From assembly GCA_028864875.1 (NCBI GenBank), contig JAGWLV010000004.1, positions 1 to 38,277 of the forward strand: a stretch of DNA of 38,277 nucleotides, written 5' to 3'. Numbering within the stretch: position 1 is the stretch's first letter; the number at the start of each line of letters is the position of its first letter. This document shows positions 1-38,277 of the stretch, piece by piece. Source of the DNA: Patescibacteria group bacterium (GTDB taxonomy: Bacteria; Patescibacteriota; Minisyncoccia; Phycocordibacterales; SBAW01). Position numbers and translations under genes: made by a program. A model generated the notes under the pieces. It was not told the DNA's origin, made no database searches, and saw only the letters and a program-made list of their open reading frames with translations.

Positions 1-378
1 ACCGACGAGCGCCTCAAACGCATTGGCCAAGAGGATGCCGCGCGCGCGGCCAGTGTCCTTCTGCTCGCCGCGGCTCAGAAGCAAATAGTCGTTCATCTGT
101 AGCTCGTTGGCGATTTCTGCGCACGTGGTCGCGTTGACGAGCGCCGCGCGGTACGCAGTGAGCTCCCCTTCCGTCTTGTCGGGAAACTGCGTGTAGAGTT
201 GGTGCGTGACGACGAGCTCTAAGACCGCGTCGCCGAGAAACTCGAGACGCTCATTGTGCCCGCGCGCGGCATCGCGGTGCTCATTGAGGTAGCTGCGGTG
301 CGTAAACGCCTGCCGCAGGAGCTCGGGGTCCTTGAACCGGATACCCGCAGCCCGCTCAAACGTGGCAAAATCTTTCAT
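1..378 (-). CDS. rnc: Ribonuclease III, N-terminal part (runs off the window start)
   Basis: Reverse-strand translation from ATG at 378 reads [57 protein letters not shown]..., the RNase III signature ([12 protein letters not shown]). No stop before base 1. Confidence 0.93.
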   Translation of the reverse strand, partial: [126 protein letters not shown]

Positions 379-389
379 CACTTTTTGGG

Positions 390-1343
390 CTATTTTTTAG
401 ATTTGGGTTTTTTGTCTGACTTTTTGGGAGATGCGTCCGCTTTGGGCGGCGTGCGGATGAGCTCGACCGCCTTGCCGATGAGCGGCACGATGTCTTCGTA
501 GAAATTGAGCTCTACGGCATCGTCGAGCTTAAACCACTTGGCGTCATCGAGCCCGCCGCTTTGCTTCAACACGACCGGCGTGTGCGGAGACTGTGCAAGA
601 AAGTACGTCACGTGCTTGCGCTTCTTGCCCGTCTTCGGATCGGAGGCGACGTACTCGTTTTCGCCGAGCTTGTGCTCGAGCACTATGTTGAGCCTCATTT
701 CCTCTTGTATCTCGCGCACGGTCGCTTCCTCGAGCGTCTCGCCCTTTATCTTGTCGCCCACCCTGCCCTTGGAGAGCGTCCAGTGGCCGAAGATGTCATG
801 CACGAGCGCGAGGTACACTTCCCCGCGATGGCGGCTGTACACCACCGCGCCGCCGAGGCGCTCGACGGGCATTTCCGCATAGGGCACTTCTTTGCGCTTG
901 CGGCCGATTTCGTCCTTGCCCGGCTCACCGAGCTCTTTGTACACGGCGCCGAGGACACCGTTGACGAAGCGGCCGGAATTTTCGCCGCCATAACTTTTGG
1001 CCAACTCTATCGCCTCGTTGATGGCGACTTTGGCGGGCACGGCGCCGCGGTCGGCGAACAGCAATTCAAAGAGGCCGAGCCGCAGCACATTGCGGTCAAC
1101 GGGCGCGATGCGGGCAATAGGCCACTCCGGCGCCGCCTTTTCTATAATCAGGTCGAGATCCTCGCGTCGCTCGATTGCGCCGCGCAAAAGGCCTTCCATA
1201 AACGGAAGGTCGGCGGCACCGGAGGCGAACTCACGCACATTGCGCAGGAGTGCTGCATGCGCGCCCTCTGCGCCCAAGTTACGTGAGTCCCACTCGAAGA
1301 GTGTTTGGAGGACTACTGAGCGTGAAAGGTGCCGATTGGCCAT
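390..1343 (-). CDS. nusB: NusB antitermination domain fused to a C-terminal NUDIX hydrolase domain
   Basis: N-terminal ~140 aa is NusB-like (SRSVVLQTLFEWD..., PVDRNVLRLGLFELL, VAINEAIELAKSYGGENSGRFVNGVLGAVYKEL). C-terminal half carries a near-complete Nudix box (GDKIKGETLEEATVREIQEEMRL; consensus Gly replaced by Arg). Single ORF. Confidence 0.9.
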   Translation of the reverse strand: MANRHLSRSVVLQTLFEWDSRNLGAEGAHAALLRNVREFASGAADLPFMEGLLRGAIERREDLDLIIEKAAPEWPIARIAPVDRNVLRLGLFELLFADRGAVPAKVAINEAIELAKSYGGENSGRFVNGVLGAVYKELGEPGKDEIGRKRKEVPYAEMPVERLGGAVVYSRHRGEVYLALVHDIFGHWTLSKGRVGDKIKGETLEEATVREIQEEMRLNIVLEHKLGENEYVASDPKTGKKRKHVTYFLAQSPHTPVVLKQSGGLDDAKWFKLDDAVELNFYEDIVPLIGKAVELIRTPPKADASPKKSDKKPKSKK

Positions 1344-1414
1344 CTTCTATTTTTAAGAACACCCGCAACACAGAACCGAACCAAAGCTCAAAGCAAATGT
1401 ATCCGGGGCCGAAA

Positions 1415-1624
1415 TTACTTCTGCGCCTGAGCTTTGTCTCCCTTCTTGGCCTTGGGGGTCATGTCGATGACCACGCGGCCACGGTAGCGCCCGCACGTCG
1501 GGCATGCCCGGTGGGACAGACGGCTCGCGCCGCACTCGCACACCACAAGCGCGCCCGCTTTGAGCGCGTGGTGGGAGCGGCGGCTCCGCGTCTGCGACCG
1601 ATTGTGCCTCATGCGCACTACCAT
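1415..1624 (-). CDS. rpmF: 50S ribosomal protein L32 (zinc-binding type)
   Basis: HNRSQTRSRRSHHALKAGALVVCECGASRLSHRACPTCGRYRGRVVI; two CxC/CxxC pairs typical of bL32. Confidence 0.88.
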   Translation of the reverse strand: MVVRMRHNRSQTRSRRSHHALKAGALVVCECGASRLSHRACPTCGRYRGRVVIDMTPKAKKGDKAQAQK

Positions 1625-1644
1625 GGCTTAAATATAACACATGA

Positions 1645-1688
1645 GGCCAAAAAGCAAAACCCCGCCCTTGATATCCGGGGGCGGGGTT
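1645..1688 (-). terminator. Rho-independent terminator
   Basis: AACCCCGCCC(1658-1667)/GGGCGGGGTT(1679-1688), 10-bp stem; T-rich tract follows on the minus strand. Confidence 0.8.
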
Positions 1689-1697
1689 GGGTGGTGG

Positions 1698-1916
1698 CTA
1701 CTCGCCACCGTGTTTGCGGCCGCTTATCCAACTGCCATTTACGAGCAGAGGAGTGTCGGGCTTCTCCTTGCGGTAAGAGCAGAATTTCGGAATGGGCACC
1801 ATTTCACCTTTCATCTGATTTCGTGAACTCTTCCGCAGGCAAAGGACGTCCTCTCCTTGTATGCCTTCGTTATGAGCACACCCCTTACATGGGGAGCGCT
1901 TCTGTATATCTGGCAT
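1698..1916 (-). CDS. Small cysteine-rich hypothetical protein
   Basis: MPDIQKRSPCKGCAHNEGIQGEDVLCLRKSS...KFCSYRKEKP. Four Cys; lies between rnhB stop and a terminator. Start chosen at internal Met so as not to overlap rnhB. Confidence 0.5.
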   Translation of the reverse strand: MPDIQKRSPCKGCAHNEGIQGEDVLCLRKSSRNQMKGEMVPIPKFCSYRKEKPDTPLLVNGSWISGRKHGGE

Positions 1917-1960
1917 TGCCTCCTCGGTCTTTCTGATACGCTCGTACAGTCGCCGCCACT

Positions 1961-2572
1961 CTACGCCCGCGCGGGGGTGGCAGTCAACCCCAAAAATGAA
2001 CAGTAGCTGAGGCGATGAATCTCGCACGGACCGTGCGCCCGCAGCGCGCGGTAGTGCTCGGGGGTGGCATACCCTTTGTGCGACTCAAACCCATATTGCG
2101 GATATGTGGCGCTGAGCTGCTCCATCAAACGGTCACGCTCAACCTTGGCCACAATCGAGGCGAGGCTGATGACCGGCACGCGCAAGTCCCCGCCTATGAC
2201 GGTGCGCTGCATGTACTCCTTCGGCGCGCGCAGAAGGCCGTCGAGCAGCACGGTCGAGGACGACGGATCCCCCATCTGCCGCACGCCCGACCACGCGGCC
2301 TTGCGCACCGCGCGCGTAATGCCAAAGCGGTCAATATATGAATGCGTCGAAAACTTAACTGTATAGCATACGTCGCCTTGCGCAACACGCCGCAGCACTT
2401 CTTCATACAGTGTTTCACGTTTGAGCGCAGTGAGAAGTTTGGAGTCGGTCACGCCTTTAAACTCCGCCCGTATATCAAAACCCGGAAGGATTGCGACCAC
2501 TCCGACGGCGACCGGACCGGCGAGGGGCCCGCGGCCCGCCTCGTCGACTCCAATCAACACCTCCTCCAACAT
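1961..2572 (-). CDS. rnhB: Ribonuclease HII
   Basis: IGVDEAGRGPLAGPVAVGVV, TDSKLLTALKRE, ISLASIVAKVERDRLM: RNase HII motifs. Confidence 0.95.
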   Translation of the reverse strand: MLEEVLIGVDEAGRGPLAGPVAVGVVAILPGFDIRAEFKGVTDSKLLTALKRETLYEEVLRRVAQGDVCYTVKFSTHSYIDRFGITRAVRKAAWSGVRQMGDPSSSTVLLDGLLRAPKEYMQRTVIGGDLRVPVISLASIVAKVERDRLMEQLSATYPQYGFESHKGYATPEHYRALRAHGPCEIHRLSYCSFLGLTATPARA

Positions 2573-2628
2573 TACATTTATTATACATGCCCTGGGTCAA
2601 GCCCTGCCCCCGGCGGTATACTCCAGTC

Positions 2629-5619
2629 ATGTCTGCGCGGTTTGCTCCACTCCACGTCCACTCGCACTACTCGCTCCTTAAAGCGCTACCGAAAATCCCC
2701 GACCTCGTCGCGCGCGCAAAGGCACTCGGTGTCGAAAGCCTCGCACTCACCGATTTCGACAACCTCTACGGCGCCGTCGAATTTTATAAAGAATGCAAAA
2801 GTGTGGACATCAAGCCCATCATCGGGCTCGACCTCTCGCTCCACGGCGGCACGCGTGTTGTTTTGCTGGCCAAAAACACGGAGGGTTACAAAAATCTTAT
2901 CGCTCTGGTCTCCGAGACCCACAAAACCAATCCCCAGGGAGAGCCTGCGGGTCTTGAGCTGCTGCACGCGCGCCGCGGCGGGCTCGTTGCGCTCACGCGC
3001 GAGGAGTCGCACGAACTGCGCGACATTTTTGGCGAGGACTATCATGCGCTCCCCATGCAAGAAATCTTTTACCTCAATCCTGAAGATGAGCGCGCGTGGG
3101 AGGTCTTGCGTGCAATAGAAAACCGCGGCCCCGCCGACGAAGGGTCGCTCACCGACGAGGATGACCACTCGTTTATTTCAGAAAGCGGCATGGAGGAGAG
3201 GTTCGGCCCAAAGGCGATGGAGGAGTCGCTGTGTATCGCAAAAAAATGTAACCTTGAGCTCACACTCGGCAAATTTGTCTTTCCCGACTTCCCTCTCCCG
3301 CCCGACAAAAGCGCCGACGACATGCTGCGCGAGTTGTGCGAAGAAGGGTTCATAACCCGCACCCTCGCTGAGAGTATAGACGTACGCGAGCGGCTTGAGT
3401 ACGAGCTCGGCATTATCAAGATGAAGGGCTACGCGGCCTACTTCCTCGTCGTCGAGGACCTCATCCGCTTTGCGCGCGAACACGACATCTACTACAACAT
3501 CCGCGGCTCGGTTGCAGGATCCATCGTCACCTACCTCCTGCGAATTACGAAGATTGATCCACTCATGTATCAGATACCGTTCGAGCGCTTCCTCAACCCC
3601 GAGCGCCCGAGCGCCCCTGATATCGACATGGACTTCGCCGACGACCGGCGCGACGAGGTTATTGAGTACGTGCGCGCAAAATATGGCGCTGACAAAGTCG
3701 CCCAAATCGGCACCTTCGGCACGATGCTCGCGCGCGGCGTTGTCCGCGACGTCGCGCGCGCGCTCGGCTACCCCTACGGCCTCGGCGACCGGGTAGCCAA
3801 AGAGATACCCTTCGGTAGCCAGGGCTTCCCCATGACGCTCGAGCGCGCGCTCGCAGAACATCCGGAACTCAAAAAAATTTATGACAGCGAGCGCGAAGCG
3901 AAAGAAATCATCGACCTCGGGCGCAAAATAGAAGGCTGCGCCCGCCACGTCGGCGTGCATGCCGCGGGTGTCGTCATTTCGCCTTCGCCGCTCACCGACT
4001 ACACGCCGCTCCAGCTCGACCCGAAAGGCGGCAAGCTCATCACCCAGTACGACATGTACAGTGTGGGCGACGACGGCGGTGTCGGGCTCACCAAATTCGA
4101 CTTCCTGGGTATCCGCAACCTCACAATGCTGCAGCGCTCGGTGGCGCTCGTCGAGCGCCTGCGCGGGCACGCCATAGACATTGAGGCCATCCCGCTCGAT
4201 GACAAAAAGACGTTCGATATGCTCTCGCGCGGACAGACCGAGGCGACCTTTCAACTCAACGGTGCGGGCATGACGCGCTTCCTCAAAGAGCTGCGGCCGA
4301 CGACTATCCACGACATCAACGCCATGGTCGCGCTCTATCGCCCGGGGCCCATGCAGTTCATCCCGCAGTACATCGAGCGCAAGCACAACGCGCGGCTTGT
4401 GCGCTACCTTGACCCGAAGATGGAGCCGATTCTCAAACAAACGTATGGCATTTTGGTGTACCAGGACGACCTGCTCATCATGGCGCACGACCTCGCGGGC
4501 TACAGTTGGGGCGAGGTAGACAAGTTCCGCAAAGCGGTCGGCAAAAAAATTCCTGCGGAGATGGCCGCGCAAAAAGAAAAGTTTATTAAAGGATGCACGG
4601 AGCACTCCGCGTGGCCTAAAACCAAAGCCGAAGAGGTGTGGAATTGGATAGAGCCCTTTGCCGCCTACGGCTTCAACAAAGCGCACTCCGCGAGCTACGG
4701 GCGCGTGGCCTATCAAACCGCGTACATGAAGGCCAACTATCCGGTCGAGTATATGGCCGCGGTGCTCTCCTGCGAAGCAGGCAACATCGACACGGTTGCC
4801 ACCATGGTCAACGAATGTAAGCGCATCGGCATCCCTGTGCTGCCACCGAATGTGAACGAGAGCTTCGGCGACTTTACCGTTGTCGCAGGCGATAGCCATA
4901 ATATAAACGGCGCAATCCGTTTCGGGCTCTATTCGATAAAAAACTTCGGGCGGGCGGTGGCCGACGACATCATAGCCGAGCGCAAGCGCGGCGGGGCATT
5001 TACGACGCTCGGGGACTTTTTGACCCGCATCAAGAGTCAAGGCCTCAACAAAAAAGCGCTTGAGAGCCTCGTCGGGTGCGGCGCGCTCGACGAGTTCGGC
5101 GAGCGCGCCGCCATGCTCGCAAGCATCGAGATGCTGCTCAAGTTCCATAGAGACTCGACCGAGGACCACGGCCACGACTCGCTCTTTGCCGGTATGGCCG
5201 AGACGGCAGAACCCAAGCTCCCGGCCGTTGCCTCCGCAACGCTCGAGGAGCGTTTGGGGTGGGAGAAGGAGCTCCTCGGCCTCTATATCTCGGGCCATCC
5301 GCTCGACAAATTCAAGGACAAACTCGCCAGAACCCCCATGACCATCGGGCAGCTGCGGCAAAAGGCCATCGTGGGCTCGACCGCTATCGCGGCCGGCATG
5401 ATAGAAGACATACGCACCATTTTGACCAAGGGCGGCGACCAGATGGCGTTCATCAAACTGGCAGACTTCAACGACTCGATAGAAGCGGTCGTCTTTCCAA
5501 AAAATTTCTCCGAGCACAAAAATATTCTCCGGCGCGACTCGTGCGTGGCGCTCAAAGGCCGGCTCAGCAGTCGCAACGGCGAGCTCTCACTTGTCGCCGA
5601 GCAGCTACAAGCGCTATAG
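2629..5619 (+). CDS. dnaE: DNA polymerase III subunit alpha
   Basis: PHP start (FAPLHVHSHYSLLKALPKIPDLV), PDIDMDFADDRRDEVIEYV, GPMQFIPQYIERKH, FNKAHSASYGRVAYQTAYMKANYPVEYMAA, C-terminal OB-fold. Start placed at ATG 2629 rather than the track start 2491. Confidence 0.95.
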   Translation: MSARFAPLHVHSHYSLLKALPKIPDLVARAKALGVESLALTDFDNLYGAVEFYKECKSVDIKPIIGLDLSLHGGTRVVLLAKNTEGYKNLIALVSETHKTNPQGEPAGLELLHARRGGLVALTREESHELRDIFGEDYHALPMQEIFYLNPEDERAWEVLRAIENRGPADEGSLTDEDDHSFISESGMEERFGPKAMEESLCIAKKCNLELTLGKFVFPDFPLPPDKSADDMLRELCEEGFITRTLAESIDVRERLEYELGIIKMKGYAAYFLVVEDLIRFAREHDIYYNIRGSVAGSIVTYLLRITKIDPLMYQIPFERFLNPERPSAPDIDMDFADDRRDEVIEYVRAKYGADKVAQIGTFGTMLARGVVRDVARALGYPYGLGDRVAKEIPFGSQGFPMTLERALAEHPELKKIYDSEREAKEIIDLGRKIEGCARHVGVHAAGVVISPSPLTDYTPLQLDPKGGKLITQYDMYSVGDDGGVGLTKFDFLGIRNLTMLQRSVALVERLRGHAIDIEAIPLDDKKTFDMLSRGQTEATFQLNGAGMTRFLKELRPTTIHDINAMVALYRPGPMQFIPQYIERKHNARLVRYLDPKMEPILKQTYGILVYQDDLLIMAHDLAGYSWGEVDKFRKAVGKKIPAEMAAQKEKFIKGCTEHSAWPKTKAEEVWNWIEPFAAYGFNKAHSASYGRVAYQTAYMKANYPVEYMAAVLSCEAGNIDTVATMVNECKRIGIPVLPPNVNESFGDFTVVAGDSHNINGAIRFGLYSIKNFGRAVADDIIAERKRGGAFTTLGDFLTRIKSQGLNKKALESLVGCGALDEFGERAAMLASIEMLLKFHRDSTEDHGHDSLFAGMAETAEPKLPAVASATLEERLGWEKELLGLYISGHPLDKFKDKLARTPMTIGQLRQKAIVGSTAIAAGMIEDIRTILTKGGDQMAFIKLADFNDSIEAVVFPKNFSEHKNILRRDSCVALKGRLSSRNGELSLVAEQLQAL

Positions 5620-5651
5620 TATCTGCGGCTGCACTATAGAGGAGTCCTGTC
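5591..5651 (+). promoter_or_regulatory. Promoter and leader with CGGCTG motif, plus SD
   Basis: TTGTCG(5591-5596)-18 nt-TATAGT(5615-5620)-5 nt-CGGCTG(5626-5631)...GGAG-7 nt-ATG(5652). Confidence 0.65.
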
Positions 5652-6203
5652 ATGGCTCTCACCTACTACAGGGTCCTCGACAGGCCCTGGCGCAAGCGCT
5701 TCCTCACCTATCGCTATGCGTACCAGTGGATGCGCAACCCGGACCCGGGAAGTCCGTTCGAGAAAATGAGCAAAAAGTTCGCCCGGCTCCCCGACTGGCT
5801 TATGTTCATATGCCTCGCCTTAAGCGGGCGCGACGGCCTCGTGTTCGTTAATCAAGACGGCACGCCCGTGGGCCACGTGTTTTACCACAAACGCAAGGAC
5901 GGGTGGCACCTCTTCTCCATCTACAGCGGGCGGCGTGGTCTCGGGCGCCACATGCTGCGGAGCTTCCTGCTCTATGCGGAGTCGCAACACGCCTACAATG
6001 TGCGCCTCGGCAGCGACAACAATGATGCAATGCGCAAGTTGCGGCGCGATGCGCTCATGCGCATGTGCAATCTGCCGTTTGATCTCATTGCCGGTCCAAG
6101 CGGGTGGATTACCATCGGAGACCGGAGGAACAACCTCATTGCGCGGCTTTTCAAGAAAGCCGCGGCTCAGTACTCAGCACGCTCTGCAAAAGCGGCCCCC
6201 TAG
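5652..6203 (+). CDS. Putative GNAT-like acetyltransferase / hypothetical protein
   Basis: Complete ORF with SD (GGAG). LVFVNQDGTPVGHVFYHKRKDGWHLFSIYSGRRGLGRHMLRSFLLYAE resembles the GNAT beta4-alphaA (R/Q-x-x-G-x-G) region. Family call is weak. Confidence 0.55.
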   Translation: MALTYYRVLDRPWRKRFLTYRYAYQWMRNPDPGSPFEKMSKKFARLPDWLMFICLALSGRDGLVFVNQDGTPVGHVFYHKRKDGWHLFSIYSGRRGLGRHMLRSFLLYAESQHAYNVRLGSDNNDAMRKLRRDALMRMCNLPFDLIAGPSGWITIGDRRNNLIARLFKKAAAQYSARSAKAAP

Positions 6204-6220
6204 GGCCGCTTTTGACTTTT
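6191..6220 (+). terminator. Rho-independent terminator overlapping the CDS end
   Basis: AGCGGCCC(6191-6198)/GGGCCGCT(6203-6210) followed by T-rich tract. Confidence 0.8.
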
Positions 6221-6264
6221 CTGAAGCACCATCTCGGTGGGCTTTAAATTTTATACTGATGTGG

Positions 6265-6304
6265 TATAATCATTTCGGCTGAATACACTAATCGGAGGTA
6301 TGTG
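6265..6304 (+). promoter_or_regulatory. Extended -10 promoter and leader with CGGCTG motif, plus SD
   Basis: TGGTATAAT (TATAAT 6265-6270)-5 nt-CGGCTG(6276-6281)...GGAGG-6 nt-ATG(6305). Confidence 0.7.
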
Positions 6305-6712
6305 ATGAACACTGCGAGCTTTATCCTCAGTAATGGGGACTTTCAAAATCTCGACGTACATTTCCTTGCGCACCTGAACTGCATTGGAAGCCTGGCGCGT
6401 ACCGAGTTTCGTGTGGACGGACACAGAAGCTACACCCATCTTGCCGAATTCGAATCGACACTCTCGACTATGGCGACCGATACCAACTGGGGTCGCCTGT
6501 ATGCCGATTTCTGGAAACAGGTCGAGGCGCGCATGGAAACAAACCATGTGCACGGACAGAAGTTCGTCAAAATCGCCTTGCGAACGTGCAGCGACACTAT
6601 CTGCAAAGTCGGGGTTCCATTGCTCGACACAAGTCTTGTGGAGATACTGTTCAAAGCGGTCGTTGAGGTGACCGTTGCACACGCACCGCGCAAGCACAAA
6701 ATCGCTGCTTAG
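6305..6712 (+). CDS. Hypothetical protein (135 aa)
   Basis: ORF with own promoter, strong SD (CGGAGG) and own terminator. No family recognised. Confidence 0.65.
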   Translation: MNTASFILSNGDFQNLDVHFLAHLNCIGSLARTEFRVDGHRSYTHLAEFESTLSTMATDTNWGRLYADFWKQVEARMETNHVHGQKFVKIALRTCSDTICKVGVPLLDTSLVEILFKAVVEVTVAHAPRKHKIAA

Positions 6713-6716
6713 GCTC

Positions 6717-6761
6717 AAGAATCCGTCCCCCGCCCACCGCGGGGCACGGATTCTTTTTTTA
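6717..6761 (+). terminator. Strong Rho-independent terminator
   Basis: AAGAATCCGT(6717-6726)/ACGGATTCTT(6746-6755) with inner CCGC/GCGG, followed by T run. Confidence 0.9.
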
Positions 6762-6798
6762 TATAACTGGGTGTACTATATGAACACATCTTTTCGGT

Positions 6799-8028
6799 AT
6801 GGAGGAGCGCGACCACAAAAAACTGGGGCCTGAGTTGGGACTTTTTTATATAGACCAGACCGTCGGCAAGGGACTGCCGATGTTCCTCCCCAAGGGGGCC
6901 ACGGTTAAACGCGAGCTCGAAAAATTCGTCATCGAAGAGGAGGTCAAGCGCGGTTACCTCCATGTGCACACGCCCGACCTCGCCCGCTTGGAGCTTTATG
7001 AAAAATCCGGCCACTATCCGCACTACAAGGACTCGATGTATGCACCTATAGAAACAGACGGGGACAAGTTTATGCTCCGCCCGATGACCTGTCCTCACCA
7101 CTTCCAGCTCTACCTCCACGAGCCGCACTCCTACCGCGAGCTACCCATGCGCATCGGCGAGTTGGCTCAACTCTACCGCTACGAGCAAAGCGGCGAGTTG
7201 ATGGGACTCCAGCGCGTGCGCACGTTCTGCCTTGCCGATGCGCACATCATTTGTGCAAGCGAGGAGCAGGCCGCCGAAGAAGTCTCGGGGGCGCTCGACC
7301 TCATTGAGCACATGACGAGCGTATTTGATCTTCAGCTTGGGCGCGACTACCGCTACCGGCTGTCTCTCGGCGACCGCTCCAACTCGGAGAAGTACTACAA
7401 AAACGACGCCGCGTGGGAAAAGAGCGAGGACCTTTTGCGCAAAGTGATGCACAAGCGCGGGTGCGATTTCGAAGAAGCAAAAGACGAAGCCGCGTTCTAC
7501 GGACCCAAAATCGACATCCAGATGAAGAACGTCAACGGAAAAGAGGACACGGCCTTTACCGTCCAGTACGACTTTTGTATGCCGGACCGCTTCGACCTCA
7601 CCTATGTCGCCGAAGACGGCTCTAAAAAGCGCTGTTTTGTGGTGCACCGTTCGTCGGTGGGTGCCATTGAGCGCATTATGGCGTTTCTTATAGAAAAATA
7701 CGCAGGCGCATTCCCGCTGTGGCTCGCGCCCGTGCAGGTCGCCGTGCTGCCTGTGGGCGAGGCGCACAAAGCCCGCGCGCAAGAAATTTTTGCCGAGCTC
7801 AATAAGCACAACATCCGCCCCGAGATATTTGCCGACGAGAGCCTCGGCAAGCGCATCCGCGAAGTAAAGACGCAAAAAATCCCCGCAACTTTTGTAATCG
7901 GCGATAAAGAGGCCGAGGCCGGCACAGTTTCGATCGAAAATAACCGCGACGGCAAGAAGATGGTTGAAGCGTTGGATAGGGCTATAGGGTGGCTGCTCGA
8001 GCGCATCAAAGAGCGCACCAACATATAA
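6799..8028 (+). CDS. thrS: Threonyl-tRNA synthetase, catalytic and anticodon-binding domains only
   Basis: MEERDHKKLGPELGLFYIDQTVGKGLPMFLPKGATVKRELE..., MTCPHHFQLYLHEPHSYRELPMRIGELAQLYRYE, ADAHIIC, CFVVHRSSVGAIERI: class II ThrRS core. No TGS or SAD/editing domain; a terminator lies 38 bp upstream. Confidence 0.94.
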   Translation: MEERDHKKLGPELGLFYIDQTVGKGLPMFLPKGATVKRELEKFVIEEEVKRGYLHVHTPDLARLELYEKSGHYPHYKDSMYAPIETDGDKFMLRPMTCPHHFQLYLHEPHSYRELPMRIGELAQLYRYEQSGELMGLQRVRTFCLADAHIICASEEQAAEEVSGALDLIEHMTSVFDLQLGRDYRYRLSLGDRSNSEKYYKNDAAWEKSEDLLRKVMHKRGCDFEEAKDEAAFYGPKIDIQMKNVNGKEDTAFTVQYDFCMPDRFDLTYVAEDGSKKRCFVVHRSSVGAIERIMAFLIEKYAGAFPLWLAPVQVAVLPVGEAHKARAQEIFAELNKHNIRPEIFADESLGKRIREVKTQKIPATFVIGDKEAEAGTVSIENNRDGKKMVEALDRAIGWLLERIKERTNI

Positions 8029-8030
8029 AC

Positions 8031-8058
8031 AAAAATCCCGCCGAAGCGGGAGTTTTTG
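8031..8058 (+). terminator. Rho-independent terminator after thrS
   Basis: TCCCGC(8036-8041)/GCGGGA(8046-8051), A-tract 5' and T-tract 3'. Confidence 0.8.
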
Positions 8059-8108
8059 TTGGACGACTGTTTTGGAGCTCGTCCGCTTTAACGTCTAGCG
8101 AAGCGAGA

Positions 8109-8126
8109 GAAAGAATTTATTCTTTC
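8109..8126. repeat. Inverted repeat, intergenic
   Basis: GAAAGAAT-TT-ATTCTTTC perfect 8-bp arms. Confidence 0.6.
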
Positions 8127-8164
8127 CGAGCGAGCGACGGCGTTATGAGAGCCGAAGGCTGCTC

Positions 8165-9106
8165 TTATTTGAAGATTTGCGACGAGATGAACGGATCAAT
8201 GCCGGTGCGGGGTGCGGGCTCAACCTTAGTCTCCGCCTTCGCGGTCGGAGTGGCAAGCTGTGCGCTCGCACCTGCCGTCGCCAAGGTCGGCGCCGTGCCG
8301 AAGAGGAAGCGGTTGAGCGCGCTCACAAGGGTGTTCTGCACGCGCTTGACCGCAACGAGGTAGGCCGCAACGAGGCACCAGAGTACCAGGAAGCCCCAGT
8401 AGGCCAGCGTACCCCAGAAGCCCAGATCAAGGCCGGTGTACGGGACCGCGGAGAGCGACACGTATGGCTGGTTTTGCTGCGGGTAGCAGTTGCCATTGAC
8501 CACATAGTAGCCGGCCGGGACCGAGTACTGGTATCCGCCGAGGTTCGGGCAGACGTCGTAGGTCACAGGCTGGTAGGTCTGCGCGTACACCGGATAGCTC
8601 GGGCCGTATACCGGGTAGCTGTAGCTCGGAGCGGAGGGAGAGGAGTAGACGATGGGGGTCGTGTTGGTAACGGTCGTCGGCTGGTTGATGTTCGTGTTGC
8701 AGGCGTTGTTGTTGCAGGTGTTGGTGTTTACGTTCGTGTTCGTGTTGCTGATGCTCGGGATGCCGCTGTAAAAACTCGAGGGCATGTAGCCGTAGCTCGA
8801 AGCGTAGTAGGAGGTCGGGATGTAGCTCGTGGAGTAGCCGTAACCGGTGTCCATAGGAACCCAGTCGGACGAGGGCGCAAAATCAGCATAACCGTAGTCA
8901 GCCGGTGCTTGGTAGGACGGAGCAAAGTCTGCGTAGCCGTAGTCGCCACCATTATCAACCGGGGCAAAGTCTGCGTAGCCGTAGTCGGTAAGATCAGCCG
9001 CATGTGCAAGCGGCGCTACTGCGAACATTGCAAGCGCAAGAACCGCCGCAAAAGCGGTGTTTTTAGAAAAAATGTTAGTAAGCGTATTCATAGAATGTTT
9101 TGCCAA
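8165..9106 (-). CDS. Secreted/membrane tyrosine-rich protein with DYGYADFAP repeats
   Basis: Signal peptide ending AHA-AD, three DYGYADFAP repeats, Y/S/N/T-rich low-complexity middle, C-terminal TM helix (LDLGFWGTLAYWGFLVLWCLVAAYLVAV). ATG at 9091 is an alternative start. Upstream minus-strand promoter TTGACA-16-TATTAT. Confidence 0.8.
   Translation of the reverse strand: MAKHSMNTLTNIFSKNTAFAAVLALAMFAVAPLAHAADLTDYGYADFAPVDNGGDYGYADFAPSYQAPADYGYADFAPSSDWVPMDTGYGYSTSYIPTSYYASSYGYMPSSFYSGIPSISNTNTNVNTNTCNNNACNTNINQPTTVTNTTPIVYSSPSAPSYSYPVYGPSYPVYAQTYQPVTYDVCPNLGGYQYSVPAGYYVVNGNCYPQQNQPYVSLSAVPYTGLDLGFWGTLAYWGFLVLWCLVAAYLVAVKRVQNTLVSALNRFLFGTAPTLATAGASAQLATPTAKAETKVEPAPRTGIDPFISSQIFK
8873..8986 (-). 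repeat. Three copies of a 9-aa DYGYADFAP coding repeat
   Basis: aa 41-49, 55-63 and 70-78 of the 8165-9106 product. Confidence 0.9.
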
Positions 9107-9277
9107 ACCGTATAAAACGGCTTAACGGCGGCAATAATATCACATCTGTTGATAATGTCAATATCCACGCTCCGAACTCAAAACTACAGTCATTTTAAGT
9201 TCAGAGTATGAAAATTGAAGATGGTGTTCGACGGGTGGCTCCTGAGCCAACCCGCCGAAACACTTGTAGAGAGAAAG

Positions 9278-10000
9278 TTATCTGCACACATACCGGTAGC
9301 GTGTGCCGCCGCGGGGCAGAGGTATCGGGTGACTGTAGTCGAACTGCAGTCGCCCGCCCTTCATCTGACAGTCGTCGACATTGCGCTTGTGGTCTGCGAC
9401 CATTTCTATGTCAGCGTGCCGGCCGTGCCTGCGGAAATGCCGCGGGTACGGTTCGTCGCCGTAGCCGCCAGCAATGCGGGTGTTATCCTGCTCTGCCGGC
9501 GGCGGCTCGTCTTGGTCGTCCTGGTTTGCAGCCTGTTCGTCCTTTTCGAGGACGGCCAGCTTTGCAATCGGGCTGGTGCGGTCGGAGTTATTGCAGAAAC
9601 GTCCGACATCACGTTTGACCTGCTCGTAAGTCCGGTCGGAGACATAGGTTTGCGCCTTGTCGCGATCGAGCTTGATGTCGCAGCGGACAAGCATCTTTTC
9701 GAGCGTATCCGCCCGGTAACCGGACGAATCAGTCTCCCAATGCGCCCCGAGGTTTGTTTCAGCCTGGGGTGTTTTGGTCTCAGCCGTCGCCGCGTTCGTG
9801 GTGCCGGCCGGAACCAACTGCTGGGCTTTTTTGTTGAGCCCGTCCATGAGCGCCGCCATTTGGGCATCGCTCATGTGGATAGTGGCAGCATCTTGGGTCG
9901 ACTGGGTGTTGGCCTTGTAGATCTGGATCGAAACCCAGCCGATAATCACGACTGCGGCAACAACGCCGAGAGCCGTGAAGAAGTTAATAACGCGTTGCAT
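9278..10000 (-). CDS. Hypothetical membrane-anchored protein (one N-terminal TM)
   Basis: MQRVINFFTALGVVAAVVIIGWVSIQIYKANTQS...; SD AAGGAG upstream of ATG. Confidence 0.65.
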   Translation of the reverse strand: MQRVINFFTALGVVAAVVIIGWVSIQIYKANTQSTQDAATIHMSDAQMAALMDGLNKKAQQLVPAGTTNAATAETKTPQAETNLGAHWETDSSGYRADTLEKMLVRCDIKLDRDKAQTYVSDRTYEQVKRDVGRFCNNSDRTSPIAKLAVLEKDEQAANQDDQDEPPPAEQDNTRIAGGYGDEPYPRHFRRHGRHADIEMVADHKRNVDDCQMKGGRLQFDYSHPIPLPRGGTRYRYVCR

Positions 10001-10171
10001 TGCCTGCTCTCCTTCTCTCTATTCAATTTGTGCCCGCGGTACATACCGCAAGCGAGGATCATCATCCCCCAACAATCGTTACCGATTGCAGAGAGTCAGC
10101 CGCGCACGAGTTATCGCGCGCACATGACTCGCTACAATACACACTATTTTTCTGAAGACTGTCTGAAGAGC

Positions 10172-10789
10172 CTACTCTGCGTACGCTCCGACAAAGTCCG
10201 CCGTCACAACAAAACGCGTGGACTTGGTGGCGAAGGAGTCGCAGGTCACCAACGTAAGGTGTTTGCCGTCCTGGGGCAAATCAATCACATCTTCCTCGGC
10301 GTTCGCGAGCCGTACACCCACAACGCTGTAGCGATACTCGGTGTCGCTTGAGTACACGCTCACCGTGTCCCCCGCCTTGAGGTCTTGGATGCCGTCGAAG
10401 GTCTTGTACGCCCGGTTGTGGACGATGGGGAGGTAGGAGCTATGTCCGAAGATGAGCACCGTGCCGTCGACCCCCAACAGATTGCTTGTGGGGTAGCGCA
10501 CTGCGCCTTTGAGCAGGTCTTGGTCCATCACATCTATGCTCGTTGTGGCAGGGTTGCTCACAGCAGAGTCGAGATTGATGGACTTCGCGACGATGTGCAC
10601 CGGCTCTTGCGGAGTTTGCACGCTGACCGGCGTGGTGTGCGGTATGTCCGCAACACTCGGCGACGAGTCGTCCGGTGTCATCCCGACAAGCGAGAGGAAC
10701 GCGTACGTGATGAAGAAGAGCGCAATAAACGTCGCTGCAAATGCGACCGGACGCTCCATCACTCCACCTATGACTCCTTTCTCTGTCAT
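10172..10789 (-). CDS. Sortase (class D/E-like transpeptidase)
   Basis: N-terminal TM; catalytic His in TVLIFGHSSYLP, Cys in LTLVTCDSF, Arg in KSTRFVVTA. Alternative start at 10759 preceded by GGTGGAG. Confidence 0.88.
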   Translation of the reverse strand: MTEKGVIGGVMERPVAFAATFIALFFITYAFLSLVGMTPDDSSPSVADIPHTTPVSVQTPQEPVHIVAKSINLDSAVSNPATTSIDVMDQDLLKGAVRYPTSNLLGVDGTVLIFGHSSYLPIVHNRAYKTFDGIQDLKAGDTVSVYSSDTEYRYSVVGVRLANAEEDVIDLPQDGKHLTLVTCDSFATKSTRFVVTADFVGAYAE

Positions 10790-10900
10790 CAGCTTGTGCC
10801 TTTGTGCCCTACTATAGGCTGCTTTTCAAGGGCTTTGCACAACACTACCCCAAAGACTAAATTTTGTCAAGACGACGCATTCCACAATAGTTTTCAAAGC

Positions 10901-10929
10901 TTGACAAGCTACAGGGCCCGTGGTAGGGT
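10901..10929 (+). promoter_or_regulatory. Sigma70-type promoter
   Basis: TTGACA(10901-10906)-17 nt-TAGGGT(10924-10929), 10 nt before ATG 10940. Confidence 0.75.
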
Positions 10930-10939
10930 GCTCACCGTT

Positions 10940-12070
10940 ATGACATTTAAAGAAAACCTCTTGCGCGTGGTCGCGGTGATAGGCCTTTTGGCCGTCATCC
11001 TTTTGGGCGCATGGGGCATTATTCAAATCGGCCTTGCGCTCCCCGGCTTTTTTGCGGGCCTCGGGGGCTCCAGCTCCCCCGCCTCCGCGGCCAAGGAGTC
11101 GCTCGTTATGAGCCTCCCCGCCTCGGTCCAAGCCGGCTCGACGTTTAACATCAACTGGCACCACTCCGGCGAGCAGGGTGCGTATTCCTACGCGCTTTCC
11201 TACTCGTGTGCTTCGGGCGTGTCCTTCAAAGCCCCTGTCCCGACCGGCGGCTCTCAGGCGGTCAAGTGCGACACGCCGTTTAATTACATCCAAGCGTCGA
11301 CCTCGATGCCGCTCACCGCGGTGTACACCGGCGCTTCGCCCGCGAGTGTGACCTTTACCGTCGCGGCAATCAGACTCGACACGGGCACCGTGAGTGCGAC
11401 CGCAACAGGCGCGACAAATGTCTCTGCAGCGCCCAAGAAAACTCCTACTCCCGCCAAGAGTACGTCGTACAGTTCGGGCTTGTACACTGCGAGCTCGCAC
11501 ACGACCAACCTCTACGGCTACCCGGACCTCGCGGTGCAGATTACTTCGGCACAGAGCACTGCGGGCAATGTGACGGTGCACTTTGTTGTGTCGAACATCG
11601 GCACCAATGCCGTGGACAACTGGAGTTTCGTGGCAAACCTCCCCGTGGTCGTCAACGGTTCTATGCAGTACCCTTCGGGCCCGCAACGCACACTCTACCC
11701 GGGTGACAAGATTGCCTTTACGCTCTCCTATTCGGGCGCCGTGCAAAACCAGTACCCGTACAACCAGTACCAGAGCGGCTATCCCGCTTATTACAACCAG
11801 GGCTTCCCCTACAACAACAATACATACACCGGCGACTGCACCAACGCGACCTACTTCCCCTGCAGCCAGACGTACTACTACGGCGGCCCGGGCACATGCA
11901 ATATGTATGGCCCGTGCAACACGGTGCCCGCCTACCTCTACGGCTATCCGCAAAACGGCTACGGCTACAACCAACCGCAAACAATCAACATTACCGTCGA
12001 TCCGTATAACCAAGTCCCCGAAGCCAACAAGGTCAACAACACGGCCTCCGCGACCTACATCGCCTACTAA
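10940..12070 (+). CDS. Membrane-anchored CARDB-like protein with Tyr/Asn/Pro-rich insert
   Basis: MTFKENLLRVVAVIGLLAVILLGAWGIIQ TM; YPDLAVQITSAQSTAGNVTVHFVVSNIGTNAV...INITVDPYNQVPEANKVNNTASATY is CARDB-like, interrupted by a ~85-aa Tyr-rich segment. Confidence 0.75.
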   Translation: MTFKENLLRVVAVIGLLAVILLGAWGIIQIGLALPGFFAGLGGSSSPASAAKESLVMSLPASVQAGSTFNINWHHSGEQGAYSYALSYSCASGVSFKAPVPTGGSQAVKCDTPFNYIQASTSMPLTAVYTGASPASVTFTVAAIRLDTGTVSATATGATNVSAAPKKTPTPAKSTSYSSGLYTASSHTTNLYGYPDLAVQITSAQSTAGNVTVHFVVSNIGTNAVDNWSFVANLPVVVNGSMQYPSGPQRTLYPGDKIAFTLSYSGAVQNQYPYNQYQSGYPAYYNQGFPYNNNTYTGDCTNATYFPCSQTYYYGGPGTCNMYGPCNTVPAYLYGYPQNGYGYNQPQTINITVDPYNQVPEANKVNNTASATYIAY

Positions 12071-12100
12071 CAAAACCCCCGCCGAGGCGGGGGTTTTGTT

Positions 12101-12103
<3 letters not shown>
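12069..12103. terminator. Bidirectional terminator between convergent genes
   Basis: AACAAAACCCCCGCC-GAG-GCGGGGGTTTTGTT. Confidence 0.9.
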
Positions 12104-14227
<2,124 letters not shown>

Positions 14228-14286
14228 CTAGCAAATTTCAGTCCTTTTTGGAAGCCAAAAATGGGTATAACATGAGCGTCCAATAC

Positions 14287-14352
14287 TTGCCAAAAAGCAA
14301 ATTATGTGCTAGCATTTTAGCGGCTGAAATCGCGTACTGAAGGAGGTTTCCC
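14287..14352 (+). promoter_or_regulatory. Promoter and leader with CGGCTG motif, plus SD
   Basis: TTGCCA(14287-14292)-17 nt-TAGCAT(14310-14315)-5 nt-CGGCTG(14321-14326)...AAGGAGG-6 nt-ATG(14353). Confidence 0.75.
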
Positions 14353-14970
14353 ATGCGATTTAAACCGCTCCTATGTGCGCTCGCTCTTCTGAGCGCGTTG
14401 TGCACATCCGCCAGTGCGGAAGTGTACTTCCGAGACCACGACATCAACGCTGTTCCCCACTCGATGTACATCGATAACGAGGGTGACAACGGTGGAAGGA
14501 TCTTGGAATATGTCTACTTCTTCACTCTGCTTGCGAAAGTGGGTGGCAACGTATATGTCGACGGGCCATGTGCCTCAGCATGTACACTCATGCTGGGTAT
14601 TGTTCCGCTCCGGAACATCCACTTGACTGGAAACGCACGGTTTATATTCCACGAGCCATACAGTGTCGGTTTATTTGGTTCTACCCAAACCGATCCTGTC
14701 GCGACCTTGCAGTTCACTCAGCTCTATCCTGAATGGGTACGTGGAGCGCTGCTGCGCAAAGGCGGACTCAACGGGGTGGATAACTACATCACCCTCGCGG
14801 GCCCGGAACTCAAGACCCTCTTCGCGTCAGCTGTGCGCAAAAAAGCATCCGGTAAAACGTACGAGCCGATTGAGCTCTTCGCAAGGACAAAAAAAGTTCT
14901 GCCGGCACATGTTCCGCTCCCCAAGCCCCGGCCCAAGGAGCGTCCGTTCAGCGCACATCAGCTCTATTGA
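14353..14970 (+). CDS. Secreted ClpP/crotonase-fold-like protein (putative periplasmic serine peptidase-like)
   Basis: Signal peptide MRFKPLLCALALLSALCTSASA; GGNVYVDGPCASACTLMLGIVPLRNIHLTGNARFIFHEPY resembles secreted ClpP-like proteins with CxSACT Ser motif and downstream His. Confidence 0.6.
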   Translation: MRFKPLLCALALLSALCTSASAEVYFRDHDINAVPHSMYIDNEGDNGGRILEYVYFFTLLAKVGGNVYVDGPCASACTLMLGIVPLRNIHLTGNARFIFHEPYSVGLFGSTQTDPVATLQFTQLYPEWVRGALLRKGGLNGVDNYITLAGPELKTLFASAVRKKASGKTYEPIELFARTKKVLPAHVPLPKPRPKERPFSAHQLY

Positions 14971-14985
14971 GCTTGGTAACTGTAA

Positions 14986-15015
14986 AACCTCGCCCCTATC
15001 GGGCGAGGTTTTTGT
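14986..15015 (+). terminator. Rho-independent terminator
   Basis: AACCTCGCCC(14986-14995)/GGGCGAGGTT(15001-15010), T run. Confidence 0.9.
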
Positions 15016-15019
15016 ATGG

Positions 15020-15056
15020 TATGGTGAAAAACGGCTGAAGATATTTGGAGTGTGCC
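15020..15056 (+). promoter_or_regulatory. Leader with CGGCTG motif, plus SD
   Basis: TATGGT(15020-15025)-6 nt-CGGCTG(15032-15037)...TTGGAG-6 nt-ATG(15057). Confidence 0.55.
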
Positions 15057-15308
15057 ATGCGAATCTCCCCCCTGCTCTCTTTGAGTGCCGGAGTTCTCGC
15101 TGCTCTGTATGCTGGTGATGCATCAGCTGAAAAGTACGCTGCATCCGCTCCGTGCGGCTCTGCGGAGTGCCTCGCGTACTACTGGGTGCCGATCAAACGA
15201 GTGACGGTGGCTTGGAATCCACCCCAGCGGGTGGCCCTACCTTGGCCCGGTGACAGGGTGACGCTCCCGCGGCCCGCCCCATATGCGATACGTAAACGCT
15301 CAAAATGA
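15057..15308 (+). CDS. Small secreted protein (83 aa)
   Basis: MRISPLLSLSAGVLAALYAGDASA signal peptide, short Pro-rich mature part; own promoter/SD and terminator. Confidence 0.6.
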   Translation: MRISPLLSLSAGVLAALYAGDASAEKYAASAPCGSAECLAYYWVPIKRVTVAWNPPQRVALPWPGDRVTLPRPAPYAIRKRSK

Positions 15309-15311
15309 CAG

Positions 15312-15350
15312 AAAACCCCGCCCCAAGTAACTCGAAGGGTGGGGTTTTTG
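15312..15350. terminator. Bidirectional terminator
   Basis: AAAACCCCGCCC(15312-15323)/GGGTGGGGTTTT(15337-15348). Confidence 0.85.
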
Positions 15351-15353
15351 TAT

Positions 15354-17573
15354 TTAGCGTATCTCGAAGCCTTTTTGTTTGAGTGCCGCGGATACTTTTT
15401 CCATAACCGCGTTGACCTCGGCCTCGGTGAGCGTGCGCTCGAAGGATTGAAAGACAACGTGGTAGGCCACACTCACCCGTCCGGCTTTTTCGAACCGGTC
15501 AAATTGCGAGATTGTTTGCGCCCACTCCCCCGCTAGCGTTTGTATGTCCCTCGCTACGGCCGCCTCGTCGGTACCTGCGGGCACCCACATCGCAATGTCG
15601 CGGACGATGTACGGGAATTTTGAAAACGGTTTGTACTGCACGCCCTCCGGAGTCCGATATGATATATCATAACGCTCGCCCGCTACCGGTTTAAGTTCAT
15701 GCTCTTCTATTTTCCCTCCCTCGACAGCCGTGCCGAGCACCGTGCGCTCCCCTCCCCCTTTCCACACAGCGCCGACTTCAAAAAGCTTTATTTCTTTGAG
15801 CCCGAGGAGTTCTTTGGTGCGGACGTTGCGCCCGAGCGCCTCGACAAGTCCGGGTACAAGGCTCGTGCGCAGGTACGGGCGTTCGCCGCCCACTTTGTTG
15901 AGCACCTCGACCTCGCCCGCGTCGGCAAAGACCGCTGTATAAATTTCGCTGTAGCCTTGTGTAATAAGTTGTGCGCGAGCTTGCTGTGCCGCGGCGAACA
16001 TGGGGTTGATGGCCGGCGGTTGCGAAGCGGATGGCAGCGGCGTGCCTGGAATCTTTTCGTACCCCACCATACGCGCGACTTCCTCTATCAAATCTTCGGT
16101 TATACGCAGATCGAGCCTTTCAAACGGAATATCAATCACAAAGTGCGGAGTCTGCGCCTCCCACACACGCCGCCAACCCACGATAGTTTTAAAACTCGAG
16201 CTGTTTTTTATATCTTCAATAACTACACCTGACTTCGCTTTGGTGGCATGTATCACCTTCCCTCCGCCGAGATAGAGGCCCACATGGTCGACGCCCTGCG
16301 GCACCTTCGTGCCGCGCAAGTACTGCACGCTCTCGTAACGGATTTTACCTACGTCCGAGTTTGAAAAGACTAAATCCCCCGGCTGCGCGTCTTTCTCTTC
16401 TATCGGTTGTCCCCATACAAACTGATCGACCGATAGACTCGGCATCGCAATCCCCGCCTGCACGTAGAGGTAGTTGGTGAGTGATGAACAGGAAAATGTT
16501 TTAGGCGCGTCGGTGCGGATGCCGCTGTCATATTTATATGTTGCCCCGACCAAAGACGGTGCCGCCTCGACAACGTGCTGTGCCGGACTTTTGACTTGTT
16601 TGTACGCCCATCCGAAGCGCTTAAACACATCTTCTACATCGGCATCGCTCAAGGTGAGACCGAGTACGGAATTTATTTGCTGCGTTGAAACACCGACTTT
16701 GTACACCCAGTCGCTGCGCCCCGGGTATTTGTCGACAAAGCCCTCGAGAGTGCCGCCCGCGATTGAAAGAATGACATTGACCGCCTGTTGCATCGCATAG
16801 CCGCAGAGCTCCGGCGAAAGTTCCTGCTCGAAGCGCGTCGAGGCATCGGTGCGCAACTTGAGCGCCTGGGCCGCCTTGCGCACTACTGCGCCCGCAAAGT
16901 TCGCCGACTCGAGTACGATATCGGTCGTCGATTCGTCTATGGCCGCGGGCAAGCCACCCTTGACCCCCGCAATGCCGATGGGGGCGTCCCCTGCGGTGAT
17001 GACGAGCATGCTCGGTGAGAGTGTGTAGGACTTTTGGTCGAGCGCGACCATCGCCTCGCCTTGATGCGCGAGGCGCACGCCGAGCGCAAGCGAGCCGAGC
17101 TTTTTTGCATCAAACGCATGCATCGGCTGGCCGAGGTTGAACATAACCAGGTTCGTCGCATCAACAACGTTGTTTATGGGCCGCTGGCCTATAGCCTCCA
17201 GGCTCGCTTTAAGCCAGTCGGGGCTCGGGCCCACTTTGACCCCTTTGATGTACCCCGCGATGTAGCGACGGCAGAGCTCGGAGTCTGCAATTGCAACACT
17301 CACCCCTGTTGCCTGTTTTGAAAAATCTATTTTGTAGTTGAACGGGTCGTTTTCTTTATTCAGCGGCAATTGCAAAATCGCCGAGAGCTCTTTGGCTATG
17401 CCGCGGTGGCCGAGGCAATCGTGTCCGCGGTTGGGCGTCACTTTAATATCTATCACCTCGCCCTCGACCCCCTCGACTTCAAACGCGTGCTCGTTTATAG
17501 CGCGCGCGGTAGCCTCCACGCCGGGAAGCTTCCCATTCAAATAATTATTGAGCCACGGGTAATAGACTTTCAT
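15354..17573 (-). CDS. pheT: Phenylalanyl-tRNA synthetase beta subunit with inserted NlpC/P60 domain and no EMAP/OB tRNA-binding domain
   Basis: GEVIDIKVTPNRGHDCLGHRGIAKELSAI (B1), B3/B4 (QRPINNVVDATNLVMFNLGQPMHAFDAKK), split B5 (VSTQQINSVLGLTLSDADVEDVFKRFGW ... DIPFERLDLRITEDLIEEVARMVGYEKIP), catalytic-like region, FDX-ACB C-terminus. Start ATG at 17573. Confidence 0.93.
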   Translation of the reverse strand: MKVYYPWLNNYLNGKLPGVEATARAINEHAFEVEGVEGEVIDIKVTPNRGHDCLGHRGIAKELSAILQLPLNKENDPFNYKIDFSKQATGVSVAIADSELCRRYIAGYIKGVKVGPSPDWLKASLEAIGQRPINNVVDATNLVMFNLGQPMHAFDAKKLGSLALGVRLAHQGEAMVALDQKSYTLSPSMLVITAGDAPIGIAGVKGGLPAAIDESTTDIVLESANFAGAVVRKAAQALKLRTDASTRFEQELSPELCGYAMQQAVNVILSIAGGTLEGFVDKYPGRSDWVYKVGVSTQQINSVLGLTLSDADVEDVFKRFGWAYKQVKSPAQHVVEAAPSLVGATYKYDSGIRTDAPKTFSCSSLTNYLYVQAGIAMPSLSVDQFVWGQPIEEKDAQPGDLVFSNSDVGKIRYESVQYLRGTKVPQGVDHVGLYLGGGKVIHATKAKSGVVIEDIKNSSSFKTIVGWRRVWEAQTPHFVIDIPFERLDLRITEDLIEEVARMVGYEKIPGTPLPSASQPPAINPMFAAAQQARAQLITQGYSEIYTAVFADAGEVEVLNKVGGERPYLRTSLVPGLVEALGRNVRTKELLGLKEIKLFEVGAVWKGGGERTVLGTAVEGGKIEEHELKPVAGERYDISYRTPEGVQYKPFSKFPYIVRDIAMWVPAGTDEAAVARDIQTLAGEWAQTISQFDRFEKAGRVSVAYHVVFQSFERTLTEAEVNAVMEKVSAALKQKGFEIR
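16152..16589 (-). other. NlpC/P60 cysteine-peptidase domain nested inside pheT
   Basis: APSLVGATYKYDSG...TFSCSSLTNYLYVQAGIAMPSLSVDQFVWGQPIEEKDAQPGDLVFSNSD...GVDHVGLYLGGGKVIHATKAKSGVVIEDI. Cys362 (16488-16490), His430, His442 fit the Cys/His/polar triad. Confidence 0.9.
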
Positions 17574-17575
17574 TA

Positions 17576-18331
17576 CTAGAATTGATGTATGAAGCGCAGG
17601 TCGCCGCTGTGCATGAGGCGCACGTCGTCGATGCCCCACTTGAGCATCGCGAGCCGGTCGAGACCCATGCCGAAAGCCCACCCCCGGAAGCGCTGTGGGT
17701 CAACGCCGGAGTTGTTGAGCACGTTCGGGTGCACCATGCCCGCACCCATGATTTCGATCCACTTGTTGCGGAGCTTCTCCGGTGTGTTGTCTCCCGTGAG
17801 CCGCATGCTGACCTCAAGCCCCGGCTCGACAAAGGGGAAGTACGACGGGCGGAACTCAATTTCGACCGAGCCCTTAAAGAGCCGCTCAAAAAATTGCGTG
17901 AGCGTCCACTTGAGGTGCGCAAGCGTGATGTCCTCGCCCACCGCCAAGCCTTCGAGTTGATAGAACTCGGCCTCATGAGTCATGTCGGTCGCCTCGTTGC
18001 GGAACACTTTGCCCGCACAAATCATCCGGTAGGGCGGCGGGACGCCTTCCTTAATCTTCCCCTCCATGTAGCGGATCTGGGCGTTGCTCGTGTGCGTGCG
18101 CAATACGCCCTGGGTACCCTTGAGATAAAACGTGTCCTGCATGTCGCGCGCGGGGTGCTCTGCGGGGACGTTGAGTGCGTCGAAGTTGTACCACTCGGTC
18201 TCCAAAAGCGGCCCCTCGCCGAACTCGAACCCCAGGTCATAAAAAATAGCGTTGGCCTGTGCGATGAGCTGCGAGACGGGGTGGAGGTGGCCCGCGGGGG
18301 CACTTTGGCCTTCATTTAACGCACTTTTCAT
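17576..18331 (-). CDS. pheS: Phenylalanyl-tRNA synthetase alpha subunit (lacks N-terminal coiled coil)
   Basis: GHLHPVSQLIAQANAIFYDLGFEFGEGPLLETEWYNFDALNVPAEHPARDMQDTFYL, FEPLE-like SYFPFVEPGLEVS, GAGMVHPNVL, GWAFGMGLDRLAML. Confidence 0.95.
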   Translation of the reverse strand: MKSALNEGQSAPAGHLHPVSQLIAQANAIFYDLGFEFGEGPLLETEWYNFDALNVPAEHPARDMQDTFYLKGTQGVLRTHTSNAQIRYMEGKIKEGVPPPYRMICAGKVFRNEATDMTHEAEFYQLEGLAVGEDITLAHLKWTLTQFFERLFKGSVEIEFRPSYFPFVEPGLEVSMRLTGDNTPEKLRNKWIEIMGAGMVHPNVLNNSGVDPQRFRGWAFGMGLDRLAMLKWGIDDVRLMHSGDLRFIHQF

Positions 18332-18338
18332 GAATGCC

Positions 18339-18353
18339 AGTATACCGTATACT
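18339..18353. promoter_or_regulatory. Palindromic divergent -10 region between pheS and GT2 gene
   Basis: AGTATAC-C-GTATACT; TATACT on each strand 7-8 nt before the respective ATG. Confidence 0.7.
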
Positions 18354-18361
18354 CACATTCA

Positions 18362-19591
18362 ATGTATATCGGGACGCTCATCCTCTACGCGTGCCTTTTT
18401 TTGACCCTCTATTTTGAGGTGTTCCTCCTCCTGAGCTTTTTGGAGCGCCGCCCCGGCGTCAAAAATGCGCGTGCGCCGCGGCACTATCCGAGCGTTGCGA
18501 TGATTGTCCCGTGCTACAACGAAGAGCGCACGGTGGCCGGCACCATCGAATCGCTTTTGGCCCTTGAGTACCCTGCAGAGAAGCTCTCCATACTTGTGGT
18601 CAACGACGGGAGCTCGGACACCACGGGTGCGATAGCGCGCGGCTACGCCGCGCGCGACCCGCGCATCGTGTATATAGAAAAGGAAAACGGCGGCAAGTAC
18701 ACCGCGCTCAACGTGGGTATTGCGCACACACAAGCAGATATTGTTGGGTGTCTCGACGCAGACTCGTTTGTCGCGCCCGATGCCCTGCTTGAAGCTGTAA
18801 AAGTATTCGAAGACCCGACGGTTATGGCGATCACCCCCGCGATGAAAGTGAGTAAGCCTCACAGTATGTTAGAAGTCATGCAGGCGGTCGAGTACACCTT
18901 CGGCATCTTCCTCAAAAAGATGTTCGACAACCTCGCCGCCATCAACGTGCTCCCCGGGCCCTTCTCGCTCTACCGGCGCGAGGTCTTCGAGCGTATCGGC
19001 CCCTTCCGCCACGCCTACAATACCGAGGACATGGAGATAGCCTTCCGCATGCACCGCCATGGGCTCAAAATCGCCAACGCGCACACCGCTATTGTGTACA
19101 CAACGGTGCCGTGCACTATTCCCTCGCTCCTGCGCCAGCGCACCCGCTGGTCTCGGGGCTTTTTGGAAAATTCGCGCGACTACTACTACATGTACTTCAA
19201 CCCGCGCTACGGGCACTTCGGGGTGCTCGTGCTCCCGGTTGCACTCGTCGCCTTCTTTGCAGGACTATACTCGGCGGGCTTTATGCTCTACAAAGCTGTA
19301 GGCTACGTCGCCACACGGGTGACCGACGCTCTGGCAACCGGCATTCCTCCACACCTCCCTGCGGCGCACCTCGATTGGTACTATCTCAACACCGGCATGC
19401 TGACGTTCCTCATCATCACCGTGCTGTCGATGACGCTCGTTGCCATCCTCCTCGGCTCGCGCATCGCCGCAACGCGGCTCACACTCAAGTCGTTTTTCGC
19501 CTACTTTGCTTTCTTTGGGCTCCTTGCCCCGCTGTGGCTCGCCCGGGCGCTCTTTGGCGCCGTGCTTGCAACACAGCGCGTGTGGCGCTAG
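18362..19591 (+). CDS. Membrane glycosyltransferase family 2 (processive, hyaluronan/PNAG synthase-like)
   Basis: VAMIVPCYNEERTVAGTIESLL, VVNDGSSDTT, CLDADSF, TEDMEIAFRMH, RQRTRWSRGFLEN plus multiple TM helices. Confidence 0.9.
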   Translation: MYIGTLILYACLFLTLYFEVFLLLSFLERRPGVKNARAPRHYPSVAMIVPCYNEERTVAGTIESLLALEYPAEKLSILVVNDGSSDTTGAIARGYAARDPRIVYIEKENGGKYTALNVGIAHTQADIVGCLDADSFVAPDALLEAVKVFEDPTVMAITPAMKVSKPHSMLEVMQAVEYTFGIFLKKMFDNLAAINVLPGPFSLYRREVFERIGPFRHAYNTEDMEIAFRMHRHGLKIANAHTAIVYTTVPCTIPSLLRQRTRWSRGFLENSRDYYYMYFNPRYGHFGVLVLPVALVAFFAGLYSAGFMLYKAVGYVATRVTDALATGIPPHLPAAHLDWYYLNTGMLTFLIITVLSMTLVAILLGSRIAATRLTLKSFFAYFAFFGLLAPLWLARALFGAVLATQRVWR

Positions 19592-19600
19592 ATTGAGCCG

Positions 19601-20272
19601 GTGAACTGGCAGCGGTATATCATTGCATTTGTTATTACGGGGGCGATTTTCGCCACCGCGTTTTATATCGCCAACCGGCTCGATGCCGCACGCGTGGCCG
19701 ACATCCAGAGCACACAGACGGCCATTTCGATAGACATCCTCTCGACCGAGACACAGTTCGAGCTCCTCGGCAGTCTCGACTGCGAGGCTATCTCGCAGGG
19801 CCAAACACTCTCCAGCGAGCTCAGCGACCTTGCCTCGCGCCTCTCTGTTGCGGAGCAGAACCTCGGCATCAACAACACACAGGTTGTGTCGCTCAAAAAG
19901 CAGTACTCGCTCCTCGAAATTAAAGATTACCTCCTCATGCGGCAAATTTCCGCGCGCTGCCGCAACTTCCAACCGGTGTACGTGCTGTACTTCTATTCAA
20001 ATTCCGGCGACTGTCCGCAGTGCACACAGGAGGGCGAAGTGCTCACATACCTGCGCACCACGTATCCCGACTTGCGGGTATACGCGTTCGACTACAACCT
20101 CGACCTCCCGGCACTCAAAACGCTCATAGCCCTGCGTCGGGTCGACGACACGCTGCCAGCAATCGTCGTCCAAAACCGCGCGGTGGTGTACGGTCTCAAA
20201 GACCTCTCCGCGATGCAAAAACTCATCCCTGAGCTGAAGACCTTGGCAACAACAACGCCCGAGGTACACTAA
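19601..20272 (+). CDS. Membrane-anchored protein with C-terminal thioredoxin-like domain
   Basis: GTG start; N-terminal TM; VYVLYFYSNSGDCPQCTQEGEVLTYLR...LPAIVVQNRAVVYGL (CPxC thioredoxin-like). Confidence 0.7.
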   Translation: MNWQRYIIAFVITGAIFATAFYIANRLDAARVADIQSTQTAISIDILSTETQFELLGSLDCEAISQGQTLSSELSDLASRLSVAEQNLGINNTQVVSLKKQYSLLEIKDYLLMRQISARCRNFQPVYVLYFYSNSGDCPQCTQEGEVLTYLRTTYPDLRVYAFDYNLDLPALKTLIALRRVDDTLPAIVVQNRAVVYGLKDLSAMQKLIPELKTLATTTPEVH

Positions 20273-20278
20273 TTACGC

Positions 20279-20351
20279 GCCACCGTAGCTCAGTTGGTAG
20301 AGCAGCGCTTTTGTAAAGCGTTGGTCGGGGGTTCGAATCCTCCCGGTGGCT
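20279..20351 (+). tRNA. tRNA-Thr (anticodon TGT)
   Basis: GCCACCG/CGGTGGC acceptor, GCTC/GAGC D-stem, GCGCT-TTTGTAA-AGCGT anticodon arm, GGGGG-TTCGAAT-CCTCC T-arm; U73; no encoded CCA. Confidence 0.96.
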
Positions 20352-20355
20352 CTCG

Positions 20356-20763
20356 TTACTCCTCGAAAATAGACCTGTTGCGCGGGTAACGCAAGAGTTT
20401 CTTTTTGTGTTCGGCGACCTCGCGCAAAAACGGTGATGCTTCCCCGCCCTGTTTGGGATGTGTTTTGTAGCGGAGCCTCTGCAGCGCACGCTCGAGTGTG
20501 CGCTCAAGCTCCACAACAACCGAAGCGACGGCACGGTGCGCCCATGCGAGCGCCTGCTCCCACCACGCCTGTGCGTGGGCCCGCGCAAGCGCGGGGATGT
20601 GCTGCCGCGCCAAGACCTCCGCCCGCGCCATGTAGTGTGCAGCAGCTGGTCGCATAGACGGAAGTATGACGCGTTCGCGCGTCAATTCGTAGTGCTTGAC
20701 GGAGAGCAGGCTCACAAGTCCCGCAATAGAAATACCGAGCAACACCACGAAGAAGATGACCAT
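20356..20763 (-). CDS. Hypothetical single-TM helical protein
   Basis: MVIFFVVLLGISIAGLVSLLSV TM then amphipathic helical region; -10 TACAAT just upstream. Confidence 0.6.
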   Translation of the reverse strand: MVIFFVVLLGISIAGLVSLLSVKHYELTRERVILPSMRPAAAHYMARAEVLARQHIPALARAHAQAWWEQALAWAHRAVASVVVELERTLERALQRLRYKTHPKQGGEASPFLREVAEHKKKLLRYPRNRSIFEE

Positions 20764-20777
20764 GGGGCTATTGTACC

Positions 20778-21233
20778 CTAGTTGACTGAAAAGCAGGAGA
20801 ATTGGGTGAGCTCGATGCGCTCGCCGAACTTGTGGGTGCCGCCCGCGAGAAGGTCGGCAATGGTTTTGGACTCGTCTTTAATGAACGGTTGTGCCAAGAG
20901 TTCTGTTTTGTCCGCGGGGCGCATGGCGGTAATGTGCATCGCGATGTCGCGGGCGAGCGCAACAAACTCCTCATTTTTGGACACAAAGTCGGTCTCGCAG
21001 GAAAGCGCCACAATAGCCCCGACCTGCCCCGCCCCGTGCACGTACGCGGCCACGGTGCCCGCGCCGAGCGCGCGGTCGGCCTTCTTCTCCGCCGCCGCAC
21101 CGGCGCGCGCGCCCAAAATCTCCACGGCCTTGGCCATGTCACCCTCCGCTTCGGTGAGCGCCTTTTTGCACTCCATCATCGAGACGCCGGTTTTGTCCCG
21201 TAGTTCTTTTACGAGCTGTGCTGATATATCCAT
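20778..21233 (-). CDS. tsf: Elongation factor Ts, short form (151 aa)
   Basis: MDISAQLVKELRDKTGVSMMECKKALTEAEGDMAKAVEILG, GQVGAIVALSCETDFVSKNEEF. Start at ATG 21233. Confidence 0.93.
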   Translation of the reverse strand: MDISAQLVKELRDKTGVSMMECKKALTEAEGDMAKAVEILGARAGAAAEKKADRALGAGTVAAYVHGAGQVGAIVALSCETDFVSKNEEFVALARDIAMHITAMRPADKTELLAQPFIKDESKTIADLLAGGTHKFGERIELTQFSCFSVN

Positions 21234-21237
21234 AGGG

Positions 21238-21966
21238 TTACGCTTTTTGAGGCTCGACGGGAGCCCCTGCCTGCGCAGGCAGGGGAGCCGCACCGAGATT
21301 TTCGCTGTAGGTTGTTGCCACTTCGCCGAGCACAAGCGCGATGGCCTCGCGGCTCGCGTCATTGCCGGGGATGGGATAGGTTGCCACGGAGCTGTCACAG
21401 TCGGAGTTCATGAGTGCTATAACCGGGATGCCGAGTTTGCGCGCCTCTTCGACGGCTTTGTCGTAGTGGCGCGGATCGATGACAAAAAGCGCATCTGGGA
21501 GCTTTTGTACCGAGCGCAGCCCGCCGAACATAAGTTCGAGGTCGGCCGCTTCGCGGTCCATCAAGAGCCGCTCGCGCTTGGTAAATTTGGCGAGCTCGCC
21601 CTTCTCGCGTTGAGTGGTGATGTCGGCAAGGCGCGCGAGGCGCTTCTTGATTTCGCCCCAGTTGGTGAGCGTACCGCCTATCCAGCGCGGCATACTGTAG
21701 GGCATGTTGAGGCGCTCCGCGGTGCGGACAAGCTCCGCGCGGGCCTGCGGTTGGCCACCGACAAAAAGAATCGTGCCGCGGCGCTGTGCGAGCCCTTTGA
21801 TAAACGCGAGCGCCTCTTCGAGACGCGCGGCGGTCTGCTCGAGGTCAAAGATTTCGACGCCGCCCTTTTGACCAAAGAGAAATTGCGCCGCCCCGGGATG
21901 GCGGTAGCGCGGAGCGTACCCGAAGTGCGCGCCCGCTGCGAACAGTCTTTCAATCAAGTTTGCCAT
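21238..21966 (-). CDS. rpsB: 30S ribosomal protein S2
   Basis: LFAAGAHFGYAPRYRHP, RGTILFVGGQPQARAEL, RWIGGTLTNW, LPDALFVIDPRHYDKAVEEARKLGIPVIALMNSDCD. Confidence 0.95.
   Translation of the reverse strand: MANLIERLFAAGAHFGYAPRYRHPGAAQFLFGQKGGVEIFDLEQTAARLEEALAFIKGLAQRRGTILFVGGQPQARAELVRTAERLNMPYSMPRWIGGTLTNWGEIKKRLARLADITTQREKGELAKFTKRERLLMDREAADLELMFGGLRSVQKLPDALFVIDPRHYDKAVEEARKLGIPVIALMNSDCDSSVATYPIPGNDASREAIALVLGEVATTYSENLGAAPLPAQAGAPVEPQKA
21264..21285. repeat. Perfect 22-bp palindrome inside the 3' end of rpsB
   Basis: CCCCTGCCTGC|GCAGGCAGGGG. Confidence 0.9.
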
Positions 21967-21974
21967 ATACCAAA

Positions 21975-21990
21975 AAGGGCCTCTGCCCTT
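21975..21990 (-). terminator. Hairpin between capA and rpsB (terminator or rpsB leader hairpin)
   Basis: AAGGGC-CTCT-GCCCTT, with TTTTT on the minus strand, ending about 5 nt before the rpsB ATG. Confidence 0.55.
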
Positions 21991-22017
21991 GGTCCAAAGA
22001 CAATAGCACGTGGCTCC

Positions 22018-22995
22018 CTAGGGTGCAACCGGTAGAGCAAAGTGCTGCGGCTCCCCCGCGATGTTTAAAATACGTTGTGAATCAAGGCTTTCTGCCACAG
22101 ATGCATGCTCTTCATAAATCTGCATGGGCATGAGCATAACATCCGTCTGTGTGTCCGAAAAGCCCACACGCACCACGAGCCCGTGCTCGACCGCCCACGA
22201 AAAGTTTTGGTCGAATATAAAGTTGCCAAGCGAATAGAATATGGCATGCCCGCGGTATATCTCGACAGGCTCGACGGCGTGCGGGTGCGCACCGACAACG
22301 AGGTCGGCGCCCGCGTCGATGAAGTCGTGCGCTGCGCGCTGTTGTGCGGCGGTGTAAGTGGGCGAGTATTCCACACCCCAGTGCGCAAACACCACGGTGC
22401 GCCAACAGCCATTATGAATCCGCGCGATCTCTTCAACAACAGGCGACTCTTCATCTTGGGAGAATACCTGCGTGTACCCGACAAAACACACCGTCTTGCC
22501 TTTGGATGTAATGGCTATAGAAAGATTGTCTGTATTAAACGGATGACCGAAAGAGTGGATGCCCCACGCGGCGAGGCGCACGCGTGTTTCGTCATATCCA
22601 CCGGCACCGAAATCAAGCACATGGTTGTTCGCGAGCGAAACGGCGGACATGTGCAGCGTTGTGAGTATAGCTTCTGCCACAGCGGGCTCGAACGTAAAGC
22701 GCAAAATGTGATGGTCTATTTGTGCAATGGAAGAGCTCGCGGTAATCGCGCCTTCGAGATTGGCCACCCGCACATCACTTCCTTCGAACAAAGCCGTCGT
22801 GCTCGCAACAATATAGTCCGCTCCTCGTGTGCGCGCCGCCACAGCGACATCGCGGTCGAGCATAATGTCGCCCGCAAACGCGACGGTCACGTTTGCGGGC
22901 GCGGGCGGAGGCAGGTCGGCAATAACCTGTGGCATCGCGTACACAATTCCGACCGAAGCGAGTGCAAGAAGCCCCCGAGCCGCGAACTTAGGCAT
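22018..22995 (-). CDS. CapA-family poly-gamma-glutamate-type metallophosphoesterase
   Basis: [105 protein letters not shown]. Confidence 0.9.
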
Positions 22996-23863
22996 GGGAG
23001 GCCGCAGCGACCGCCGAAAGCACTGGGTCGAGGGCGCCCTTCATGATTTTGGGCAGGTTGCTCCAGCTTTCTTTTATCCGGTGGTCCGTGAGGCGGTCCT
23101 GGGGGAAGTTGTATGTGCGGATCTTTTCGCTGCGGTCGCCGGTGCCGATTTGGTCCTTGCGTGTCTGAGCGTGCTTTTTGGCCTGCTCCTCTTCGTGTGC
23201 GGCCTCTATCTTGGCCATAAGGACGGCGAGCGCACGCTGGCGGTTGGCCGCCTGGGAGCGCTCGGCCTGGCTGCGGGCGTCGAGGCCTGTCGGCTTGTGG
23301 ATGACGCGCGCGGCGGTCTCGACCTTGTTGACGTTTTGTCCGCCCGCCCCCCCCGCGCGCGAAAACTCCCACTCAAGGTCGCCCGGATTAATCTCGATTT
23401 TGTGCTTTGTGCGTATGGGCAAAATCGCGACCGAGGCGGTCGACGTATGGATGCGGCCCACCTTTTCTGTCGCGGGGACGCGCTGGACGCGGTGCACGCC
23501 GGTTTCGTATTTCAAAAGGTCGTAGCTCTCCGCGCCGCGGATTTCGTACACGCCTTCTTTAAGCCCGCCGAGCGCGGCTTTGCTTTCTGAGAGCACTTTG
23601 TGTGCCCACCCCTTGGAGTCGGCGTACGCGCGGTACATCATCGCGAGCTCTTCGGCAAAGAGCGCTGCTTCCTCGCCGCCCACGCCCGCGCGCACCTCGA
23701 GCACAACTTCGTTTGGGGACTCATCGCTCCCCTCTTCGGCCTTCAACATCTCGTCCATCTGCGCGATGAGGGCCCGCTTGTCCTCCTCGTTTTGGAGGTA
23801 CTGCAAAGTCTCCACCATGTAGGCGGTTTTGGGATTCTTTTTATATTTTTCTATATCCTCCAT
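22988..23863 (-). CDS. prfA: Peptide chain release factor 1 (shortened domain I)
   Basis: [43 protein letters not shown] (PAT motif of RF1), [24 protein letters not shown] (GGQ), [15 protein letters not shown]. Confidence 0.94.
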
Positions 23864-24085
23864 TTACTTCCCCTTTTTGGGCGAAGCTTTGGCGCGGCGC
23901 TGCTTGAACTTCTCTACGCGGCCTGCGGTGTCGAGAATCTTTTCGTTGCCGGTGTAGAAGGGGTGGCACTGCGAGCAAATTTCCACCTCTATCTTTTCTT
24001 TGGTCGAGCCCACGGTAAAGGAGTTGCCACAGGCGCAGGTGACTTTGGCGCTGGGGAAGTATGTCGGATGGGTCTCCGTTTTCAT
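23864..24085 (-). CDS. rpmE: 50S ribosomal protein L31 (zinc-binding type)
   Basis: [60 protein letters not shown]. Confidence 0.95.
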
Positions 24086-24108
24086 ACGCGGCACAATACC
24101 ATAAATAA

Positions 24109-24138
24109 AAAAGGCGCGCAAACGCGCGCGCCTTTTCG
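24109..24138. terminator. Rho-independent terminator
   Basis: AAAAGGCGCGC...GCGCGCCTTTT, A and T tracts on each side. Confidence 0.8.
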
Positions 24139-24149
24139 TACACGGGACT

Positions 24150-24542
24150 TCAGCCAAACACCTCGCCCGCGCCCTGTCGGGTGCGGCGGAGTTGCGGATT
24201 GCGGGCGTATTGCCGGTCCGCGTGGTGCACGCCGGCAAGAGCGGCAATAAGGACAAAGAACGCGGCTAAAAAAACCAGAGAACCAACGTCGCCTGCTTTC
24301 ATAAAAAACACACTGACAAGCAAGCGCGTTGTGTACCATGCGAGGATAAGCGAGAGCAGTAAGCAGACACCCCAGAATGCGTGGCTCGCAAAGGCACAAC
24401 CTTCACTCTCGAAATTAACCCACCGTTCGTTCCACGCCACCCGCAACCGCCACGAGCACAGCCACACCGTAAGTGCTGCAACGAGTGTCATGGCAATTGC
24501 GACCGCTTGAAGCAGAGACAGCATTGTTGTCGAAAGGTCCAT
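24150..24542 (-). CDS. Hypothetical multi-TM protein
   Basis: Three hydrophobic helices; SD GGGAGG 8 nt before ATG. Confidence 0.65.
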
Positions 24543-24608
24543 CGGACTTCCCTCCCACAGAGCTAAACCAGCCGTCGACAGTCTAGCACGCCTTACAGAT
24601 TGTTCAAG
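24543..24608 (-). promoter_or_regulatory. Promoter and leader with CGGCTG motif, plus SD
   Basis: Minus strand: TTGAAC(24608-24603)-17 nt-TAGACT(24585-24580)-5 nt-CGGCTG(24574-24569)...GGGAGG-ATG(24542). Confidence 0.75.
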
Positions 24609-25978
24609 AAATCAATATTATTCTGGAAGGTCTCGGCTTTGGCAATGACCGAGTTGCCGTACGTATAGTTCACCGGGCTGCGGCTGTCGCAGGAGCGCCC
24701 CGAGTAATACTTGCACGCGGCGTTGCGCTCGGCGGTGTAGCCGCCTGCGGCGGCACCGAGGTCTTTGAGGTAGAGCGCGGTTGCAGCAATGGCCGCCTGC
24801 GGGTCGAAGGGGTCCGGCGTGCCGGAGGTGCCGAGCGCCGCGGTAATCCGCGGCTCAAAGAGGACCCATGTCGAGGGGATAAACTGCGAGGGGCCCATCG
24901 CGCCGCCGTACCCGCGGCTTGTCGAGTACGTGCGCCCCAGCGGGCAAGACACGGGGGCCGTCGCCCACTGCCGGCCGACCGCATCCATAAGAGTTTCAAA
25001 CGGGTCAGTGTCGCGCGGCGCCTTCATCACCTTTTCGTATGCGGCACCGTTTATTTTGCTCACGCCGTCGCCCGTCACCAGACTGGTGATATAGCAAGAG
25101 CCGATGTTGTTGCCCAAATCGGACTCCTGCGAGAGAATCGCCAAGATGAGCGCCGGGCGCACGCCCGTGGCATTGCCCGCGACAGTCGCGTATTGGAGCG
25201 CGGAGCCGAAGGAAATCCCCTGCGTGTCGCGGAGGTTGAAGAGCTGCGCGCGGATAGCAGCAGCCTGCTGCTGCTTTTGTGCAAGCACCTGATTGTACTC
25301 CGACTCCTGGCCCTTTGTCTCGGTGAGGAGCTGCACCTTTTGCTGCTTGGTTTGGGTGACCTGCTTTTGCAGCAGCTGCGCGCTGTAGCGGGCGTCCTGC
25401 TGGGCACTCTGTTGGGCGGCGAGTTGTGCTTTTTGTTGCTCGGTCTCGGTCTTGACCCCACGCAGTTCGTCGAAGTGTTGTTGGAGCGACTGGTCGAGCT
25501 GGTCGATTTGGTCGACCGAGTCGAAAAAGTCCGATACGCTCCCCGAGGAGAGTGCCACCTCGACGAGCGAGGAGCTTTCTGTCTGCTGCTTTTGCCGGAG
25601 CAACTTGGCGAGCGCGTCTTGCCCCTGGGCAAGCCTGTCTTCAAGCGATGTGATGGTTTGAGTCTTTTGGTTGATCTGGTCGCTCAGTTGGTTTATCTGC
25701 ACCGTGCGCTGCTTGATCTCAGTTTGAGCTTTGGCGATGGTGGCGTTGAGCGTTGTGACATCGCCCTGAAGCGATTTTTCCTTCGCTTTCGTATCATCGA
25801 TGACCTTTTGATACTGCGCGATTTCTTGCTGGAGTTGGTCGTACTGGGTCTGGAGCGCCGCGCGCTGCTCGGGCGTGAGTGTGGCCGCGGCGCTCGGAGA
25901 AGGGTTGAGCGCAAAGAACCCCCCTACCCCCAGGGCGACGGAAACCGCAAACACCCCTATACAGCCCTTGAGATTCAT
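24593..25978 (-). CDS. Secreted coiled-coil plus lytic-transglycosylase-like protein
   Basis: Signal peptide, ~200-aa Gln-rich coiled coil, then GVRPALILAILSQESDLG and GYGGAMGPSQFIPSTW (MltB/SLT-like motifs). Confidence 0.85.
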   Translation of the reverse strand: MNLKGCIGVFAVSVALGVGGFFALNPSPSAAATLTPEQRAALQTQYDQLQQEIAQYQKVIDDTKAKEKSLQGDVTTLNATIAKAQTEIKQRTVQINQLSDQINQKTQTITSLEDRLAQGQDALAKLLRQKQQTESSSLVEVALSSGSVSDFFDSVDQIDQLDQSLQQHFDELRGVKTETEQQKAQLAAQQSAQQDARYSAQLLQKQVTQTKQQKVQLLTETKGQESEYNQVLAQKQQQAAAIRAQLFNLRDTQGISFGSALQYATVAGNATGVRPALILAILSQESDLGNNIGSCYITSLVTGDGVSKINGAAYEKVMKAPRDTDPFETLMDAVGRQWATAPVSCPLGRTYSTSRGYGGAMGPSQFIPSTWVLFEPRITAALGTSGTPDPFDPQAAIAATALYLKDLGAAAGGYTAERNAACKYYSGRSCDSRSPVNYTYGNSVIAKAETFQNNIDFLNNL

Positions 25979-26033
25979 GCGTCTTTTACATTTTACCAGA
26001 CGCGAGGAGATTGTGCCGCTTACGATGAAGAGC

Positions 26034-26489
26034 TCACCGCGCAAGCCCAAACCATACAGTTATTAGTGCAATTAGACTTTGGACTGTAATCAATAGGCCG
26101 AAGATTATACTTTCAAAAAATTCCAATCTCTTTTTCGAATCAGTATCTGCTTGAATAATTTGCCTAGTTTTTTCTGAGTCTTGGTTAACCACCTTTAGAT
26201 ATGTTGCCTCGTCAGCAATTTTATTAAGCTCCTCTTGCGTAGGGCCCTTTCCGTCATGTAATAAAGCAAAAAACGGAATATATGCATTCCTCATCTCCGT
26301 CAATGTTGGACTTATACCCCTCTGCTTTAGAACATACATCATGTTTTGGCTAGCAGTAAACTCCGTCGAATGAAAAAGGTCACTGAGCACTTTGTCTGAA
26401 GCACTTCTTATTCTGCCTGATATATAAAACAAAACTATCGTGAGTATGATAGAAACTACTCCTAAGGTTGTGAGTATTTGTTTATCCAT
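26034..26489 (-). CDS. Hypothetical two-TM protein encoded in a low-GC patch
   Basis: MDKQILTTLGVVSIILTIVLFYISGRIRSAS...FFESIIFGLLITVQSLIALITVWFGLAR. Hand count: bases 26101-26160 are 15/60 G+C. Confidence 0.7.
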   Translation of the reverse strand: MDKQILTTLGVVSIILTIVLFYISGRIRSASDKVLSDLFHSTEFTASQNMMYVLKQRGISPTLTEMRNAYIPFFALLHDGKGPTQEELNKIADEATYLKVVNQDSEKTRQIIQADTDSKKRLEFFESIIFGLLITVQSLIALITVWFGLAR

Positions 26490-26497
26490 AAAAACAA

Positions 26498-26517
26498 ACC
26501 CGAACTTGCATTCGGGT
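26498..26517 (-). terminator. rplY terminator
   Basis: ACCCGAA/TTCGGGT followed on the minus strand by TTTGTTTTT, which runs into the next ATG. Confidence 0.75.
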
Positions 26518-26520
26518 GGA

Positions 26521-27198
26521 TTACTCTTTCTTTTCGGGGGCCAGGGCGGCAGGAGCTGCGCCTTCGGCGCCTTCGGCATCGGGCTTCTTGCCGCGCTCTT
26601 CTGAAATTTCGATGGCCGAGAGGTCAACCGGCGGCGCTTCAACCGGCTCTTCTTTGGCGACCGAAATCATCGCCACGACTTCGTCGAGGTCGACTTCGAG
26701 TTTGGCGCTCGGCGGGAGCGCGAGGTCGGAAATTTTGATTTGACTGTCGAGCGCCTCAAGTTTAGAAACGTCTACTTTAATAGAGTGCGGGAGCTCGGTC
26801 GGGTCGACCTCCATCTCAAGCTCGTGCATGACTTTGGTCAAAATGCCGCCGAGGTCCTTGACTGCAGGCGGGATGCCGTCGAACTCAAGCGGCACCGAGA
26901 CGGTCACCTTTTGACCCTTTTCGATAGCGTAAAAGTCGGCGTGGATAGGCTCGCCCGAGACGGCGTCCACCTCGACATCGTTGATGAGCGCCTGTTTGTC
27001 CTGCTCGAGGCCCTTGAGCGTGATGATGGACGACTCGCCGGCTGATTTGAGGATTTTGTCGAAGGCCTTGCGCTCCACCGCAATAGGGGTCGACTCGGTC
27101 TTGCGGCCGTACACAACCGCAGGCAAAGAGCCGCTCTCCCGGAGAGCCTTGGCTTTCTGCGAAGTGTTGCGCTTTTGGACAATCAGTTCAAGCGTCAT
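26521..27198 (-). CDS. rplY: 50S ribosomal protein L25 / CTC form
   Basis: LRESGSLPAVVYGRKTESTPIAVERKAFDKILKSAGESSIITL, INDVEVDAVSGEPIHADFYAIEKGQKVTVSVPLEFDG, LGGILTKVMHELEMEVDPTELPHSIKVDVS. Confidence 0.93.
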   Translation of the reverse strand: MTLELIVQKRNTSQKAKALRESGSLPAVVYGRKTESTPIAVERKAFDKILKSAGESSIITLKGLEQDKQALINDVEVDAVSGEPIHADFYAIEKGQKVTVSVPLEFDGIPPAVKDLGGILTKVMHELEMEVDPTELPHSIKVDVSKLEALDSQIKISDLALPPSAKLEVDLDEVVAMISVAKEEPVEAPPVDLSAIEISEERGKKPDAEGAEGAAPAALAPEKKE

Positions 27199-27240
27199 AT
27201 GCCCGCACAATATATAAGAAACAAGGGTTTTTTGCAACAA

Positions 27241-27270
27241 AAAGCCCGCCGTCGCCGGCGGGCTTTCTTG
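27241..27270 (-). terminator. Rho-independent terminator
   Basis: AAAGCCCGCC(27241-27250)/GGCGGGCTTT(27257-27266), T tract on minus strand. Confidence 0.85.
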
Positions 27271-27282
27271 CTTTTGTACAGC

Positions 27283-27846
27283 TTAAGCGTGTGCCGGCTT
27301 CAGCCGACCTTGCACACCCTTGAAAAACATCACGTCGAGCACAAGCAGACGGCACGGGGTCTTGAGGTCCCTCATGGTTTGGATGAGCACAAACCCTTCG
27401 ACGGGCGGGGCGTATTCGCGCATCAAGAGCCCGATTACAAACTCGGCCTCGGGCTCCGACCGCCTGACTTCGACAATCTTCGCACGCAGCCCACCGAGCT
27501 TCGACGGGTCGACGTAAGAATAGAGTACCGTCGGGCTTACCTCGCGCCACTCGCCCGGCGCTTTGCTGAGGATTCTTAACGTGCACCACGCAACGGATAT
27601 TAATACAAGCACTGATACCATGCTGTAAAATACCGCCTCCACCCCCCAATAGAGATCGTTGATGAAGAAGTGGTAGCCGATGATTAACAAGCCGAAGATG
27701 GCCGTATTCACCGGGATAAAATACCACGGCGGCGAAGTGAGCCATCGGTACGCCTCATTACCCGGCGCGCATCTCTTGGCGATCTGATCGAGATACGTGT
27801 TCACCGTCGGGCCCACCAACAAGCCCAAGGATTTCTTTTTGGTCAT
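27283..27846 (-). CDS. Hypothetical two-TM protein
   Basis: WYFIPVNTAIFGLLIIGYHFFI and AVFYSMVSVLVLISVAWCTL helices; SD GAGAGAGG 6 nt before ATG. Confidence 0.65.
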   Translation of the reverse strand: MTKKKSLGLLVGPTVNTYLDQIAKRCAPGNEAYRWLTSPPWYFIPVNTAIFGLLIIGYHFFINDLYWGVEAVFYSMVSVLVLISVAWCTLRILSKAPGEWREVSPTVLYSYVDPSKLGGLRAKIVEVRRSEPEAEFVIGLLMREYAPPVEGFVLIQTMRDLKTPCRLLVLDVMFFKGVQGRLKPAHA

Positions 27847-27909
27847 CTGCAGCCTCTCTCGGTTGAATTCAGCCGTAAAGACCGTACCACACTTTTATTG
27901 CCCTGCAAA
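27847..27909 (-). promoter_or_regulatory. Promoter and leader with CGGCTG motif, plus SD
   Basis: Minus strand: TTGCAG(27908-27903)-16 nt-TACGGT(27886-27881)-5 nt-CGGCTG(27875-27870)...GAGAGAGG-ATG(27846). Confidence 0.7.
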
Positions 27910-28749
27910 GAAGCGGAGTTTGGCCGCGAGGTACTGCTGCATTTTTTGCTCTGCGGGGGCGAGGAATTTGTACGGTGCCACTTCGTCGCCGGTATCGAGC
28001 GTATGTTTGAGTGTGTCACGGTAGAGTACGCGCAGCTCGGTGTTGATGTGTACGACCGCTATCCCCGCCTTGATGCACGCGCGCACGTCCTCCTCCGTGT
28101 TGCCCGAAGCGCCGTGGAGCACGAGCGGAACGCCGACTGCCGTGGCGATTTCTTTGACCCTGTCGGGGTGGAGGCGCGGCTCGGCGGCATTTTTGAGCAT
28201 GCCGTGGATGTTGCCGACCGCGGGGGCAAAGCAGTCCACCCCGCTTTCTTGTACAAATTTCTTCGCATCCGCGGCGGTGGTCAAATCTTCGAGCGTCACG
28301 CCTTGCGGCAGCGCGTCGAGTTGTTTTGAAGACGTGCCGATGTAGCCGAGCTCGCCTTCGACCACAACATCTCGCCCACTCGCGCGCGCGTACGCGACCA
28401 CTTCTTTGGTCATCGCAATATTTTCTGCAAGTGGGAGCTGTGCGCCGTCTATCACAATGGAGTCGACACCCGCATCTATCGCTTCTTTGGCCTTCGCCGC
28501 GCTGTAGGTGTGGTCGGCGTTGAGGTATATCTGTATCCCCTCTGCTTTATAAGCGTCAATCAGCGCGCGCGCCTCGCACAATGGCAAGTGCGCGCGCTCG
28601 CCTTCGCTTAATCCGGCTATAACGGGCAGGGCGGTCTCATGGCTTGCGAGTACAAGCGCACCGAGTTGGTTGGAATCGGAAATATTGAAGTGTCCGAGCG
28701 CCACCCCGCGCTGTTTATAATCGGCGATCACGTCGCGCAAAGGGCGCAT
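27895..28749 (-). CDS. fba: Class II fructose-bisphosphate aldolase
   Basis: GVALGHFNISDSNQLGAL, YLNADHTYSAAKAKEAIDAGVDSIVIDGAQLPLAENI, VVVEGELGYIG, LVLHGASGNTEEDVRACIKAGIAVVHINTELRVLYRDTL. Confidence 0.92.
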   Translation of the reverse strand: MRPLRDVIADYKQRGVALGHFNISDSNQLGALVLASHETALPVIAGLSEGERAHLPLCEARALIDAYKAEGIQIYLNADHTYSAAKAKEAIDAGVDSIVIDGAQLPLAENIAMTKEVVAYARASGRDVVVEGELGYIGTSSKQLDALPQGVTLEDLTTAADAKKFVQESGVDCFAPAVGNIHGMLKNAAEPRLHPDRVKEIATAVGVPLVLHGASGNTEEDVRACIKAGIAVVHINTELRVLYRDTLKHTLDTGDEVAPYKFLAPAEQKMQQYLAAKLRFFAGQ

Positions 28750-28764
28750 ATACTAGAAGTATAT
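28748..28764. promoter_or_regulatory. Palindromic overlapping divergent promoter between fba and PfkB gene
   Basis: ATATACT-AGA-AGTATAT; TATACT 28749-28754 (+) and 28763-28758 (-), each about 10 nt from its ATG. Confidence 0.7.
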
Positions 28765-29757
28765 ATGGACTTTTTGACGGTAGGAGACACGGTCATCGAC
28801 GCATTCATCCGCCTGCACGAGGCGCGCGTGCACTGCAATATAAAAGACGAGGATTGCGAAATTTGTATGCGTTGGGGGGACAAGATACCCTTCGAATTCA
28901 CCGAGGTTATCCCCGCGGTGGGCAATGCCGCCAATGCCGCGGTTGCGGCCGCACGTCTCGGGCTCCCGTCCGGACTGCGCGCGTATGTCGGCGATGACGA
29001 GTACGGCACGCAGGTACTGAAGTCGCTCCAAAAGGACGGGGTCGACACGTCGCTCGTCGAGCGCCAGGCGGGCAAAAAAACCAACTACCATTACGTGCTG
29101 TGGTACGAAGACCAGCGCACCATCCTCATCAAGCACGAATCATACGACTACACGCTGCCGCATCTTGGCACCCCGCCGAAGTGGGCCTACCTGTCGTCGC
29201 TGAGTGAAAACTCACTCTCCTACCACGAGGCGTGGGCGAACTATCTTGAAGCAAATCCGGGTATTAAGCTTGCCTTCCAGCCGGGGACGTTTCAGCTCAG
29301 CATGGGCGCGCAAAAACTTGGTGCACTCTACAAGCGCAGCACCATCTTTTTTTGTAACAAAGAAGAAGCTGAGCGGATTTTGCAAAAGCCGGCGGGCGCT
29401 GATATGAAAGAGCTCCTCACAAGCGTCCGGGCACTCGGTCCAAAGATTGTCGTCATCACTGACGACAAGCGCGGCTGCTATTCGATAGATGAGGCTGGGG
29501 CGATGCTCCACTGTCCGCGCTACCCCGACCCGCGGGCTCCGTATGAAATAACGGGTGCGGGGGATGCACTTGCCTCGACAACAACCGCAGCTCTCATGCT
29601 CGGCAAGCCTCTCTCGGACGCGCTGCAGTGGGGGTCGGTCAATGCGTCCTCCGTCCTCCAGTCTGTCGGTGCGCAAAAAGGCTTGTTGGCGCGCGAAGAG
29701 CTCGAGAAAAATCTTGCACACCCGCCCGCGCCCTGGGAGGTTACTGTGCTGAACTAA
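28765..29757 (+). CDS. PfkB-family carbohydrate kinase
   Basis: DFLTVGDTVIDAFIRL, AVGNAANAAVAAARLGLPSGLRAYVGDDEYGTQVLKSLQKDGVDTS, YEITGAGDALASTTTAALMLGKPLSDALQWGSVNASSVLQSVGAQKGLL. Confidence 0.9.
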   Translation: MDFLTVGDTVIDAFIRLHEARVHCNIKDEDCEICMRWGDKIPFEFTEVIPAVGNAANAAVAAARLGLPSGLRAYVGDDEYGTQVLKSLQKDGVDTSLVERQAGKKTNYHYVLWYEDQRTILIKHESYDYTLPHLGTPPKWAYLSSLSENSLSYHEAWANYLEANPGIKLAFQPGTFQLSMGAQKLGALYKRSTIFFCNKEEAERILQKPAGADMKELLTSVRALGPKIVVITDDKRGCYSIDEAGAMLHCPRYPDPRAPYEITGAGDALASTTTAALMLGKPLSDALQWGSVNASSVLQSVGAQKGLLAREELEKNLAHPPAPWEVTVLN

Positions 29758-29954
29758 ATCTGGTTTGCGTAGGCATCAAGGCCCTCCTGGTGGATGATGG
29801 CCTTGGCCATCGCGTCTGAAATCGGGTTGGAGCCTGTCGCCGCGTGCCAAATCATAAGAGATGCCGCGAGCGCCCAGCTCCCCAAAAAGAGGCTCCCGAG
29901 CCACACGTTGACCCGCTCTTTAAGCAAACTTCCTTCTGTCCGTGCAATAAACAT
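29754..29954 (-). CDS. Small single-TM hypothetical protein
   Basis: Follows tktC by 2 bp; VWLGSLFLGSWALAASLMIWHAA helix. Confidence 0.55.
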   Translation of the reverse strand: MFIARTEGSLLKERVNVWLGSLFLGSWALAASLMIWHAATGSNPISDAMAKAIIHQEGLDAYANQI

Positions 29955-29956
29955 AC

Positions 29957-30946
29957 CTACGTGATTTTACGTGCCAGGGCGGCCCGGACTTTGTTGGCGA
30001 TGTGCGGAGCCGTGAGTCCATAATACTCCAATAATTCTGCAGGCTCGCCCGACTGTCCGAAGCGGTCATCGACTCCCACAAATTCAACCGGCACGGGGCT
30101 TAGCTCCGCGAGGAGCTCTGCCACGGCGCCGCCGAGACCCCCCGCGCGCTGGTGCTCTTCGACGACAACCACGGCCCCCGCCGCGCGCGCAACGTCCGCG
30201 AGCGCCCTATCAAGCGGCTTAATAGTGTGGACGTTGTATACGACCGCGGGCACCTCGTGTCCGATGTCGCGCGCGGCGCGCAGTGCCTCGTACACCAAGG
30301 GGCCCGTCGCAAAGATGGCGACTTGTGCCTGGTGCTCGCTCTCCCACATGAGCTCGGCTCTGCCGACCGTAAACGACGACTCGTGCGTGGTTATGGTGGG
30401 TGTCGCCGCGCGAGCGAGGCGCAAGTACACCGGGCCGTTGATGCCCGCACACGCGACGGTTGCCTTGCGCGCCTCCTCCGCGTCGCAGGGCGAGATAACG
30501 GTCATATTCGGCTGCACGCGCATGAGGGCCATGTCTTCGAGCGCCTGGTGAGTCGCACCGTCGGGGCCGACGGAGAGCCCCGCGTGGGACCCGACGATTT
30601 TGACCGGCACATTGTTGAGCGAAATGGTCGTGCGTATCTGCTCGTTGTTGCGCCCGGGGCTAAAGGTCGCGTAGGACGCGATGAACGGAATCTTGCCGTA
30701 GTTGGCGAGCCCGCTGCCCACGGTTGCCAAATTTTGCTCCGCAACCCCCACTTCGACAAAACGCGCAGGGTACTTTTTTGCAAATGCCTCCATGCGTGTC
30801 GACTCGGTCAAGTCGGCGCACAACGCCACCACGCGCGGATTGCTATCGCCAAGTTCAAGCAACCCCTGGCCGAATCCGTCGCGCGTCGGTTTTAGTTCCG
30901 GCTTCTCAAACAAATCTTCTCGCAGTTTCGCATTATGATATATCAT
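29957..30946 (-). CDS. Transketolase, C-terminal subunit
   Basis: KPTRDGFGQGLLELGDSNPRVVALCADLTESTRMEAFAKKYPARFVEVGVAEQNLATVGSGLA, HAGLSVGPDGATHQALEDMALMR. Confidence 0.93.
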   Translation of the reverse strand: MIYHNAKLREDLFEKPELKPTRDGFGQGLLELGDSNPRVVALCADLTESTRMEAFAKKYPARFVEVGVAEQNLATVGSGLANYGKIPFIASYATFSPGRNNEQIRTTISLNNVPVKIVGSHAGLSVGPDGATHQALEDMALMRVQPNMTVISPCDAEEARKATVACAGINGPVYLRLARAATPTITTHESSFTVGRAELMWESEHQAQVAIFATGPLVYEALRAARDIGHEVPAVVYNVHTIKPLDRALADVARAAGAVVVVEEHQRAGGLGGAVAELLAELSPVPVEFVGVDDRFGQSGEPAELLEYYGLTAPHIANKVRAALARKIT

Positions 30947-30952
30947 AATTTT

Positions 30953-31807
30953 TTATTGGTGCTCAGACTCGATGGTGCCGCTCATGGTGCGCAGTTCGTT
31001 GAGGAATTTTTTGCCTTCCTCCTTTGTGGGCGGCTTGCCATGCCAGCGGTAGTCGAACTCTATTTCTTTGATGCCCTTGCCGGGTATCGTGTGTGCGATG
31101 ATAAGGGTCGGCTTTTCATAAATTGCCTTGGCCTGCTCCACCGCGCTGATGACCGCGGCAATATTGTGGCCGTCGACCTCGAGCACGTGCCAATTAAAGG
31201 CCTCGTACTTGCGGCGCAGGTCTTCAAGCGGCATCACATCCTCGGTGTGGCCGTCTATTTGGATGTTGTTGCGGTCCATGATGGCAGTGAGGTTGTTGAG
31301 TTTATATGTGCCCGCAAACATCGCCCCCTCCCACACGTTGCCCGCGTCCTGCTCGCCGTCGCTCATGATGCAGTACACGCGGAAGGTGCGCTCGTCCATG
31401 CGCGCACCGAGCGCGTAGCCGACGGCTTGTGAGAGCCCGCTGCCCAAGGGACCGCTCGTCGTTTCAAGCCCGGGGAGGCGCAGACGCTCGGGGTGCCCCT
31501 GCAGACGGGAGCCGAACTTGCGCAGCGTGAGACACTCTTCGAGAGGAAAGTACCCTGCGTGCGCCATTGCTGCGTAGCGCACGGGGACGATGTGACCGTT
31601 GCTCAACATAAGCCTGTCCCGTTCGGCCCACTCCGAGTTGTGCGGGTCGTGATTGAGGATGTGGAAGTAGAGCGCGGCAAAGATGTCGGCCATGCCCAAG
31701 GGGCCCGCGGTGTGGCCCGAGCCTGCGGCAGTTAGCATTTCAACAATAGTCTTGCGGATGCCGAGCGCCTTCCCTTCTATATCTTTTATTTTTTGCTCAG
31801 AAATCAT
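30953..31807 (-). CDS. Transketolase, N-terminal subunit
   Basis: SGHTAGPLGMADIFAALYFHIL, SNGHIVPVRYAAMAHAGYF, GPLGSGLSQAVGYALGARMD, SDGEQDAGNVWEGAMFAGTYKLNNLTAIMDRNNIQIDG. Confidence 0.94.
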   Translation of the reverse strand: MISEQKIKDIEGKALGIRKTIVEMLTAAGSGHTAGPLGMADIFAALYFHILNHDPHNSEWAERDRLMLSNGHIVPVRYAAMAHAGYFPLEECLTLRKFGSRLQGHPERLRLPGLETTSGPLGSGLSQAVGYALGARMDERTFRVYCIMSDGEQDAGNVWEGAMFAGTYKLNNLTAIMDRNNIQIDGHTEDVMPLEDLRRKYEAFNWHVLEVDGHNIAAVISAVEQAKAIYEKPTLIIAHTIPGKGIKEIEFDYRWHGKPPTKEEGKKFLNELRTMSGTIESEHQ

Positions 31808-31817
31808 GACTCGATAC

Positions 31818-32513
31818 TTATGGGCGGTTTGCTTCTTTTGAAAGGTCCACATACGCGGCGGCGATATCGTCCGCCTCCCACAGCGCGTGGCCGACAATGA
31901 GACGTGACGCGCCCACGGCGGCGAGGGCGTGCGCGTTTTCCATAGTAACCGCACCGTCCACCTGGAGAGGCAAAAGCGGGTAGCGCCGCCGCAGGCGCTC
32001 GAGCAGGTAGAGCGCGTGGCGGTCGAAGGGCTCGCCCTGGCGACCTTCGCGGTCTATACCCATCACTTGTACGAAGTCAAACTGGGCCTCAAGAGGTTCG
32101 AGCATGTCGGGTTGTTCTTGAGGTCCGAGCGCAACCCCCACCTGGATGGTGAAGGCGCCCGATTCCTCGCGCATGTCGACAAGTTGACCGACCGCTTGCA
32201 GGGCGCTCGGGGAGCGCGCGTGTATGACGATGCGCGATGCACCTGCGCGCGCGAAGCTCTGCGCATCAGCGCCCGGGTCCTCAATCATGAGGTCGAACTC
32301 GTAGTCTATTTCGTCCCACAGCGGGAGGCCGCCCCCTGCATCGACCGCCGACTCAAACCCGGTGCGGTCCTTGTAGGGCCACGTTTTGCCGCGCACGTAG
32401 CGGCCGTCGACAATGTCGACCTGCACACGCCGTGCGACCGCGCGGATGCGCTCGAGACGCTTCTTGAGGTCGTCAAAGGACGTGGGTAGGATTGCGGGAA
32501 TGATTTCTACCAT
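31818..32513 (-). CDS. rpe: Ribulose-phosphate 3-epimerase-like protein
   Basis: MVEIIPAILPTSFDDLKKRLERI, VQVDIVDGRYV, FDLMIEDP, FVQVMGIDREGRQGEPFD, LQVDGAVTMENAHALAAVGASRLIVGHALWE. Confidence 0.8.
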   Translation of the reverse strand: MVEIIPAILPTSFDDLKKRLERIRAVARRVQVDIVDGRYVRGKTWPYKDRTGFESAVDAGGGLPLWDEIDYEFDLMIEDPGADAQSFARAGASRIVIHARSPSALQAVGQLVDMREESGAFTIQVGVALGPQEQPDMLEPLEAQFDFVQVMGIDREGRQGEPFDRHALYLLERLRRRYPLLPLQVDGAVTMENAHALAAVGASRLIVGHALWEADDIAAAYVDLSKEANRP

Positions 32514-32526
32514 CCTGCCTTCTATT

Positions 32527-32964
32527 CTATCCCAACTCCCCGATGCGTCTTCGGTGGCGCGCGTCGCCTGAAAAGGGCTCCCGCAGCCACGCAAGAGCGG
32601 CCTGTTGTGCTTCTTCCGGCGAAATGAGCCGCGCGCCGAGCGCCAGAATGTTTGCGTCATTGTGACGGCGGGATAAGAGCAGCGCATCGTGGCCGCCGCC
32701 ATAAAATTCCGCAGCGCGCGCGCCCCTGACACGATTGGCCGCCATAGCTTCGCCCTGCCCCGAGCCGCCTATTGCAATTCCCCTGCTCCCCTTTTCACTC
32801 GCCACAGCTTGTGCGAGCGGCTCGATGGTGAGCGGGTAGTCGTCGCCCGGCTGCAACTTGTGCGGGCCGAGGTCTTCCACCTCGAATCCCTGCCCTTCTA
32901 AAAATGTTGCGAGCGCTCCTTTGAGCTCAAACCCCGCGTGGTCGGATGCCAAGTAGACTTTCAC
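32527..32964 (-). CDS. rpiB: RpiB-type ribose-5-phosphate isomerase / LacAB family
   Basis: MKVYLASDHAGFELKGALATFLEGQGFEVEDLGPH, GIAIGGSGQGEAMAANRVRGARAAEFYGG, RHNDANILALGARLIS. Confidence 0.92.
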   Translation of the reverse strand: MKVYLASDHAGFELKGALATFLEGQGFEVEDLGPHKLQPGDDYPLTIEPLAQAVASEKGSRGIAIGGSGQGEAMAANRVRGARAAEFYGGGHDALLLSRRHNDANILALGARLISPEEAQQAALAWLREPFSGDARHRRRIGELG

Positions 32965-32968
32965 CCCT

Positions 32969-33985
32969 CTATTTAATCATGGTCCCTGCGGCTTTGACAT
33001 GCCGCAGAAGCGTGTGGGTATACCCCATTTCGTTGTCGTACCAGGCCAAGACTTTGACCAGATTGCCTCCCACAACCCGGGTCATGGGGAGGTCGACTAT
33101 CGAACCTTCGGGGCGACCGATTATGTCTGAAGAAACAAGCGGCTCGTCGGAAACTGCAAGTATTCCCTGCCAGCGCGGTGTCATGGCGGCGTCACTCAAA
33201 ATTTTATTTACCTCTTCTACGTTGGTGTCTCGTTTGGTCACGAATGTAAGGTCTACGTACGAGCCCGCAATGACTGGCACGCGCACTGCCATACCATCGA
33301 AAAATGGGATGCCTTGTACCGCTTTGGTCAGTGCAGTGGCGGCACCTGTTGATGACGGGACAATGTTGTGCGACCCCGCGCGTCCACGACGCTTGTCGCT
33401 GCCGCGGACTGCCGAGTCAACGGTGGATTGTGTTGCGGTGAGTGCATGCACGGTGTCGAGCAAGGCCTTCTCTATATCAAGCGCCTCTTCAAGCACTGCG
33501 ACGACCGGGCTCGCGGCGTTGGTGGTGCAACTGGCATTGGAAGTTATAGAACAGGTGGCCAACTTTTCTTCATTGACACCCATAAGCACGGTGGCCGCGT
33601 TGAGCATATCATCTTTGACTGGTGCAGAGATCACCACGCGCTTGGCGCCTGCGGCGATGTGCACGCTCGCCTTTTCAAAACTGTCGAACACGCCTGTCGA
33701 CTCGACCACAACATCTATAGCGAGGCGCTTCCATGGCAGCGTGGCGGGCTCCTTCTCCTGCAAAAATTCTATCCGCTTGGCGCCGACCATGAGCCCGCCT
33801 TGCATTGCGCTCACCTGTCCGGGGAATGCGCCATACACACTGTCGTGGCGCAACAAGTACGCGAGATTTTCTATATCACCGAGGTCGTTGATAGCAACGA
33901 TGTCGACGCCCGGGTCGTATGCAGCCGCGCGCAACAAGCAACGCCCGATGCGCCCGAACCCGTTGATAGCGACGCGTACCGCCAT
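32969..33985 (-). CDS. gap: Glyceraldehyde-3-phosphate dehydrogenase
   Basis: VRVAINGFGRIGRCLLRAA, SNASCTTNAASPVV, RRGRAGSHNIVPSSTGAATAL, WYDNEMGYTHTLLRHV. Confidence 0.95.
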   Translation of the reverse strand: MAVRVAINGFGRIGRCLLRAAAYDPGVDIVAINDLGDIENLAYLLRHDSVYGAFPGQVSAMQGGLMVGAKRIEFLQEKEPATLPWKRLAIDVVVESTGVFDSFEKASVHIAAGAKRVVISAPVKDDMLNAATVLMGVNEEKLATCSITSNASCTTNAASPVVAVLEEALDIEKALLDTVHALTATQSTVDSAVRGSDKRRGRAGSHNIVPSSTGAATALTKAVQGIPFFDGMAVRVPVIAGSYVDLTFVTKRDTNVEEVNKILSDAAMTPRWQGILAVSDEPLVSSDIIGRPEGSIVDLPMTRVVGGNLVKVLAWYDNEMGYTHTLLRHVKAAGTMIK

Positions 33986-33988
33986 AGG

Positions 33989-34531
33989 TTAAAAGACAAC
34001 GGGCAAAATCAATTTCTGGTTTCCACCCGCTTTGATAATAACGAGTGCTCCCTGCGTGCCCGGTTGTTGAGCCGCAAATGTCAGTGTCACCTTAAACGCC
34101 AGCATCCCCGCCGGGGCGGCTGCAGCTGTTTCTTGGGCTTGGGCGGCGGCTATCGTCGCGCCGGTGCCGGCAAGCAACTCGACTGTCATCTCCCCGCCGC
34201 TGTACCAGTCTTTTTGAGCGGCACCGCTCACGGTCACCGGCGAGCTGTCGAGTACCGGCGCGGGCGGCAAATCGACGCGCACCTGCCCATCCACCGATGA
34301 GGCGTTGCCGGTGTATTCCACAAACGTCTTACCCCACGGTACTTTGCAGGTTTTCGGGAGGCCCACCTTGACCGGATAGAGTGTCGCGCACTCTTGAAAA
34401 TTCGTCGGCACCGGGCCAGGCTTGGGCGCGGATAGGTAGAGCCACCATGCCGCACCACCAAGTAGTGCCACAAGTATGAGTGCGAGCATCACTTTTACTA
34501 CCGGGTAAGAAAATATCGATGAGAATGACAT
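33989..34531 (-). CDS. Membrane-anchored protein with Gmad2-like immunoglobulin-type domain
   Basis: N-terminal TM; PVLDSSPVTVSGAAQKDWYSGGEMTVELL...FKVTLTFAAQQPGTQGALVIIKAG resembles Gmad2. Confidence 0.65.
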   Translation of the reverse strand: MSFSSIFSYPVVKVMLALILVALLGGAAWWLYLSAPKPGPVPTNFQECATLYPVKVGLPKTCKVPWGKTFVEYTGNASSVDGQVRVDLPPAPVLDSSPVTVSGAAQKDWYSGGEMTVELLAGTGATIAAAQAQETAAAAPAGMLAFKVTLTFAAQQPGTQGALVIIKAGGNQKLILPVVF

Positions 34532-34542
34532 GTGCCTTTTTA

Positions 34543-37500
34543 TTATATCTCTTTAAAGTTGGGAACGAGTCCCAGGTTGACCGACGCGCTCGTCGTCGCG
34601 GTGCCGTCGCCGCAGGAAAGAGTGTATGTGGTCGGTCCGAAGATAAGCCCTGTCGGCGCCGAACCGTACCAAGGGTTGAGCCCGTTCCATGCGGGCATCC
34701 CGAACGTCAGCCCCGGAGTGGTGTTGCACGAGATGCCCGGCACCATCCCCACAATAGTCCAGAAGAGCTTCGACGCTTGTCCGGAGCTCACACGAGAGGG
34801 CGAAGCCGTAAGGATAATGCTCGAGGGCTTGGTGCCCGCGGGAGTGGAACCGATGACGATGGACCCGGAGCCGGCCGGGCAGGAGAGTTGGTATGTCCCC
34901 GCACCTACGCTCACCGAACCTGCCGCCGCTCCGTCGGTACTGAAGTTGACGCCGCTGGTCGGCCCGGACGGACAGCACCACGATACCGTCGCCTGGGTGC
35001 CGGGCGTGACCGATGACGCACTCGTATAGAGCGCGCACTGGCTGGAGCACGAGACAGGCGCCGTGCCGACACCTGTTTGGCATGACTGACTCGTGGTGAC
35101 CGAAGCGGTCGTCGACTGCGGACTGCCGTTTACCATGCATGAGAGCGTATAGGTGGTATTGCCAGCTCCAGTTATAGGCTGAGTCTGAGACGGCGCACTC
35201 TGCGGCACATTGTTGGTAGAGGCGGGAGCGACGATGCTGCTGTCTGGAGCCGTGACATTGCAGGAATTGGCGACAGCACCGGTTGCAGACCAGTAGAGAG
35301 AAGCGCGGTCACCACTCTTCACAAAGGCCGGAGTCACGCCGGAGGAACAGGAGGTATTGGCCGCGTTGCATGCAGTCAAAGAGAGTACCGCACCGGTGAC
35401 AGTCACGGTTGCCTGGGTGCTTACCGGCACACCCTCGGCCGCAGTGTTACAGGTGAGCGTGTAGGTAGTCGTGTTGTATAGAGGTCCGACCAAGATATTG
35501 GGGGGGCCTTGGTTGAAATCGGTGTTCGAGACGCTTGAGAAGTTGAGATGAAACCCGTCCGTGCCGACGGGGCCGGAATACGTTCCGGGCTTCCAGAAGC
35601 CGTTGCCATCGTATGCGCCGAAGCTTGCGGGTGCCAATTGCTGACCGTCTATCCAATAAACATCCGCAAGGTAACCATCAAAAGGAGACGTCGCGCCGTC
35701 GTATGTACTTATATAGTGAGGTCCGATTGCATCGAGCCCGAGTGACGCGTTTTGTGCCGGGTTGTTGAGTGTGGCGAAGGAGGTGATTTCCGAGCCGTCG
35801 ACATATACGCGGATGCGGTTGTTGGCTGCACTGTCCGGCTGAGTGGTATCTACCGCAACAACAATATGGTACCAGTGGCTCGGATCGCGAAAGATTTGGT
35901 TGGTGATGCGCCAACTGGAATTCCATCCTAAAATGCGCAATTGATCACCCGGAGAAAAGCTGACCGAGAAGAAGCCTGAGTCGGTTTGCGCAGAATTCGC
36001 CGCGTAGAGGTATTGGTAGGTGCCAAGTTGTCCGCGCTTGACCCACATTGAAAGCGTCGCGGTCGTGTTGCTACCCAGCGCGCCAAATGAGCGGCTTAGA
36101 TAGGGTGTTTGACTTCCGTCGAAGTGCATCGAATACGGAATAGTAAGCGCCGCAGGTGTCGAGGCGGACTTGAACGGTATGCCGGCAAAGGCAATGTAAG
36201 CGTATGTGTCGGTACTGTTGTTGTTTTCATAATTGTGGCTGCGCATCTTAAAGCCATTGGCGAACAAGTCGACGCTGCAATTGCTGTTATTGGTGCAACT
36301 GGCGTCGCCGTTTTCGGCCACACCGAGGTTGGCAAAGAGCCCGCGGTATGCGGGATTTTGGGTATCACGCGAAGTGTCGTATATGGTCCAGTTGGTGTAG
36401 GTATTAGAGCTGGAAATATCTTTTACCATCACAAACGCCGGCTTAAAACCAGTATAGACAAAAGGCCCGTCAGAGGCGCCGTTGGCGATATAGGTGCCTG
36501 CTTTTGAAAATCCTTCGCGGTTGGAGAAGAGATACGAAACGTACTGTGCGCCCGTGGTATTGAGAGGTCCTTGTGTCGTGACCGTCGAGTTTGAAACACT
36601 AAACAGCGAGCCGCTCAATGCTGCGTCAGTCGTGTTGAGCTTAAGGAATGAATTTGTACCAAGTGCCGAGAACCAGGTATACCAGTCGCCTGTCTGGTCG
36701 ATTCGCTTGTTGACAATGAAGTCCGGTTTGGTCGTGAGTGTATGCGCATAGCCGCTACTCGTACTTGGTGTGTATTTGATGACAATGACGCCCTGCGCGC
36801 CCGGACCGCCGGAGGAGGTGCCTCCGGCGTTGTCATAGCCAGAACCACCACCGCCGCCGCCATAGCCGCCGCCGGTGCCACCTGTCCCGGCACAACCAGA
36901 ACTTTGGCAACTCCCGCCGCCGCCCGCGCCGCCGCCGGAGCCATGAGTCGCATCCCATTCGGTGCCGGCGGCGCCTGTGGTGCCGGCAAACCCAGGATTG
37001 CCACCTGCGCCGCCTGCGCCGCCTGCGCCACCGCCATTTGCACCGGCGCCGCCGGCAAGACCGCTCGAGCCGCTCACCCAATCCGTGCCCTGCGACCCGC
37101 CATCGGCGCCGCCGCCGCCGGGAGCTCCGGAGGTTGCCCCCTGGTTACTTCCATTTCCCCCACGGGCACCGTTGCTAGTTGGGCCGGCCGCGCCGCCGCC
37201 GCCGCCACCACGGGTGCTGCCTCCATTGCCCCCTGAAGTCTTGATGCTGCCTATGCCGCTTGCGGATACACCGCCGGTGCCACCACCGCCGCCGTCTTGG
37301 TTGCTAACGCCCCCGGCACCGCCCTGGGCGCCTACGATGACCGCCGTGCCGGCCAGCGAGGCACAGTTGCTGGTCGAGTTGCATAGATAGGTGTCTCCGC
37401 CCGCGGAGGCGGGACTGCCGCCCGCGCCTATCGCCACGGTGACGGTCGAACCGGGAGTGAGAATCACGTTGGCCTGCTTCGAATACGCGCCGCCGCCGCC

Positions 37501-38277
37501 GCCAGAGCCGCCGCCGGCGACGTTTCCATTCCCACCCCCGCCACCTCCACCAATGACCTCGATACTGTTGTTGAAAGAGTTCCAATCGGAGGGCACAATC
37601 CACGCAGTGGCGGACGTCGAGGTAAGATAGATAGTCACCGGAGTGCCGCTGGTCGAGCCCCCTGTATACGATTCAACATCTATACCGGCGGCAGCCGACT
37701 TTTTCCACGCCCAAGCAGCGTATGAGTTCCCTGCCGCATTGACATCACCGGTAGGTGCCGCACACGAGCCGCCAACGGTAAAGCCATTGCTGCTGAATGC
37801 GGTCACCGAGCCGTTGTTGTCATTTTGTACCTGTGCGCCGCTCGTGTTGGAAAAGAGGTTGAAATTAGGCCCGCGCGCCGAGTCATCAACCGTGTTGTTG
37901 TAGGCGGCCCCGCGGTTTTTTATCCATACCAGGTCAGGTTGAAAATTGAGCACAATATTTTGAAGGGAGTTGTTGCCGGTGTAGGGTTGGGCGTCAAAGT
38001 AGCGATTGGGCAGGGTGATGCCGGGAGTTGCCGCGTTGGCGGTTGAGAGCGCCAGGTAGCCGCTCGGCGGCGCATACTTGTAGGAACCGCCCGACGTGCC
38101 GTTGTACGCCACGCCCGCAACACCTCCCTGTCCAAAGTTGACATACGTCTTGCCGTAGTAACTCGCGAGGCCCGGCGTGCCACCCTGCACGATGCCGATA
38201 TAGCCGGTACCGAGGGCGGGGTTGCCGCTGTTTTGCCAGGTGCCGTTTTTGGCAACGTACACCTTGCCCGAGTCGGC
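34543..38277 (-). CDS. Giant modular surface protein (N-terminus beyond the window): SPRY/DUF7483-like phage-tail modules, Gly-rich domain, LamG-like, Ig-like repeats
   Basis: Open to the window edge. PPSGYLALSTANAATPGITLPNRYFDAQPYTGN + FQPDLVWIKNRGAAYNNTVDDSARG...AFSSNGFTVGG...YAAWAWK; long Gly-rich tract; MHFDGSQTPYLSRSF...YHIVVAVDTTQ...RVYVDGSEI...LADVYWIDGQQLAPASFGAYDGNGFWKPGTYSGPVGTDGFHLNFS; repeated TYTLSC Ig-like segments. Confidence 0.88.
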   Translation of the reverse strand, partial: ADSGKVYVAKNGTWQNSGNPALGTGYIGIVQGGTPGLASYYGKTYVNFGQGGVAGVAYNGTSGGSYKYAPPSGYLALSTANAATPGITLPNRYFDAQPYTGNNSLQNIVLNFQPDLVWIKNRGAAYNNTVDDSARGPNFNLFSNTSGAQVQNDNNGSVTAFSSNGFTVGGSCAAPTGDVNAAGNSYAAWAWKKSAAAGIDVESYTGGSTSGTPVTIYLTSTSATAWIVPSDWNSFNNSIEVIGGGGGGGNGNVAGGGSGGGGGAYSKQANVILTPGSTVTVAIGAGGSPASAGGDTYLCNSTSNCASLAGTAVIVGAQGGAGGVSNQDGGGGGTGGVSASGIGSIKTSGGNGGSTRGGGGGGAAGPTSNGARGGNGSNQGATSGAPGGGGADGGSQGTDWVSGSSGLAGGAGANGGGAGGAGGAGGNPGFAGTTGAAGTEWDATHGSGGGAGGGGSCQSSGCAGTGGTGGGYGGGGGGSGYDNAGGTSSGGPGAQGVIVIKYTPSTSSGYAHTLTTKPDFIVNKRIDQTGDWYTWFSALGTNSFLKLNTTDAALSGSLFSVSNSTVTTQGPLNTTGAQYVSYLFSNREGFSKAGTYIANGASDGPFVYTGFKPAFVMVKDISSSNTYTNWTIYDTSRDTQNPAYRGLFANLGVAENGDASCTNNSNCSVDLFANGFKMRSHNYENNNSTDTYAYIAFAGIPFKSASTPAALTIPYSMHFDGSQTPYLSRSFGALGSNTTATLSMWVKRGQLGTYQYLYAANSAQTDSGFFSVSFSPGDQLRILGWNSSWRITNQIFRDPSHWYHIVVAVDTTQPDSAANNRIRVYVDGSEITSFATLNNPAQNASLGLDAIGPHYISTYDGATSPFDGYLADVYWIDGQQLAPASFGAYDGNGFWKPGTYSGPVGTDGFHLNFSSVSNTDFNQGPPNILVGPLYNTTTYTLTCNTAAEGVPVSTQATVTVTGAVLSLTACNAANTSCSSGVTPAFVKSGDRASLYWSATGAVANSCNVTAPDSSIVAPASTNNVPQSAPSQTQPITGAGNTTYTLSCMVNGSPQSTTASVTTSQSCQTGVGTAPVSCSSQCALYTSASSVTPGTQATVSWCCPSGPTSGVNFSTDGAAAGSVSVGAGTYQLSCPAGSGSIVIGSTPAGTKPSSIILTASPSRVSSGQASKLFWTIVGMVPGISCNTTPGLTFGMPAWNGLNPWYGSAPTGLIFGPTTYTLSCGDGTATTSASVNLGLVPNFKEI

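Follow-up and report, generated by a model that had tools for sequence, protein, structure and literature searches.

The pheST locus

The window analysed here, i.e. the whole stretch of 38,277 nucleotides from contig JAGWLV010000004.1 of a Patescibacteria group bacterium, contains the genes for both subunits of phenylalanyl-tRNA synthetase (PheRS). The following features were assigned around pheT from open reading frames and their translations, Pfam matches and synteny:

12101..14209 (-), gyrB, a syntenic marker adjoining pheT, which also adjoins the free-standing B5-NlpC genes of relatives (Pfam, synteny)
15354..17573 (-), pheT, PheRS beta, 739 aa, one uninterrupted open reading frame with a nested NlpC/P60 domain (translation, Pfam)
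15357..15623 (-), FDX-ACB anticodon-binding domain of PheT, aa 651-739 (PF03147, 6.9e-19)
16755..17273 (-), B3/4 editing domain of PheT, aa 101-273 (Pfam B3_4, 7e-59)
17576..18331 (-), pheS, PheRS alpha subunit of 251 aa consisting of the class II core, immediately upstream of pheT (PF01409, 7.8e-89)
18362..19591 (+), family 2 glycosyltransferase, a syntenic marker on the opposite side of pheST (Pfam, synteny)

A search with the PheT protein itself returned this gene as the sole full match in the 0.59-Mb genome, i.e. pheT is a single-copy gene. A CLM domain is also recognized in the protein by Pfam. In an alignment with 2iy5_B, the B3/4 residues N141, H152, G203, E222 and A244 correspond to N250, H261, G315, E334 and A356 of the T. 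thermophilus protein; these five positions, which we take to be the editing site of PheRS, are intact. The NCBIfam model of bacterial PheT (TIGR00472, pheT_bact) scores 400.8 bits, slightly below the cut-off of 402.65; the match is broken by the insert described below. The N-terminal OB-fold (B2) region is unmatched, the alignment starting at T. thermophilus residue 152, and Pfam gave no match of the window PheS to the N-terminal coiled-coil (tRNA-binding) family. With these two parts missing, the window encodes a minimal PheRS, in which PheS consists of the catalytic core and PheT has no B2 OB-fold part. The synthetase part of PheT would nevertheless be expected to charge tRNA normally, because the gene is present in single copy, has B3/4, B5, CLM and anticodon-binding domains with intact editing residues and adjoins pheS.

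An NlpC/P60 domain within B5

An earlier note, made from the letters of this DNA alone, had claimed that a complete NlpC/P60 domain is nested in the B5 domain of PheT within a single open reading frame. This was borne out by the PF00877 match, AlphaFold modelling (AF2), Foldseek and alignment with unfused PheT proteins. In detail, the split domain and its insert comprise:

16590..16712 (-), N-terminal half of the split B5, about aa 288-328 (alignment with unfused PheT; AF2 E292-295, H297-304, H310-320, E324-327)
16152..16589 (-), NlpC/P60 insert, aa 329-474 (PF00877, 3.4e-16, 59.5 bits for the insert alone, cut-off 23)
16488..16490 (-), codon of the predicted catalytic Cys362, FSCSSL motif, with Ser for the usual Asp before Cys (Cys in 94/94 family sequences)
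16284..16286 (-), codon of the predicted catalytic His430, VDHVGLYLG motif (His in 94/94 family sequences)
16248..16250 (-), codon of the third triad residue His442, KVIHAT motif (His in 87/94; the rest Gln, Asn, Asp or Glu)
16050..16151 (-), C-terminal half of the split B5, about aa 475-508 (PF03484 positions 33-67 at aa 471-505; AF2 E477-481, H492-503)

When the full protein is searched, the NLPC_P60 match (PF00877) extends over aa 354-468 (3.7e-14, 53 bits, cut-off 23). Unfused relatives have a short turn at the same place of the alignment ('YKEE-HGT-FEV', compared with 'YKQV-(~145 aa)-HFVI' in the window), therefore the insert of about 145 aa replaces a beta-turn, namely that of the B5 beta-hairpin. 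The AlphaFold model of the whole window PheT, calculated with a 23-sequence alignment, has a mean pLDDT of 85.5 and block means of about 85-96 for the insert, at whose ends both B5 halves are folded. With this model, Foldseek found PheRS beta chains as well as NlpC/P60 structures; the structure closest to the insert is the C. difficile autolysin Acd24020 (7cfl, TMt 0.89-0.91). C362, H430 and H442, reported in the earlier note as an intact triad and numbered correctly there, fall in invariant columns of the same 23-sequence PheT alignment. By profile match, by the triad in register and by fold (AF2 and Foldseek), the insert belongs to the NlpC/P60 (C40) family.

The insert is close to the rest of the gene in base composition, with a GC content of 0.54 (0.57 and 0.56 in the remaining parts) and a GC3 of 0.61 (0.69 and 0.62). 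PheT is the only PF00877 match in the window genome. Pfam searches at E<=1 revealed no Hint or endonuclease, nuclease or integrase domain in the window PheT or its insert, and an intein or homing element was rejected on these grounds.

Conservation of the catalytic residues

The 94 sequences in which conservation was evaluated comprise 64 distinct PheTs with the fusion, two free-standing groups, namely 13 B5-NlpC proteins (class II) and 11 more remote, B5-like ones (class III), and 6 NlpC proteins of the plain type. All 94 have the Cys and the His, and the third residue is always polar (His in 87, Gln, Asn, Asp or Glu in 7). The S2-type Tyr is invariant in the fused and class II proteins. Asp is the usual residue before Cys in the family; Ser takes its place in the window and in the sister clade of its insert. 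In characterised DL-endopeptidases this Asp helps to bind the free amino end of the substrate, and because it is replaced by Ser the specificity of the window subgroup may differ.

The dN/dS values (omega) of the insert are mostly 0.04-0.22, a range like that of both halves of PheT, and give no sign of diversifying selection. In 81% of pairs, the insert has a higher pairwise identity than the C-terminal half of the protein. A decayed linker was rejected by the invariant Cys and His together with the low dN/dS; the earlier argument that an intact triad speaks against a structural remnant is thus strongly supported by conservation and purifying selection. The insert has the look of a functional catalytic domain and, as judged from these sequence patterns, would be active in the cell.

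Distribution of the fusion

In total, 398 genomes of the same order were surveyed with a model of the insert and its B5 flanks, and the matches were classified by open-frame length and flank coverage. Of the 96 genomes with matches, 73 have the PheT fusion, 13 a short gene for free-standing B5-NlpC and 10 a more distant protein; a PheT core match was found in 301 of the 398. In other classes of Patescibacteria, eight PheTs of 922-965 aa carry NlpC/P60 at the same B5 position, and a search of genome contigs with a closer sequence set (A3) identified a fused PheT on the complete chromosome CP011215.1. Named relatives with the fusion are Campbell-, Yonath-, Taylor-, Nomura-, Lloyd- and Zambryskibacteria. 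Mapping of the homologues, which had been proposed earlier, thus showed that the insert recurs at the same site and that its Cys and His are not randomly lost. An assembly chimera or chance was rejected, since 73 genomes of the order, members of other classes and CP011215.1 all have the fusion at the same site; the window PheT is one member of a widespread family and not an isolated oddity.

Within the genera g1, g7, g58 and g121 the presence of the fusion is patchy, and in the genus of the window (g1) about 1 of 34 species has it. Ten tested genomes of this genus with an insert-less PheT contained no NlpC/P60 (PF00877) at all, which indicates that the NlpC function is dispensable in those genomes; an obligatory housekeeping role of PF00877 in the genus was rejected for the same reason.

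Trees of the synthetase core and of the insert

Trees of the PheT core were built without the insert, at first with 107 rows and then, more carefully, with 35 rows; both are unrooted. In the 107-row tree every basal lineage has the fusion and the window core is nested in an unfused clade; the 35-row tree agrees. Gain and loss are not fully separable here, because a root was not inferred. In the insert tree, the window joins a clade made up of inserts of families f6 and f71 and of class II (support 100/95). Grouping the window core with the relatives of its insert was rejected (AU p=2e-6), as was grouping the window insert with the inserts of the nearest fused cores (AU p=0.001; L005 alone p=0.025). 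As the two trees conflict, the domain in the window lineage came separately from the synthetase, into the homologous site. Further domain swaps are likely but not proven, since a single clade of family f6 inserts and L168 was not rejected (AU p=0.09).

Plain NlpC/P60 proteins of about 140-170 aa without B5 are found in related orders (L136-L141). They are a possible source of the insert, and a signal peptide was not evident in them when judged by eye. Phage matches to the unit were ordinary NlpC proteins, none of which covered 80% of the query; a phage or endolysin origin of the whole unit was rejected for this reason.

Free-standing B5-NlpC genes and replacement of the synthetase

The free-standing B5-NlpC genes found in 13 genomes of the order are open reading frames of 191-254 aa, in which the B5 halves surround NlpC. 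The joined flanks of class II match the B5 profile with a probability of 97% (E=4.7e-11). For the class III flanks the values are 64% and E=6.6e-5, and 20 column shuffles reached at most 3%. The AF2 model of the free-standing protein of L122 has a pLDDT of 92.5. In the insert tree, the origin of class II is repeated, with at least five label changes on well-supported branches.

Ten of the 13 genomes have no PheT core match, and all ten possess a full-length single-chain PheRS. This mitochondrial-like enzyme of about 380 aa combines a class II core with FDX-ACB and is without the B3/4 editing domain. In these ten genomes B5-NlpC adjoins the single-chain PheRS together with gyrB and usually the glycosyltransferase, which is the place of pheS-pheT in the window. 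Both genes lie on one strand in families f51 and f16, almost or actually overlapping, and are divergent in family f31. As the gene order differs between f51/f16 and f31, our data suggest that pheST was replaced at least twice separately, with B5-NlpC kept each time. Because it was kept as a separate gene where the synthetase had been replaced, the hydrolase probably has a job of its own, separate from charging. Most of the genomes checked that have a single-chain PheRS are without B5-NlpC, and in the family f71 genomes and in class III the free-standing gene does not adjoin PheRS.

Several additional observations were made on these genomes. The PheT core match is missing in 97 of the 398 genomes of the order, and most of those tested have a single-chain PheRS of about 380 aa (L079:5170-6315, L083:7660-8802 and others), while a few yield only weaker or partial matches to it. 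The best NCBIfam match of the single-chain PheRS is 'PheS-related mystery ligase SrmL', below the cut-off. Class III proteins (L090:2706-3365, L091:2495-3103, L142:3051-3647), with the start motif YRAVGNRCAV and NlpC nested in B5-like flanks, occur in several classes and can coexist with a fused PheT (G049). Genome G137 (L088, L125), whose record is titled Alphaproteobacteria, groups with the order and is probably mislabelled; it carries a B5-NlpC gene and only a weak PheT match (2e-7).

A C39-like partner gene and the cell-wall neighbourhood

Immediately downstream of pheT, and on its strand, 26 of the 56 fused loci with enough flank encode a C39-like peptidase of the papain fold (PF13529), with Q, C and H conserved. 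The gene is missing at this place from all 41 unfused loci (Fisher p=4e-8). Contrasts within the genera g58, g121 and g7 point in the same direction; phylogenetically independent pairs gave 3 to 0 (p=0.25), an underpowered comparison with only about three informative pairs. A C39-like gene also follows the free-standing B5-NlpC in six loci, and is located elsewhere in the genome in 4 of 4 fused genomes checked from other classes. The partner is not obligatory, since no C39 match was found in the genome of the window. At the position of the relatives' C39-like gene, the window has two small open reading frames with leader-like N termini (14353-14970 and 15045-15308, both +), neither of which has a Pfam match.

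In three related loci of one clade (L114:9529-13209, L116:9470-12641, L120:10259-15070) an operon pheS-pheT(NlpC)-C39-murC-murD is found, with a YvcK-like gene also in between in L120. MurE is present in the window genome.

Proposed function of the B5-NlpC unit

We consider it fairly probable that the window PheT is a two-function protein, i.e. a synthetase and at the same time an active cytosolic NlpC/P60 thiol hydrolase whose job is separate from aminoacylation. With Cys362, His430 and His442 it would hydrolyse an amide bond or an acyl bond of similar kind. B5 and NlpC would form one autonomous unit, with B5 acting as a folding scaffold of the hydrolase and perhaps as a docking surface. That the unit would function separately from tRNA charging is suggested because its free-standing gene outlasts replacement of pheST and because it moves between PheT backbones. 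The unit would be located in the cytosol, and its substrate may be a small D,L- or gamma-linked peptide, sometimes processed jointly with the neighbouring C39-like peptidase. A peptidoglycan-derived peptide is our first guess, based on the DL-endopeptidases as nearest structures, the presence of MurE and the linkage to murC and murD in one clade; it is the weakest step of the proposal and we regard it as doubtful.

Of the four functions considered in the earlier note (moonlighting cytosolic amidase or peptidase, recycled structural domain, toxin or regulatory activity, accessory editing), the moonlighting hydrolase agrees best with the data, given that genomes without PheT have kept the B5-NlpC unit. 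Accessory editing is weakened because the B3/4 residues are intact and unfused relatives do without the insert.

Alternatively, B5-NlpC could be a mobile conflict or passenger module, either forming with the C39-like protein a two-peptidase cassette for defence or competition, or hitchhiking in an essential gene and often gained and lost. The patchy presence within four genera, the fact that the window domain was transferred, as were probably some others, and the co-occurrence with the C39-like gene would be in line with this. However, PADLOC assigned the PheT, free-standing B5-NlpC and C39-like proteins to 0 families, the insert contains no nuclease or integrase, and the phage proteins found were ordinary NlpC with incomplete coverage. 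In addition, every basal lineage of the PheT tree has the fusion, which points to an old, vertically inherited trait with losses as well, and the low dN/dS values give no hint of diversifying selection. Taken together, such a module seems unlikely. A known anti-phage defence system was rejected by the PADLOC result.

Another explanation is that NlpC/P60 acts on the synthetase's own chemistry, as a quality-control or resistance domain which removes wrong amino acids or D-amino acids from tRNA, or breaks down an inhibitor or an analogue of aminoacyl-adenylate. The domain is after all physically part of PheRS, and most of the PheT-less genomes with the free-standing form encode it beside a single-chain PheRS, in several cases with overlapping start and stop. 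As the single-chain enzyme has no B3/4, a hydrolase acting in trans could help there. Yet most of the single-chain PheRS genomes checked manage without B5-NlpC, as do the unfused relatives without the insert, the f71 and class III genes are not neighbours of PheRS, and in fused PheTs, which keep their B3/4 editing residues, the insert would be redundant for editing. We know of no NlpC/P60 enzyme that deacylates tRNA, and consider this explanation distinctly improbable. Replacement of the editing domain was rejected, the B3/4 editing residues being intact.

A structural or regulatory, non-catalytic domain that tunes PheRS by ligand binding or dimerisation can hardly be right, even though non-catalytic NlpC/P60 proteins exist (RipD, among the structural matches), since all 94 sequences, divergent as they are, have kept Cys and His, which is not expected of a domain for binding only, and the unit persists without PheT.

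Returning to the two-function protein, a broader proposal can be made, which we consider quite possible but put forward tentatively. In B5-NlpC, Patescibacteria may possess a cytosolic enzyme module not described before, which is autonomous and can be transferred, and which has PheRS beta as its usual carrier and a C39-like partner in many lineages. It would link tRNA charging to an unrelated hydrolysis, probably of cell-wall peptides, and would be cut free and kept when the carrier is replaced.

If so, an essential and universal translation enzyme would, throughout a large part of one bacterial radiation, carry an unrelated, apparently active hydrolase of the cell-wall type. The genomes in which the synthetase was swapped and the hydrolase kept are natural cases that separate the role of the domain from tRNA charging, and make the question testable. 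They may offer a first way to study by experiment what B5, a poorly understood domain, does outside translation, and may shed light on how bacteria with minimal genomes combine functions and on how uncultured Patescibacteria handle peptides and peptidoglycan.

Comparison with known systems

Searches of open-access full texts (subscription papers and preprints were outside the scope) yielded no account of this fusion, in agreement with the earlier note. What the present analysis adds to that note is the existence of free-standing forms, a C39-like partner gene and the transfer at the domain level. As far as found, NlpC/P60 enzymes and synthetases with extra domains are each known, and it is their combination, autonomy and movement that are new.

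With the bacterial PheT proteins described by TIGR00472, the window PheT shares B3/4, B5, CLM and FDX-ACB, the editing residues and the neighbouring pheS. It differs from them in that its B5 hairpin is split by an enzyme domain and its B2 region is unmatched.

With the NlpC/P60 DL-endopeptidases (MEROPS C40), such as 7cfl, the insert has in common the fold (Foldseek TM up to 0.91 to the target), the Cys-His-polar triad, the conserved Tyr of the PY motif and usually the DCS motif. In contrast to these enzymes, it resides inside a cytosolic tRNA synthetase subunit or on a B5-only scaffold, has a family-specific stretch ending in GTKVPEGVDH before the catalytic His and, in the window subgroup, has Ser in place of Asp.

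Aminoacyl-tRNA synthetases with inserted or appended catalytic domains are known (CP1, B3/4), and the known inserted hydrolases edit the product of their own synthetase. B5-NlpC resembles such editing domains as an extra hydrolase inserted in a synthetase, but belongs to a peptidoglycan-hydrolase family, outlives the loss of the synthetase subunit and moves separately.

Finally, YkfC of B. subtilis is a cytosolic endopeptidase of muropeptide recycling. NlpC/P60 chemistry in the cytosol is likewise predicted for B5-NlpC; YkfC differs in having SH3b domains and in standing outside the translation machinery.

Follow-up and report, generated by a model that had tools for sequence, protein, structure and literature searches.

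A putative membrane-anchored surface protein with phage-type modules encoded near gap in an Adlerbacteria-type Patescibacterium

One end of the contig studied here carries what we judge, with a probability of about two in three, to be the 3′ portion of a chromosomal gene encoding a surface lectin or adhesin of very large size, anchored in the membrane and bearing swappable outer modules, in an Adlerbacteria-type Patescibacterium. The gene occupies positions 34543–38277 (minus strand) of the window, the whole stretch of DNA analysed, which is an entire contig (C19; 38,277 bases) of a genome assembly of 588,602 bases in 57 contigs that is 92.7% complete. It contains 1,244 codons without a stop and is open through the contig's last base; each of the five alternative frames across the same positions has 18–61 stops. 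Position 38277 is a true contig end lying inside the gene, and the missing 5′ part was not found on any other contig of the assembly. The full-length protein would begin with a short cytoplasmic segment and a single membrane-spanning helix, followed by an Ig-like domain, one or two cassettes, and further Ig-like domains at the C terminus. The helix would both direct export and hold the chain in the membrane, the Ig-like parts would form a stalk for outward display, and the lectin-fold modules would attach to glycans of other cells or of other surfaces, making the protein an adhesin. The cassette—SPRY-DUF7483-LamG, homologous to LamG-SPRY-DUF7483 proteins encoded among Caudoviricetes tail genes—would sit within a resident family of surface proteins with a membrane helix and Ig-like domains (TM-Ig), whose middle parts vary between relatives; its acquisition from phages is a less certain step.

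The visible part of the protein reads, from N to C terminus, as the end of a SPRY domain, DUF7483 repeat 1, a Gly-rich domain, DUF7483 repeats 2 and 3, LamG, and an Ig-like, Cys-containing region, all on the minus strand. The SPRY end (residues 1–95; 37993–38277) is recognized by its match to the homologue in relative G030: residues 1–52 are 50% identical to residues 590–642 of the full G030 protein, whose SPRY domain is a Pfam match. The SPRY profile gives no score in the window protein itself because the contig end cuts the domain. DUF7483 (PF24299) is matched with an E-value of 8e-68 and 229 bits, above its curated cut-off of 27 bits, in two stretches (37681–38010 and 36175–36795) corresponding to profile positions 2–110 and 126–330. 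Repeat 1 is at 37642–37992 (repeat model E=6e-23) and repeats 2 and 3 are at 36157–36786 (model E=2.6e-64), separated by the Gly-rich domain at 36757–37641 (Gly_rich_2, PF21722; 25.2 bits against a Pfam cut-off of 24.3). LamG, a concanavalin A-like lectin domain, is at 35539–36147 (residues 711–913; homology model E=2.5e-82) and is also assigned from the predicted fold of the homologue in relative G035. The remaining region, 34543–35538, ends in LVPNFKEI and is kept in relatives with and without DUF7483. The protein matches PHROG 19943, 'virion structural protein' (E=1.7e-125), PHROG 24898, 'tail fiber protein' (E=3e-39), and PHROG 27411.

Most of this layout had been read from the letters alone in a first-pass annotation, whose SPRY-like tail, DUF7483, Gly-rich tract and LamG are all borne out by these searches, as is its expectation of phage-module matches, which are strong both in PHROG and among viral predicted structures. 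Its Ig-like C terminus holds at moderate confidence. Its 'second related segment' at 36160–36760 is indeed DUF7483-related, but is repeats 2 and 3 of one DUF7483 and not a second copy; the domain appears as two segments because the Gly-rich insertion splits repeat 1 from the others.

DUF7483 is a three-repeat, all-beta domain. A model of its first ~100 residues gives three successive matches in most of the intact domains examined, from phages and Patescibacteria alike, and repeat-versus-repeat scores against shuffles have z-values of 5.5–9.2 within G035 and 2.0–7.2 within phage MEP301. In G030 and G031 it is repeat 2 that is broken up by added domains (F5/8C; Gly-rich). The DUF7483-LamG part of G035 is uninterrupted, and its AlphaFold2 model, built from 67 rows, has a mean pLDDT of 90.7 and a pTM of 0.65 and is almost all beta. 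Foldseek searches of the PDB match its LamG part to pentraxins (target TM about 0.5–0.6), laminin-G pairs and neurexin, and this prediction (pLDDT 91) supports a LamG fold; no clear match of DUF7483 to a solved structure was seen among the best 50 listed. Viral predicted structures align with the G035 model over ~300 columns at 1.6–1.7 Å and 32% identity, and one such match, from an uncultured Caudovirales phage, is itself named DUF7483. For the last 340 residues of the window protein the model is weaker (pLDDT 64.6), though it improves across roughly the final 180, and Foldseek matches it mostly to tandem Ig proteins, including the E. coli adhesin FdeC; an Ig-like tail is thus weakly supported by structure prediction. 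Taken from these models, the protein would carry extracellular domains of adhesive type, namely LamG (homology model and predicted fold) and, with moderate confidence, Ig-like ends. A literature search of partial coverage found no description of DUF7483 and nothing linking Patescibacteria to adhesins of LamG or tail fibre type, both weak negatives.

Membrane anchoring, which the first-pass annotation had proposed to look for, was found in relatives. The intact homologues of G031 and G030 (1,883 and 3,597 aa) each carry a single membrane helix near the N terminus, with Ig-like domains at the two ends of the protein, and one strongly hydrophobic stretch lies near residues 15–45 in these two proteins and in a Kaiserbacteria homologue (CP066682). 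The helix of the window protein is inferred from these relatives because its own N terminus is absent from the assembly. Lipoprotein anchoring was considered and rejected: the Cys before the helix in G030, G031 and G020 has Leu or Phe at −1, and no lipobox was recognized by eye. Nor does the VPxxxEI ending appear to mark proteins for C-terminal sorting throughout the genome: searched as a pattern in the window's own genome, it matched the surface gene only, and so looks like a feature of the family and not a general sorting tag.

Three DUF7483-free relatives in the same genus bear on how the protein was assembled: G016 (968 aa) and G012 (694 aa), which share with the window family the locus upstream of gap, and G020 (1,124 aa), which lies beside recA. 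All three have an N-terminal membrane helix with flanks similar to those of the window family and an Ig-like C terminus ending VPxxxEI, but they differ in having no SPRY-DUF7483-LamG in the middle. Calx-beta and LCCL domains are found there in G016, Kelch and a Gly-rich part in G020, and no domain was assigned in G012. From these shared ends enclosing other adhesive modules, we infer that a phage-type cassette was probably built into a pre-existing TM-Ig surface protein and then expanded. The cassette is tandemly duplicated in G030, G035 and the Kaiserbacteria protein, and it has gained a Gly-rich domain in the window and F5/8C and Gly-rich domains in relatives.

What such a protein does is the point on which a competing explanation retains most weight. 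It could be surface-exposed without being an adhesin, namely as a protein of the cell coat or matrix or one that captures glycans, serving nutrient scavenging or acting as a shield or decoy against phages; we regard this as a real, if minority, possibility. LamG, F5/8C, Gly-rich and Ig modules are general ones, and variable middles would equally fit evasion of phages or predators. The module set, however, matches that of phage proteins encoded among tail genes, for which receptor contact is the usual role, and domain searches of the window and relatives found no hydrolase or transporter domain that would support feeding. An adhesin is therefore our preferred reading, in which the protein may help the cell to stick to other cells.

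Relatives of the cassette were identified in at least 576 viral contigs in a scan of IMG/VR and in 63 of 50,697 phage records, with hosts including Pelagibacter, Synechococcus, Roseobacter and Vibrio; in the phage records examined the gene's neighbours encode tail or internal virion proteins. At a threshold of E≤1e-5, DUF7483 is present in 5 of the 41 family genomes, 8 of 297 sampled within the order (many of these order-wide matches being weak, diverged repeats that we leave out of the functional argument), and 8 of 380 drawn evenly from the phylum. With only 5 of 41 family genomes carrying it, it is no core attachment factor.

The trees, which are unrooted, intersperse Patescibacteria rows with viral ones. 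A clade with support of 99/97 unites the window with the two G030 copies, which suggests that the cassette, once acquired, was passed on vertically in this lineage; in the LamG tree G035 nests within a viral clade (98/92). The latter placement suggested independent phage captures, a claim that we dropped given that a single Patescibacteria origin, tested with DUF7483, is compatible with the tree data (p-AU 0.248). A phage source of the cassette is the likelier reading. The opposite direction, with LamG-SPRY-DUF7483 being a bacterial surface cassette picked up by phages for their fibres, seems improbable to us; the unrooted tree, the p-AU value for a single origin, and copies scattered in other bacterial MAGs speak for it, but the viral contigs far outnumber the matches in evenly drawn Patescibacteria, the bacterial rows occur here and there in a mostly viral tree, and at least one of the bacterial loci, L048, proves to be a phage contig. 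A recurring gene set was also seen in distant Patescibacteria (L220:7676–11784, minus strand; L050:7662–13348, plus strand), consisting of a TM protein, a ~100-aa 'FLKWSLIGGGGFLLGKIFGP' protein, a ~120-aa protein ending AAGLNMS, and a LamG-SPRY-DUF7483 protein in the phage order and without a membrane helix.

The chromosomal setting is conserved. A small gene (33989–34531, minus strand) for a membrane-anchored protein with a weak match to Gmad2, below the Pfam cut-off, lies 11 bp from the surface gene in the same direction and separates it from gap, as in G030; the first-pass annotation thus had the neighbourhood right in placing the surface gene next to a gap operon, but not the immediate neighbour. 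Translations identify gap itself (glyceraldehyde-3-phosphate dehydrogenase; 32969–33985, minus strand), which starts a syntenic block, and the rpiB-like, rpe-like and split transketolase genes that follow (29957–32964, minus strand). Orthologues of gap are present in 31 of the 41 family genomes, and the gap-rpiB-rpe-transketolase order is identical in G030, G031, G035 and G040. Three of these relatives (G030, G031 and G035), a Ca. Adlerbacteria MAG and two 'Nomurabacteria' MAGs, have a homologue of the surface gene beside the block: that of G030 is separated from gap by the same small gene, that of G031 is 22 bp from gap, and that of G035 (1,417 aa, 5′-cut) is 3.1 kb away. The complete Kaiserbacteria chromosome has a two-unit homologue about 4.6 kb upstream of gap. 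A promoter and terminator scan for shared regulation with gap gave matches at chance level.

Despite its homology to PHROG 19943, the gene is surrounded by chromosomal genes, in the window as in relatives, and not by a phage or prophage morphogenesis cluster. No capsid, portal, terminase or integrase was recognized in translations of the window or of the relatives' flanks, the first three in agreement with the first-pass annotation, and searches with ten proteins flanking the gene in G031 brought up no phage structural family and one match to guanylate kinase. That annotation had also allowed for an undetected prophage edge, and one could suppose that the gene marks the border of a prophage or phage-derived island that continues past the end of the contig, since the contig stops within the gene and the best family matches are phage families. 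This is very unlikely, being largely refuted by synteny: in three relatives the homologues adjoin the same gap block, the intact ones lying among ordinary chromosomal genes, and, unlike the phage proteins, they have a membrane helix and Ig ends. Of the domesticated phage-type adhesin proposed at first pass, what finds support is a chromosomal, non-prophage surface protein with phage-type modules, from synteny with the gap block and from the PHROG and viral structure matches. Least credible is an assembly chimera misjoining phage sequence to an Adlerbacteria contig, for which a repetitive Gly-rich gene at a contig end might speak, but which is rejected given the identical join in three separately assembled relatives and is at odds with a gene GC of 57–60% that equals that of the remaining contig. 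A plasmid origin was likewise discarded, there being no plasmid match.

A co-directional ORF of at least 650 aa lies within 6 kb upstream of gap in 17 of the ~28 family genomes with a usable stretch, a mechanical list in which surface-protein status is not implied for every ORF and in which many contigs end at this place. Nine of the 17 have repeated GIGT motifs with the look of a tail shaft. Very large ORFs with such motifs, resembling a phage tail shaft, lie upstream of gap in G003, G005, G007, G010, G014, G027, G029, G032 and G038 (loci L194–L217), at the position that the surface gene takes in the window, and their contigs often end there. A conserved membrane-anchored 'FLKYNNAVP...DNTYIxxKD' protein is also encoded near gap in many relatives (L035:16405–17583, L037:5590–6783, L039:5260–6318 and L047:16609–17718), and its G031 version has a Bact_surface_Ig-like domain.

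Two other genes of the window have unusual architectures. The phenylalanyl-tRNA synthetase beta chain gene (15354–17681, minus strand), a single open frame, contains an NlpC/P60 insert (E=4e-14) at about 16152–16559, between the B3/4 and B5 domains. The one further match in the family is weak, to a separate 186-aa frame in G002, and as far as the sequences reveal the insert appears private to this genome. A NusB-NUDIX fusion is encoded in one frame at 390–1343 (minus strand).

How Patescibacteria recognize and hold partner cells is described as largely unknown (PMC12206443), and in Saccharibacteria surface proteins that are predicted adhesins are among the genes reported important (PMC11665869). 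By analogy with cultivated Patescibacteria (PMC12206443), the organism is probably host-dependent. The surface protein offers a concrete candidate, with an anchor, phage-type recognition modules and a variable middle, at a locus that can be compared between strains. More speculatively, and with the odds against it, the site directly upstream of gap could be a host-recognition locus, in which a conserved scaffold (membrane helix, Ig stalk and VPxxxEI ending) or a conserved genome place receives swapped recognition cassettes, phage tail-fibre ones included; if so, host choice would evolve through the same modular exchange that alters phage host range.

Among the closest counterparts, the Kaiserbacteria CP066682 protein (1,952 aa) resembles the window family in having one membrane helix and a position upstream of gap. 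Its two LamG-SPRY-DUF7483 units, however, retain the phage module order, no Ig C terminus was seen, and a transposase-like gene, a signal peptidase and other genes lie between it and gap. The phage LamG-SPRY-DUF7483 virion or tail fibre proteins (PHROG 19943, 24898), exemplified by those of Roseobacter phage CRP-811, Methylophilales phage MEP301 and Caudoviricetes MW202481, are homologous to the Patescibacteria proteins in all three modules, at ~33–38% identity, and their DUF7483 has the same three internal repeats. A single domain order common to phages and CPR, suggested by joins of BLAST matches, was rejected: the phage proteins are ~790 aa long with the order LamG-SPRY-DUF7483, are surrounded by tail genes, and are without the Ig ends, the Gly-rich insertion and the membrane helix, the last being absent from all seven phage proteins checked. 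The cassette of a phage fibre would serve, by virtue of its anchor, as a part of the cell surface, and the surface protein is related to phage fibre proteins yet distinct from them by position and anchor.
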